From an uncultured Eubacteriales bacterium (lineage in GTDB: Bacteria; Bacillota; Clostridia; Lachnospirales; Lachnospiraceae), in the NCBI GenBank assembly GCA_900316115.1, contig ONBN01000026.1, forward strand, positions 1 through 50,383: 50,383 bases of DNA, in the 5' to 3' direction. This document shows, piece after piece, positions 1 through 50,383 of the stretch (positions are counted from its first letter, which is position 1; each line of letters begins with the position of its first letter). Position numbers and translations under genes: made by a program. Under the pieces are notes generated by a model. That model made no database searches, was not told the DNA's origin, and saw only the letters and a program-made list of their open reading frames with translations.

Positions 1-1
1 T

Positions 2-52
2 TTCCCCAATATAAAGATCACCTTTGACGAATTATTTGAGGAAATTGATTAG
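2..52 (+). CDS. C-terminal tail of an unidentified gene (cut by window edge)
   Basis: An open frame runs in from the left edge and ends at a TAG (50-52), reading FPNIKITFDELFEEID. The acidic, amphipathic ending looks protein-like, but 16 residues are too few to name a family. The gene body lies outside the window. Confidence 0.35.
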   Translation, partial: FPNIKITFDELFEEID

Positions 53-404
53 TGGCTTGTAACAAAGGTAACAGTAAATATGGCAGGTAAAATTGCCGTA
101 GTCATTTAAGCCACCAGTAGCGATTTTTTGACATGGCAGAATGATGGAGGTGATTGGAAAGGTATTGATGGAAAAAATTTCAAGAGCTGAGAAAAAGGTA
201 TATGGAACGAAAAAGGGCGGCTTTTAACTAGATGAAATTAGAGTTTTATCTACTTTGAAAGTTGAAGATCGGAACGAGGCATTTGGTCAAGGTTTCATAA
301 AAATTGGAGGCTTGGAGAATGTAGGATTTGTCCCTTGAGAGGATGAGGCGATTTGCCCTGGGACATATAAGCTGTTCATATTACCACATTTGTTTTTATT
401 ACTC
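53..404. other. Non-coding stretch with no convincing gene
   Basis: No reading frame of useful length is present. A 19-codon frame at 168-227 (MEKISRAEKKVYGTKKGGF) begins with plausible protein sequence and then stops, so it may be the broken N-terminus of a lost gene. With the gene tail on its left, the stretch looks like eroded accessory DNA. I see no RNA gene or hairpin of note. Confidence 0.4.
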
Positions 405-433
405 TTGACAGCTAATTGGAATTAGCTTACAAT
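405..433 (+). promoter_or_regulatory. Sigma-A promoter of the tetR-hydrolase operon
   Basis: TTGACA (405-410) is followed by exactly 17 bp and TACAAT (428-433). It lies 36 bp before the TetR start codon, and its spacer is filled by a palindromic operator. A GGAGGTG ribosome site sits at 460-466. Confidence 0.85.
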
Positions 434-457
434 GAAATCAGCTAATAAAAATTAGCT
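410..457. promoter_or_regulatory. Twin palindromic operators, probably bound by the TetR regulator
   Basis: Two 18-bp inverted repeats share outer arms. AGCTAATT-GG-AATTAGCT (410-427) fills the promoter spacer, and AGCTAAT-AAAA-ATTAGCT (440-457) lies just past the expected transcription start. Their centres are 30 bp apart. Position and symmetry suggest that a dimeric TetR repressor shuts off its own operon; binding is inferred. Confidence 0.8.
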
Positions 458-468
458 TTGGAGGTGCT

Positions 469-1083
469 ATGAATACAAAACAAAAAATCTTAAATGAAGC
501 GCTCACTCTTTTTTCTGAAAAAGGATATAGCTCTGTTTATGTGGGGGATATAGCTGATGCAGTTGGTATTAAGGCTCCGTCGCTGTACAAACACTATAAA
601 AATAAACAGGAAATTTTCGATTCCTGCGTAAAAGTTTTTTCCGAAAGAATGGAAGAGGTCAGGACTGGCATGCGATTGCCTGATACCCCTGAAGCAGATA
701 TTAACTATCAAACTGCAAATATGGAAACGATTATTGAAATAGCAAACAGTTTGTTTATGTTTTACTGGCAGGATGAGGTCGCTGCAAAATTCAGGAAAAT
801 GCTGATGATTGAACGCTATCATAATTCAGAATTAAATGAGCTGTTTGAAGATTTATTTATAAATGGTGCGATAGAACATGAAGAGAAAATATTTGGTGAT
901 TTGATAGAAGCCAAAATTATCAAGAAAGAAAATCCACATATTATTGCACTACGCTTTTATACACCTATTTTCTATTTGCTGCAAAAATATGATACCCATC
1001 CGGAAATGATTGAGGAAGCGAAAGCAGAACTGACTTTAATGGTACAGGAATTTTGCAATACTTATGGGATAAAGGAACGCTAA
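469..1083 (+). CDS. TetR/AcrR-family transcriptional repressor
   Basis: A 204-residue protein with the TetR helix-turn-helix at about residues 8-52 (ILNEALTLFSEKG, then GIKAPSLYKHYKNKQEIF). The rest is the usual helical ligand-binding and dimerisation domain, which is poorly conserved and gives no clue to the inducer. It is first in an operon with the hydrolase and membrane protein that follow. Two palindromes in its own promoter make autorepression very likely. TetR proteins next to small hydrolases and membrane proteins often sense a toxic or lipophilic compound, but the ligand cannot be read from the sequence. Confidence 0.9.
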   Translation: MNTKQKILNEALTLFSEKGYSSVYVGDIADAVGIKAPSLYKHYKNKQEIFDSCVKVFSERMEEVRTGMRLPDTPEADINYQTANMETIIEIANSLFMFYWQDEVAAKFRKMLMIERYHNSELNELFEDLFINGAIEHEEKIFGDLIEAKIIKKENPHIIALRFYTPIFYLLQKYDTHPEMIEEAKAELTLMVQEFCNTYGIKER

Positions 1084-1085
1084 CG

Positions 1086-2021
1086 ATGGGAAGAAAGGCA
1101 TGGTATAAACAGATGTGGATATATATTGCCAGCGGTATTCTGCTTTTACTTGCAGTATATCTCATTGTTCAGGGAATACGGTGTAATATTGCTGTAAAAG
1201 AAAGTAAAAAGCGGCTTGCCACTTATGGGGCAGAAACGGTTAATCTGAGTTATGGGAAAATGAGCTATGTTGACACTGGCGAAGGCGAAGTGATCTTGTC
1301 TGTACATGGGATTTTTGGTGGCTACGACCAGGCCTATGATACCTGCAAAGACTTAAGCTGTGATTACAGGATTATTGCACCATCTCGATTTGGATATTTA
1401 GGCAGCGATATTTCAGGTGATGGGACACCTGCTGAACAGGCAACAGCATATGTGGAATTGTTGGATAAATTAGGCATTGACAAGGTATATCTACTGGCAA
1501 CATCAGCAGGTGGAAGCGTTGCTATTCGCTTTGCTTTGGACTATCCGGAACGTACAAAGGGGTTGATTTTGTATTGTTCTGCAATGCCTTTTGCAGAAAA
1601 GCCAAAGAACTATTCTGAATATGCAGGACCACCTGCATTCTTGTGTAATGATTTTACAATGTTTCTTATTAGTCCGCTGTTTGAACCGATTATGGGTATG
1701 GAGCCGTCTACGATTTACAGTATGCTTCCTGTTGGGGAGAGAAAAGATGGAGTGGTATTAGATGCCTCTGTAACCAATCCTGATATGGCAAGAAATTATG
1801 ACAATTATCATATTGAAGATCTGCAAGTGCCAACATTGGCATTTCAAGCAAAAGATGATAAACTGATAAATTATTCAGATACCGAAAAAGCGGTCAAAAG
1901 ATTTCCTAATTGTACCTTTATTTCATTTGAAAGCGGTGGACACCTGATGGAAGGACATGGGGAAGAAATTAAGAAGGCTGTTTCAAAATTTATAAAAGAA
2001 GGGGAATTTCTGCCATTATAA
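1086..2021 (+). CDS. Membrane-anchored alpha/beta-hydrolase
   Basis: A 311-residue alpha/beta-hydrolase fold protein. I chose the ATG at 1086, after AAAGGA at about 1070; a longer frame opens at 1053 inside tetR but lacks a site. Residues ~7-28 form one hydrophobic helix (MWIYIASGILLLLAVYLIV), so the enzyme is probably tethered with its domain outside. HGIFGGY is the oxyanion loop, the nucleophile elbow reads ATSAGG (Ser), AKDDKL supplies the acid and SGGHLMEGHG the histidine. The substrate is unknown; an ester or lactone is typical of the family. It follows tetR by 2 bp, so it is co-transcribed and probably induced by the TetR ligand. Confidence 0.85.
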   Translation: MGRKAWYKQMWIYIASGILLLLAVYLIVQGIRCNIAVKESKKRLATYGAETVNLSYGKMSYVDTGEGEVILSVHGIFGGYDQAYDTCKDLSCDYRIIAPSRFGYLGSDISGDGTPAEQATAYVELLDKLGIDKVYLLATSAGGSVAIRFALDYPERTKGLILYCSAMPFAEKPKNYSEYAGPPAFLCNDFTMFLISPLFEPIMGMEPSTIYSMLPVGERKDGVVLDASVTNPDMARNYDNYHIEDLQVPTLAFQAKDDKLINYSDTEKAVKRFPNCTFISFESGGHLMEGHGEEIKKAVSKFIKEGEFLPL

Positions 2022-2044
2022 TATGCCTGGCAGAGGTGTTGGAT

Positions 2045-2692
2045 ATGATAAAAATTCTTGAAAGAACAAGGACTGCAGAAAAAGATATGCCGTTATCTAA
2101 ACAAATAATCAGAACTCTTGGGATCATACTCCTTGGATTTGCTTTGGGAGTTCTGCAGAAATGGATGGATGAAATGCCGGATAATGTTTTACCGGTGATC
2201 TTGCAGACGCTAGACCTCAGAAATTATTTTGGAAGATTTGCAATCTGGATTTTGCTGGCAACAGTGATTTCCGTCTATTCAAAGTCTCCCCTTAGAGCAG
2301 CTGTTAATACATTTTCGTTTTTTATAAGTATGCTGGCAGGATATTATATTTACTGCAATTTTGTTTTAGGATTCCTGCCAAGAACTTATATGATGATGTG
2401 GATAGTGATTTCTTTTGCAACGCCATTTATGGCCTATATCTGCTGGTTTGCAAAAGGGAATGGACCTGTTGCAATTGTAATCTCCGGTATGATCATCGGC
2501 GTACTGTTTGCACAGGCATTTTCCATTATATATGGATTTTATGTGTATTATGCGATGGATGTTATAACCTGGCTTATCAGTATAGTGATATTACTCAGAA
2601 AGCCTAGAGAAACTGCTATGGAAATTGGAATCTCTTTTGTGACTGCCTGTTTATATCAATTATTTATGCCGTACTGGATAGGTGCTTTTTGA
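2045..2692 (+). CDS. Polytopic membrane protein (DUF6518-like)
   Basis: A 215-residue hydrophobic protein with about six membrane helices from residue ~20 to the C-terminus. ATG 2045 follows AGAGGTG at 2033-2039 at good spacing; the upstream GTG at 2036 lies inside that site. The pattern of short loops and the conserved VYSKSPLRAAVN segment resembles the uncharacterised DUF6518 family, but I cannot confirm this. It is third in the TetR operon, 23 bp behind the hydrolase. No transport motif is visible, so its role is unknown. Confidence 0.7.
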   Translation: MIKILERTRTAEKDMPLSKQIIRTLGIILLGFALGVLQKWMDEMPDNVLPVILQTLDLRNYFGRFAIWILLATVISVYSKSPLRAAVNTFSFFISMLAGYYIYCNFVLGFLPRTYMMMWIVISFATPFMAYICWFAKGNGPVAIVISGMIIGVLFAQAFSIIYGFYVYYAMDVITWLISIVILLRKPRETAMEIGISFVTACLYQLFMPYWIGAF

Positions 2693-2715
2693 CAAAAACA
2701 GTACATTAAGAAGAT

Positions 2716-2743
2716 TTGAATCGAAGGGAAACTGTGCTATAAT
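2716..2743 (+). promoter_or_regulatory. Sigma-A promoter of the XRE-glycosyltransferase pair
   Basis: TTGAAT (2716-2721), a 16-bp spacer and TATAAT (2738-2743). The predicted transcript has a ~130-nt leader before the XRE start codon. Confidence 0.7.
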
Positions 2744-2780
2744 AAGGCCAGATCAGAGAAAGTATGCTGCAAAAATGATT

Positions 2781-2795
2781 GTTACGTAAAGTAAC
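2781..2795. promoter_or_regulatory. Palindrome in the XRE leader, possible operator
   Basis: GTTAC-GTAAA-GTAAC is a perfect 5+5 inverted repeat about 30 bp after the predicted start of transcription. It is a plausible autoregulatory site for the XRE protein encoded just downstream; no direct evidence. Confidence 0.4.
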
Positions 2796-2878
2796 ACTGC
2801 TGTTATAGAGCGTATATGGCTTTTGATGCGCCTTTATTTTATGGTGGATGCATCACATCAATCAAGGAGGTCATCAAA

Positions 2879-3463
2879 ATGACATTAGGAGAGAAATTAA
2901 AAGAAGCAAGAAAACAGGCTGGACTGTCACAGGAACAATTAGCTGAAAAACTGGGGATTTCCCGCAGTGCAGTTGCCAAGTGGGAAACGGACAAAGGGAT
3001 CCCGGATGTGGATAATCTGAAAGCGCTGTCAGGACTTTTAAGTGTAAGTATTGATTACTTACTGGACGATGGCCAGGATATGGATAAAACAGTTATAAAG
3101 GAAGCTATTGATCTGTCTGTATATGAGGGAAACCGGAAAGCTAAAAAAGACAGCTGTGTTCGTGGAAAATATCCGGATGCCAGGATCAGTTCCCTGATTG
3201 CCAAGGCAAAGCTGACAAAAGGACAGAGGATTTTGGACACTGTGCTGGAGTTATTTACAGACGGCTGCGGTGTAGGCGATATTTACAGCAGCCTGAAGGA
3301 TCTGGATAAGCAGTACTATCTGGTGGAACAGGGAGATAAGCAGTTACTGGTACTTGTTACTGACGAATTTATTATAAGCCGTGAACTGGCGCATAAGCAA
3401 TATTCTAACAAGTTTGAGATCGGTGACATCCGGTTTACAAAATGTGCTGGCCAGATAAAATAG
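2879..3463 (+). CDS. XRE-family helix-turn-helix regulator
   Basis: A 194-residue protein. ATG 2879 is set by AAGGAGG at ~2863-2869; the frame is open upstream but without a site. Residues 4-60 are a clear Cro/CI-type HTH (LGEKLKEARKQAGLSQEQLA, then GISRSAVAKWETDKGIPDVD). A charged linker and a ~100-residue C-terminal domain of unknown type follow, perhaps a sensor. The next gene, a glycosyltransferase, starts 35 bp after its stop and is probably co-transcribed, so the regulator may govern that modification. Confidence 0.85.
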   Translation: MTLGEKLKEARKQAGLSQEQLAEKLGISRSAVAKWETDKGIPDVDNLKALSGLLSVSIDYLLDDGQDMDKTVIKEAIDLSVYEGNRKAKKDSCVRGKYPDARISSLIAKAKLTKGQRILDTVLELFTDGCGVGDIYSSLKDLDKQYYLVEQGDKQLLVLVTDEFIISRELAHKQYSNKFEIGDIRFTKCAGQIK

Positions 3464-3498
3464 GCAATGAATTACAGGTACAAAGGGAAGTAAAAGGT

Positions 3499-4731
3499 AT
3501 GAGAATCACAGCCGTTGCAGTAGGAACAAGGGGAGATGTTAATCCCCTGGCAGAGCTTGGATCAGAGATGGTGAAGCGTGGACATGATTTCAGGATCCTT
3601 GCACAGGAGGATTTCAGGTCACTGATCGAGAAAAAGAATGTTACGTATCTTCATCTGGATGGAGATGCAGATCATGTAATGAAATATCTTGTAACTAATT
3701 ACAGGACCAGTCTGGATTTCCTGACAGGCCTTATGAAACTGAAACGGGAAAATCCTGCATTTATGGATCAGACCTTAGAAGCACTGAAAGGCTCAGATGT
3801 GTGTATGTATGGAACCTGTGCAGGCTTTACAAGAGATGCGGCTGATAAGCTGGGAATCCCCTGCATCCGTTATTTCTACAGCCCCTATGACAGGACTGAC
3901 CAGTATTCCCTTTATACTGTAGAGCATGGTACGCCTGCAGTTGCAAAAAGCTATGACAACATTACCGGTGGAATGCCTATACTTTCCAATCTACTTATGG
4001 GAAAGTGGCGCAGGAAAAATGGAATTCCAAAGGTAAAGAACTTTGATCACTATACAGAGCAAAACGGCAGAAAGGTTCTGACATTTTATCCAGTAAGCCC
4101 GGTACTGATGCCTAAAGATCCTAAATGGGGAAGCCATATCCATGTTACCGGATACTGGTATCATCCGGAAGAAGACAGCGCCGGGTACCATATGGAACCG
4201 GGTCTTGAGCAGTTCCTTACAGAAGGGGAAAAGCCTGTATTCGTTGCTTTTGGAAAGGCGGAATCCAAGGCTCTTGCAAAGCTTCAGATGCTTACCCTGG
4301 AAGCGCTGAAGGCGACAAGGATCAAAGCAGTGGTTCAGGCTTTTCAGATTCCGGAGGCAGAAAAGAAGAATACAAATAAGCTGTATTTTGTAGATAAGAT
4401 TCCATACAGTTATATATTTCCGAAAGTAAAAGCTGTGGTCCATCATGGTGGGTGTACAACCAATGGGATCGGCCTGTGGGCAGGCTGCCCTACTCTTGTT
4501 ATTCCGCTGGCATTGGATCAGTGGTATTATGGCAGGACTATCCATGAACTGGGAGCAGGACCTGCACCTTTGTACATCCGTAAAAAGCTCTGTACAAAAG
4601 AGCAACTGCAGGCTGCACTGACAGATCTGGTCAGTGGGAAGTATGACAGGCGGGCGAAGCAGCTATCAGCCGAGATCCGTCAGGAAAATGGGATTGAAGA
4701 AGCGATCAGGGCAATAGAGGGGATACAGTAA
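3499..4731 (+). CDS. UDP-glucosyltransferase-like GT1 family enzyme
   Basis: A 410-residue GT-B glycosyltransferase of the macrolide/sterol type. ATG 3499 is preferred over the open frame from 3442, because MRITAVAVGTRGDVNPLAEL is the family's typical N-terminus. The nucleotide-sugar site is clear at ~314-333 (HHGGCTTNGIGLWAGCPTLV), followed by PLALDQWYYGRTIHELGAG. Such enzymes add a sugar to a small hydrophobic acceptor; the acceptor is unknown. The last codons (GIQ and stop) come from the terminal repeat of an inserted element at 4721-4973. Without the insertion the frame would read on through 4974-5004 as AIEEYAVLDG and stop. The loss is short and the catalytic core is intact, so the enzyme is probably still active. 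Confidence 0.85.
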   Translation: MRITAVAVGTRGDVNPLAELGSEMVKRGHDFRILAQEDFRSLIEKKNVTYLHLDGDADHVMKYLVTNYRTSLDFLTGLMKLKRENPAFMDQTLEALKGSDVCMYGTCAGFTRDAADKLGIPCIRYFYSPYDRTDQYSLYTVEHGTPAVAKSYDNITGGMPILSNLLMGKWRRKNGIPKVKNFDHYTEQNGRKVLTFYPVSPVLMPKDPKWGSHIHVTGYWYHPEEDSAGYHMEPGLEQFLTEGEKPVFVAFGKAESKALAKLQMLTLEALKATRIKAVVQAFQIPEAEKKNTNKLYFVDKIPYSYIFPKVKAVVHHGGCTTNGIGLWAGCPTLVIPLALDQWYYGRTIHELGAGPAPLYIRKKLCTKEQLQAALTDLVSGKYDRRAKQLSAEIRQENGIEEAIRAIEGIQ

Positions 4732-4973
4732 AATATCATTTGGCAAATTTTATAATTATTTTGTTTATGTTGCATTAGGTAGAAAAGATATGTTTATATA
4801 TCAGGGCTTCGTTTTCGGATTTCTCCCGGGCATTTATTATCTCTGTCATTTGCCAAACTCGCACTTACGTGCTCAAACACGATCTACGAAAGCCTCGCAT
4901 GATATATAACCAAGATCTTTTCTACAAAGCAACGGAAATGTTTGTAAATTTTCCAATGATTATTTTACTGTAT
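4721..4973. mobile_element. MITE-like inverted-repeat element with target-site duplication
   Basis: Perfect 13-bp terminal inverted repeats, ATACAGTAAAATA (4723-4735) and its complement (4961-4973), extend inward into ~80-bp imperfect arms; GTAGAAAAGAT and the TATATATCA segment recur inverted. The core holds a small palindrome, GCAC-TTAC-GTGC. The 9-bp sequence CAATAGAGG flanks the element at 4712-4720 and 4974-4982, as expected for a target-site duplication. It has no coding capacity, so it would depend on a transposase elsewhere. It inserted at the 3' end of the glycosyltransferase gene and supplies that gene's stop codon. Confidence 0.75.
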
Positions 4974-5044
4974 CAATAGAGGAGTATGCCGTGTTAGATG
5001 GTTGACGATCTGGTTAGTGCATGCTAATATAGCATGTGTTATGA

Positions 5045-5517
5045 ATGATGAGCGCAGAAAACAGACGGAACAGAACTTATCAGGATCCTTGTTTCCATGC
5101 GGCTTCAGGGTTACATGGAACTGATCAGAGGAGAATATACAGTGGAAGAAAGATTGCAGCTGCCATTGCACTTGGCATACTGGTGCAGCTGCCCTTACCA
5201 TTCGCTGTGCAAAGGCCTTCCCAAGGGCGGAGATCACAGCAATGGATTACTGGGGACCCCAGTGGAGTTATGCAAAAAAGCAGTGTGAGAGAAATGCCAG
5301 GATCGAAGGCGTTTCCAGACAGATCTCTTTTCAGGATATGTTTTCCTAGAAGGCTCTTTATGGGGATATGGAGGAATTTGTCAGGGAATTAAAGAAAGAA
5401 GGGATTTCGGAAATCCATTATATTGGGAATCTGGAAAATAAGCTTGATTTTATCCCGGGATTTGTAACAACACCATGGATGATTAGTGGAATGGGGATCC
5501 TGTATGGCAAAAAATGA
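5045..5517 (+). pseudogene. Decayed class I SAM-dependent methyltransferase
   Basis: Fragments of one methyltransferase lie in two frames. From 5176 one frame reads TGAAALTIRCAKAFPRAEI, then MDYWGPQWSYAKKQCERNA and IEGVSRQISFQ, matching the motif I/II region of UbiE-like enzymes. An in-frame TAG interrupts near 5347. The same frame then resumes as KALYGDMEEFVRELKK and ends ILYGKK at 5517, a typical family C-terminus. The N-terminal part (KIAAAIALG) is in another frame, so there is a frameshift near 5175. Roughly 70-80 central residues are missing. The gene is non-functional. It lies directly beyond the MITE-like element. Confidence 0.7.
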
Positions 5518-5546
5518 TAAGTGCATATGATTCATGTAATCAGCGT

Positions 5547-5581
5547 AAAAAATACCGCCTGTGTAAAATGCACAGGCGGTA
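5547..5581 (-). terminator. Rho-independent terminator of gdhA
   Basis: TACCGCCTGTG (5553-5563) pairs perfectly with CACAGGCGGTA (5571-5581). Read on the minus strand the hairpin is followed by six Ts (5552-5547), 34 bp past the gdhA stop. Confidence 0.9.
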
Positions 5582-5614
5582 AATCGTTTACAGGGGTACG
5601 ACAGATCGGGGAGA

Positions 5615-6961
<1,347 letters not shown>

Positions 6962-7003
6962 TCATCCAAATTAATTCTGATGTGAATATTTTTTTCGAGG
7001 GTT

Positions 7004-7032
7004 ATTATACACTAAAGTGTTAAAAAAGAAAA
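7004..7032 (-). promoter_or_regulatory. Possible gdhA promoter
   Basis: On the minus strand a TATAAT (7009-7004) lies about 55 bp before the gdhA ATG, with a T-rich weak -35 (TTTTCT) 17 bp upstream. The -10 is convincing; the -35 is poor, so activation or a different start is possible. Confidence 0.4.
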
Positions 7033-7156
7033 GAGTAACATTTAATACATTTAATTTTTTTTTTAACAATCTTCCAGGTATGAGGACTTGCGAAAAATCG
7101 GTAAATATGAGAAGATAAAAGCAATCGTTGTGCCCCAGGGCAGAAAAGAGGTAATT

Positions 7157-8374
7157 ATGAGAACATTTGAAAAATCCAGTAAACTTGATAATGTATTATA
7201 TGATGTGCGTGGACCTGTAGTAGATGAAGCGGCAAGGATGGAAGAGGATGGGATGGAGATTCTGAAGCTGAATATCGGCAATCCTTATCCGTTTGGCTTT
7301 TCAGCACCCCAGGAAGTGATCCTGGATATGCTGAGTAATGTGCGTACATCCCAGGGATATTCTGATTCCAAGGGTATTTTTTCTGCAAGAAAAGCCATTA
7401 TGCAGTATTCCCAGCTGAAGAAGCTGCCAAATGTTACCATGAGCGATATTTACACAGGTAATGGTGTAAGTGAGCTGATCAACCTGTGTATGCAGGCTCT
7501 TTTGAATAATGGGGATGAGATCCTGATCCCTTCGCCGGACTATCCTTTATGGACAGCCACAGCTACTCTTGCAGGAGGTAATGTTGTCCATTATATCTGC
7601 GATGAGCAGTCTGAATGGTATCCGGATATGGATGATATCCGCAGCAAGATCACAGACAAGACAAAGGCGATTGTTATCATTAATCCCAATAACCCTACAG
7701 GTGCGGTATATCCTAAGGAAATCCTGGAGCAGATCGTACAGATCGCAAGGGAACATGAGCTGATCATCTTTTCAGATGAGATTTATGACCGTCTGGTGAT
7801 GGATGGATATGAGCATACTTCCATTGCATCCCTGGCACCGGATCTGTTCTGTGTTACATTTTCCGGTCTTTCCAAATCCCATATGATCGCAGGTTTCCGT
7901 ATTGGATGGATGGTCCTCAGCGGTGCAAAGAATAAGGCAAAGGGGTATATTGAAGGTCTGAATATGCTTTCCTCCATGAGACTTTGCTCCAATGTTCCTG
8001 CCCAGTCTATTGTACAGACAGCTCTTGGCGGGTATCAGAGTGTGAATGAATATATCCAGCCAGGCGGAAGGGTTTATGAGCAGAGAGACTATATTTACAA
8101 GGCACTGACAGATATTCCGGGGATCACTGCAGTGAAGCCAAAGGCTGCTTTTTATATTTTCCCCAAGATTGATACTGAGAAATTCCATATCGTGGATGAT
8201 GAGCAGTTTGCCCTGGATTTCCTTCATGAGAAGCAGGTGCTTCTTGTACCTGGAAAAGGCTTTAACTGGGGACAGCCGGATCATTTCCGTGTGGTATATC
8301 TGCCGAATGTGCGACAGCTGGAAAAGGCAACGGACAGATTAAAAGAATTCCTTTCCACTTACCGCCAGCGGTGA
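7157..8374 (+). CDS. alaA: Alanine aminotransferase-type PLP enzyme
   Basis: A 405-residue fold-type I aminotransferase that closely follows Escherichia coli AlaA: FEKSSKLDNVLYDVRGPVVD at the N-terminus, LNIGNPYPFGFSAPQEV, NPNNPTGAVY and SDEIYD. The PLP Schiff-base lysine is Lys240 in FSGLSKSHMIAGFRIGWM, the same number as in AlaA. It moves the amino group between alanine/pyruvate and glutamate/2-oxoglutarate. ATG 7157 follows AAAGAGG; the frame is open from 7088 but the extension is not family-like. With gdhA it could form a pathway that releases amino nitrogen via glutamate. Confidence 0.93.
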   Translation: MRTFEKSSKLDNVLYDVRGPVVDEAARMEEDGMEILKLNIGNPYPFGFSAPQEVILDMLSNVRTSQGYSDSKGIFSARKAIMQYSQLKKLPNVTMSDIYTGNGVSELINLCMQALLNNGDEILIPSPDYPLWTATATLAGGNVVHYICDEQSEWYPDMDDIRSKITDKTKAIVIINPNNPTGAVYPKEILEQIVQIAREHELIIFSDEIYDRLVMDGYEHTSIASLAPDLFCVTFSGLSKSHMIAGFRIGWMVLSGAKNKAKGYIEGLNMLSSMRLCSNVPAQSIVQTALGGYQSVNEYIQPGGRVYEQRDYIYKALTDIPGITAVKPKAAFYIFPKIDTEKFHIVDDEQFALDFLHEKQVLLVPGKGFNWGQPDHFRVVYLPNVRQLEKATDRLKEFLSTYRQR

Positions 8375-8424
8375 TACAGACTGATTCAGGAAGCTGTCAG
8401 GAATGCCACCGGATTATTCTTTGG

Positions 8425-8453
8425 TTTACCTGAAAGAAATAAGATGTTATAAT
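8425..8453 (+). promoter_or_regulatory. Sigma-A promoter of the citrate synthase gene
   Basis: TTTACC (8425-8430), 17-bp spacer, TATAAT (8448-8453), 27 bp before the start codon. Confidence 0.7.
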
Positions 8454-8479
8454 ATTGCCAATAGAAAGGAGATTGTTTA

Positions 8480-9841
8480 ATGACGGGATTTAACATGAAA
8501 GTAACGCCGGAAATAGAAAATCTGACGGAGATCTGCAAAGATCATTCTACCCTGGACCTTTCTCTTTACGGGAAATATGACGTAAAGCGTGGTTTGCGAG
8601 ACGTCAATGGTAAAGGTGTCCTGGCCGGACTTACCCAGATATCCAATGTGTGTGCCACAGAGGTGAAGGACGGTAAGGAAGTGCCATGTGCAGGAAAGCT
8701 GTCCTACAGGGGATATGATATTAAGGATCTTACCAGAGGTTTTATTGAGGACGATCGATTTGGCTTTGAGGAAACAACCTACCTTTTACTGTTTGGTAAA
8801 TTGCCTACTGCACAGGAACTGCAGGATTTTTCCAAGCTTCTGGCGAATCAGAGATCACTGCCTACCAATTTTGTCAGGGATGTGATCATGAAGGCGCCTT
8901 CCAAAGATATTATGAATGCTTTGTCCAGAAGTGTACTGACCCTTTACTGTTATGACAAGAATCCGGATGATATTGCGCTGCCAAATGTTCTTCGGCAGTG
9001 TCTGAACCTGATCAGCGTATTTCCGCTTCTGTCCGTGTATGGTTATCAGGCATACAATCATTATTCCTGCGGAAAGAGTTTGTACATCCACAATCCTAAG
9101 AAGGATCTGTCTACTGCGGAGAATATTCTCCGTATGCTGCGCCCGGATAAGAAATACACCCATCTGGAAGCGAAGATCCTGGATCTTGCGCTGATCCTTC
9201 ATATGGAGCACGGTGGTGGTAATAACTCCACATTTACTACAAGAGTTGTATCTTCTTCCGGGACAGATACATATTCTGCAGTGGCAGCAGCCCTTGGCTC
9301 CTTAAAGGGACCAAAGCATGGCGGTGCCAATATCAAAGTTGTAAGCATGTTTAATGACATGAAGAAAAATATCAAGGATTTCTCAGATGAAGATGAGATC
9401 CGGGCATACTTAAGAAAGCTTCTTCATAAAGAAGCCTTTGACAAACGGGGGCTGATTTATGGTATGGGACATGCGGTTTACTCTGTATCTGATCCACGTG
9501 CCCAGGTACTGAAGGGATTTGTAGAGAAGCTTGCCATGGAAAAGGGCAGGATGAAGGATTACCAGCTGTATGCCAATGTAGAGCATCTGGCACCTGAGGT
9601 GATCGCCCAGGAGCGTAAGATCTACAAAGGTGTAAGTGCCAATGTAGACTTTTACAGCGGTTTTGTGTACAGCATGCTGGATCTTCCGCTGGAACTGTAC
9701 ACACCAATGTTTGCTGTGGCACGTATTGTAGGATGGAGTGCACATCGTATGGAAGAGTTGATCAATGTGGATAAGATCATCCGTCCGGCTTATAAGAATG
9801 TGCTGGATCCGGCAGTGTATGTGCCGCTTGGTGACAGGTAA
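8480..9841 (+). CDS. gltA: Citrate synthase
   Basis: A 453-residue citrate synthase family protein that condenses acetyl-CoA with oxaloacetate, feeding 2-oxoglutarate and glutamate synthesis. The start follows AAAGGAG. The family motifs are in order: LSYRGYDIKDLT near 75, MEHGGGNNSTFTTR near 245 (first catalytic His), GSLKGPKHGGANIK, GMGHAVYSVSDPRAQVLKGF (second His and Arg), and VDFYSGFVYSMLDLP with the catalytic Asp. The N-terminal ~50 residues extend beyond the shortest bacterial forms. A methylcitrate synthase activity cannot be ruled out. The patatin gene starts 17 bp downstream. Confidence 0.93.
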   Translation: MTGFNMKVTPEIENLTEICKDHSTLDLSLYGKYDVKRGLRDVNGKGVLAGLTQISNVCATEVKDGKEVPCAGKLSYRGYDIKDLTRGFIEDDRFGFEETTYLLLFGKLPTAQELQDFSKLLANQRSLPTNFVRDVIMKAPSKDIMNALSRSVLTLYCYDKNPDDIALPNVLRQCLNLISVFPLLSVYGYQAYNHYSCGKSLYIHNPKKDLSTAENILRMLRPDKKYTHLEAKILDLALILHMEHGGGNNSTFTTRVVSSSGTDTYSAVAAALGSLKGPKHGGANIKVVSMFNDMKKNIKDFSDEDEIRAYLRKLLHKEAFDKRGLIYGMGHAVYSVSDPRAQVLKGFVEKLAMEKGRMKDYQLYANVEHLAPEVIAQERKIYKGVSANVDFYSGFVYSMLDLPLELYTPMFAVARIVGWSAHRMEELINVDKIIRPAYKNVLDPAVYVPLGDR

Positions 9842-9858
9842 GGGAGGCGCTGATTCAG

Positions 9859-10719
9859 GTGAAAAGCAAAAAAGAAGCAGCACTGGTGCTGGAAGGCGGC
9901 GGTACAAGAGGCGTATTTACCGCAGGTGTTCTGGATTACCTGATGGAAAAGAAGGTGAAATTCCCTTATGTGATCGGCGTTTCTGCAGGTGCCTGCAATG
10001 CTATAGATTATGTTTCGGAACAGATCGGCAGGACAAAGGACTGTACCATTATCGAAGACAAAAAGAAGCGTTTTATCGGTACAAAGGATGCTTTGAAAAA
10101 GGGCTATCTTTTTGATATGGATCGGCTTTTTGACGAGTATCCTAACAGGATGTTTCCTTTTGATTTTGATACTTACTTTGCTTCTGATATCCAGTGTGAG
10201 CTGGCTGTGACCAACTGTCTTACAGGGGAGGCAATGTATCTGTCCGAGAAGCAGGACAGGGACAGGCTTCTGACGATCTGCAGAGCTTCTTCCAGCATTC
10301 CGCTGGTAAGTCCTGTGGTGGATGTGGACGGTATTCCCTGTGTGGATGGAGGAGTGGCAGATTCTGTGCCTCTGATCCATTCCATGAAGCTGGGCCATCA
10401 GAAGAATGTGGTTGTACTTACAAGAAATAAGGGGTACCGTAAGGAAGCGCCCGGGAAGAGCAAATTTCTTTACACAGCTGCATTGAAGAAATATCCCAAT
10501 CTTTTAAATGCACTTCTGAACCGGTACAGGAATTACAACCGGGTGATGGAACTGATTGAGAAATGGGAAGAAGAAGGACATATCTTTGTGATCCGTCCGG
10601 AGGTGGGGCCTGTGTCAAGAACTGAGCAGAATGTAGAAAAGCTGACAGCGTTTTATGACCATGGGTACCAGCTGATGGAGCAGCGCCTGGAAGAAATGCA
10701 GGCTTATCTGGAAAAATAG
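9859..10719 (+). CDS. Patatin-like phospholipase
   Basis: A 286-residue cytosolic patatin of the bacterial YjjU-like group; no signal peptide. The oxyanion loop is LEGGGTRGVFTAGVLDYL (residues 11-28), the nucleophile is Ser42 in GVSAGA, and the dyad aspartate is Asp163 in DGGVADSVP. It is expected to hydrolyse acyl esters of phospholipids. The start is a GTG with GGGAGG 11 bp upstream. It follows citrate synthase closely and precedes yqeG by 58 bp, probably in one transcript. Confidence 0.9.
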   Translation: MKSKKEAALVLEGGGTRGVFTAGVLDYLMEKKVKFPYVIGVSAGACNAIDYVSEQIGRTKDCTIIEDKKKRFIGTKDALKKGYLFDMDRLFDEYPNRMFPFDFDTYFASDIQCELAVTNCLTGEAMYLSEKQDRDRLLTICRASSSIPLVSPVVDVDGIPCVDGGVADSVPLIHSMKLGHQKNVVVLTRNKGYRKEAPGKSKFLYTAALKKYPNLLNALLNRYRNYNRVMELIEKWEEEGHIFVIRPEVGPVSRTEQNVEKLTAFYDHGYQLMEQRLEEMQAYLEK

Positions 10720-10777
10720 AAAGTCAGGATCAGGCCGGAGACACAAAAAGCAGAAAATGCAAGAAAGAGGATACAGG

Positions 10778-11287
10778 ATGTTTAAGTGCTTTTATCCGGA
10801 TCAATATCTGGATTCCACATATCAGATCAATTTTGAGCAGTTATATGCCAAGGGTTTCCGGGGGATTTTGTTTGATATTGACAATACGCTGGTGCCTCAT
10901 GGGGCACCGGCAGATGAAAGGGCAAAAGCCCTTTTTATAAAGATTAAAGAGCTTGGTTTTGGATACTGCTTTGTATCCAACAATAAAAAAGAGAGGGTAG
11001 AACCTTTTTGCAAAGAGGTAGGTGGATGCTGTGTATATAAGGCCGGCAAGCCGTCACCAAAGGGATATGAAAGGGCTATGGAGCTTCTGGGCACAGACCG
11101 GAAGAATACCCTTTTTATCGGAGATCAGCTTTTTACCGATATTTACGGCGCAAAGAAGGCAGGACTTCTCTGCATTCTTGTGAAGCCGATCCATCCAAAA
11201 GAAGAGATCCAGATCGTTTTGAAGCGTTATCTGGAAAAAATAGTTTTATATTTTTATCAAAAGCAAAAGAAGGAGGGGAATTCATGA
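10778..11287 (+). CDS. yqeG: YqeG-family HAD IIIA-type phosphatase
   Basis: A 169-residue HAD-superfamily hydrolase. The nucleophile motif is FDIDNTLVPH near residue 35, motif II is CFVSNN, the lysine is in AGKPSPKGYERAM, and the acidic motif is FIGDQLFTDIYGAKKAG. This matches YqeG of Firmicutes, related to mitochondrial phosphatidylglycerophosphate phosphatase; a PGP phosphatase role is possible but not shown. I use ATG 10778, after an AGGAT/AGG-rich site; ATG 10757 lacks one. Its stop overlaps the shikimate kinase start by 4 bp (ATGA), which couples their translation. Confidence 0.88.
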   Translation: MFKCFYPDQYLDSTYQINFEQLYAKGFRGILFDIDNTLVPHGAPADERAKALFIKIKELGFGYCFVSNNKKERVEPFCKEVGGCCVYKAGKPSPKGYERAMELLGTDRKNTLFIGDQLFTDIYGAKKAGLLCILVKPIHPKEEIQIVLKRYLEKIVLYFYQKQKKEGNS

Positions 11288-11811
11288 ACCATATAGTTAT
11301 TATTGGATTTATGGGTTCAGGAAAAACACGAGTGGGGAAACGTCTGTCCAAGGATCTGGGATTGCCATTTATTGATGTGGACAGAGTGATCAGCAAAAAG
11401 ATGGACATGTCCATTAAGGAGATTTTTCAGAGATTTGGGGAACCGTATTACAGAGCGCTGGAGACAATGACCATAAAAGGTCTGATCGAGGACAAGGAAA
11501 AGAAGATTGTTTCTCTTGGTTCCGGACTTCCGGTACAGGAGCAGAACCAGAAGTATATGAAACAGCTGGGTACGATCGTTTACCTGAAGGGATCAGCAGA
11601 TGTTCTGAAAAAGCGTATGGAAGGCGGCGGGAATACCAGCCCGCTTCTGGAAGGTGACGATAGGGATGAGAAGATGAAAAAGCTTCTGAAGCAGAGAGAT
11701 CCTGTATATGCCAGCTTTGCAGATATCCAGGTTGTGACAGGAGTAAAGCCTTTTGATGATCTGATCAGTGAGATCGAAGAGAAATTAAAAGATAAATTAA
11801 AAGATAAATAA
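11284..11811 (+). CDS. aroK: Shikimate kinase
   Basis: A 175-residue P-loop kinase that phosphorylates shikimate in the chorismate pathway. GFMGSGKT (residues 8-15) is the Walker A loop, IDVD the shikimate/Mg site, and EPYYRALE carries the substrate arginine. The central glycine-rich loop is GSGLPVQEQN instead of the usual GGG, a mild divergence. RDPVYASFADIQV is the typical C-terminal segment. The last codons are a small duplication (KDKLKDK). It starts inside the yqeG stop with AGGAGGGG upstream. Confidence 0.88.
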   Translation: MNHIVIIGFMGSGKTRVGKRLSKDLGLPFIDVDRVISKKMDMSIKEIFQRFGEPYYRALETMTIKGLIEDKEKKIVSLGSGLPVQEQNQKYMKQLGTIVYLKGSADVLKKRMEGGGNTSPLLEGDDRDEKMKKLLKQRDPVYASFADIQVVTGVKPFDDLISEIEEKLKDKLKDK

Positions 11812-11897
11812 AAAGCCTTTTTATGATGATGGATTGGGTAAATCAAGGGACAATCTGAGTCAGAAAAAGATAAATAGCAAGATAAGTAAAAAAACAG

Positions 11898-11926
11898 TTG
11901 AAAAATATTCCTGGGTATTATAAAAT
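11898..11926 (+). promoter_or_regulatory. Probable efp promoter
   Basis: TTGAAA (11898-11903), 17-bp spacer, TAAAAT (11921-11926), 40 bp before the efp ATG, which has AGGAGG upstream. Confidence 0.55.
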
Positions 11927-11966
11927 ATTTTTTAGCGATAAGCACAATTAAGGAGGAAACACAAGT

Positions 11967-12524
11967 ATGATTTCAGCAGGTGATTTCAGAAACGGCGTCA
12001 CAGTAGAAATTGATGGCAATGTATGTCAGATCGTAGAATTTCAGCATGTAAAACCTGGTAAAGGGGCTGCTTTCGTAAGAACCAAATACAAAAATATCAT
12101 TACAGGAGCTGTACTGGAGAAGTCTTTCCGTCCTACCGAGAAGTTCCCTACAGCACGTATCGAGCGTGTAGATATGCAGTATCTGTACAATGATGGTGGA
12201 CTGTACTATTTCATGAACGTAGAGACATTTGATCAGATAGGTCTTACCGAAGAGCAGGTAGGCGATTCCCTTAAATTCGTTAAAGAGAATGAGATGGTTA
12301 AGATCTGCTCCCACAATGGCAATGTATTTGCTATTGAGCCACCGTTATTCGTAGAACTGCTTGTTACAGAGACAGAGCCTGGATTTGCTGGTAACACAGC
12401 ACAGGGTGCTACCAAACCGGCGACCGTTGAGACTGGCGCACAGGTTATGGTACCGCTTTTCGTTAATGAAGGCGACAAGCTGAAGATTGACACCAGAACA
12501 GGAGAGTATCTCTCCAGAGTTTGA
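11967..12524 (+). CDS. efp: Translation elongation factor P
   Basis: A 185-residue EF-P of standard three-domain length that relieves ribosome stalling on proline runs. The loop that reaches the peptidyl-transferase centre is [12 protein letters not shown], with Lys32 at the tip where Bacillus carries its 5-aminopentanol modification. The C-terminal EF-P signature is [24 protein letters not shown] precedes the ATG. No modification enzyme is visible nearby. A terminator follows 69 bp after the stop. Confidence 0.97.
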
Positions 12525-12592
12525 TGGAGCCAGGCTGCACAGCAGCAGAAACTTCAGACAGACATGAAAGAATGCGTGTGGATACACGAACA

Positions 12593-12627
12593 AAAGGGAT
12601 GTTGCACATGGCAGCATCCCTTTAATT
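12593..12627 (+). terminator. Rho-independent terminator after efp
   Basis: AAAGGGATGTTGC pairs with GCAGCATCCCTTT (one G-T pair), with a short loop and a T-rich tail (TTTAATT). Confidence 0.75.
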
Positions 12628-12761
12628 ATATCAGATGCATGTTATGCGGTGTGTGATGTGCATCTTACATCAAGAATGCAAAAGGCATTCTTGAAATATA
12701 TATACAGGAGGATTTTTGGCTGTATTTTGAAATGACAGCGAAAAGCCTGGAAAGGAGAGAG

Positions 12762-13769
12762 ATGGAGTATACATACTTAGGAAAAACAGGACTTCGTATT
12801 TCAAAGATGGGATTCGGCGGTATTCCTATCCAGAAGATCGATGCAGAAGGTACCAGGACACTGATGCATAAGCTGGCAGAAGAGGGAGTAAATTATATTG
12901 ATACTGCCAGAGGCTATACAGTCAGTGAAGAGTATCTTGGATATGGCCTGGAAGGGATCCGGGATCAGTTTGTGATCGCAACAAAGAGCATGTCCAGGAC
13001 AAAAGATGCAATGGCAGCAGATATCCAGATCAGCCTGAAGAACCTTCACACAGATCATATTGATCTGTATCAGGTACATAATCCAACCATGGAGCAGCTG
13101 GATCAGGTGATCGCCAAGGGCGGGGCACTGGAAGCACTTATGGAGGCCAAGGAAGCAGGTAAGATCGGACATATAGGACTGACTGCACATTCTACTGCTG
13201 TTTTTGAAAGAGCACTGGAGCTTGATTGGGTAGAGACCATCATGTTCCCGTACAATATTGTGGAGAGTCAGGGAGAAGAGCTGATCCGTAAATGCACAGA
13301 AAAAGGCATTGGATTTATTGATATGAAGCCTTTGGCTGGCGGAGCCATTGAGGATGGCCGTCTTGCCCTGCGTTATGTCTGTTCCAACCCGGATGTGACT
13401 GTGACCATCCCGGGAATGGCTGAGGTTTCTGAGCTTGAAGAGAATATTGCTGCCTGTTCAGACAGGACACCTCTTACCGCAGAAGAAAAAGAGAAGGTGG
13501 AAGAAGTACGAAGAATGCTGGGCACGAATTTCTGCAGAAGATGTAATTACTGTGCACCTTGCAGCGTAGGGATCAGTATTCCGGATGTTTTCCTTCTGGA
13601 GGGCTATCTGTCACGGTACAGCCTGGAAGGCTGGGCAAGAGGCCGTTATGAGAAGCTTCCTTTGAAGGCTTCTGCATGTATTGGGTGTGGGAAGTGTGAG
13701 ACAAGATGTCCGTATCATCTGCCGATCCGTCAGATGTTGAAGAAATCCGCACAGGAATTTGGGGAATAG
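12762..13769 (+). CDS. Aldo/keto reductase with C-terminal Fe-S domain
   Basis: A 335-residue fusion: an NAD(P)H aldo/keto reductase barrel (1-250) followed by a ferredoxin-like tail. The barrel keeps the tetrad: Asp in NYIDTARGY, the Tyr just after it, Lys in IATKSM and His in YQVHNP. The tail has C258-x2-C261-x2-C264-x2-C267, then C306-x2-C309-x2-C312-x3-C316 in ACIGCGKCETRCP, enough for one or two [4Fe-4S] clusters. This architecture is common in anaerobes and suggests electron exchange with ferredoxin. ATG 12762 follows AAAGGAGA; the frame opens earlier at 12732 without a site. Confidence 0.9.
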   Translation: MEYTYLGKTGLRISKMGFGGIPIQKIDAEGTRTLMHKLAEEGVNYIDTARGYTVSEEYLGYGLEGIRDQFVIATKSMSRTKDAMAADIQISLKNLHTDHIDLYQVHNPTMEQLDQVIAKGGALEALMEAKEAGKIGHIGLTAHSTAVFERALELDWVETIMFPYNIVESQGEELIRKCTEKGIGFIDMKPLAGGAIEDGRLALRYVCSNPDVTVTIPGMAEVSELEENIAACSDRTPLTAEEKEKVEEVRRMLGTNFCRRCNYCAPCSVGISIPDVFLLEGYLSRYSLEGWARGRYEKLPLKASACIGCGKCETRCPYHLPIRQMLKKSAQEFGE

Positions 13770-13820
13770 AATTTGACGGTGAGTCATAGAATTTGATATG
13801 AAATAATGCTGTAATTTGCC

Positions 13821-13849
13821 TTGACAGCCGGCGGGAACACGACTATAAT
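13821..13849 (+). promoter_or_regulatory. Consensus sigma-A promoter of ssrA
   Basis: TTGACA (13821-13826), 17 bp, TATAAT (13844-13849), a perfect consensus as expected for a highly expressed stable RNA. It predicts a ~110-nt 5' leader to be trimmed before the mature tmRNA end. Confidence 0.9.
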
Positions 13850-13967
13850 TCTTTAACAAGAGAGTTGGCAGTGAGACTGTCGGCTGTCAGGTAGTGGCAG
13901 ATACAGATCTGCCATACAGTTTCAATTCGTCTGCGTACCAGCAAAGATATCCGATTTGATCTATTCG

Positions 13968-14312
13968 GGCTTGTACTGGTTTCGACGGGGGTTTTGAAGT
14001 TGAGGAAGCCATCCGCAGCTCCCGAACTGCGTTAAAACGGGAAATTCTAAATATAAACGCTGACGATCAGTTAGTAATGGCAGCCTAAGTGCTGCCCGTC
14101 AGACCTGATGCACTCACACATCAGGAGCCTGGCGTCGACTATGTGAGAAACCTTGCCGGTTAAGCTTTGTCCCGGCAGATGTATTATGAAGCTACTGAAG
14201 CAGTAAGCCTGTCGGTGGGCGTGCTGTGGAGGGAATGTTAAAACATTGACTGTGATGGGAGATGCCGCAAGGGATAGACTTTCGGACGCGGGTTCAATTC
14301 CCGCCAGGTCCA
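13968..14312 (+). ncRNA. ssrA: Transfer-messenger RNA (tmRNA)
   Basis: About 345 nt. The 5' GGGCTTG pairs with 3' CAGGTCC to form the acceptor stem. CTGGTTTCGACGGGG is the conserved 5' tRNA-like segment and GCGGGTTCAATTCCCGC the T arm. The internal tag frame ends GCTGACGATCAGTTAGTA, then ATGGCAGCCTAA, giving a peptide ending ADDQLVMAA, a typical hydrophobic proteolysis signal. It rescues stalled ribosomes and tags the product for ClpXP. CCA is not encoded. It sits 118 bp past the promoter's -10 box. Confidence 0.96.
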
Positions 14313-14350
14313 TTGAAGACAGGCTGTGTATATGCCTGTGTTCGTGAGAA

Positions 14351-14424
14351 GGAAGCATAGCTCAGCTGGGATGAGCGTTCGCCTCACACGCGAGAGGTCG
14401 CGGGTTCGAGCCCCACTGCTTCCA
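14351..14424 (+). tRNA. tRNA-Val (anticodon CAC)
   Basis: A 74-nt cloverleaf. The acceptor GGAAGCA pairs with TGCTTCC, the D arm is GCTC/GAGC, and the anticodon stem TTCGC/GCGAG encloses CTCACAC with anticodon CAC, reading GTG codons. The T arm GCGGG-TTCGAGC-CCCAC has one C-A mismatch, slightly unusual. CCA is not encoded. It follows ssrA by 38 bp and probably shares its transcript. Confidence 0.92.
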
Positions 14425-14428
14425 CTAT

Positions 14429-14467
14429 AAAAGAACTGCTGTATGGTTTTGTACAGCAGTTCTTTTT
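14429..14467 (+). terminator. Terminator of the ssrA-tRNA transcript
   Basis: AAAAGAACTGCTGTA (14429-14443) pairs with TACAGCAGTTCTTTT (14452-14466), a 15-bp stem ending in a T run directly after the tRNA. Confidence 0.92.
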
Positions 14468-14537
14468 GCGTCCAGTTTTTGTATCTGGCATCTACATCTT
14501 CAATTATGATCTTTAGATTCTTTACATACGAAAATCT

Positions 14538-15659
14538 TCAGGAGCGGAGCTGATAGGGGGTATCCCAAAGCAGCATTTTCTGTCCGATGTTCTTTTTTAA
14601 TGCATTCTGATATATCTCGTATCCCCAGCCTACATCAAAAACAGACATTCCGCAGGCAACAAATGTAATGATCTCATTATCGTCTTTTCGGCCTGGCTTT
14701 TGACCGGCAATGATCTGACCGATACTGTCAGAGTCCTGAAGGGAAGGAAGCCGATGGTCGTCGATCAGATGATAAATAGGCCCGCCGATCACACCTGCAT
14801 AATATTTGTCTTTATCACCAGAAGCGACAGCTTCTTCTACATAAGATTCATGTAATCCAATATGATCCAACACGATCCGGGTATTCAGCCAGAAATCAGT
14901 ATCAGGCATAATTGGGCCTGTTACAAGTACAGTTGTGCCAGGTTTGATCCAGTCCTTTTTGAAATTTACAGGTTTTAATCTGGAGGCTGCAATGGTTGTT
15001 ATATCAGACTGTGATAAAGTGTCCTGAAGATCTGTGGAAGCAGCTGCATCCAGATGGAAAGTTTCACAGATCCATTTTGCACAGCTTTCAGCTTTTTCTG
15101 TAAAAAGGTCAAAACAGATGACTTTTTTTATTTTGAGCATTTGCGATAAAATATGGCGCAGACAAGACTGGTTGATAGGACCGCAGCCGATCATGGAGAT
15201 TACTTCAGAATCTTTTCTTGCAAGATATTTTGAGGCAACCGCCGGAACTGCACCAGTACGGGCTGCGCTTAACAGATTCGCTGACATCAGGGCTAAAGGT
15301 TCGCCGGTATCTTTATTATTCAGCATAACTGTAAGGACAGAACGGGGCAGTCCTTTGGAGGGATTGGCTGCATTTGAGCCATACCATTTATTGCCACATA
15401 TATCAAAACGGCCTCCAAGATAAGCTGGCATAGCTACAAAACGTCTGTCCGGACCTGCTACAGGCATATTTGGAAATGGGGATTCTTTTGGAAAAACCAG
15501 TCCCATTCCGTGGCTGTTATGGTTACTTCCCCCCATCAGATAATCACCTTTTGCCAGAAGTTCAAAAACTTCAGAGCATACGTCTACACATCGGGGGGCA
15601 TCTAACACGCCAGCGTCAATAGTATCCTGTTCAGATAAATAAATGAATTCAGTGCTCAT
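14538..15659 (-). CDS. Ornithine cyclodeaminase/mu-crystallin family protein
   Basis: A 373-residue member of the OCD/mu-crystallin family, NAD(P)-binding enzymes that deaminate, dehydrogenate or reduce amino and imino acids. The substrate part has KWYGSN and LMSANLLSAARTGAVPAVAS; the Rossmann part starts MIGCGPINQSCLRHI near residue 167. The C-terminus has a ~60-residue extension beyond ornithine cyclodeaminase, so the substrate probably differs; related Clostridial proteins have been given other names such as amine-oxidation subunits. It is transcribed away from the glycerate kinase-enolase operon, and the shared region carries the twin operators also found at 20416. That makes it part of the same regulon. 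Its reaction there is unknown. Confidence 0.8.
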   Translation of the reverse strand: MSTEFIYLSEQDTIDAGVLDAPRCVDVCSEVFELLAKGDYLMGGSNHNSHGMGLVFPKESPFPNMPVAGPDRRFVAMPAYLGGRFDICGNKWYGSNAANPSKGLPRSVLTVMLNNKDTGEPLALMSANLLSAARTGAVPAVASKYLARKDSEVISMIGCGPINQSCLRHILSQMLKIKKVICFDLFTEKAESCAKWICETFHLDAAASTDLQDTLSQSDITTIAASRLKPVNFKKDWIKPGTTVLVTGPIMPDTDFWLNTRIVLDHIGLHESYVEEAVASGDKDKYYAGVIGGPIYHLIDDHRLPSLQDSDSIGQIIAGQKPGRKDDNEIITFVACGMSVFDVGWGYEIYQNALKKNIGQKMLLWDTPYQLRS

Positions 15660-15693
15660 AATCTTACCAACCTTTCATGTATCTTTCGCATTT

Positions 15694-15722
15694 AATATTC
15701 CATTTTGCAGCTGTCCCGTCAA
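15694..15722 (-). promoter_or_regulatory. Promoter of the OCD-family gene
   Basis: On the minus strand TTGACG (15722-15717), a 17-bp spacer and AATATT (15699-15694). The -10 is weak, and the twin operator lies 8 bp upstream of the -35, a layout fitting an activated promoter. Confidence 0.55.
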
Positions 15723-15729
15723 TAAAAAA

Positions 15730-15761
15730 TATCAAAATGATATAGAATCGATCAATCTGAT
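15730..15761. promoter_or_regulatory. Twin ATCA-N3-TGAT operator in the divergent promoter
   Basis: TATCA-AAA-TGATA (15730-15742) and ATCA-ATC-TGAT (15751-15761) start 20 bp apart. The first is the exact reverse complement of the palindrome at 20416-20428, where a second copy also sits 20 bp on. The outer edges lie 31 bp from the leftward -10 and 32 bp from the rightward -10. The likely binder is the Fis-type regulator at 18642-20390. Confidence 0.75.
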
Positions 15762-15769
15762 AAAAAATC

Positions 15770-15798
15770 TGGCTGGGAAGAGAAAATCCACTTATACT
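15770..15798 (+). promoter_or_regulatory. Promoter of the glycerate kinase-enolase operon
   Basis: TATACT (15793-15798) with a very poor -35 (TGGCTG, 15770-15775) at 17 bp. The second operator ends 32 bp before the -10, as at 20447/20478. A weak -35 with an adjacent upstream site suggests dependence on an activator. Confidence 0.5.
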
Positions 15799-15827
15799 CT
15801 GGAAAAAACAGAAAGGACAGTGAAGAA

Positions 15828-17255
15828 ATGGAAGCGAAAATAAAGAATAAAGACAGTATTCTTTGTGACGGTGATGTGGATTCAAAGCGTATAGTTCTGA
15901 ATATTGCAGAAAAAACACTTCAGAAGCTGGATGCATATGAACGTATTAAAAGTATTACAAAATATGAAAACAATATATTAACCATTGGAACCGAAAAGTG
16001 GGATTTAAGCAAAAAGAATCATGTATATCTGATCGGTGCAGGAAAAGCATGTAACCATATGGCAAGGGCCATTGATGAAATCCTGGGAGACAGACTTACA
16101 AAAGGAATTGCGATTGTAAAGATAAAGGAACCAAATGACAGGTTCCAAAATACGGAGGTTTATGTTGGAGGTCATCCTCTTCCAAATGAAGAAGGATATA
16201 AAGCATGTAAAAAGATTATTAAGCTGATTGATGAGGCAACAGACAAGGATCTTTTCATTGTTGTGATCAGCGGTGGGAGTTCCGCGTTGATGAGCTGTCC
16301 CATTGATGGGATCTCCCTTCAGGATGAAATTAACACTACAGATGTGATGCTGAAATCAGGGGCGAATATATACGAGATCAATTCCATACGAAGACATATT
16401 TCACAGTTAAATGGAGGAATGCTGGCGAAAAGGATCCGGGAAAAGGGAGCACAGCTGATCGGCTTTGGGATCAGTGACGCTGTAGGAAATCCCCCCACTA
16501 CAGACATAGGGATTCCTTATGCCGGTTATAAAGGAACGCCTATGGGACCGGATCAGACAACTCTGCAGATGGCAAGGGATGTAATAAAGCATTATGCAGT
16601 AGAAGACCGGCTTCCTAAAAATGTAGTGGATTATCTTATGAATTGTGGAGAAGAAGGAGAAACGCCAAAAGCATTTCCGGAAAATACATATTTTCTGCTG
16701 AATACACTTCCGGATTCCTGCATATATGCAAAAAAAATTGCAGAAGAAATGGGGATTCCGGCGATTATATTATCTTCATTTCTGGAAGGGGAAAGCAAAG
16801 ATGCAGGTAAGATCTTTGCATCTGTTGCAAAAGAAATCCAAAATTACGGGAATCCGGTAAAAGCTCCCTGTATTGTTTTAAGTTCCGGTGAAACGGTAAC
16901 TACCATCCTTGATAATAAGACAGTTTCAGGGCATGGAGGTCCCTCACAGGAACTTGCAACCGGATTTGCCATTGCTGCAAAAGGGCTTTCCGGCTGTGTG
17001 ATGTATTCTATGGATTCTGAGGGAACCGATGGTACAACTATGGTTGCGGGAGGTATCACGGATTCTGTGACAGGATGTCTGGCAGAGGAGAAAGGAATAG
17101 ACCTGTATAAAGCACTTCGCCAGCATTCATGCTTTGAGGCACTTGAACCGTTAAAAGCAACTGTGTTTACAGGAAATACTGGCACAAATCTGTGTGATCT
17201 GAACATTATGTATGTACCTGCAAAAACAGACAGGAAAAAGGAGGACAGAAGATGA
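15828..17255 (+). CDS. Glycerate 2-kinase (DUF4147/MOFRL family)
   Basis: A 475-residue kinase of the TtuD/GckA family, which phosphorylates glycerate at O2 to give 2-phosphoglycerate. The N-terminal DUF4147 domain has LIGAGKACNHMARAID and GGHPLPNEEG; VISGGSSALMSCP is the glycine-rich substrate loop. The MOFRL domain near 350-450 holds SSGETVTT, SGHGGPSQE and SEGTDGTTMVAGG, ending with TGTNLCDLNI. The next gene starts 4 bp inside its stop (ATGA), so the enolase-like protein is coupled and probably acts on its product. A hydroxy-acid other than glycerate is possible, because the enolase partner is unusual. GGACAGTGAAG precedes the ATG. Confidence 0.88.
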   Translation: MEAKIKNKDSILCDGDVDSKRIVLNIAEKTLQKLDAYERIKSITKYENNILTIGTEKWDLSKKNHVYLIGAGKACNHMARAIDEILGDRLTKGIAIVKIKEPNDRFQNTEVYVGGHPLPNEEGYKACKKIIKLIDEATDKDLFIVVISGGSSALMSCPIDGISLQDEINTTDVMLKSGANIYEINSIRRHISQLNGGMLAKRIREKGAQLIGFGISDAVGNPPTTDIGIPYAGYKGTPMGPDQTTLQMARDVIKHYAVEDRLPKNVVDYLMNCGEEGETPKAFPENTYFLLNTLPDSCIYAKKIAEEMGIPAIILSSFLEGESKDAGKIFASVAKEIQNYGNPVKAPCIVLSSGETVTTILDNKTVSGHGGPSQELATGFAIAAKGLSGCVMYSMDSEGTDGTTMVAGGITDSVTGCLAEEKGIDLYKALRQHSCFEALEPLKATVFTGNTGTNLCDLNIMYVPAKTDRKKEDRR

Positions 17256-18529
17256 GCGGTTTTCAGATAAAAGAAGTGAGGGCAAGGCAGATTCTGGATT
17301 GCAAATGCAGGCCAATGGTGGAAGTAGATATAGTAACTGAAAATGGAAGGATTGGAAGAGGCGCAGCTCCCACAGGAAACTCTGTAGGCATGTATGAATC
17401 ATATGTACTGAGAGATCAGGATCCTAAAGAATATTATGGAATGGGTGTAAGAAAGGCAGTAGCGAATGTAAAGGAGAAAATCGCACCTGCGCTGGTGGGA
17501 ATGGATGTAAGGGATCAGAGGAAGATTGATGAAACAATGATCTGTCTTGATGGCACAGATAATAAGTCCAATCTGGGAGGAAATGCGGTTTACAGTACAT
17601 CCATTGCAGCATATCGTGCAGCAGCAGCTTTGGCTGACAGGGAATTATATGATTACATAGCTGACGGGAATATAAAAACAGTGCCGATCCCTTCGTTTAA
17701 TGTAATGAATGGCGGCAGAAATTACGGGATTAACCAGGCGTTTAATGAATTCATCATTATGCCATATAAGGCCAGGGATATAGAAGAGGCTGTAGAGATC
17801 GGCGTGGAGGTATTCCAGAAGCTGGAAAGTGTGATTGAAAAGCATACAGGAAAACAGGCTATGGTAGGAAAATCTTATGGTTGGGTGGCACCATTTGAGG
17901 ATCCGGAAAAAGTTCTTGACCTGATTTCAGAAGCTGTTTCTTTATGTGGTTATCAGGATAAAGTTGCCTTTGCACTGGATTGTGCTATCAGTGATTTTTA
18001 TGATAAAAAAACAGGCTTATATTATTTAAACGGCAGACGGCTTACAAGCCAGGAATTGATCGCTTATGATAAAAAGCTGACAGAAAAGTATAATTTTGTA
18101 TTTATTGAAGACATGCTGGATGAGGATGACTGGGAAGGCTTTAAAAAAGCGCATGAACAGATAAGCAGAACACTGATCATAGGGGATGATTTCTGCGTCA
18201 GTAATCCTGCCAGGATCAGAAAAGCCCATGAAATGAATGCGATTGATGGTTTTATTCTGAAACCAAATCAGGTAGGAACCATTACAGAAGCACTGGATGC
18301 CCACAAATATGCCGTAGACAATCATATGATCAGTATAACTTCAGGAAGAAGCGGAGGAGTTGTAGGGGATGTAGTGATGGATCTTGCAGTAGGGCTGCAG
18401 ATCGGATTTATCAAGAATGGCTGTCCAAGATCTGGAGAACGTATTGATAAGCTTAATTTCCTCCTGCGGGTGAACAGCCTATATAAGGATTGCTCCCTGG
18501 CTGATATTTCCGGACTTATCCGTTTTTAA
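17252..18529 (+). CDS. Enolase-superfamily protein with altered active site
   Basis: A 425-residue enolase paralogue, alignable over its whole length. All three metal ligands remain (Asp in ALDCAISDF, Glu in FIEDMLDEDDW, Asp in IGDDFCVSN), as do the catalytic base Lys in LKPNQVGT and Lys in IKNG. Other key positions differ. The GDEGG loop is GKSYG, losing the Glu that assists loss of water. NGGxHA is NGGRNY, losing a loop His. SHRSGE is SGRSGG, losing the phosphate-side His. The start SRGNPTVE is KCRPMVE. It therefore probably keeps proton abstraction but not ordinary 2-phosphoglycerate dehydration. Coupling to a glycerate kinase suggests a phosphorylated hydroxy-acid substrate. A housekeeping enolase should exist elsewhere in the genome. 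Confidence 0.85.
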   Translation: MSGFQIKEVRARQILDCKCRPMVEVDIVTENGRIGRGAAPTGNSVGMYESYVLRDQDPKEYYGMGVRKAVANVKEKIAPALVGMDVRDQRKIDETMICLDGTDNKSNLGGNAVYSTSIAAYRAAAALADRELYDYIADGNIKTVPIPSFNVMNGGRNYGINQAFNEFIIMPYKARDIEEAVEIGVEVFQKLESVIEKHTGKQAMVGKSYGWVAPFEDPEKVLDLISEAVSLCGYQDKVAFALDCAISDFYDKKTGLYYLNGRRLTSQELIAYDKKLTEKYNFVFIEDMLDEDDWEGFKKAHEQISRTLIIGDDFCVSNPARIRKAHEMNAIDGFILKPNQVGTITEALDAHKYAVDNHMISITSGRSGGVVGDVVMDLAVGLQIGFIKNGCPRSGERIDKLNFLLRVNSLYKDCSLADISGLIRF

Positions 18530-18547
18530 GAAAGGAGAAGGTCAGTC

Positions 18548-18577
18548 TTGACAGTATCGTATTGCGGGTGCTATGGT
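18548..18577 (+). promoter_or_regulatory. Possible promoter of the regulator gene
   Basis: TTGACA (18548-18553) is followed 18 bp on by TATGGT (18572-18577). The -35 is perfect and the -10 weak; it may give low independent expression. No ATCA-N3-TGAT palindrome lies here. Confidence 0.35.
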
Positions 18578-18641
18578 AGGTCAATAACAGGCAAGATGTA
18601 TCATTAAGCAGATGTTGTGAACCGAAAAGAGGTATACGCAT

Positions 18642-20390
18642 ATGATCGAGAAAAAAGAAGCTATCGGAAAGAGCCGTTTGTACGGGATTCAGGATGTTGC
18701 GGTTGAAATAGCTGAGACAATTTCTATCATGCTCCAGGTTGAGGTTGAGATCATAGACCGAAATCATATGCTGGTGGCAGGAACGGGAAATTTCAGAAAG
18801 AAGATAAATATGTGTAATGAAGATGAGGGTCATGCATATCGGGATGTGCTTGAGCAGGGAGAAAAAATGGTGATCACGAACCCTTCCGCAGATTCCTATT
18901 GCAGAAGCTGTAAAAATAAAGAGAATTGTGGTATTCTTCTGGAAATCGGATATCCTATTATCTGCAACGATCATGTAGAAGGGGCAGTTGGCATTACCTG
19001 CTGGGAAGAAACCAGAAGAGCATTTTTTGCGGAAAATCTGGAAAGATCCCTCTTTTTTGTGGAGCATATGTGTGAACTTCTGGCAGAGAAAATCACAGAG
19101 CGTACAACAGTGCAGGCATCTCTTGCCACAAGTAAGATGTTTTACAGCCTGCTGGGACATGTAGATAAAGGACTTGTGATCCTGGATGAATGGGGAACCA
19201 TTGTTGAAGCGAATACAGAGGCGAAAGAAATTTTCAGAGAAATCAATCCTTTGATCGGGAAACAGACAAATGTGATTCTGACAGATGGGAATGTGGAGCA
19301 TGTAAATACTTACCGTGTAGTCATTGAAGGGCGTGTGTTTACGGTAATGGGAACGATGGAGAGCTTTGAAAATCAAAACAGCGATTATTCCAGAATCCTT
19401 ATTTTCCAGACACCGGTTCAGTATAGAAACAGATTGATGGCAACAGAAAACAAAAAAGCATATGTGGGTATTGATTCTATTCTTGGCAAAAGTGAATATG
19501 TATCAAAGCTGAAAAAGCAGCTGTTGATACAGGCAGAGAATGTAGTGCCGGTTTATTTAAGCGGTGAAAGCGGAACGGGCAAGAAGCTTGCGGCAGCAGC
19601 AATGTGGAAGGCCGGGCCAAGGAAGGACAGACCATTTTATTATCTGGATTGTACCACCTATAAGTCACAGGAATTAAGCGATCTTCTGTTTGGTGTGGAT
19701 AAAAAGGAAAGCAGTATTATTACAGCTTCCAGGAACCAGATGGGTTTGCTGGAAAAGCTTTCAGGAGGAATGATCCATATCGATGCAGTGGATGTTCTGG
19801 ATATGCCGTTTCAGGAGGCTTTATATCATGTGATCTGCGACCAGAAAATACAAAGACGTAATGCTATCACCTGGCAGCCGGTGGATGTACGTTTTGTTTT
19901 TTCGTCAAACCAAAATCTTCTGAAGCTGATGGAAGAGGGAAAATTCCAAAAGGATCTTTATTATTGTATCAATGCCGGTAAGATTAGTTTCCTTCCACTT
20001 CGGAAGCATCGGGAGGATATCCGTGAATATGTGGAGTATTTTATTAAGGAGTATTCAGAAAAATATCAGGTTTATATAAAAGAAGTAGCACCTGAAACCA
20101 TGGAATTGCTGGTAAATCACAGGTGGTTTGGAAATGTGGATGAGCTGAAAACGGTTATTGAATATATGGTCAATGCGCTGGGAGAGAACGGGATCATGGA
20201 CAATCATACCCTGCCGGAATCTTTTGGACTGAACAGTGAATACAGCGATGATGAGATCATTCCCATTGATGAGCTGGAGCGCAGGGAGATTGCCAAAGCT
20301 ATTGATTTCTATGGAGATACCAAGAACGGGAAAGAAAAGGCAGCAGAGGCACTGGGCATAGGAATTGCTACTTTATATCGCAAATTATAA
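18642..20390 (+). CDS. Fis-type regulator with degenerate sigma-54 AAA+ domain
   Basis: A 582-residue regulator with the layout of sigma-54 activators. Residues 1-165 are a GAF-like sensor with a cysteine cluster (YCRSCKNKENC, ~86-96); a PAS-like domain follows (~170-265), then an AAA+ domain (~280-520) and a Fis HTH at the very end (AAEALGIGIATLYRKL). Walker A is SGESGTGKK. The sigma-54 contact loop GAFTGA is absent (LLFGVDKKESSIITA), Walker B reads GGMIHIDAVD without the Glu, and both arginine-finger positions are changed (FQKDLYYCIN). It therefore probably cannot drive sigma-54 transcription and may act on sigma-A promoters, as TyrR does. It lies between the two operons it is likely to control. 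Confidence 0.85.
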   Translation: MIEKKEAIGKSRLYGIQDVAVEIAETISIMLQVEVEIIDRNHMLVAGTGNFRKKINMCNEDEGHAYRDVLEQGEKMVITNPSADSYCRSCKNKENCGILLEIGYPIICNDHVEGAVGITCWEETRRAFFAENLERSLFFVEHMCELLAEKITERTTVQASLATSKMFYSLLGHVDKGLVILDEWGTIVEANTEAKEIFREINPLIGKQTNVILTDGNVEHVNTYRVVIEGRVFTVMGTMESFENQNSDYSRILIFQTPVQYRNRLMATENKKAYVGIDSILGKSEYVSKLKKQLLIQAENVVPVYLSGESGTGKKLAAAAMWKAGPRKDRPFYYLDCTTYKSQELSDLLFGVDKKESSIITASRNQMGLLEKLSGGMIHIDAVDVLDMPFQEALYHVICDQKIQRRNAITWQPVDVRFVFSSNQNLLKLMEEGKFQKDLYYCINAGKISFLPLRKHREDIREYVEYFIKEYSEKYQVYIKEVAPETMELLVNHRWFGNVDELKTVIEYMVNALGENGIMDNHTLPESFGLNSEYSDDEIIPIDELERREIAKAIDFYGDTKNGKEKAAEALGIGIATLYRKL

Positions 20391-20415
20391 AGCATATGTA
20401 AGAAAACAGGTATCC

Positions 20416-20447
20416 TATCATTTTGATAAATGGTCAATCAAATTGAT
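20416..20447. promoter_or_regulatory. Twin ATCA-N3-TGAT operator before the amidohydrolase operon
   Basis: TATCA-TTT-TGATA (20416-20428) and ATCA-AAT-TGAT (20437-20447) start 20 bp apart, matching the pair at 15730-15761 in sequence and spacing. The right edge is 31 bp before the -10 box. A half-site (TTGATA) overlaps the -35. Confidence 0.75.
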
Positions 20448-20455
20448 ACTACAAG

Positions 20456-20483
20456 TTGATATGTGATTTTCCTGTTTTATAAT
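20456..20483 (+). promoter_or_regulatory. Sigma-A promoter of the amidohydrolase-YgeY operon
   Basis: TTGATA (20456-20461), a 16-bp spacer and TATAAT (20478-20483). It is a sigma-A, not a sigma-54, promoter and is preceded by the twin operator. Confidence 0.7.
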
Positions 20484-20515
20484 CAATATAAATTCATAAA
20501 GAAATTTTGGTAACG

Positions 20516-20551
20516 AAGGCGTTAAGTAAAAAGATACTTGGCGTCTTTTTT
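20516..20551 (+). promoter_or_regulatory. Leader hairpin with T run: possible attenuator
   Basis: AAGGCGTTAAGTA (20516-20528) pairs with TACTTGGCGTCTT (20535-20547), 13 bp with three G-T pairs and a 6-nt loop, running into six Ts. It lies between promoter and start codon, so it could terminate early. An overlapping repeat, AACG-AAGG-CGTT (20513-20524), could form instead and release it. I do not recognise a known riboswitch. Confidence 0.5.
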
Positions 20552-20587
20552 GTGCAGGTTGAATTTTATCGCAAAGGAGGATAACAG

Positions 20588-21979
20588 ATGTATACCATAA
20601 TACAGAATGCAGACTGGATCATTACAATGGATGAGAAACGTACCAGATGGAAACACAGTGATGTAGTGATCGAGGGAAAAGAAATAAAAGAAATCGGGAA
20701 AAATCTAGCTGGAAAATATCCGGATGCAAAAGTGATCGATGGGAAAGGCAAACTGGTATTACCGGGATTTGTAAATGTACATCATCATACCTGGCAGTCA
20801 CTGGTACGTAATATTAATGTGGCAAACGGATTAAAGCTGGAGCCATGGCTTAAGGTTGTTTATGAAATTTTCAAAGAAATCAATACAGATGTGGCAAGGG
20901 CTGGTGCATATGCAGGACTGGGCGAGTTGTTGCAGACCGGCTGCACTACATCAAATGATTTGTTTTATGCCCATCCGGTTGGCGTGGAAAAGCTTATTGA
21001 TGCGGAAATCGAAGCTGCTGCAGAAATGGGAATCCGTTTTCATCCAAATAGAGGAGTCCATTCCAAGGCAAGTAACATTGTGCCACCGGAACTGGTAGGC
21101 AGTACAGAGGTGGTTATGGCAGATGCAGAACGCCTGATCCGTAAATATCACGATACCAGCCGTTTTTCCATGTGCAGGGTGGGAATCGCACCTAATATGC
21201 CCCAATATGAAACACTGGAAATCCTGGAAGAAAGTAAAAAGCTGGCAGAAAAGTATGATGTGCTGATTCATGGACATCTGGCTGAAAGCGTGTATGAAAC
21301 AAAATATACCCTGGATACTTTTGGATGTACACCTGCCAGATGGTTTGAAAAGCATGGGCTTTTAGGAGACCGCTTTTATTATGCACATGTTGTACATCTG
21401 GAGGATGATGAGATTGAACTGATGAAGGAAACAAATACAGGCGTTGCTCATTGTCCCATTTCCAACATGTTTCTGAATTCAGGGGTATGCAGGATTCCGG
21501 ATCTTATGAAAGCAGGTGTAAGGGTAGGGCTTGGTGTGGACGGAGCAGCAAGCTCCAATTCTTCTAATATGCTTCAGGAGATACGAAGTGCTTACCTTGT
21601 GAACCGGCTGACCTGGGGAGACAATGCGGTATCAGCGGAAGATATTCTGTATCTTGCAACTGTGGGAGGAGCGCAGGTGCTGCACAGGGATGATATCGGA
21701 TACCTGGCACCCCAAATGGCAGCAGACATTACCATTATGGACTGGGATCAGCTTCAGTATGCAGGTGGGCAAAATGATCCGGTTGACTGCATTGTATTAA
21801 GTGGTGAAAGCAAACTGGTGGATAAGGTTTTTGTAAATGGTGAACTGGTTGTGGACGGTGGAAGGCTGACAAAGGTTGATGAACAGCAAAAGGCCAGATT
21901 TGTAAATGATGTAGGCAAGGCAATGCTGCGAAGGGCATCTACCCATCTGGAAGGATTAGAGAAAGACATAGAGGACTAG
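20588..21979 (+). CDS. Amidohydrolase, 8-oxoguanine deaminase/AtzB-like
   Basis: A 463-residue metal-dependent amidohydrolase of the deaminase branch (8-oxoguanine deaminase, guanine deaminase/SsnA, AtzB). LPGFVNVHHHTWQSLVRN near 57-75 gives the HxH metal site. HGHLAES near 228, AHVVHL near 267 and GLGVDGAASSNSSNMLQE near 315 give the remaining ligands and catalytic residues. Enzymes with this set remove an amino group from a purine- or triazine-like ring. The exact substrate cannot be read. Its strong AAAGGAGG site follows the leader hairpin. The M20 hydrolase starts 3 bp after its stop, so the two work together. Confidence 0.85.
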   Translation: MYTIIQNADWIITMDEKRTRWKHSDVVIEGKEIKEIGKNLAGKYPDAKVIDGKGKLVLPGFVNVHHHTWQSLVRNINVANGLKLEPWLKVVYEIFKEINTDVARAGAYAGLGELLQTGCTTSNDLFYAHPVGVEKLIDAEIEAAAEMGIRFHPNRGVHSKASNIVPPELVGSTEVVMADAERLIRKYHDTSRFSMCRVGIAPNMPQYETLEILEESKKLAEKYDVLIHGHLAESVYETKYTLDTFGCTPARWFEKHGLLGDRFYYAHVVHLEDDEIELMKETNTGVAHCPISNMFLNSGVCRIPDLMKAGVRVGLGVDGAASSNSSNMLQEIRSAYLVNRLTWGDNAVSAEDILYLATVGGAQVLHRDDIGYLAPQMAADITIMDWDQLQYAGGQNDPVDCIVLSGESKLVDKVFVNGELVVDGGRLTKVDEQQKARFVNDVGKAMLRRASTHLEGLEKDIED

Positions 21980-21982
21980 ATA

Positions 21983-23290
21983 ATGAAAGAATTAAAAGAA
22001 CGAATCAGAGAAATCGCAGAGAGCCTGCAGGATGAAATGCTTTCTTTTGCACAGAAAATGATCCAGTGTCCTTCGCTTTCCGGCGAGGAGGAAAGTGTGG
22101 CAAAGCTGTATTTACAGGAATTACAAAAGCTGGGCTATGATGAGGCTTTTCTGGACAAATATGGAAATGTGGTAGGAATCGTAAAGGGCACGGAAGATGG
22201 TCCTTCCATTATGTATAATGGTCATCTGGATCATGTGGATATCGGAGATCCGGATGAATGGAAAGGATATGAGCCATATGGGGGAAAGATTGATGAATCC
22301 ATGATCCTGAAGGAGGATCGAAGCGGTGAAGAAAGAACCCAGGTGATACATGGCAGAGCGGCTTCGGATACAAAAAGCGGGATGGCATGCCAGGTATACA
22401 GTGGCGCAGTACTTGCCAGGCTGAAAAAAGAAGGTTATAGATTTAAAGGAAATTATATTTATTCAGGAGTTGTGCTGGAGGAACCGGCAGAGCAGATCGG
22501 AATGCGGGGACTTATAGAAGATACCTTTACAAAGAAGAATATCCCGGTGGACGGAGTTGTATCCTGTGAAGCTACAGGCCTTCAGCTGTATCTGGGACAC
22601 AGAGGAAGGGTAGAATTATCTGTAGATGTTGAGGGAGTGAACAGCCATGCCAGCGCACCCTGGCTTGGGGTGAATGCGGTAACGGAAGCGTCCAGGCTGA
22701 TCCTTGAAGTAGAACATGCATATGCAGATGCAAAAGAAGATCAAAATCTTGGAAAATCTACCATTGCACTGACAAATATTACCTGCTCTCCAGGGTCTAT
22801 GTGTATTGTTCCGGATCGCTGCCATCTGACCTTTGACCGCAGATTTATTCCGGGGGAAACGGCTAAAGACTGTGTAAAAGAAATGGAAGAACTGATCAGT
22901 AAACTGCATGAAAAGGATGAGAATTTCCATGCAAAGGCAGGTATAGGGGCAACACCGAGAACCACCTATACAGGGATTATAAAAACAGTAGAAAACATTA
23001 AAGAGGCATGGAAGATTTCAACAGAGCATCCCTTTGTTAAGGCAGCTGCCAAAGGACTGGAAGCATACGGGGAACCGGTAAGTTATGGTTACTGGGATTT
23101 TGGAACAGATTTGGCAATGATATGCGGTGGACATGGAATCGCAGGGATCGGGTATTCCCCTATGCAGGAACTGTACTGCCACAGGCCTGTGGATATGTGC
23201 AGGACTGATTTTATGAAAAGAGCTGTGACTGGAAATATAGCCATTTTCATGGAACTTTGCAAGCTGGATAAAAATGATTTTAAACTGTAA
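21983..23290 (+). CDS. M20-family metallohydrolase, YgeY-like
   Basis: A 435-residue M20 dizinc amidase/peptidase. Metal ligands appear in order: GHLDHVD near 80, SDTKSG near 132, EEPAE near 164, CEATG near 194 and the C-terminal CHRPVD. TFDRRFIPGETAKD is the segment I associate with YgeY, the hydrolase found in selenium-linked purine-degradation clusters of gut bacteria. Other members of that cluster (ygeX, ygeW, ygfK) are absent here. It is predicted to hydrolyse an amide, possibly formed after the amidohydrolase step. Two hairpins follow its stop. Confidence 0.85.
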   Translation: MKELKERIREIAESLQDEMLSFAQKMIQCPSLSGEEESVAKLYLQELQKLGYDEAFLDKYGNVVGIVKGTEDGPSIMYNGHLDHVDIGDPDEWKGYEPYGGKIDESMILKEDRSGEERTQVIHGRAASDTKSGMACQVYSGAVLARLKKEGYRFKGNYIYSGVVLEEPAEQIGMRGLIEDTFTKKNIPVDGVVSCEATGLQLYLGHRGRVELSVDVEGVNSHASAPWLGVNAVTEASRLILEVEHAYADAKEDQNLGKSTIALTNITCSPGSMCIVPDRCHLTFDRRFIPGETAKDCVKEMEELISKLHEKDENFHAKAGIGATPRTTYTGIIKTVENIKEAWKISTEHPFVKAAAKGLEAYGEPVSYGYWDFGTDLAMICGGHGIAGIGYSPMQELYCHRPVDMCRTDFMKRAVTGNIAIFMELCKLDKNDFKL

Positions 23291-23303
23291 GAAAATAGGA
23301 AAA

Positions 23304-23326
23304 GGAGACGGAATGCAGCCGTCTCC
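23304..23326 (+). terminator. Hairpin after the YgeY-like gene
   Basis: GGAGACGG pairs with CCGTCTCC over a 7-nt loop, 14 bp past the stop. It has no T run and may be a processing or stabilising hairpin. Confidence 0.45.
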
Positions 23327-23353
23327 AGAGGCCTGGATAGGTTATAAAAATCG

Positions 23354-23402
23354 AAGTTCAACTTATTCCGTAAAAAAAATACGGAATAAGTTGAACTTTT
23401 TT
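23354..23402. terminator. Perfect 19-bp bidirectional hairpin
   Basis: AAGTTCAACTTATTCCGTA (23354-23372) and its exact complement (23380-23398) enclose seven As. A T run follows on the plus strand and a T-rich stretch on the minus strand. It ends the amidohydrolase operon and marks the left border of the AT-rich defence-like module, whose -35 box lies in its right arm. Confidence 0.8.
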
Positions 23403-23419
23403 ACAGATAATAATATAAT
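23391..23419 (+). promoter_or_regulatory. Promoter of the ATPase-Toprim module
   Basis: TTGAAC (23391-23396), 17 bp, TATAAT (23414-23419). The -35 is part of the right arm of the preceding hairpin. Confidence 0.75.
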
Positions 23420-23446
23420 AGAAAAAAAGATAAGAAGGTGACTATT

Positions 23447-24556
23447 ATGTTAAAGAAATTCAGTGTAGAAAATTTTAAAGGTTTTCAAGACAAAATCACA
23501 TTTGATATAGGTTCTCCAAGCAATTACAATTTTAATTCTGAAATCATAGAAAATGGTTGTGTAACGAAAGGAATTATTTATGGCATCAACAGTAGTGGTA
23601 AATCGAATCTTGGATTGGCCATTTTTGATATTATTACCCATTTGACAGAAAAACAGAAGCTTCTTCCAAGTTATAATTTTTATTTAAATATGAGTGGGAG
23701 AAAGTCGTTTGCTGAATTTGAATATACATTTTTATTTGATGAACACGAAGTAGTTTATCGATATAGCAAAAAAGATGTAAATACATTGAAAAGTGAGAGC
23801 TTATCAATTGATGGAAAGGAAGTTATTTTTTTTGATTTTCTTACAAAGGACGGTTTTACATTGCTAGAAGGTTCAGATACATTGAATGCGTCGATCAAGA
23901 ATGATAGTCCTATTTCCCGTGTAAAATATGTGAATAGTAATTCTATTCTTACGGATAATGTGCAGAATCAAATTTTTAGAAAGTTTATGGATTTTGTGGA
24001 TCGTATGCTTTTGTTTTATTCTTTGGATAGTCGTGGATATGAAGGATTTATGAATGGAAGCGAAGGCATTGCAGAAGGTATTGTAAATAGTGGAAAAGTA
24101 CGGGATTTTCAAGAATTCCTAAAGGAAAATTATATTGATTATGATTTATATGAATGTGAATTGGATGGAAGAAAAGCAATTTATTGTCATTTTGATAATA
24201 GTGATGTTGATTTTTTTAAAATTGCTTCTACAGGAACCAGATCATTAGCGCTGTTTTATTATTGGTATATTCGCATGAAAAGGGCATCCTTTGTATTTAT
24301 TGATGAATTTGATGCATTTTATCATTTTGAATTATCTGAATCAGTGCAAAGACACTTAAAACAAATATCTGGTGTTCAGATATTTTCCACCACTCATAAT
24401 ACAGATTTAATGAGTAATGATTTGCTTAGACCAGATAGCTATTTTTTGCTTGAAAATAATAGTATCAAAGCATTTTCTGAATTAACTCAGAAAGAATTGC
24501 GTCAGGCGCATAATCTTCAAAAAATGTATAAGGCAGGTGCATTTAATGGCAGATAG
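23447..24556 (+). CDS. AAA family ATPase (OLD/RloA-like), defence-type
   Basis: A 369-residue SMC/ABC-like ATPase. ATG 23447 follows AGAAGG; a GTG at 23438 overlaps that site. It starts LKKFSVENFKGFQDKITFDI, typical of OLD and RloA-type ATPases. Walker A is GINSSGKSNLG (~45-55), Walker B VFIDEFDAFYH (~283-293) and the switch histidine STTHNTDL (~314). Its end overlaps the next gene by 11 bp. It is clearly richer in A and T than its neighbours, which points to transfer. With a Toprim partner it fits the family of ATPase-nuclease antiphage pairs (RloAB, PARIS, OLD/Gabija-like); which one, if any, is undecided. Confidence 0.82.
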   Translation: MLKKFSVENFKGFQDKITFDIGSPSNYNFNSEIIENGCVTKGIIYGINSSGKSNLGLAIFDIITHLTEKQKLLPSYNFYLNMSGRKSFAEFEYTFLFDEHEVVYRYSKKDVNTLKSESLSIDGKEVIFFDFLTKDGFTLLEGSDTLNASIKNDSPISRVKYVNSNSILTDNVQNQIFRKFMDFVDRMLLFYSLDSRGYEGFMNGSEGIAEGIVNSGKVRDFQEFLKENYIDYDLYECELDGRKAIYCHFDNSDVDFFKIASTGTRSLALFYYWYIRMKRASFVFIDEFDAFYHFELSESVQRHLKQISGVQIFSTTHNTDLMSNDLLRPDSYFLLENNSIKAFSELTQKELRQAHNLQKMYKAGAFNGR

Positions 24557-24863
24557 GGACTATAAGGCGTTTATAGTCGAAGGTGAGGTTAGAGAGCCTC
24601 AGATTATTGACAATATTTCCAGGATATTTTTTTTACACAGGAATTATACGGTTATTACACTTCCGGCTGGAGAAAATATTTATATGTTATGGAAACAATT
24701 GAAAGATGATGATTTCGATACAGATATAATTGAAATTTTGAGGGAGAGCAATATTGAAATAGAGAAACAACTGGAAGGTCTATCGAGAAATGATTTTTCG
24801 GAGGTCTATCTTTTCTTTGACTATGATGCTCATCAAACCAATTTAGAAAAAATGTTGATGTAG
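24546..24863 (+). CDS. Toprim/RloB-like partner, N-terminal part (frameshifted)
   Basis: The first 105 residues of what was probably one ~265-residue protein. ATG 24546 lies inside the end of the ATPase gene with AAGGCAGG upstream. FIVEGEVREPQII near residue 9 offers the Toprim Glu and LFFDYDAH near 90 the DxD pair, as in RloB/OLD-type nucleases. The frame stops at 24861 just after a run of six As. One more A there would read on as NLEKNVDVDVINQM and join the frame of 24878-25342. The truncated piece keeps the metal residues but probably would not fold alone. A consensus error is the alternative. Confidence 0.65.
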   Translation: MADRDYKAFIVEGEVREPQIIDNISRIFFLHRNYTVITLPAGENIYMLWKQLKDDDFDTDIIEILRESNIEIEKQLEGLSRNDFSEVYLFFDYDAHQTNLEKMLM

Positions 24864-24877
24864 ATGTAATCAATCAG

Positions 24878-25342
24878 ATGCTTACTAGCTTTGATAATGA
24901 AACAGAGAACGGAAAATTATATATTAGTTACCCGATGGTTGAGGCGCTGAGAGACTACGAACCAGAAAAATGTGGTAACGGAGAAAATTGTTTTGTGGAG
25001 ATACAAGATTTTGTTAATTATAAGAATAAGTCTGCGACCAGAGCATATAATCCACATTTTAAAGAGTATGATATCGATGCATGGAAGAACATTCTTGATG
25101 TGTTTATAATGAAAGTATCATGTCTATATGGAATGTCTGATACGATGGACTATAAACAGTATTCCAGTGAGGTAACACCGAGGACAATATATTCTTTGGA
25201 AGCGAAAGAATATGAGAAGAGGAGGATATTTGTATTGAGCGCATTTCCGGAATTTCTATTGGATTATTTTGGTGTTAAGCTATGGAAAACTAGTGTGAGA
25301 CATAGGAAAAATCAAAGAAATAGATCGGAGTGTGTTTGGTGA
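24878..25342 (+). CDS. Toprim/RloB-like partner, C-terminal part (frameshifted)
   Basis: 154 residues in the -1 frame relative to the preceding piece, without a ribosome site at its ATG. The sequence LYISYPMVEALRDYEP is a segment common in RloB-like proteins, after which the rest is helical and unrecognised (for example PEFLLDYFGVKLWK at the end). Coding character is continuous across the junction at ~24850, which supports one ancestral gene. If the frameshift is real the defence pair is inactive or switched off; a homopolymer change could restore it. Confidence 0.6.
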   Translation: MLTSFDNETENGKLYISYPMVEALRDYEPEKCGNGENCFVEIQDFVNYKNKSATRAYNPHFKEYDIDAWKNILDVFIMKVSCLYGMSDTMDYKQYSSEVTPRTIYSLEAKEYEKRRIFVLSAFPEFLLDYFGVKLWKTSVRHRKNQRNRSECVW

Positions 25343-25381
25343 TTTTGCCGTATCCCTTCACACAAAAGTCACAAACTCGCC

Positions 25382-25410
25382 TTGAAATGCCCACAAATGC
25401 GTTATATTAT
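25382..25410 (+). promoter_or_regulatory. Promoter of the two-component system
   Basis: TTGAAA (25382-25387), 17 bp, TATTAT (25405-25410), 43 bp before the response-regulator ATG; AAGGAGG lies at ~25439-25445. Confidence 0.65.
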
Positions 25411-25452
25411 ATATTTATAATTTTTAAGGGCGGATAACAAGGAGGTTTATAA

Positions 25453-26133
25453 ATGGACACATTAAAGATTCTTGTGGTGGATGATGAAAGCCGCATGAGA
25501 AAGCTGGTAAAGGACTTTCTGTCAAAGAAGAATTTTCAGGTGCTGGAAGCCGGAGACGGTGAAGAGGCCATGGATATATTTTATAAAGAAAAAGACATTG
25601 CGCTGGTGATCCTGGACGTTATGATGCCGAAGATGGACGGCTGGGAAGTATGCAGGGAGATCCGTAAGGATTCCAAGGTGCCTATCATCATGCTGACAGC
25701 AAGAAGCGATGAAAGAGATGAACTTCTGGGCTTTGACCTGGGAGTGGATGAATACATATCCAAGCCTTTCAGCCCCAAGATCCTGGTGGCAAGGGTAGAA
25801 GCGATCCTGCGGCGTACAGGACAGGGCAGTCAGCAGGATGTACTGTCAGCAGGTGGGATCGTGATCGATAAAGCTGCTCATCTGGCAACTGTGGACGGCA
25901 AGGCTATGGACTTAAGCTTCAAAGAATTTGAACTTCTTACATATTTTCTGGAGAACCAGGGCATTGCCCTTTCCAGGGAGAAGATCCTGAATTCCGTATG
26001 GAATTATGATTATTTTGGAGATGCAAGGACCATTGATACCCATGTAAAGAAGCTTCGCAGCAAAATGGGAGAGAAGGGCGAATACATCAAGACTGTATGG
26101 GGCATGGGCTATAAGTTTGAGGTGGGAGAATGA
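25453..26133 (+). CDS. OmpR/PhoB-family response regulator
   Basis: A 226-residue regulator with a receiver domain (1-120) and winged-helix DNA-binding domain (~130-225). The receiver has the acidic pair in VVDDESR, the phosphorylated Asp in LVILDVMMPKMDGW near 52, the Thr in IIMLTARS and the Lys in ISKPFSP. The output domain has FKEFELLTYFLENQG and RTIDTHVKKLRSKMGE. Its stop overlaps the kinase start by 4 bp, so the two form a pair. The signal is unknown. Confidence 0.93.
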   Translation: MDTLKILVVDDESRMRKLVKDFLSKKNFQVLEAGDGEEAMDIFYKEKDIALVILDVMMPKMDGWEVCREIRKDSKVPIIMLTARSDERDELLGFDLGVDEYISKPFSPKILVARVEAILRRTGQGSQQDVLSAGGIVIDKAAHLATVDGKAMDLSFKEFELLTYFLENQGIALSREKILNSVWNYDYFGDARTIDTHVKKLRSKMGEKGEYIKTVWGMGYKFEVGE

Positions 26134-27659
26134 AAACACCGGGAAAGGCCAAAAAGCCAGAGAAAGGCAAAAAGCTGCACACCATGAAGCACCAGATCAC
26201 CTTTACTTTTATAGGGCTTCTTTTGCTGTCTGTGCTTGTGATCACGCTGATCAATGGGATTTTTCTTGAAAAATATTATGTGTCACGGAAAAAAGAAGTC
26301 TTGCTGGAAGCAAAGGAAGTTCTGGAGCAGATTGACATAGATGAAATGGTCCATGATGACGGCACAGAGGAAGAACTGCCGTCGCAGATCACCCAGTCAG
26401 GCTCCAGGAATAATCTTACCTGGGTACTGATCAACAGCGATAATACCAAATATATCTGCTGGCCGGAGAACGAGGATCAGCTGCGGAGTAAGCTGTTTTT
26501 CGGGTATGCCAGCAATCTGGATGATGATAAGGGTAAAGGCAAGATCCTGGAATCGGATGATGATTATGTAGTACAGCAGGTGCATGACCGTTTTGTAGGG
26601 ATGGATTATGTGGAATGCTGGGGTGTTTTTGACAACGGGAATTATTTTCTGATCCGAAGCCCGTTGGAAAGCATCCGGGAAAGCGCAGCCATTTCCAATA
26701 AGTTTTATTTCTTTGTTGGTGCGCTGATCATCCTTGTCAGCGGTATTGTGATCTGGATCGTAACAGGAAAGATCACAAAGCCGATCAGTGAACTGACAGA
26801 GCTTTCAAGAAAGATGTCAGACCTGGATTTCGAGGCAAAATATGAAAGTCATGCAGGCAATGAGATCGATGTTCTGGGAGATAATTTCAATCGCATGTCC
26901 GGTCAGCTGGAGACCACTATTTCAGAACTGAAGTCAGCCAATAACAAGCTCCAGAAAGATATTGCAGATAAGGTTAAGATCGATGAGATGCGTAAGGAAT
27001 TCCTGGACAATGTATCTCATGAGCTGAAGACCCCCATTGCCCTTGTGCAGGGATACGCAGAAGGCCTGAAGGAAGGGATCAATGATGATCCGGAGAGCAT
27101 GGAATTCTACTGTGATGTGATCATGGATGAGGCTGCGAAGATGAATAAGCTGGTGAAGAATCTTCTTACACTGAATCATCTGGAGTCCGGCCGGGACGAG
27201 ATCGTGATGGAGCGCTTTGACCTGACAGCCCTGATCCGTGGAGTTTTGTCCACTATGGATATTATGATCCAGCAAAAGGAAGCGAAGATCATTTTTGAAG
27301 AGGCAAAGCCGGTTTATGTATGGGCGGATGAGTTTAAGACAGAAGAGGTTGTGACTAACTATGTAAGCAATGCCTTGAACCATCTGGAAGGGGAACACGA
27401 GATTGAGATCAAGATCCTGAAGGAAGAAAATAATGTAAAGGTTACAGTCTTTAATACTGGGACTCCTATACCTGAGGAAGATGTTCCCAAACTGTGGAAC
27501 AAATTCTACAAGGTGGATAAGGCCCGCACCAGAGAATACGGTGGCAGCGGCATTGGTCTTTCTATTGTAAAGGCTATCATGGAGGGCATGAACCAGAAAT
27601 ACGGAGTTGTTAATTTTGATAATGGCGTGGAATTCTGGTTTACACTTGACAGAAAATAA
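26130..27659 (+). CDS. HAMP-domain sensor histidine kinase
   Basis: A 509-residue membrane kinase. TM1 is at ~24-43 and TM2 at ~190-213, with a ~145-residue acidic external sensor between them and a basic N-terminus (KTPGKAKKPEKGKK). The HAMP segment (ITKPISELTEL) is followed by the H-box FLDNVSHELKTPIALVQGYA (phospho-acceptor His near 297), the N-box NYVSNALNH, and the G-boxes near 455-475, ending GGSGIGLSIVKAIM. It should phosphorylate the regulator encoded just upstream. The domain order resembles VanS/CssS-type envelope sensors. Confidence 0.92.
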   Translation: MKTPGKAKKPEKGKKLHTMKHQITFTFIGLLLLSVLVITLINGIFLEKYYVSRKKEVLLEAKEVLEQIDIDEMVHDDGTEEELPSQITQSGSRNNLTWVLINSDNTKYICWPENEDQLRSKLFFGYASNLDDDKGKGKILESDDDYVVQQVHDRFVGMDYVECWGVFDNGNYFLIRSPLESIRESAAISNKFYFFVGALIILVSGIVIWIVTGKITKPISELTELSRKMSDLDFEAKYESHAGNEIDVLGDNFNRMSGQLETTISELKSANNKLQKDIADKVKIDEMRKEFLDNVSHELKTPIALVQGYAEGLKEGINDDPESMEFYCDVIMDEAAKMNKLVKNLLTLNHLESGRDEIVMERFDLTALIRGVLSTMDIMIQQKEAKIIFEEAKPVYVWADEFKTEEVVTNYVSNALNHLEGEHEIEIKILKEENNVKVTVFNTGTPIPEEDVPKLWNKFYKVDKARTREYGGSGIGLSIVKAIMEGMNQKYGVVNFDNGVEFWFTLDRK

Positions 27660-27729
27660 GCGTCTGGTAAAAATAAAAAAGGCCTTTAAATACAGTGTTT
27701 GAAATTTCAAAGGCAGTAACCACATAAAA

Positions 27730-27764
27730 GGAAAGCAGAGATACTTGTTCTGCTTTCTTTTTTT
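27730..27764 (+). terminator. Terminator after the two-component system
   Basis: GAAAGCAGA pairs with TCTGCTTTC (27749-27757) around a short loop, followed by seven Ts. A weaker stem, GCCTTT...AAAGGC, lies just before it. Confidence 0.85.
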
Positions 27765-27867
27765 GCACTTTTTTGAAAAAATTATGCATTTCATTCAAAT
27801 AGGTGATGAAAAAGAAAAGGAAATGCGGTAAAATAATAAATAAAAACATTTTATGGGAGGTACAAAT

Positions 27868-29163
27868 ATGGGATTACTTAAAGCCGGAATAGGAGCAGTT
27901 GGGGGCGTGCTGGCAGATCAGTGGAAGGAATATTTTTACTGTGAAGCCATGGACAGAGACATTCTTGTGATGAAAGGAAGAAAGCGTACAGGGAAAAAAT
28001 CCTCCAACAAGAAGGGGGATGACAACATCATTTCCAATGGTTCCGTGATCGCAGTGGCAGACGGACAGTGTATGATCATTGTGGAGCAGGGGAAGGTAGT
28101 AGAAGTGTGTGCACAGCCTGGAGAATTTGTTTATGATACTTCCACAGAACCAAGTATTTTTTCAGGAGATCTGGGGGAAAGCCTGAACAGTACCTTTAAT
28201 AAGATCGGGCAAAGGTTTGCATTTGGCGGAGATAGTGGAAAGGATCAGAGAGTTTACTATTTTAACACAAAAGAGATCATGGATAACCGCTTTGGAACAC
28301 CGTCTCCGATTCCGTTTCGAGTTGTAGACAGAAATATCGGTCTTGATATAGATGTTTCTGTACGGTGTAATGGTGTGTATTCCTACAGGATCACAGATCC
28401 GATCCTGTTTTATACAAATGTGTGCGGAAATGTAGCAGAGGAATATACAAGAGATGAACTGGAAAGCCAGTTAAAGGCAGAGTTCCTTACAGCACTTCAG
28501 CCTGCTTTTGCACAGATTTCAGATCTGGGTATCCGCCCGAACGGAATACCGGCACATGTGATGGAACTGGCGGATGCCATGGATAAGATCCTCAGTGAGA
28601 AATGGCAGGGGCTGCGTGGTCTGAAGATTGTGTCTATTGGCATGAACCAGGTGACACTGCCTGAGGAAGATGCTGAAATGATCAAGCAGGCTCAGAGAAT
28701 GGCTGTTTTACAGAATCCGACAATGGCAGCAGCCACACTGGCAGGAGCACAGGCAGAAGCTATGAAGATGGCAGCCTCCAATCAGGGCGGAGCTATGGTG
28801 TGCTTTGCTGGTATGAATATGGCATCTGCACAGGGCGGTATGAATATGCAGGGACTTTACCAGATGGGAGCACAGCAGAATATGGCAGGAATGCAGCAGG
28901 GCATGCCGGGAATGCAGCAGAATATGTCCGGGATGCAGCAGGGTATGCCAATGATGCAGCCGAACATGCAGGGAAGTCAGGCTGGAGCACAGCAGAGTGC
29001 ACCAGGCAGCTGGCAGTGCCAGTGCGGTACGATCGCAACCGGTAAATTCTGCCCTGAATGTGGTTCTCCAAGACCTGTTGTACAGGAGCAGTGGACCTGT
29101 TCTTGTGGTTCTGTAAATAAAGGCAAGTTCTGCCCGGAATGCGGGAAAAGCAGACCTTTTTAA
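27868..29163 (+). CDS. ydjI: SPFH-domain protein with double zinc ribbon (YdjI-like)
   Basis: A 431-residue protein. ATG 27868 follows GGGAGG; the frame opens earlier at 27853. Residues ~1-300 form the SPFH/virion-core-like domain (for example WKEYFYCEAMDRDILVMKGR). A low-complexity Met/Gln/Gly stretch (~330-380, repeats like GMQQGMPGMQQNM) leads to two C-terminal zinc ribbons (CQCGTIATGKFCPECG and CSCGSVNKGKFCPECG). In Bacillus subtilis YdjI works with YdjG and YdjH to hold PspA at stressed membranes. The next two genes are the other two partners, so the module is recognisable; pspA is not in the window. The symbol is by context. Confidence 0.85.
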   Translation: MGLLKAGIGAVGGVLADQWKEYFYCEAMDRDILVMKGRKRTGKKSSNKKGDDNIISNGSVIAVADGQCMIIVEQGKVVEVCAQPGEFVYDTSTEPSIFSGDLGESLNSTFNKIGQRFAFGGDSGKDQRVYYFNTKEIMDNRFGTPSPIPFRVVDRNIGLDIDVSVRCNGVYSYRITDPILFYTNVCGNVAEEYTRDELESQLKAEFLTALQPAFAQISDLGIRPNGIPAHVMELADAMDKILSEKWQGLRGLKIVSIGMNQVTLPEEDAEMIKQAQRMAVLQNPTMAAATLAGAQAEAMKMAASNQGGAMVCFAGMNMASAQGGMNMQGLYQMGAQQNMAGMQQGMPGMQQNMSGMQQGMPMMQPNMQGSQAGAQQSAPGSWQCQCGTIATGKFCPECGSPRPVVQEQWTCSCGSVNKGKFCPECGKSRPF

Positions 29164-29199
29164 AAAGAAGGTTTTAGGAGAGGGAAAGGAGATAACCGG

Positions 29200-30270
29200 A
29201 TGAGTGATGTAATGGAATATAAATGTCCGGCCTGTGGCGGGGCTATGGAATTTGACAGTAAGGCACAGGAATTAAAGTGTCCTTACTGCGATACCCAGAT
29301 CAGTGTGGAAGAATGGGAAAGACAGAATGCTGAAACGGATGGAGCACAGTGGACGGCTGTAGGGGGCGAAACCTGGTCTCAGGATGAGGCGCAGGATATG
29401 AAGGTTTATGTATGCCAGTCCTGTGGCGGCGAGATCGTTGCAGACCAGACAACAGGAGCTTCTTCCTGTCCTTTCTGCGGGAATAAGATCGTTGTGAAAG
29501 GGCAGTTTTCAGGAGATCTGAAACCGGACCGCATCATACCTTTTAAGCTGGATAAGAAGGCTGCAAAGGAAGCATATAAGAATCATCTGAAAGGAAAAAG
29601 CTTCCTGCCTTCCGTATTTGCAAGGGAAAATCATATTGATGAAATCAAAGGGGTGTATGTTCCGTTTTGGCTGTTTGATTCAAAAATACATGCGGATGTT
29701 TCTTATAAGGCAGAGAAGATCCGTATGTGGGAACAGGGAGATATGGAATACACGGAACGGAAGTCTTATGATGTAAGGCGAGGCGGGAATATGGCTTTTT
29801 CCCATCTGCCAGTGGACGGCTCCCTTAAAATGGACAATACGCTTATGGAATCCATAGAACCATTTGATTTTGCTGAGGCGGTTCCATTTCAGAATGCATA
29901 TCTTGCAGGCTACTATGCAGACCGGTACGATGTGGAAGCTAAAGACAGTCAGGAGCGGGTTACACAGAGAATCCGTAACAGTGCAGAATCAGCTATGCAT
30001 CAGGAACTGGAAAAATACACTTACGTAAATATGGATCACAGCGATATACATATCTTAAATGCAGAATATATGTACGTGTTATACCCTGTGTGGCTTTTGA
30101 ACACCACATGGAATGGGGAAAAGTATGTTTTTGCAATGAATGGACAGACCGGGAAGATGGTTGGTGATCTGCCTGCGGATAAACAGGCATTCTGGAAATA
30201 TGTGCTTTCCAGAGGTGTGGCAATTGGTGCTGTTCTTTATGGACTTATGTGGCTGTTGATGTTGTTATAG
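29200..30270 (+). CDS. ydjG: TFIIB-type zinc-ribbon membrane protein (YdjG-like)
   Basis: A 356-residue protein with two N-terminal zinc ribbons (CPACGG...CPYCD near 9-30 and CQSCGG...CPFCG near 70-90), a central domain including FLPSVFARENHIDEIKGVYV, and a C-terminal membrane helix (VAIGAVLYGLMWLLMLL). This matches YdjG, the zinc-ribbon partner of YdjH and YdjI in Bacillus. It lies between them here, 36 bp after the SPFH gene and 13 bp before the TPM gene, so the three are one operon. The ribbons probably act in protein contact, not DNA binding. Confidence 0.82.
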   Translation: MSDVMEYKCPACGGAMEFDSKAQELKCPYCDTQISVEEWERQNAETDGAQWTAVGGETWSQDEAQDMKVYVCQSCGGEIVADQTTGASSCPFCGNKIVVKGQFSGDLKPDRIIPFKLDKKAAKEAYKNHLKGKSFLPSVFARENHIDEIKGVYVPFWLFDSKIHADVSYKAEKIRMWEQGDMEYTERKSYDVRRGGNMAFSHLPVDGSLKMDNTLMESIEPFDFAEAVPFQNAYLAGYYADRYDVEAKDSQERVTQRIRNSAESAMHQELEKYTYVNMDHSDIHILNAEYMYVLYPVWLLNTTWNGEKYVFAMNGQTGKMVGDLPADKQAFWKYVLSRGVAIGAVLYGLMWLLMLL

Positions 30271-30283
30271 GGAGGACAAGACA

Positions 30284-31105
30284 ATGAGAAAAAGAATATG
30301 TAAAACGGTAACTTTATTTCTTGCCACTGTTCTCATGACAGCCTCTGGAATGTCGGTAAAAGCAGCCCAGGAACAGCCAGCCCTTCTGGTGGATGAAGCC
30401 GGAGTCTTAGAAAAAGAACAGTACGAAGAACTGGAAAAAGAGCTTGAAGATGTAAGCGCACAGCAGGCCTGTGATGTGGTGATCATCACTGTTTCGGATC
30501 TGGAAGGAAAGGAAGCTTCTGTATACGCAGATGACTATTATGATGAATATGGATACGGTCATGGACAGGAACTGGATGGAATCCTTTTTCTACTTGATAT
30601 GGGCGATCGGAACTGGGCCATCAGCACCAGCGGTTTTGGAATCACTGCTTTTACAGATGCAGGGCAGGAATACATTATGGAGCAGATTTCCGGAGAACTG
30701 AAAGACAACGACTATAACCAGGCATTTCAGGATTTTACTTCTCTTTGTGATAAGTTCCTTACACAGGCTAAAACCGGAGAGCCTTATGATACCGGTCATC
30801 TTCCAAAAGAGAGTCTGGATCTGTTCTGGCTTCCGGCAGACATTTTGATCGGTCTTGTGATCGCATTGATCATTGCTCTTTTTAAGAGAAGCAGACTGAC
30901 CTCTGTCAGGGAAAAAGTAAATGCACAGGATTATGTGGTACCAGGCAGCATACATCTTACCACCAGACAGGATCACCTGGTAAACCGTACTGTTACGAAA
31001 AAGCCGATCGTAAGGGAGGAAGAGAAAGAGGAAGTAAAAACAGGCAGCACTACCCATACTTCATCCCAGGGGAAAACCCATGGAGGCTCCAGCGGAAAAT
31101 TTTAA
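30284..31105 (+). CDS. ydjH: TPM-domain membrane protein (YdjH-like)
   Basis: A 273-residue protein. Residues 1-28 are a signal sequence ending around VKAAQE. A TPM (DUF477) domain follows (~30-165; LLVDEAGVLEKEQYEELEKE, ISTSGFGITAFTDAG). A membrane helix lies at ~187-207 (ADILIGLVIALIIALF), and the charged cytosolic tail ends in a Ser/Gly/Thr-rich stretch with GGSSGKF. The layout matches YdjH of the Bacillus YdjGHI group. The TPM domain faces outside; a phosphatase-like activity is known for some plant members only. Confidence 0.82.
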   Translation: MRKRICKTVTLFLATVLMTASGMSVKAAQEQPALLVDEAGVLEKEQYEELEKELEDVSAQQACDVVIITVSDLEGKEASVYADDYYDEYGYGHGQELDGILFLLDMGDRNWAISTSGFGITAFTDAGQEYIMEQISGELKDNDYNQAFQDFTSLCDKFLTQAKTGEPYDTGHLPKESLDLFWLPADILIGLVIALIIALFKRSRLTSVREKVNAQDYVVPGSIHLTTRQDHLVNRTVTKKPIVREEEKEEVKTGSTTHTSSQGKTHGGSSGKF

Positions 31106-31176
31106 GATGGTATCATCAAAATCCAGGATACTGTCTGTGCTTCTTGGAACCCTGTGATGATTCGTGGAAAAAGGAA

Positions 31177-31243
31177 TTGTTTTTTCTTTATGTTCTGTGT
31201 ATAATCTTACAGGCAAACAGGAAAACACTGTACAAAAGTACAG
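31177..31243 (+). promoter_or_regulatory. Promoter and palindromes before the first GH13 gene
   Basis: TTGTTT (31177-31182), 17 bp, TATAAT (31200-31205). Downstream lies CTGTAC-AAAA-GTACAG (31228-31243), a perfect 6+6 palindrome in the leader that could bind a repressor, and a hairpin GGTTTGG-CA/TGCCCAAACC (31253-31278). I see no clean CcpA cre site. Confidence 0.6.
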
Positions 31244-31309
31244 ATTTGTAACGGTTTGGCAAGGTAACTGCCCAAACCATAGATTATTGCAGAAAGGAAA
31301 AGAACACAG

Positions 31310-32974
31310 ATGGAAAAAGCATGGTGGAAAGAAGCGGTTGTTTATCAGATCTATCCAAGAAGCTTTATGGACAGCAATGGAGACGGGATCGGAGATATCA
31401 AAGGGATCACATCCAGACTGGATTACCTGCAGGAACTGGGAATCAGTGTGATCTGGTTATCTCCGGTTTATCAGTCCCCAAATGATGACAATGGATATGA
31501 CATCAGTGATTACCAGGCGATCATGACAGAGTTTGGAACGATGGAGGATTTTGATGAAATGCTCACAGAGGCTCATAAGCGTGGGATCCGGATCCTGATG
31601 GACCTGGTGGTGAACCATACCTCTGATGAACATAAATGGTTTGTGGAAAGCCGTAAGAAAGAAGATAATCCGTATCATGATTATTATATCTGGAGACCTG
31701 CTAAAGATGGAAACCTTCCGCCTAACAACTGGGGCTCCGTTTTCGGGGGCTCTGCATGGCAGTATGATGAACAGCGGCAGATGTACTACCTGCACCTTTT
31801 TTCAAAGAAGCAGCCAGACCTGAACTGGGACAATCCCCAGGTGCGAAAAGAAGTTTTTGATATGATGAACTGGTGGTGTGAAAAGGGTATTGATGGTTTT
31901 CGCATGGATGTGATCAGTATGATTTCCAAGACAAAGGAGATGCCGGATGGAGAAACCCACGGCGGTAAGTATGGAGACTTTGGGAAATATTCCATCCATG
32001 GCCCTAATGTGCATAAATATCTGAAAGAAATGAATGAAAAGGTGCTTTCCAGATATGATATTATGACAGTTGGGGAAACAGCAGGAGTTACTGTTGAGGA
32101 AGCCCAGAAGTATGCAGGCAAAGACGAGCATGAGCTGAATATGGTATTTCAGTTTGAACATGTGGACGGAGGCAAATACGGGAAGTGGACGGATGAACCC
32201 AAGCCATTAACAGAGCTGAAACAGATCCTGTCAAAATGGCAGACCCAGCTTTATGGAAAAGCATGGAACAGCCTTTTCTGGGATAATCATGATCAGCCAA
32301 GGGTAGTATCCCGCTATGGCAATGACAGCAAAGAGTACAGGGAAGTGTCTGCAAAGATGCTGGCTACCTGCCTTCATATGATGCAGGGGACGCCATATAT
32401 ATATCAGGGAGAGGAGCTGGGAATGACCAATTATCCTTTCAAGACCCCGGCAGATTTTCATGATATTGAGAGCATTAATGCATACAAGGAGTGGTGTGAA
32501 AGCGGAAGCTTAAGCCATGAAATATTCTGGCCATGCCTCACCTTTACAAGCAGGGATAATGCCCGTACTCCGGTACAATGGGATGACAGCCAAAGTGCAG
32601 GCTTTACCACAGGAACGCCCTGGATGCCTGTAAATCCTAATTACAAAGAGATCAATGCCAAAGCAGAGCTTCAGGATCCCCAGTCTGTGTTCTATTATTA
32701 CCAAAAACTGATCCAGCTCCGGAAAGAGTATCCGGTGATCGTATATGGAAAATACCAGCTGCTTCTCCCTGATGATCCGGATCTTTTCGTATATACAAGG
32801 GAGCTGGAGCAGGAGAAGCTTCTGGTTGTATGCAATTTCTCCGGCAAAGAACAAAGCCTTCAGCTGCCGGAAGAATTTGTAAATGGCAAATGCCTTATTT
32901 CCAATCTTCCGGGTCAGTATGATCAGCAGCAGGTGCAGCTGAAGCCTTATGAGGCGTTTGTGCTGTATCGCTGA
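31310..32974 (+). CDS. malL: GH13 alpha-glucosidase (oligo-1,6-glucosidase type)
   Basis: A 554-residue cytosolic glycosidase of the GH13_31 type. It starts KAWWKEAVVYQIYPRSFMDS, the family hallmark; region II is GFRMDVI with the nucleophile Asp near 199, TVGETAG holds the acid/base Glu near 256 and NHDQPR the third Asp near 328. The C-terminal beta domain is normal. It hydrolyses alpha-1,6 or alpha-1,4 glucosidic ends of isomalto- or malto-oligosaccharides; sucrose and trehalose-6-P specificities cannot be separated by eye. Its last 80 bp overlap the 3' end of the convergent HTH gene. Confidence 0.9.
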   Translation: MEKAWWKEAVVYQIYPRSFMDSNGDGIGDIKGITSRLDYLQELGISVIWLSPVYQSPNDDNGYDISDYQAIMTEFGTMEDFDEMLTEAHKRGIRILMDLVVNHTSDEHKWFVESRKKEDNPYHDYYIWRPAKDGNLPPNNWGSVFGGSAWQYDEQRQMYYLHLFSKKQPDLNWDNPQVRKEVFDMMNWWCEKGIDGFRMDVISMISKTKEMPDGETHGGKYGDFGKYSIHGPNVHKYLKEMNEKVLSRYDIMTVGETAGVTVEEAQKYAGKDEHELNMVFQFEHVDGGKYGKWTDEPKPLTELKQILSKWQTQLYGKAWNSLFWDNHDQPRVVSRYGNDSKEYREVSAKMLATCLHMMQGTPYIYQGEELGMTNYPFKTPADFHDIESINAYKEWCESGSLSHEIFWPCLTFTSRDNARTPVQWDDSQSAGFTTGTPWMPVNPNYKEINAKAELQDPQSVFYYYQKLIQLRKEYPVIVYGKYQLLLPDDPDLFVYTRELEQEKLLVVCNFSGKEQSLQLPEEFVNGKCLISNLPGQYDQQQVQLKPYEAFVLYR

Positions 32975-34700
32975 TCGGAATGACCATATTTTCAAATGCA
33001 TGCAGCATTTTCGGATGACGGATCAAAAAGTGCATGGCAGGAGCTTTGTTTTTGGAAACCATGACCCAGCTGCCTTTGTGGATCTGGATCTGGATATTGG
33101 AAAAAGCAGTTTCTGTGGTCAGGCGGCAGGTATAATTGGGATGGCATTCCTGGAATTTTTTAAGAAGCAGCAGATGCTTCTGATAGTCTTCCCAGCTGTA
33201 GAAAATATCTTTTTCACAGAAAATACCTGACAGGGAAAGCCGCATGGGAGACCTGTGGAATTCTTCTTCGGTAAGAAGGGGCATCTCTTCTGTGATGGTA
33301 TCGCTGGAAAGGATCTGCAGTGCCATTTCCAGCTGTTCTCTGGCATGGGACAGGATTTGCGTCTGTTCTTTGGAGGTAACCTGATTGTGGTCCATGATCT
33401 GGCAAAGCAGGGCTTCATCTGCTGTGTAAAGAGGCAGTGAGGACAGGATCCCATACCGGCTGCCGCCAGAAGCAATATCCGAATGTAAAAACGCATGATA
33501 AAGAGAACGGGAATCCTTACCATAGATTTCCATAAGGGGCAGAGCCTTGGATAACAGGTGCTCTGCTCTTTTTTTATAATAAGCAACTTCTTCTTTATTA
33601 TTGGTAAGATAATACCGGCCATTTTCGTGATAACCTGTAATGGCTTCGCCGGAAAGAGCCGCACTGCCGGATACCTTCAATAAATGGGAAAAGGTAAGAT
33701 TGGCAGGAGTTTTCAGATAATAGGGGGAGATCTGGCCGGTCATATACATGGGGATCCAGCTTTCAAGTCCCAGCATCATGTCTGTAAAGGATCGGTTCAG
33801 ACAGTGGATCTGATTCAGATGCAGTCCTTTTTTCAACATCATGGCCATGCCAAACATCCACTTTTTCGGGAAATCCGGATCCTTTGCCATTTCTTCCATA
33901 GGCATGTCACTGTACATGGTCACAGCTTCCGTGGATTTGGAAAGAACTGTGGTTTTCAGGAAAGCCAGCTCGCTGTCCATCATTTCAGACAGACCGTAAT
34001 AGGATTTTGAAATGGGAAACTGAAAAGGTACAGAGGGTACTTTCATCTTATCAAAATGAATCACACGGATGTATTCATTCAGGTCAAATTCATCCAGCTT
34101 CCGGAGAAAACCTGAAAGATCGTCTTTCTCTTTATTTTCACCCTGTATCAGCCACCGGGAAAGTGCTTCAAAATATGCAGTATCATCCATAAGCTCCCAA
34201 GGATCGCAGCCGGTAAGGCGGGCAACCATAGTACGGTGGGAGGCTTCCGGATATCGTTTTACCACAAAATGAGCGGTTCCCTCAGCGAAAAGCCGGGGAT
34301 CGGAAGGCGTCCGCTGCCCATTTCTGATCCTGGAAATATAAGAGGAATCATAATTCAACGCACGGGCCAGATCAGATACGCTGATAGAAAGACTTGACAA
34401 AAGGGCGTGGAAATTACGGGAAAACCGGTTCTCTGACTGGAGATTCATATCCCCGGCAGTGGAAAAAGTATCTGCAATTTTTTGAAATGTAAGATCGCTC
34501 TGACCATTTTCGGCAGCAAGCTGAGAAATTGCCTGACATAGAAGTTCAAAATGCTGTGAATCCGGGGAGGGGATGCGCTCACCGGAACGGTAACGGCTGA
34601 TAGTAGCGCCGGAGATGCCGGAATAACGGGAAAGCTGGCTGGCTGTACAGCCCAGTGCATCTATGTACTGGTTCAGAATATCTTTAAATGAAGCTGGCAT
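32895..34700 (-). CDS. Large helix-turn-helix regulator, family unrecognised
   Basis: A 601-residue protein. ATG 34700 has a perfect AAGGAGG 10 bp upstream; the frame is open a further 9 codons. Residues 4-60 are an XRE-type HTH (DALGCTASQLSRYSGISGAT, then ISRYRSGERIP). A second HTH-like unit lies at ~95-130 (LSISVSDLARALNYDSS). The remaining ~470 residues are mostly helical with no known domain. Such proteins in gut Firmicutes act as standalone sensors, perhaps peptide- or sugar-responsive. Its end runs 80 bp into the glucosidase gene on the other strand, so the two transcripts are partly antisense. It also lies divergent from the giant surface-protein gene. Confidence 0.75.
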   Translation of the reverse strand: MPASFKDILNQYIDALGCTASQLSRYSGISGATISRYRSGERIPSPDSQHFELLCQAISQLAAENGQSDLTFQKIADTFSTAGDMNLQSENRFSRNFHALLSSLSISVSDLARALNYDSSYISRIRNGQRTPSDPRLFAEGTAHFVVKRYPEASHRTMVARLTGCDPWELMDDTAYFEALSRWLIQGENKEKDDLSGFLRKLDEFDLNEYIRVIHFDKMKVPSVPFQFPISKSYYGLSEMMDSELAFLKTTVLSKSTEAVTMYSDMPMEEMAKDPDFPKKWMFGMAMMLKKGLHLNQIHCLNRSFTDMMLGLESWIPMYMTGQISPYYLKTPANLTFSHLLKVSGSAALSGEAITGYHENGRYYLTNNKEEVAYYKKRAEHLLSKALPLMEIYGKDSRSLYHAFLHSDIASGGSRYGILSSLPLYTADEALLCQIMDHNQVTSKEQTQILSHAREQLEMALQILSSDTITEEMPLLTEEEFHRSPMRLSLSGIFCEKDIFYSWEDYQKHLLLLKKFQECHPNYTCRLTTETAFSNIQIQIHKGSWVMVSKNKAPAMHFLIRHPKMLHAFENMVIPISDTAQTPHKASAAPAADHTDPEDWK

Positions 34701-34763
34701 ATATATGGACCTCCTTATAGAAACCAAAACACCCTGCAGGATACTTTCTGGTGAATAATTACA

Positions 34764-34792
34764 ATTATATATAAAATCTGCAGGTCAGTCAA
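34764..34792 (-). promoter_or_regulatory. Promoter of the large HTH regulator
   Basis: On the minus strand TTGACT (34792-34787), 17 bp, TATAAT (34769-34764), 64 bp before the start codon. Confidence 0.8.
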
Positions 34793-34808
34793 ATTCATGC
34801 ACACAACG

Positions 34809-34854
34809 TCTGGCAAGACTATTCACGGACAGAGCATCTGGTAAGACTATTCAC
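34809..34854. repeat. Direct repeat in the divergent intergenic region
   Basis: TCTGGCAAGACTATTCAC (34809-34826) and TCTGGTAAGACTATTCAC (34837-34854) match at 17 of 18 positions, 28 bp apart. They lie upstream of the HTH gene's -35 and 120 bp before the surface-protein promoter, so they may be a regulator's binding sites. The rest of the gap (34855-35158) has only the surface-gene promoter and leader. Confidence 0.6.
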
Positions 34855-34970
34855 TGTGCTAGCAAGAGAAGGAATGTAATTATTGAAGAAAAAATTCTCA
34901 TACAGTCCATAAAAATACGCGAAAAACTTGTTTTTCTACGTGAATGACTTGCCAAAAGATTGGAATTATA

Positions 34971-34979
34971 TGGTATAAT
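34971..34979 (+). promoter_or_regulatory. Extended -10 promoter of the surface-protein gene
   Basis: TGGTATAAT is an extended -10 box; TTGCCA lies 19 bp upstream of TATAAT, too far for a good -35. It gives a ~170-nt leader before the ATG at 35159, which has AAAGGAGG upstream. Confidence 0.6.
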
Positions 34980-35158
34980 ATACAAAGACCAATTATGATC
35001 TTTGGACAAAGTATTGAATCAGACCCTGTGATTCGGGCACAGTTATGGAAGGTTTGTGAAGATTTACTTAGGCTGAAGATCATAGGCCCGGATGTATTCA
35101 CATATTCATTAGATAACATCAGGGTCAAAATGGTTATTTTTATAAAAGGAGGAACGAT

Positions 35159-36286
35159 ATGGCAAATAAGAAGAAAATACCTGCTCGGGCGTTGGCTTGC
35201 CTTTTGTCTACAGCAATGGTTCCAGGTTCTCTTCCTATGGATGTGCTTACTGTTTATGGAGCAGAAGCAGAAGAGTTCTCAGACGGAAAGACAAGCGAAG
35301 CGGATATCACACCACTTGACGCGGATGCAGTGGATGATGCTGTTGAGACAGCAGACTTTTCATCCGGCAGTGAGGTGACAGCGGATGTTGTTTCCGAGGA
35401 AGCATCAGTAGATGTGCAGAGTGCGGATCCGAATTTCGATTACACACTCAGCGAGACAGACAAAACACTGAAAGTTGGAGATACGGGAAGTGTTTCCGGT
35501 ACAGCTGTGTTGGACGGCAATGCAGTTACTCCCACAGTTACCTATGCTTCATCCAATCCGGCAGTGGTCGCAGTAGTAGATCAGTCTAACGGATTCTATA
35601 AGTGTCTGTCAGAGGGGACAGCTACTATAACAGCGACTGTGAAGTACACAGATTCTTCCAACTATACTCATCAGACAGTTAAGACCCTGAACATTACTGT
35701 TACAAAGGATGCAGAACCGCAGCTTACCGTGACAGTGAAGCAGCCGACTGTATCCGTAGAACTGGATGCAAAGGCAGATGCAGTAGAGGCATACGATCTG
35801 AAAAATAATGTTATCGTAGAGAATGCTGCTGCTGTAATGTACAAACTGACAGATGCTGTTACAGGATTTGATGCAGATCCGAGTGCAGCGACTGTGGACA
35901 CTACAGGGCTGGTTACATTTAAGAAAGCCGGCAAGTATGTTGCTGCTGTTATTGCAGATGGAACGGACAGCACTGGTACTTTGGTACAGAAGACTTCCCA
36001 GGTTATCTTCGACGTAACAAAGAAGACCGCCGCAGCAGATGATTTTACATATGAGATCAATGAGCTGCAGAGAACACACACGATAGGTGAGAGCGGCAGT
36101 GCTGCTGGTACTGCATTCCTTGGCAGTCAGGCAGTACAGGCAGGCGTTGTTAATTATACATCATCTGACGACAGTGTTGTTAAAGTAGAGAGTGATGGCA
36201 CATACAAATGTCTGAAGGCTGGCACAGCTACAGTTAAAGTAAGCGCCAAACAGGAAAGAGCTATGCCAGAACTATTAATCTGGTAA
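35159..36286 (+). CDS. Giant BIG2 surface protein, N-terminal part (frameshifted)
   Basis: 375 residues. The first ~36 are a signal peptide (MANKKKIPARALACLLSTAM, cut near VYGAEA), then an acidic linker (~37-95) and bacterial Ig-like (BIG2) repeats, e.g. NPAVVAVVDQ...GTATITATVKY and DDSVVKVESDGTYKCLKAGT. The frame ends in a foreign tail, QERAMPELLIW, at 36286. One extra A after CAGGAA near 36254 would read EKSYARTINLVITVKDVDAP and run straight into 36301-43554. So this is the start of a ~2,800-residue protein broken by a one-base loss, or a consensus error. Without the rest, this piece would be exported but not retained. Confidence 0.8.
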   Translation: MANKKKIPARALACLLSTAMVPGSLPMDVLTVYGAEAEEFSDGKTSEADITPLDADAVDDAVETADFSSGSEVTADVVSEEASVDVQSADPNFDYTLSETDKTLKVGDTGSVSGTAVLDGNAVTPTVTYASSNPAVVAVVDQSNGFYKCLSEGTATITATVKYTDSSNYTHQTVKTLNITVTKDAEPQLTVTVKQPTVSVELDAKADAVEAYDLKNNVIVENAAAVMYKLTDAVTGFDADPSAATVDTTGLVTFKKAGKYVAAVIADGTDSTGTLVQKTSQVIFDVTKKTAAADDFTYEINELQRTHTIGESGSAAGTAFLGSQAVQAGVVNYTSSDDSVVKVESDGTYKCLKAGTATVKVSAKQERAMPELLIW

Positions 36287-36300
36287 TCACTGTTAAGGAT

Positions 36301-39300
36301 GTGGACGCACCGGTTGTTACAGCCAACCAGACAGATGTTTCTCTGGAACTGGATGCAATTGATGGCGCAACAGCAAAATACAATCTGAGGTCTATTCTTT
36401 CCGTTGAAAATGGAGATCTCTCAAATGTAACATATGAGTCTTCTGATAAGACAAATGCGAAGGTTGAGAACGGAACTGCTACCTTCAGTAAAGCCGGCGA
36501 GTATAAAGTACGGGCTTATATTGGATCAAGCAGCGTTACCATCAACTTCCATATTACGAAGAAGGGTGTTCCGGCACCGATTATCACAGCCAACCAGACA
36601 GATGTTTCTCTGGAACTGGATTCTGCAGATGATGCTGAAGTAAGCTACAATCTGAAGTCTATCCTTTCCGTTGAGAATGGACTATTTGCAAATGTAAAGT
36701 ATGAGTCTTCTGATGAGACAAATGCGAAGGTTGAACTGAACGGAACAGCTACATTCAAGAAGGCCGGCGAATACACCGTACGGGCTTATATTGAATCCAG
36801 CAGCGTTACCATTAACTTCCATATTACGAAGAAGGGCGTTGCAGCACCGACTATCACAGCCAACCAGACAGATGTAGATATTGAGCTTGGTGCAACAGAG
36901 ACAGAGAGAGTATACAATCTTAAATCTATTCTGAATCTTACAGATGCAGAGTGGACAGATGTAGATATTCAGTCTTCTGATGCAACAAATGCAGAGATTA
37001 ATTCTACTGATGGTACAGTGAAGGTAAAGGAAGCTGGTGAGTATACCGTTAAAGCTACGGTTACAACCAAGGGCGGAAGCCAGTCCGTAACTGTTAACTT
37101 CCATGTAACAAGAGAAGCGGCAGCTAAACCTGCTATTACTGCGAAACAGAAAGAAGTAAATATCACTCTTGCCAGCGGCAAGACTGTTACTTACAATCTG
37201 AAGGCAAACTTCACACTTTCCAATCTTGATTGGACAGACGTAGATATCCAGTCTTCTGATGCGACAAATGCAGCGGTTAATCCTACCGAGGGCACAGTTA
37301 CATTCAGTAAGGTAGGTTATTATACTGTTACAGCAGTGGAGAAGACAAGCGCAGCAACAAGTGATATCATCATCTTCCATGTTACTTCAGCAGTTCAGGA
37401 AGCTGGTGCAAGCATCAGCGGTGGTCAGGATGTTCCGCTTTCCGAAATCGGGGATGCATTTGATGCAGATAAGACACTGACTGTGAAGGATTTTGATGGT
37501 ACAGAGCTTGAACATGGCAGCGCTGGCGTTGTGTGGACTTCTGATAATAAAGCAGTTGCTACAGTTACAGATGGTGTGATCGTTGCAGTAAGTCAGGGTA
37601 CAGCTGTTATTACAGCTACTCTGCCGAATGGCAATTATACTACTTACACGGTTACAGTTGCACCGGCACAGATTTCCACAGAGATATCTTCCTTTGACGT
37701 AGATCTGAATGACAAGAATCTGGATCCTGAAGATTATAATCTTTCCACACTTCTTACAGCGAAGAATGCAGGAACAAATAAGATTGTATATTCAGACTTC
37801 AACCAGAACATTATTCAAGTAGACGATGATGGACTTGTAACCTTTACCGGCAATACAGGTACTACTTATGTACGTGCTCAGATCGAGAATACTGATGCAT
37901 ATGTGATCATTACGTTCAATGTAACGAATTCCGCTACACCGGATCCGATCACCATCAACTATGCACCAAATGCTCTGCAGAATATCGAAGTGAAAGAAGG
38001 ACAGGCTTATGAGAAGAACCTGCGTGATTTCATTGAAGTAAAACAGGGCAGTGATTTTACAGATCTTACAAATGTGACCTGGAGCAGCAATGATGATTCT
38101 GTTGCAAAAGTTGATAACGGTGTTGTTACAGGTGTGAAAGCCGGTACAGCAGTGATCACTGCAACAACGGTAGATGGTTATTATGTAACCTTCACAGTGA
38201 CTGTAAAGAACGCTATGAAACTGAATGCTACACAGACCGCCTTTGCAGTGGATTTGAAAGATAATAAGACAGTAGATCTGAATACTTACCTGAATATTAC
38301 AAATCCGGAGACAAAGCCGGGAACAACAGATGAGTATACACTGAATGATGTGCGTTATACCACATCTACAAATGAGATCGCTGAAGTTACAGGAGGCAAG
38401 GTTACTTTTAAGAAGACAGGATTAGCTGAAGTTAAGGCAGACCTTAACGGACAGACTGTTACCTTTACCTTCATTATTAAAGATACCACAGCTCCGTTAC
38501 CAGTTGAGATCAACTTTAAAGCAAATGCTGAGTCCACTGTAGAGGTTGCAGAGGGAAAAGTATTCGATGAAAATCTTCGTGACAGAGTGGAACTGACCAA
38601 TGGCGGTGACATCCGAGACATCACATGGACATCCCTGGATGAATCAATTGCTTCCGTATCCAATGGTATGGTGAGAGGTGTGAAAGCAGGCGAAACTACT
38701 GTGATCGCATCTACCAAGGATGGTTACTATGTAACATTTAAGGTGACTGTTCTTGCAGAGCCTAAGATGGAAGTGTCTCAGACAGAGTTTGATATTGACA
38801 GAGCAGAGCAGACAAGCTTGGATCTGAAGGCATACCTGAAGCTTCTGAATACAACAGATCAGCTTGATACAGATGTAACTTATACTGCATCCGCAGATGA
38901 GATCGCATCCGTTGGACCAGATGGTGTTGTTACCTTTAACGGTACAGGAACCACCAATGTGAAAGCTGAGTATAAAGGACAGGTGATCACCTTTACCTTC
39001 CATATCACAGATTCCACAACACCGGATCCTGTTAAGATTGATTATACAGCTGCAGCTGAGAAATCAATCGAAGTAACTGAAGGGGAAGCATATCCTACCA
39101 GCCTGGTAGATTATATTGAACTGACTAAGGGTGGAGCACCGGCAGATATCACAAGCGTGACCTGGAGCAGTAATGATGATTCTGTTGCAAAGGTTGACGG
39201 TGGTGTTGTTACAGGCTTAAAACCAGGTACTGCTGTAATTACAGCAACCACAGTTGATGGCTATTATGTAACCTTTACTGTTAAAGTGAATCCAAAGGCT

Positions 39301-42300
39301 CTTGCAAATGTAGCTTTGAAAGCACCAGGTACAAATGTAATTAACCTTACACTTGACAGTGCAGTTAATGCAAGCAAAGACCTTTCTGAACTGGTAGAGT
39401 CAACTACCGTTCCAACCGCAGATGTTAAAGGCTTTACATGGAGCAGCGATAATACAGATGTTGCAGTTGTTGCTAATGGTACTGTAAAGGCTGTGAATCC
39501 AGGACTTGCAATGGTAACAGTTACAGCACCGGATGGATCAAGCGTATCCTTTATCGTAAGTGTTTCAGCTGGCAGCTTTGATCAGACAACACTGACACCG
39601 GATAATCTGAAACAGATTGTTCTTCAGCTGAATGTTGCAGATAAAGAGACAGCAGCTCTTCCGGAGATCAAGTCTGACGGCGGTGTTGTTACATGGAAGG
39701 TTCTTGACACAGATATAGCAAGAATCGCAGGCAACAAAGTAGAAGGACTGAAGGCTGGCCATACCGTAGCTGTTGCTACAGCACCAGATGGAAGCTGCGT
39801 TGGTGTTTCTGTTAAGGTTCTGGCTGAGCCTGTTGTGACTGTTGAGCTTACTGGGCAGGAAGAGATTCCCCTTAAGATGGGTCAGGATGAGACTCATGAC
39901 CTGACAAAAGAACTGACAGTAGATCTGATTGGTGGTCTTACAGCTCCAGGATTAGGCGGCAGTGCTCCGGCTGTTGGTACAAATTCTCTGTTAAGCCAGC
40001 TTACATGGACCTGCTCTGATGAGTCTGTTGTAAAGGTATACAGCGGCGTTGCAGTTGCCCAATCCGCAGGTGTGGCAGTTGTAACAGCAACAGCACCGGA
40101 TGGAAGTATGGCTGTATTTACAATCACTGTAGATGCAGAAGATATCTCCAGCGTGCAGTTGAAAGCCGGCGAGAGTAATATTGTAAATCTGATCCTTGAC
40201 GGATCTGATGCTGAAAGCTATAAAGATCTTGCTAAGTTAGTAGAAGATGCATCACCTGTTGGTGCTGACCCTGCTACATTTAACTGGGTATCTGCAGATC
40301 AGACCATTGCTACCGTTTCCCACGGCGTTGTTCGTGCACAGGCAGTTGGCAATACTACTGTAACAGTTACAGCTCCAGATGGATCCAAGGTAGTATTTAT
40401 CGTAGCTGTATCTGCAGGCGGATTCAAACCGGGATATGAAGCAGACTGGGAAGCAATACTTCAGGTTGGCGTTGCTGATAAGATGTCCAAGAAGCTTCCG
40501 ACTGTTGAAGCAACTGCAGGCAAGGTTACATGGAGCTGTGCAGATGAGTCTATTGCAAAGATCACTGGTGACAGTGTGACAGCAGTAGCACCTGGCATTA
40601 CCTATGTGATCGCAAAAGCTCCAAATGGTTCAGAGCTTGCATTTAAGGTAACAGTTTATGCATCTCCGGCTATCAGCTTTGATAAAGATTCCGTATCCGT
40701 ACCTACAGGCGAAGTTGTTCAGGCAAATGTTACTGTAGATCCGGAAGATGCAGCAGTAGATTATAAAGTAACACTGGATGGTAATCCGGCAGCTGCAGGC
40801 ACAGATTATACACTTTCTGTAAATGGTAAGAAGATCAGCTTTGTTCCTCTTGCAGCAGGCAGATTTGTGATCACAGCAACTGCTGAGGTAAACAGTGAGA
40901 CAGCAACCGCACAGCTGGTTGTGACCGCACAGCAGGAAGTAACAAAGGTTGCATTTACCGAGGACAAGAGAAATCTGTTCGTTGGTGATACAGACGATCT
41001 GTTATCCCTGATCCAGTGGAATGACGGTCTGTCAACACCTTATGATACCAGTCTTACCTGGAGCACAGGAAACGCTTCTGTTGCAACAGTAGACGATACA
41101 GGTGTTGTTACCGCTACAGGCGTTGGCCGTACTTATGTATATGCAAAGGCAAGCAATGGCCTGCGTGCAAAGATCCTTGTGATCGTAGACGCAAAGGTTG
41201 AGGGCGTAACCTTATCTCAGGAGAACTATGAGCTTTGGGTAAATGAGATCGCATTTATCAAGGCTACACCAAATCCTGCCAATGCAAAATATACAAAGGT
41301 GGAGTATACATCTGATGATGATACCATCGCAACTGTAAGTACAGACGGCAGGATCGTAGCTAAGAAGGGTGGCACAACCTATATCACAGCTACCATTACC
41401 TGGACAGATGCAGATGGCAATAACCAGACCGCATCTGCAAGAGCAAAAGTATTCGTGAAGACACCTGTTGAATCTGTAGAGGTGAGACGGGTAGATACAG
41501 ATACCAATGCTGATGTTTATGCTAAGAAACGTGGCGAGACCATCCAGCTGAAAGCAGTGATCACACCTGCAGAAGCTTATGATAAGGCTCTCACATGGAG
41601 TTCTGAGAATGAAGCGGTTGCTACCGTTGACCAGAATGGTAAGGTTACTACCGTTGGCAAGGGTACCACTTATATTTATGCGAAATGCATGAATGGCACC
41701 TATGGCACAGATGGTAATGGCACACCGGCAGTAGGCATGATCAAGATCATTGTAGGTGCTAAGGATGACATCCAGCTGGATATCACACCTACAAGAAGCG
41801 AAGTATATCCAGGCGAGAATGTGCAGTACACAACTACACTTACACCGGAAGAAGCATACGCAGGTGAACTTACCTGGAGCAGTGACAATCCGGATGTTGT
41901 GATCGATTCTACAGGCGTTGCCATGGTATCCAAGACAGCAAAAGCCGGTCTTGCAAATATCACAGCAACCATGACATTTGCAGATGGTATTACCAAGAAG
42001 ACAGCGAAAGCACTGCTGTACATCAAGACAGATGTTAATTCCCTGAAATTCGAGAAAGATGCAATGACCATCTATCTTGATGAGGATGATTACCTGTCAC
42101 CGATCTTCAATGACGGTGCTACTACACCATCTGATACAAGCATTACATGGACATCCGATGATTCTTCTATCGTATCTGTTGACAGCTACGGTAAGATCCA
42201 TGCAAACAAGCTTGGAACTACATGGATTTCTGCATACTCCTACAATAAGCTGAGAGCACAGATGCTTGTAAAGGTTATTGCAGCACCTACCGGTGTTAAG

Positions 42301-43554
42301 CTTAGTGAGGAAGTGGTTTCCGGATTTACAGGAGAGCAGCATGAAATTGGTTATACATTCACTCCGGACTATACAACAGAGACTGGTGTGACATGGTCTA
42401 CCAATAATGCAGACGTTGCTTACTATGATACCTATACCAACAAGATCGTGATGAAGGGTGCAGGAAGCTGCTGGATCACTATTACAGCAAATGATACTCA
42501 CCATGGTGTTATCACAGATAAGGTTAAGGTAAATGTAAGACAGAAGGTAACAGGCGTTACCATCAGTGATAAGAAGCTGACCAAGAAGGTTGGAAACATG
42601 TTCAAGATGACGGCTACCGCAATTCCGGCTAACGGAGTTGGAAGTACCATCTTCTGGTCCAGTTCCAGACCTCAGGTTGCTACTGTTGACGAATTTGGTG
42701 TTGTTACCTGTCTGAAAGCCGGTACAACCATGATCACAGCTATTACAGCAAACGGACATGTTGCAAAATGCTATCTGCGAGTAAAACCTGGCAAGAAAGT
42801 ATACACTGTAAAATATGGTGTAACAACTGCAAGTGCCCTGTTTGTAAGAAATTCTGCCAGCCTTCAGGGTATTCAGATCGGACAGCTTGGCAGAGGTACA
42901 GCTGTTACTATCGTGGATACTGTAGATGAGTGGTATAAGATCAAGTTTAACGGCGGATATGGATATGTTCGTGCAGCTTATGTAAAAATTACCAGCGGTG
43001 CACTGACAAAACGTACAGCTGTGAAGTCTAATGGTCAGATTTCCACTACTACATGGATCTATACAGGCGTTGGTACAGGTGCTAACACAGTTGCTCCTGT
43101 AGCTACAAGAGTACTGATCACAGGTGAGACAGGCAATTACTACAGAGTACGTTACGGTACCGGTAGTGTTGGCAGCGGATATGTACTGAAGAGTTGCGTA
43201 AGACCGGATGCAGGATTTAAGTATGGTGTTGCAACAAAGACAACATACCTTGGAACCGGCACTGCAACTAAGAAGTTCAGCAGTACACCACAGATAACAG
43301 TATACCGTGTTGCCAGAACAACAAAGAGAACCGGCGTTTATGCAGACGCTACAGGCAAGGGCAAGAGGATCGGTGTGATCCAGTGCAAGGCCAAAGTGGT
43401 TCTTAACAGTGCGAAGATCAATGGCTATTATCAGGTAGTATTTACAAATGGTGTGACAGGATACGTTCCGGTTAAGGCTCTGAAGCTTCTTGGAGCAGGA
43501 ATAAAATCCTATGTAAATACCACAAATACTTACACAAAAGCATATCGTAAGTAA
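36301..43554 (+). CDS. Giant BIG2/SH3 surface protein, main part
   Basis: 2,417 residues, almost entirely BIG2 Ig-like repeats of ~85-95 residues with the pattern TWSSNDDSVAKVDNGVVTGV then KAGTAVITATTVDGYYVTFT. The frame is open upstream to ~36256, where it joins the exported N-terminal part; the GTG at 36301 has no ribosome site. From ~2,160 the Ig repeats give way to SH3b-like modules (ALFVRNSASLQGIQIGQLG ... EWYKIKFNGGYGYVRAAYV, and a final one with TGKGKRIGVIQ ... GYVPVKAL). There is no LPXTG signal or membrane helix, so the SH3b end may bind peptidoglycan. It is probably an adhesin or stalk; the ligand is unknown. Confidence 0.85.
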   Translation: MDAPVVTANQTDVSLELDAIDGATAKYNLRSILSVENGDLSNVTYESSDKTNAKVENGTATFSKAGEYKVRAYIGSSSVTINFHITKKGVPAPIITANQTDVSLELDSADDAEVSYNLKSILSVENGLFANVKYESSDETNAKVELNGTATFKKAGEYTVRAYIESSSVTINFHITKKGVAAPTITANQTDVDIELGATETERVYNLKSILNLTDAEWTDVDIQSSDATNAEINSTDGTVKVKEAGEYTVKATVTTKGGSQSVTVNFHVTREAAAKPAITAKQKEVNITLASGKTVTYNLKANFTLSNLDWTDVDIQSSDATNAAVNPTEGTVTFSKVGYYTVTAVEKTSAATSDIIIFHVTSAVQEAGASISGGQDVPLSEIGDAFDADKTLTVKDFDGTELEHGSAGVVWTSDNKAVATVTDGVIVAVSQGTAVITATLPNGNYTTYTVTVAPAQISTEISSFDVDLNDKNLDPEDYNLSTLLTAKNAGTNKIVYSDFNQNIIQVDDDGLVTFTGNTGTTYVRAQIENTDAYVIITFNVTNSATPDPITINYAPNALQNIEVKEGQAYEKNLRDFIEVKQGSDFTDLTNVTWSSNDDSVAKVDNGVVTGVKAGTAVITATTVDGYYVTFTVTVKNAMKLNATQTAFAVDLKDNKTVDLNTYLNITNPETKPGTTDEYTLNDVRYTTSTNEIAEVTGGKVTFKKTGLAEVKADLNGQTVTFTFIIKDTTAPLPVEINFKANAESTVEVAEGKVFDENLRDRVELTNGGDIRDITWTSLDESIASVSNGMVRGVKAGETTVIASTKDGYYVTFKVTVLAEPKMEVSQTEFDIDRAEQTSLDLKAYLKLLNTTDQLDTDVTYTASADEIASVGPDGVVTFNGTGTTNVKAEYKGQVITFTFHITDSTTPDPVKIDYTAAAEKSIEVTEGEAYPTSLVDYIELTKGGAPADITSVTWSSNDDSVAKVDGGVVTGLKPGTAVITATTVDGYYVTFTVKVNPKALANVALKAPGTNVINLTLDSAVNASKDLSELVESTTVPTADVKGFTWSSDNTDVAVVANGTVKAVNPGLAMVTVTAPDGSSVSFIVSVSAGSFDQTTLTPDNLKQIVLQLNVADKETAALPEIKSDGGVVTWKVLDTDIARIAGNKVEGLKAGHTVAVATAPDGSCVGVSVKVLAEPVVTVELTGQEEIPLKMGQDETHDLTKELTVDLIGGLTAPGLGGSAPAVGTNSLLSQLTWTCSDESVVKVYSGVAVAQSAGVAVVTATAPDGSMAVFTITVDAEDISSVQLKAGESNIVNLILDGSDAESYKDLAKLVEDASPVGADPATFNWVSADQTIATVSHGVVRAQAVGNTTVTVTAPDGSKVVFIVAVSAGGFKPGYEADWEAILQVGVADKMSKKLPTVEATAGKVTWSCADESIAKITGDSVTAVAPGITYVIAKAPNGSELAFKVTVYASPAISFDKDSVSVPTGEVVQANVTVDPEDAAVDYKVTLDGNPAAAGTDYTLSVNGKKISFVPLAAGRFVITATAEVNSETATAQLVVTAQQEVTKVAFTEDKRNLFVGDTDDLLSLIQWNDGLSTPYDTSLTWSTGNASVATVDDTGVVTATGVGRTYVYAKASNGLRAKILVIVDAKVEGVTLSQENYELWVNEIAFIKATPNPANAKYTKVEYTSDDDTIATVSTDGRIVAKKGGTTYITATITWTDADGNNQTASARAKVFVKTPVESVEVRRVDTDTNADVYAKKRGETIQLKAVITPAEAYDKALTWSSENEAVATVDQNGKVTTVGKGTTYIYAKCMNGTYGTDGNGTPAVGMIKIIVGAKDDIQLDITPTRSEVYPGENVQYTTTLTPEEAYAGELTWSSDNPDVVIDSTGVAMVSKTAKAGLANITATMTFADGITKKTAKALLYIKTDVNSLKFEKDAMTIYLDEDDYLSPIFNDGATTPSDTSITWTSDDSSIVSVDSYGKIHANKLGTTWISAYSYNKLRAQMLVKVIAAPTGVKLSEEVVSGFTGEQHEIGYTFTPDYTTETGVTWSTNNADVAYYDTYTNKIVMKGAGSCWITITANDTHHGVITDKVKVNVRQKVTGVTISDKKLTKKVGNMFKMTATAIPANGVGSTIFWSSSRPQVATVDEFGVVTCLKAGTTMITAITANGHVAKCYLRVKPGKKVYTVKYGVTTASALFVRNSASLQGIQIGQLGRGTAVTIVDTVDEWYKIKFNGGYGYVRAAYVKITSGALTKRTAVKSNGQISTTTWIYTGVGTGANTVAPVATRVLITGETGNYYRVRYGTGSVGSGYVLKSCVRPDAGFKYGVATKTTYLGTGTATKKFSSTPQITVYRVARTTKRTGVYADATGKGKRIGVIQCKAKVVLNSAKINGYYQVVFTNGVTGYVPVKALKLLGAGIKSYVNTTNTYTKAYRK
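36319..36861 (+). repeat. Near-identical tandem repeats within the BIG2 coding region
   Basis: A ~35-bp block beginning ACAGCCAACCAGACAGATGT starts at 36319 and 36586, with its opening part again at 36856, spacings of 267 and 270 bp. Other blocks (CTTCCATATTACGAAGAAGG, 36547 and 36817) repeat at 270 bp. This is recent duplication of one Ig module, so repeat number may vary between strains. Confidence 0.75.
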
Positions 43555-43605
43555 GATATGGTATTGCAAGTAAGATATAATCAGATACTTCCATAAAACA
43601 GGAAG

Positions 43606-43633
43606 AGCATCGCCTGCCGGGCGGTGCTTTTTC
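43606..43633 (+). terminator. Terminator of the surface-protein gene
   Basis: AGCATCGCC pairs with GGCGGTGCT (43620-43628, one G-T pair), followed by TTTTTCT. Confidence 0.85.
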
Positions 43634-43652
43634 TGCGTCTTGGACAAACTTT

Positions 43653-43696
43653 CGCTAAATGAAATGGTGATGCATACAAATTTCCGCTAAATGAAA
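43653..43696 (+). promoter_or_regulatory. Direct repeats upstream of the symporter promoter
   Basis: CGCTAAATGAAA occurs at 43653-43664 and 43685-43696, exactly 32 bp (three helical turns) apart. The second ends 6 bp before the -35 box, a typical activator position. Confidence 0.55.
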
Positions 43697-43702
43697 CTAT
43701 GG

Positions 43703-43731
43703 TTGCCCTGTTATGACTGGTGTGTTAAAAT
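43703..43731 (+). promoter_or_regulatory. Promoter of the symporter-DUF362 operon
   Basis: TTGCCC (43703-43708), 17 bp, TAAAAT (43726-43731), 34 bp before the start codon. Confidence 0.6.
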
Positions 43732-43765
43732 TGACTGGACATGAACGATAGGAGAAAAAGTTTTT

Positions 43766-45121
43766 ATGAAGCGAGAAAGTTTTCAATCACGACTGGGTTT
43801 TTTACTTGTAAGTGCAGGATGTGCCATAGGCATTGGGAATGTATGGCGCTTTCCTTATGTGGCAGGACAGAACGGAGGAGGCATTTTTGTGCTTCTCTAC
43901 CTGATTTTCCTGTTAATGATGGGAGTGCCGGTACTTACCATGGAGCTGGCAGTAGGGCGTGCAAGCAGGAAAAGTGCAGTGCTGGCTTATAAGGCACTGG
44001 AGAAGCCTGGCAGTAAATGGCATATTCATGGATGGTTCTGTATGATGGGATGCTATGTGCTGATGATGTATTACACAACAGTTTCAGGGTGGATGCTTAG
44101 TTATTTTTTCAAATTTGCTACAGGTAAATTTACTTCCGGTATGGATAAAGAAAGTGTGGGAAATGTATTTCAGAGTCTGCTGTCTTCACCAAAAGAGATG
44201 GGACTGTGGATGGCAGTGACGGTTGTATTAGGCTTTCTGGTATGCAGCCAGGGATTACAGAAAGGCGTGGAGAAGATCAGTAAGTATATGATGTCTGCAC
44301 TCCTGCTTCTGATCGTGATCCTGGCAGTGCATTGTATGCTGCTTCCCGGAGCAGGAGAGGGTATCAAATTTTATCTGATACCAGATGCGGCACAGGTTGC
44401 TAAGGTTGGTATCTGGAATGTGATCGCGGCAGCTATGAACCAGGCCTTTTTTACCTTAAGCCTTGGCATCGCAGCTATGGAGATTTTTGGAAGCTATATG
44501 GACAGGCAGTATACGCTTACCGGAGAAGCTGTTCGGATCGGGGCACTGGATACTTTTGTGGCACTTATGTCCGGGCTGATCATTTTTCCGGCTTGTTTTT
44601 CTTTCGGCGTACAGCCGGATGCCGGACCATCCCTGATCTTTGTTACTCTTCCCAATATTTTTGTAAATATGGCAGGAAAAAGGATCTGGGGATCTTTATT
44701 CTTCCTGTTTATGACATTTGCAAGCTTTTCAACGGTTATGGCGGTTTTTGAGAATATTATTTCCTTTAGCCTGGACATGTACAAGGTGGACAGAAAGAAA
44801 GCCGTACTGATCAATGGAGTGATCGTGCTGATCGCCAGCATTCCCTGTGTACTGGGGTACAATATCTGGAGTGACCTGCACCTGATCGGCGGCAGGGATG
44901 TACTGGACAGCGAAGACTTCCTTGTAAGCAATCTGCTTCTCCCTATTGGATCACTGATCTATCTTTTGTTCTGCGTGACCAGGTTCGGATGGGGATTTGA
45001 TAACTATTACAAGGAATGTAATGCAGGAGAGGGGCTGAAGCTTCCAAGGATACTGAAGCCATACCTTCAGTTTGTGCTTCCTGTGCTGATCCTGATCATT
45101 ATTGTTCTTGGGCTGGTATGA
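43766..45121 (+). CDS. Neurotransmitter:sodium symporter family transporter
   Basis: A 451-residue NSS (LeuT-fold) transporter with about 11 membrane helices, the usual number for short bacterial members such as TnaT and MhsT. TM1 carries the unwound signature GCAIGIGNVWRFPYVAGQNG (Na+ and substrate site); EIFGSYMDRQ and the TM6/TM8 regions are conserved. It imports an amino acid, probably hydrophobic or aromatic, with sodium. The DUF362 gene starts 29 bp after its stop and is likely co-transcribed. AGGAG lies 12 bp before the ATG. Confidence 0.92.
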   Translation: MKRESFQSRLGFLLVSAGCAIGIGNVWRFPYVAGQNGGGIFVLLYLIFLLMMGVPVLTMELAVGRASRKSAVLAYKALEKPGSKWHIHGWFCMMGCYVLMMYYTTVSGWMLSYFFKFATGKFTSGMDKESVGNVFQSLLSSPKEMGLWMAVTVVLGFLVCSQGLQKGVEKISKYMMSALLLLIVILAVHCMLLPGAGEGIKFYLIPDAAQVAKVGIWNVIAAAMNQAFFTLSLGIAAMEIFGSYMDRQYTLTGEAVRIGALDTFVALMSGLIIFPACFSFGVQPDAGPSLIFVTLPNIFVNMAGKRIWGSLFFLFMTFASFSTVMAVFENIISFSLDMYKVDRKKAVLINGVIVLIASIPCVLGYNIWSDLHLIGGRDVLDSEDFLVSNLLLPIGSLIYLLFCVTRFGWGFDNYYKECNAGEGLKLPRILKPYLQFVLPVLILIIIVLGLV

Positions 45122-45150
45122 TGTGAAAGAAGATTTCAGGAGGATTGCAG

Positions 45151-46251
45151 ATGAATAAAAATCAGATCTTTATTAGATGCGGCACAGATTATAAAGAAAT
45201 GACGAAGCTTCTTCTGGAGGACAGCGATCTGGCCGGTCAGATCGGGGACAGGGAGAAATTGATCGGGATCAAGCCCAATCTTGTATCTCCTGTAGAGGCA
45301 TCCTGGGGTGGCACTACCCATCCGGAGGTAGTGGCCGGGATCATTGAGTATCTTCAGAAATATGATTTTCATAAGATCGTTATGCTGGAAGGATCGTGGG
45401 TAGGCGACCGTACACAGGAGGCTTATCAGGTGTGTGGTTTTGAGGCGCTTTCCCAAAAGTATCAGGTTCCTTTCTGGGATATGCAAAAAGACAAGGGCGT
45501 TGCTGTAGAGTGTGGCGGTATGACTTTAAATGTGTGTCAGAAGGTACTGGATCTTGATTTCCTGATCAATGTGCCGGTGTTAAAAGGCCATTGCCAGACA
45601 AAGATCACCTGTGCCTTGAAAAATATGAAAGGACTGATCCCAAATTCTGAGAAACGCAGATTTCACGCAATGGGTTTGCATGATCCCATTGCCCATTTAA
45701 GCCTTGGCATTCATCAGGATTTTATTGTTGTGGATAATATATGTGGGGATCTTGACTTTGAAGATGGAGGACATCCAGTGGTTATGAACCGGGTTCTTGT
45801 CGGAAGGGATCCGGTGCTGATAGATGCATATGTGTGCCAGATGCTGCATTATCAGGTTTGGGAGGTGCCTTATGTGGAAATGGCTGGAAAGCTAGGCGTG
45901 GGATGCAGTGACATTATAAAGGCAGAGATCCGAATGCTGGATAAGGAAGCAGCTAAGGAAATTCCCAGATCAAGAAAAGTTGTGGAACTGAAAGATGCAG
46001 TCGAAGAAGTAGAATCCTGTAGTGCCTGTTATGGATATCTGATCCCTGCCCTTGACAGGCTTAGGGAAGAAGGATTGTTTGACCGACTAAAAACAAAGAT
46101 CTGTATTGGTCAGGGATACAGGGAAAAGAGTGGAGAACTGGGAATCGGCCACTGTACCAGAGGGTTTACCTACCATCTGGATGGGTGTCCTCCTACAGAA
46201 GGGCAGATTTATGAATTCCTGAAAGAGTACATTATGGAACACCAGAAATAG
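45151..46251 (+). CDS. DUF362 family protein
   Basis: A 366-residue DUF362 protein. ATG 45151 follows AGGAGG at 45138-45143; a TTG at 45145 is less likely. Family features include KPNLVSPVEASWGGTTHPEV, then VPVLKGHCQTKITCALKNMKG and VVDNICGDLDFEDGGHP. The C-terminus holds cysteines (CSACYG, GHCTRG, GCPPT) that could bind a metal or cluster, but not a classic ferredoxin domain. The function of DUF362 is largely unknown. Here it follows a sodium-amino-acid symporter, so it may act on the imported compound; that is an inference from position. Confidence 0.8.
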   Translation: MNKNQIFIRCGTDYKEMTKLLLEDSDLAGQIGDREKLIGIKPNLVSPVEASWGGTTHPEVVAGIIEYLQKYDFHKIVMLEGSWVGDRTQEAYQVCGFEALSQKYQVPFWDMQKDKGVAVECGGMTLNVCQKVLDLDFLINVPVLKGHCQTKITCALKNMKGLIPNSEKRRFHAMGLHDPIAHLSLGIHQDFIVVDNICGDLDFEDGGHPVVMNRVLVGRDPVLIDAYVCQMLHYQVWEVPYVEMAGKLGVGCSDIIKAEIRMLDKEAAKEIPRSRKVVELKDAVEEVESCSACYGYLIPALDRLREEGLFDRLKTKICIGQGYREKSGELGIGHCTRGFTYHLDGCPPTEGQIYEFLKEYIMEHQK

Positions 46252-46256
46252 AAAGA

Positions 46257-46294
46257 AAGGGGCAGCTGTATGCGAAAATGCAGCTGCCCCTGTT
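46257..46294. terminator. Bidirectional terminator between DUF362 and the kinase-like gene
   Basis: GGGGCAGCTG (46259-46268) pairs with CAGCTGCCCC (46281-46290). A-rich and T-rich flanks suit both converging genes. Confidence 0.85.
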
Positions 46295-46325
46295 CTATAT
46301 GTCGCTTATGGCTTATGCAGTAAAC

Positions 46326-46922
46326 TTATCTGTCTGAAAGGGTCTCTTTTACCATGGAGATGATCTGCTGGGTAGAGAAACGGCTGCTGTTGATGCACAG
46401 ATCGTAATGAAGCAGATCCATCCAATATTCATCTGTAAAGTACTCATAATAAGCCCTGCGGTCCTTGTCGATCTTCTTGATCATTTTCCGGGCACTTTTT
46501 TCTTCTCTGCCTGTACGATCCATGGCAGTCTTCAGACGGTCTTCAAAAGGAGCATAGATGAAGAGACTGAGTGCTTTGTCCTTCAGGATATAATTGGCAC
46601 AGCGGCCAACGATCACGCAGTCTTCTTTGTCTGCCAGATTCAGGATGATCTCCTTCTGGGCATCAAAAAGTACATCATTGATAGGAGTGAAATGATATTC
46701 TCTGTCGATCTGGATATCGTATTCTACAGAATAGCGCCACTGGCTTGCCTTTTTCTCGTCTGCCTTGGCAAACTCATCGAAAGGAACGCCCTTTTCCCGG
46801 CTGGCAATCTCGATCAGTTCCTTATCATAGAATTTTAATCCAAGCGCATCAGCAATTGCCTTGCCGATCACCCGCCCATTGCTGCCAAACATACGATTGA
46901 TTGTAATGATCTGCTTGCTCAT
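46326..46922 (-). CDS. Cytidylate kinase-like family protein
   Basis: A 198-residue P-loop protein of the cytidylate-kinase-like family, not the housekeeping Cmk. ITINRMFGSNGRVIGKAIAD is the modified Walker A region (GSNGR in place of GxxGxGKS/T), YDKELIEIASREKGV follows, and VIVGRCANYIL matches the GRGA segment. The loss of the P-loop lysine is characteristic of this family, whose activity is unproven; CMP kinase should not be assumed. The ATG has GGAAGGAGG upstream. Confidence 0.82.
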   Translation of the reverse strand: MSKQIITINRMFGSNGRVIGKAIADALGLKFYDKELIEIASREKGVPFDEFAKADEKKASQWRYSVEYDIQIDREYHFTPINDVLFDAQKEIILNLADKEDCVIVGRCANYILKDKALSLFIYAPFEDRLKTAMDRTGREEKSARKMIKKIDKDRRAYYEYFTDEYWMDLLHYDLCINSSRFSTQQIISMVKETLSDR

Positions 46923-46972
46923 GAATCATTCCTCCTTCCGGAAATTACAGACTATTTTATAGATTTGAAAGT

Positions 46973-46992
46973 ATTATAGCACAATAATTGTG
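46973..46992 (-). promoter_or_regulatory. -10 box and palindrome of the kinase-like gene
   Basis: On the minus strand TATAAT (46978-46973) is overlapped from upstream by CACAAT-T-ATTGTG (46992-46980), a 6+1+6 palindrome in the promoter spacer where a repressor could bind. The -35 is indistinct. Confidence 0.5.
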
Positions 46993-47086
46993 AAAAATCC
47001 ATAAATAATTATAAAATAATTGAAAATATATAGCGATATGACGAAAAAAAGTATTACTAAAACTGGCATGGATAGGAAGAAACCTA

Positions 47087-47115
47087 TTGACGCATTAAGA
47101 TATTCAGGTTAATAT
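47087..47115 (+). promoter_or_regulatory. Promoter of the second GH13 gene
   Basis: TTGACG (47087-47092), 17 bp, TAATAT (47110-47115). It predicts a ~155-nt structured leader. The preceding gap (46993-47086) shows nothing else beyond a 24-codon frame without a ribosome site. Confidence 0.65.
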
Positions 47116-47181
47116 CAGATATGGTAGATAACTGCCCTGCAGACAACTGCTGCAGAGCTGCTAACAGTTACAAATAATAAA

Positions 47182-47236
47182 GAGGCTGTGGTATGAGCCG
47201 GCTGTCAGGAAACAGGCTTATACAACATCCTCTTTT
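47182..47236 (+). promoter_or_regulatory. Leader hairpin before the second GH13 gene, possible attenuator
   Basis: GAGGCTGTGGTATGAGCC (47182-47199) pairs with GGCTTATACAACATCCTC (47215-47232) over 18 bp with a few mismatches, followed by TTTT. A first structure upstream (TAACTG...CAGTTA with inner CTGCAG repeats, ~47130-47170) suggests a two-state leader. Confidence 0.5.
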
Positions 47237-47265
47237 CAGTGTGTTTATAATCAGTGTGTTTATAA
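47236..47265 (+). repeat. Perfect 15-bp tandem duplication at a ribosome site
   Basis: TCAGTGTGTTTATAA occurs twice back to back (47236-47250 and 47251-47265). The second copy abuts the AAGGAGG site (47264-47270) of the GH13 gene. Confidence 0.85.
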
Positions 47266-47278
47266 GGAGGACTTTGTT

Positions 47279-49006
47279 ATGAAGAAACAGTGGTGGCATG
47301 ATAAAGTAGCGTATCAGATTTACCCGAAAAGCTTTTATGATTCTAACGGAGACGGGATCGGTGATGTTCCTGGCATTATAGAAAAGCTGGATTATCTCAG
47401 GGATCTGGGAGTAGATATTTTGTGGCTTTCTCCTATCTACAAATCCCCTCTTGCAGACCAGGGATATGATATTGCGGATTACTACAGCATTGATCCAAGA
47501 TTTGGTACTATGGAGGATATGGAGCATCTGATCCAGGAGGCAAAGAAACGTCAGATGTACATTCTGATGGATCTGGTAGTAAACCATTGCTCAGATGAGC
47601 ATGAGTGGTTCCAGAAGGCAATCCAGGATCCTGATGGAAAGTATGGGAATTTCTTTTATATTACAGACAGAAAAGAAGGAGAGAAGCTGCCCTGTAACTG
47701 GAGAAGTTATTTTGGCGGCCCTGTATGGGAGCCTTTGCCAGGCCATCCGGACAAGCAGTATCTTCATGTATTCCATAAGAAACAGCCGGATCTGAACTGG
47801 GAAAATCCGGAGGTCAGAGAAGAAGTTTACAAAAATATCCGCTGGTGGATGGAAAAGGGACTTGGCGGTTTCCGTATTGATGCCATTATCAATATCAAGA
47901 AAAAACTTCCTTTCCAGGATTATTCGGCTGACCGTGAGGACGGTCTGTCCAATATTGGCAACATGCTGGCTGATGCCCACGGGATCGGGGAATTCTTAGG
48001 GGAGATGGCTGAAAAAGCATTCCGTCCATATGAAGCCTTTACGGTTGGGGAAGTCTTTAATGTAAAGGACGATGAACTGAAGGATTTTATCGGGGATGAT
48101 GGATATTTTTCTTCCATGTTTGATTTTAACGGCCATATTTTCGGCAAAAGCTATGATGGCTGGTATGCATCCAAAAGATACCTGACACCGGATGAGTATA
48201 AGCAGTGTATTTTTGAAACCCAGAAAAAGATCGGTGATATGGGTATGGTGTCCAATATCATTGAGAACCATGATGAGCCAAGAGGAGTATGTTATTATAT
48301 TCAGCCAGAGGACCGGTGCACAGATGCCAAAAAGCTTCTGGCAGGTGTTTATTTCATGCTTCGGGGACTGCCGTTTATTTACCAGGGACAGGAGATCGGT
48401 ATGGAAAACCTTGACTTCCATTCCATTGATGAGATTGATGATATCAGTACTCTGGATGAATACAAGGTTGCCAGGGAAGCAGGTCTTAGTGATGAGGAAG
48501 CCCTTTCAGTTGCCAGTGCATTTTCCAGGGACAATGCCCGTACTCCGGTGCAGTGGTATGATGGGGAAAATGCCGGTTTTACCACAGGAAAGCCATGGCT
48601 TGAGGTAAATCCAAACTATAAGCAGATCAATGTACAGGCTCAGGAAAATGACGAGGATTCTGTTCTTGCTTTTTATAAAAAGCTTACAAGACTGCGTAAA
48701 AGTGAAGAATATAAAGAAACTATTGTTTATGGTCAGCTGATCCCTTATCTGGAAGAAGAAAAGAATCTGATCGCTTACTTCAGAAAAGGAGAGAAAACAC
48801 TTCTGGTTCTTGCAAACTTCCAGAAGGATCCAAGAAAGGTACAGCTGCCAGCACCTGCAAAAAAGGTGGTGCTGAATAATAAAGAAACTGTGAACTGGGG
48901 ATGCCCAAGGGATACCAGTGAGCAGGAAGCATGCCGCAAAGATACAAGGGGCATGGAAATCGAATTATCAGGCTTCCAGTACGTCATGCTGGAACTTGAA
49001 AACTAA
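47279..49006 (+). CDS. GH13 alpha-glucosidase, second paralogue
   Basis: A 575-residue cytosolic GH13_31-type enzyme, related to but distinct from the one at 31310. It starts KKQWWHDKVAYQIYPKSFYD. GFRIDAI has the nucleophile Asp near 204, TVGEVFN the acid/base Glu and ENHDEPR the third Asp. NPNYKQINVQAQ is also shared with oligo-1,6-glucosidases. The C-terminal domain is longer by ~20 residues. The substrate is probably an isomalto- or malto-oligosaccharide; trehalose-6-phosphate hydrolase is possible but no PTS gene is near. A structured leader suggests sugar- or growth-linked control. Confidence 0.88.
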   Translation: MKKQWWHDKVAYQIYPKSFYDSNGDGIGDVPGIIEKLDYLRDLGVDILWLSPIYKSPLADQGYDIADYYSIDPRFGTMEDMEHLIQEAKKRQMYILMDLVVNHCSDEHEWFQKAIQDPDGKYGNFFYITDRKEGEKLPCNWRSYFGGPVWEPLPGHPDKQYLHVFHKKQPDLNWENPEVREEVYKNIRWWMEKGLGGFRIDAIINIKKKLPFQDYSADREDGLSNIGNMLADAHGIGEFLGEMAEKAFRPYEAFTVGEVFNVKDDELKDFIGDDGYFSSMFDFNGHIFGKSYDGWYASKRYLTPDEYKQCIFETQKKIGDMGMVSNIIENHDEPRGVCYYIQPEDRCTDAKKLLAGVYFMLRGLPFIYQGQEIGMENLDFHSIDEIDDISTLDEYKVAREAGLSDEEALSVASAFSRDNARTPVQWYDGENAGFTTGKPWLEVNPNYKQINVQAQENDEDSVLAFYKKLTRLRKSEEYKETIVYGQLIPYLEEEKNLIAYFRKGEKTLLVLANFQKDPRKVQLPAPAKKVVLNNKETVNWGCPRDTSEQEACRKDTRGMEIELSGFQYVMLELEN

Positions 49007-49025
49007 GGAAGGGTAAATCCGTAAC

Positions 49026-49856
49026 ATGCTGAAGATTAAAAGCTATGTAAAAGCAGAGAGCATCCAGCAGGCCTATGAGCTGAACCAGAAAAGAACAGCT
49101 GTGATACTTGGAGGAATGGTGTGGCTGAAAATGGGAAACCGAAGGGTTTCCACAGCCATTGACCTTTCCGGCCTGGATCTGTGCGGGATCCAGGAAAACC
49201 AGGAAGAATTTGTGATCGGCTGTATGACTCCTCTTCATGACCTGGAGGTGCATCCCGGCCTTCTGGCTTATACAGATGGAGCCATAAAAGAATGCCTTCG
49301 TCATATTGTAGGTGTACAGTTCCGTAATTGTGCCACAGTGGGAGGAAGCATCTGGGGAAGGTATGGTTTTTCCGATGTGCTTACCCTGTTTCTGGCAATG
49401 GATACATGGGTGGAATTATACAAAGGAGGAAGGATCCCTCTTCTGGAATTTGTTTCCATGGAAAAGGACAGGGATATTCTGCTTCACCTGATCATAAAGA
49501 AAAGAAAAATTGCTATCTGTTATCTGAGTCAGCGAAATACACAGACGGATTTCCCGGTGCTTACCTGCTGTGCTTCTCTTGCAGGAGAAGAAGTGCGTAC
49601 AGTGGTGGGGGCAAGACCTGGAAAGGCACTGGTTCTGCAGGATCCGGAAGGCTTTCTTAAGGGCTTTTCTGCTATGGAGCAGGAGAACAGAAAAGAAGCT
49701 ATCCACAGATACAGCGCTTGGACAGAGCAAAATGTGCCTACAGGAAGCAATATGAGGGGAAGTGCCGAGTACAGAACACATCTGGTACAGGTGCTTACCA
49801 GAAGAGCGTGGACAGGTATAGGAGGAACCGTAAATGAAAATGGATTTTTGGCTTAA
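49026..49856 (+). CDS. FAD-binding subunit of a molybdenum hydroxylase
   Basis: A 276-residue CoxM/XdhB-type subunit. The FAD-binding segments are VILGGMVWLKMG near 25-36 and VQFRNCATVGGSIWGRYGFS near 97-116, which contacts the isoalloxazine ring; a CO-dehydrogenase flavoprotein C-terminal domain follows. It passes electrons from the 2Fe-2S subunit to an acceptor. It starts 19 bp after the GH13 gene and overlaps the 2Fe-2S gene by 23 bp. The molybdenum-binding catalytic subunit is not next to it within the window. Confidence 0.85.
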   Translation: MLKIKSYVKAESIQQAYELNQKRTAVILGGMVWLKMGNRRVSTAIDLSGLDLCGIQENQEEFVIGCMTPLHDLEVHPGLLAYTDGAIKECLRHIVGVQFRNCATVGGSIWGRYGFSDVLTLFLAMDTWVELYKGGRIPLLEFVSMEKDRDILLHLIIKKRKIAICYLSQRNTQTDFPVLTCCASLAGEEVRTVVGARPGKALVLQDPEGFLKGFSAMEQENRKEAIHRYSAWTEQNVPTGSNMRGSAEYRTHLVQVLTRRAWTGIGGTVNENGFLA

Positions 49857-50316
49857 CGGGATTCACAGGGAGGCGGAAGTACAGCCGGATACCCTTTTAC
49901 TGGATCTGCTGCGCCAGCTGGGCTGCTTCAGTGTGAAACGGGGCTGCGAGACAGCAAACTGCGGCCTTTGTACGGTGCTTCTTGAGGATAGGCCGGTACT
50001 GTCCTGCTCTATGCTTGCCCTTCGTGTACAGGGGAAAAAGGTGGTGACTCTGGAAGGCATGGAAAAAGAGGCTGAAGAATTCGGGACTTTTCTTGCAGGA
50101 GAAGGGGCAGAGCAGTGCGGATTTTGTAATCCAGGGTTTATTATGAATGTTTTTGCAATGTTAAAAGAACTTCCGGATCCGGATGAAGGACAGATCCGGG
50201 AATATTTGTCAGGCAATCTGTGCCGCTGCTCCGGATTTATGGGACAGACAAGAAGTATCCTGAAATATCTCAGATACAAGCAGGTAGGTAATTGCGAAAC
50301 AAGTTCGCAATCCTGA
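49834..50316 (+). CDS. 2Fe-2S subunit of a molybdenum hydroxylase
   Basis: A 160-residue CoxS/XdhC-type protein with two clusters. The plant-type cluster cysteines are in GCETANCGLCTVLLEDRPVL and the following Cys (~C46, C51, C54, C66). The second cluster is in QCGFCNPGFIMN and LCRCSGF. It relays electrons from the Mo site to the FAD subunit. AGGAGG precedes the ATG within the previous gene, so translation is coupled. The final codons are covered by a TTGCGAA/TTCGCAA hairpin, and a strong terminator follows, so these two subunits end the transcript. Confidence 0.9.
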   Translation: MKMDFWLNGIHREAEVQPDTLLLDLLRQLGCFSVKRGCETANCGLCTVLLEDRPVLSCSMLALRVQGKKVVTLEGMEKEAEEFGTFLAGEGAEQCGFCNPGFIMNVFAMLKELPDPDEGQIREYLSGNLCRCSGFMGQTRSILKYLRYKQVGNCETSSQS

Positions 50317-50329
50317 TTGAAAATGCGGT

Positions 50330-50354
50330 AAAAATCCTGCATTGCAGGATTTTT
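50330..50354 (+). terminator. Terminator after the molybdenum-hydroxylase subunits
   Basis: AAAAATCCTGCA (50330-50341) and TGCAGGATTTTT (50343-50354) form a perfect 12-bp inverted repeat; the right arm is itself the T run. The remaining ~30 bp to the window edge show no start codon with a ribosome site. Confidence 0.85.
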
Positions 50355-50383
50355 AAGATGAAAAAGTGGCTGGCTTGAAATTT

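Follow-up and report, generated by a model that had tools for sequence, protein, structure and literature searches.

Twin palindromes beside sigma-70-type promoters in a Lachnospiraceae locus look like a former sigma-54 enhancer pair

In a 50,383-nucleotide stretch of DNA from an uncultured Eubacteriales bacterium (contig ONBN01000026.1, hereafter the window), paired ATCA-N3-TGAT palindromes with 20-bp spacing occur in two places, with a regulator gene between them. This arrangement raises the question of which protein reads the motif and how it might act on the promoters next to it. The operators and genes concerned are:

15731..15761, no strand: twin operator 1, ATCAAAATGAT and ATCAATCTGAT, 20 bp apart, common to the divergent OCD and kinase promoters
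20417..20447, no strand: twin operator 2, ATCATTTTGAT and ATCAAATTGAT, 20 bp apart, for the amidohydrolase promoter
14538..15659, minus strand: ornithine cyclodeaminase/mu-crystallin family gene (OCD), above the cut-off of NCBIfam NF004848 'tyramine oxidase subunit B'
15828..17255, plus strand: glycerate 2-kinase-like gene (DUF4147 and MOFRL; NCBIfam glycerate 2-kinase models below cut-off)
17252..18529, plus strand: enolase-family gene (TIGR01060 above cut-off)
18642..20390, plus strand: regulator gene (N-terminal SpoVT_C match, sigma-54-activator AAA+ domain without GAFTGA, Fis-type HTH)
20588..21979, plus strand: amidohydrolase gene (best NCBIfam model 8-oxoguanine deaminase, below its cut-off)
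21983..23290, plus strand: YgeY-like M20 hydrolase gene (NF009555, 303.8 bits versus a cut-off of 321)

A preliminary description of this DNA had noted that TATCAAAATGATA (15730-15742) is the exact reverse complement of TATCATTTTGATA (20416-20428), and that each site has a second copy starting exactly 20 bp further along (15751 and 20437). Both statements proved accurate, the second copies being ATCAATCTGAT (15751-15761) and ATCAAATTGAT (20437-20447), with the 20 bp counted from 15731 and 20417. The reverse-complement identity is partly built in, since a palindromic site of this form leaves only three bases free; the weight is carried by the paired arrangement and its rarity. The single motif ATCAN3TGAT occurred 10 times in the window versus 2.18 expected, a count reached by none of 100 shuffles. 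The exact 20-bp twin was found at two places in the 2.77 Mb genome of the organism (reversed-pattern control, 0) and, in a search of 299 genomes of the family, in this genome only, being absent from the 298 others. A search for pairs with 19-bp spacing and up to two mismatches yielded two more, with two mismatches each, in one xanthine-dehydrogenase/SsnA/YgeY locus. Together, the two genome-wide searches, one for the exact 20-bp twin and one for 19-bp spacing with ≤2 mismatches, returned four pairs, all beside two paralogous regulators. A motif equally common at unrelated promoters, which the preliminary description had named as one outcome that would speak against a regulon, is thus not what these searches found.

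The second regulator and the two further operators lie on another contig (C47) and were absent from the preliminary description. This regulator is a paralogue of the window regulator, to which it is 43% identical and with which it shares the recognition helix; both are encoded by long open frames and end in the same 16 HTH residues. One of the operators precedes the first gene of the paralogue's operon and the other precedes the ABC gene after the operon. Within the locus, SsnA (NF005540) and YgeY (NF009555) scored above cut-off and the Xdh-type subunits below their cut-offs.

Next to the operators of the window we predicted the following promoters:

15694..15722, minus strand: predicted OCD promoter, -35 TTGACG (15722-15717), spacer 17, -10 AATATT (15699-15694)
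15770..15798, plus strand: predicted kinase-operon promoter, -35 TGGCTG (15770-15775), spacer 17, -10 TATACT (15793-15798)
20456..20483, plus strand: predicted amidohydrolase-operon promoter, -35 TTGATA (20456-20461), spacer 16, -10 TATAAT (20478-20483)

The distances from operator edge to -10 box, previously given as 31, 32 and 31, came to 31 (OCD), 31 (kinase) and 30 (amidohydrolase) on recount, in agreement apart from a counting convention of about one base. Two promoters that had not been described before, those of the xdh operon and the ABC gene, share this geometry: at all five predicted promoters the operator lies wholly upstream of the -35 box, 8 bp from it and 30–31 bp from the -10 box. 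Among 98 offsets, the best sigma-70 score fell at 30 or 31 in all five cases, scored with hand-set weights based on consensus frequencies, and the summed score was reached by none of 500 shuffles, which preserved single-base content only. Taken one by one, the promoters are weak evidence. A consensus scan of 9.6 kb gave 28 promoter-like sites versus 24.3 in shuffles; the kinase promoter, whose -35 box is poor, was not among the sites listed. As such sites are no commoner than in shuffles, the promoter calls rest on the common spacing. The amidohydrolase promoter matches the consensus at 11 of 12 positions, so that an activator would hardly be needed there, which counts against a reading as activation. 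The leaders were inspected as well. Terminator-like hairpins occur in three of the five (amidohydrolase, xdh and ABC) and in neither the kinase nor the OCD leader; the one between the amidohydrolase promoter and its gene (20515..20551, plus strand, with a T-tract) is a fold prediction that the terminator scan did not list. We considered a leader attenuator, and in two cases the hairpin may instead end the regulator transcript. A leader riboswitch was dismissed, as Rfam at gathering scores matched only tmRNA and tRNA in the window; at the same scores there was no match in the loci L005, L040 and L044.

The window regulator matched Pfam PF00158 (1.5e-31) and PF02954 (6.4e-05), both over gathering score, and thus has the AAA+ sigma-54 interaction domain and a Fis-type HTH. 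Both regulators of the genome lack the GAFTGA loop (window, LFGVDKKESSIITASRN; paralogue, LFGATGQDKTGMGTDYQ). The window copy retains Walker A (GESGTGK) and reads IDAV for LDEI and YYCIN for YYRLN; the paralogue retains LDEI and shows YYSIC at the arginine-finger stretch. We take these positions to be the Walker B Asp-Glu and the arginine finger. Judged by its sequence, the window regulator is a degenerate sigma-54 activator and the twin site looks like a former enhancer, two points that go beyond the preliminary description.

The sigma-54 gene itself was searched for with TIGR02395 (rpoN), which gave no match in the genome of the organism; at 91.5% completeness in 107 contigs, rpoN could sit in a gap. 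Across the genus, rpoN scored above cut-off in three of 64 genomes, many of them incomplete, our genome being among the 61 without; weak matches below cut-off occurred in nine of the 64. An EBP-type AAA+ domain (E ≤ 1e-15) was present in 13 of the 64: four have a GAFTGA-like loop, three of them with rpoN, and nine have lost GAFTGA, none with rpoN. A GAFTGA-like loop in G025 (GAFTGT) and a GAFTGA regulator in G493, both in genomes in which rpoN was not found, count against our main reading, as does the restriction of the window operators to a single species. Homologues of the window regulator were found neither in the 298 other genomes of the family (E ≤ 1e-90) nor in 60 genomes of relatives (E ≤ 1e-60). 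A scan of genome contigs with the regulator alone gave no relative, and one with a two-row alignment gave a single one, B. glucerasea, which is also the one further species with the xdh operator. There the paralogue is reduced to pieces matching residues 1-173, 188-221 and 278-360 (its loop was read apart from the genus AAA+ alignment) and the operator persists.

In the class, 16 of 390 genomes besides our own had a homologue at E ≤ 1e-80, and in 11 of the 16 the helix was GIG(I/V)ATLYRK or NIGVATLYRK. A GAFTGA-type loop (GAFTGA, GAFSGA, GSFSGA or GTFTGA) was present in all 16 homologues and rpoN above cut-off in 15 of their genomes. The regulators with a near-identical helix retain this loop and are accompanied by TTATCA-N3-TGATAA pairs at variable distance to sigma-54 promoters. 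Of 16 pairs tested, 10 had a sigma-54 consensus in the 260 bp downstream, at 47–180 bp (one promoter being common to two of the ten), compared with 30–31 bp to the -10 box at the five promoters described here. In the 500 bp that follow the stop codon of the regulator, a pair with ≤2 mismatches was found for eight of the 11 same-helix homologues and none of the five with other helices; three loci (L024, L025 and L030) had no site there and carried pairs elsewhere in the locus. Anywhere in the locus, a pair with ≤1 mismatch and 17–22 bp spacing occurred in 9/11 versus 1/5, and a loose pair (14–26 bp, ≤2 mismatches) in 11/11 versus 3/5 (L036-L038). SsnA, YgeY, Xdh or AmdH homologues were encoded in 10 of the 11 same-helix loci and in none of the other five. 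The window regulator and its paralogue grouped at 100/100 with one member of the genus and all 11 homologues that share the helix, in a tree that took in six of 12 genus domains without GAFTGA and two of four with it, and that carries a long-branch warning, the placement of the G749 and C11 copies being unsure. The preliminary description had proposed that the sites are probably bound by the regulator whose gene lies between them, and that the palindromes should be conserved at orthologous operons. The former gains from the pair near the regulator following the helix (8/11 versus 0/5), which makes binding likely; the latter stands for the loci of homologous regulators, where the comparison was made.

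We thus favour, with a probability of roughly 0.7, the reading that a DioR-like sigma-54 enhancer pair has turned into a promoter-proximal sigma-70 activator site. In the mechanism that we infer, from binding and activation to the effector and the order of events, the twin palindromes would be binding sites for two dimers of the Fis-type HTH of the regulator at 18642-20390 and of the C47 paralogue. Sigma-54 would have been lost in the lineage of the organism. Both regulators have lost GAFTGA, and in the window copy the glutamate of Walker B and the arginine-finger position have gone as well. Relative to the predicted sigma-70-type promoters, the operators now centre on about -49 and -68/-69, with 8 bp between them and the -35 box, which makes direct contact with the sigma-70 RNA polymerase most likely. 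Such contact would replace ATP-driven remodelling from afar, leading to activation with sensing by the N-terminal domain.

The same regulator might instead repress, or both repress and activate, with an effector relieving repression. The amidohydrolase promoter is strong by consensus, and TyrR is known to act in both directions. Caulobacter NtrC, without GAFTGA, is reported to repress some genes with sigma-70-type promoters (PMC10274813). This reading is nevertheless rather unlikely, as the sites lie wholly upstream of the -35 box at all five predicted promoters, the kinase promoter has a poor -35 box (TGGCTG) and the relatives are members of a sigma-54 activator family. Left-over sites of decaying regulators would explain the persistence of the operator in B. 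glucerasea next to a paralogue in pieces; the two long open frames with their identical HTH end and the tight geometry at five promoters render this quite improbable for our genome. An unrelated regulator, its sites lying near EBP-like genes incidentally, is conceivable inasmuch as ATCAN3TGAT is a simple palindrome, binding by the EBP-like proteins is deduced from sequence comparison and loose pairs exist in three of five loci whose regulators carry other helices. Against it, all four pairs from the two genome-wide searches adjoin the paralogous regulators and the motif near the regulator goes with the helix, so that we give it very little credence. Least of all do we expect that sigma-54 control persists, with rpoN missed in a 91.5% complete assembly and the pairs still serving as enhancers. 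A minimal GG-N10-GC core at the OCD promoter would fit and may be a relic or chance; no such core was found on the sense strand between pair and gene at the kinase, amidohydrolase, ABC or xdh promoters, GAFTGA is gone from both regulators along with part of the ATPase residues, and only three of 64 genus genomes have rpoN above cut-off.

Proteins with an EBP fold that regulate sigma-70-type promoters are not new in themselves. TyrR, DhaR, HupR and Rhodobacter capsulatus NtrC live in bacteria that retain sigma-54; our organism seems to be without sigma-54, and next to its new promoters the ancestral enhancer pair can still be recognised. According to PMC3162934 and PMC10274813, these four are GAFTGA-less EBPs at sigma-70 promoters, a setting that the window regulator shares, its promoters being predicted. 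The former source also describes putative EBPs with altered GAFTGA in Fusobacterium nucleatum and Jannaschia, whose genomes lack sigma-54, and proposes a shift to sigma-70. Our case resembles theirs, and the four operators and five predicted promoters go beyond that account as excerpted. DioR itself represents a sigma-54 EBP group of Clostridiales, with targets including dpaL-pyrC-argE, ygeW-ygfK-ssnA-ygeY, pbuX and yqeB (Nie et al. 2019, PMC6615313). The same-helix homologues of the class are DioR-like in adjoining SsnA/YgeY/Xdh/AmdH homologues (10/11) and in having tandem sites upstream of -24/-12 promoters. The paralogue locus has ssnA/ygeY-type neighbours as well; those of the window, an amidohydrolase and a YgeY-like gene, are below cut-offs. 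Unlike DioR, the window regulator lacks GAFTGA, rpoN was not found in its genome and its sites lie 8 bp from the -35 box. The likeness rests on gene neighbourhood and tandem sites, the tree containing no named DioR sequence. GAFTGA-less EBPs acting with sigma-70 are thus already known, and the new part is the conversion of a small regulon on the cis side.

Sigma-54 requires a dedicated ATPase and distant enhancers, and its loss should therefore strand every gene that it controlled. The locus suggests how a gene-control circuit may outlive the loss of its partner. In a broader version, for which we see the arguments as evenly balanced, a whole small regulon would have been kept after the loss of sigma-54 because sigma-70 promoters were built at one set distance to the former enhancer pairs, the activator meanwhile giving up the motor functions of its AAA+ domain. 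On this view EBPs would have become ordinary contact activators more than once in the genus, on several occasions. The two paralogues, of which one has a dead motor, may have the four operators in common, with cross-regulation. The window locus, its paralogue and the sigma-54-bearing relatives represent both ends of the transition with the same apparent protein–DNA recognition code. Moving one short piece of DNA could therefore serve to test how an enhancer becomes a contact-activator site. For the organism, the locus predicts the switching-on of purine-type catabolic genes in a Blautia-like gut bacterium.

The twin palindromes reported in the preliminary description are correct at base level: paired ATCAN3TGAT sites with 20 bp spacing lie on either side of the kinase operon and regulator gene. 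Two related pairs occur in a second locus of the same genome (L005, contig C47, an xdh/ssnA/ygeY cluster), and the four operators are as follows.

Window 15731-15761: twin operator 1, divergent OCD/kinase intergenic region; ATCAN3TGAT twice, 20 bp apart
Window 20417-20447: twin operator 2, between the regulator and amidohydrolase genes; ATCAN3TGAT twice, 20 bp apart
L005 10050-10079: xdh operator, before the xdh genes; 19-bp pair, up to two mismatches
L005 1760-1789: ABC operator, before the ABC gene; 19-bp pair, up to two mismatches

Genome-wide searches covered the exact 20-bp pair and the 19-bp pair with up to two mismatches. The former was found in two places in 2,774,557 bases (reversed-pattern control, 0) and, in the family search, in 1 of 299 genomes, namely the source genome of the window. 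The latter was found in exactly two places, both flanking the L005 gene cluster (control, 0). Six further single ATCAN3TGAT sites in the window (13054, 26241, 29630, 31442, 31913 and 38858) alone outnumber the 2.2 expected for all such sites there.

Counting the two L005 operators, five promoters were predicted in all, and at each of them the -35 box lies 8 bases from the operator edge. The distance to the -10 box is 30 bases for the amidohydrolase and 31 for the kinase, OCD, xdh and ABC promoters. A simple sigma-70 score evaluated at 98 offsets peaked at 30 or 31 in every case, and the summed score was reached by none of 500 shuffled sets. Since generic promoter scanning showed no excess across this stretch (28 sites vs 24.3 in shuffles), the weight rests on the common spacing. 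If the -10 box begins at -12, the palindromes are centred at about -49 and -68/-69. Activation from these positions would suit the poor kinase -35 box (TGGCTG), but the near-consensus amidohydrolase promoter disfavours such a role. Three of the five promoters have a leader with a terminator-like hairpin, possibly an attenuator (window 20515-20551; L005 ~10004-9957 and 1637-1600, minus strand), with fold energies of -17.5, -30.3 and -24.6 kcal/mol in the best scanned windows; the xdh leader hairpin is also present in B. glucerasea.

The window regulator (18642..20390, plus strand) comprises 582 residues and combines an N-terminal SpoVT_C match with an AAA+ domain of the sigma-54-activator type and a Fis-type HTH. 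Among 61 genomes (E ≤ 1e-60), one further copy was found, the paralogue on contig C47 of the same genome, with 43% identity and an identical stretch corresponding to the final 16 residues of the window protein. Because one helix is common to both, both regulators should, by sequence, bind all four operators. L005 encodes YgeY and SsnA proteins above a cut-off, xanthine-dehydrogenase-type subunits below cut-offs and, downstream, an ABC-transporter ATPase. The ATPase frame (L005:823-1581) has only 252 aa, and its best-profile match ends at position 223 of 510; the sequence beyond presumably resembles an insertion-element ATPase gene. B. glucerasea (NZ_JAAITU010000015.1) carries the paralogous locus; protein identity is 88-97% for most pieces and 74% for a piece of 34 residues. 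Its cluster (L040:4165-10848) is decaying, with regulator, ssnA and large xdh subunit broken or partly missing, yet the xdh operator pair is still present.

A class-wide search with the paralogue (E ≤ 1e-80) matched 17 of 391 genomes, source genome included. The GAFTGA-type loop, lost from the window regulator and its paralogue, is kept in all 16 other regulators, and rpoN scored above cut-off in 15 of these genomes (exception G493); the TIGR02395 profile found no rpoN in the source genome. Eleven homologues share the helix GIG(I/V)ATLYRK or NIGVATLYRK, while five have other helices. Within 500 bp past the regulator stop, a pair (up to two mismatches, 17-22 bp) was found in 8/11 same-helix vs 0/5 other-helix loci, and so were exact single sites (8/11 vs 0/5; shuffle mean ≤ 0.05). 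When entire loci (up to 18 kb) were considered, pairs with up to one mismatch (17-22 bp) gave 9/11 vs 1/5; allowing two mismatches and 14-26 bp separates the groups poorly, as it gave 11/11 vs 3/5. SsnA, YgeY, Xdh or AmdH homologues accompany 10/11 same-helix regulators vs 0/5. In the eleven same-helix loci, 10 of 16 pairs are followed after 47 to 180 bp by a TGG(C/T)-type -24/-12 consensus (two on one promoter), the remaining six by a GG-N10-GC core only (30-220 bp searched). Eight of the eleven have an extra exact palindrome 68-71 bp ahead of an exact site of the pair; these loci (L024-L029, L031 and L034) are of the sigma-54 type, and in several the extra copy sits at the regulator's 3' end or just past it. 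The window genome lacks a palindrome at this distance.

Within the genus, rpoN exceeded the cut-off in 3 of 64 genomes (2/41 and 1/23), nine others giving weak partial matches below it and many genomes being incomplete. Thirteen genomes contain enhancer-binding protein (EBP)-type AAA+ domains (E ≤ 1e-15; 16 domains). Four keep a GAFTGA-like loop, and three of these have rpoN. In the fourth, G025 (89% complete), the loop reads GAFTGT and no rpoN scored above cut-off. The other nine have solely loops without GAFTGA (12 domains, one truncated) and rpoN above cut-off in none. As species of one genus, the 64 genomes are not independent. In a tree of 24 rows, six labelled lost, no fewer than three switches between the kept and lost states are needed, with long-branch warnings. 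The source genome's third EBP-type regulator (L045:539-2329, contig C11), likewise without GAFTGA, groups with L038 (support 99/98); because it falls in another subfamily, parallel losses are likely. G749, of the same genus, has a related regulator (L044:8230-9963) in which GAFTGA is missing and both Walker motifs, A and B, are altered. This regulator lies upstream of a diaminopropionate ammonia-lyase gene, which is preceded by a looser pair (10076-10105; CTCATAATGAT, CTTATTTTGAT, 19 bp).

We propose that two regulator dimers would occupy the tandem palindromes on the same helix face and contact sigma-70 RNA polymerase at the adjoining -35 region, the N-terminal domain probably sensing a purine-related compound. 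ATP hydrolysis by the window regulator is improbable, as its Walker B glutamate and arginine-finger residue are lost; the paralogue keeps LDEI and has lost the arginine finger. Glycerate 2-kinase-like and enolase-family genes share one operon (15828-18529), so a C3 product may be recovered as phosphoenolpyruvate.

Published work describes EBPs without GAFTGA at sigma-70 promoters (PMC3162934, PMC10274813), a proposed sigma-70 switch in the sigma-54-less Fusobacterium and Jannaschia (PMC3162934), and DioR, the purine-type EBP of Clostridia (PMC6615313, PMC11448449). Among the matches listed for Blautia with sigma-54 or EBPs, no paper named Blautia, and for sigma-54 loss with EBPs no title or abstract opening pointed to such a case. 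By this comparison, the protein side is a further case of something known. What the literature searched did not show is the cis side, with its four operators and with five promoters rebuilt at a single distance. Set against its homologues, the motif is a variable-distance sigma-54 enhancer elsewhere and a fixed promoter element in the window genome.
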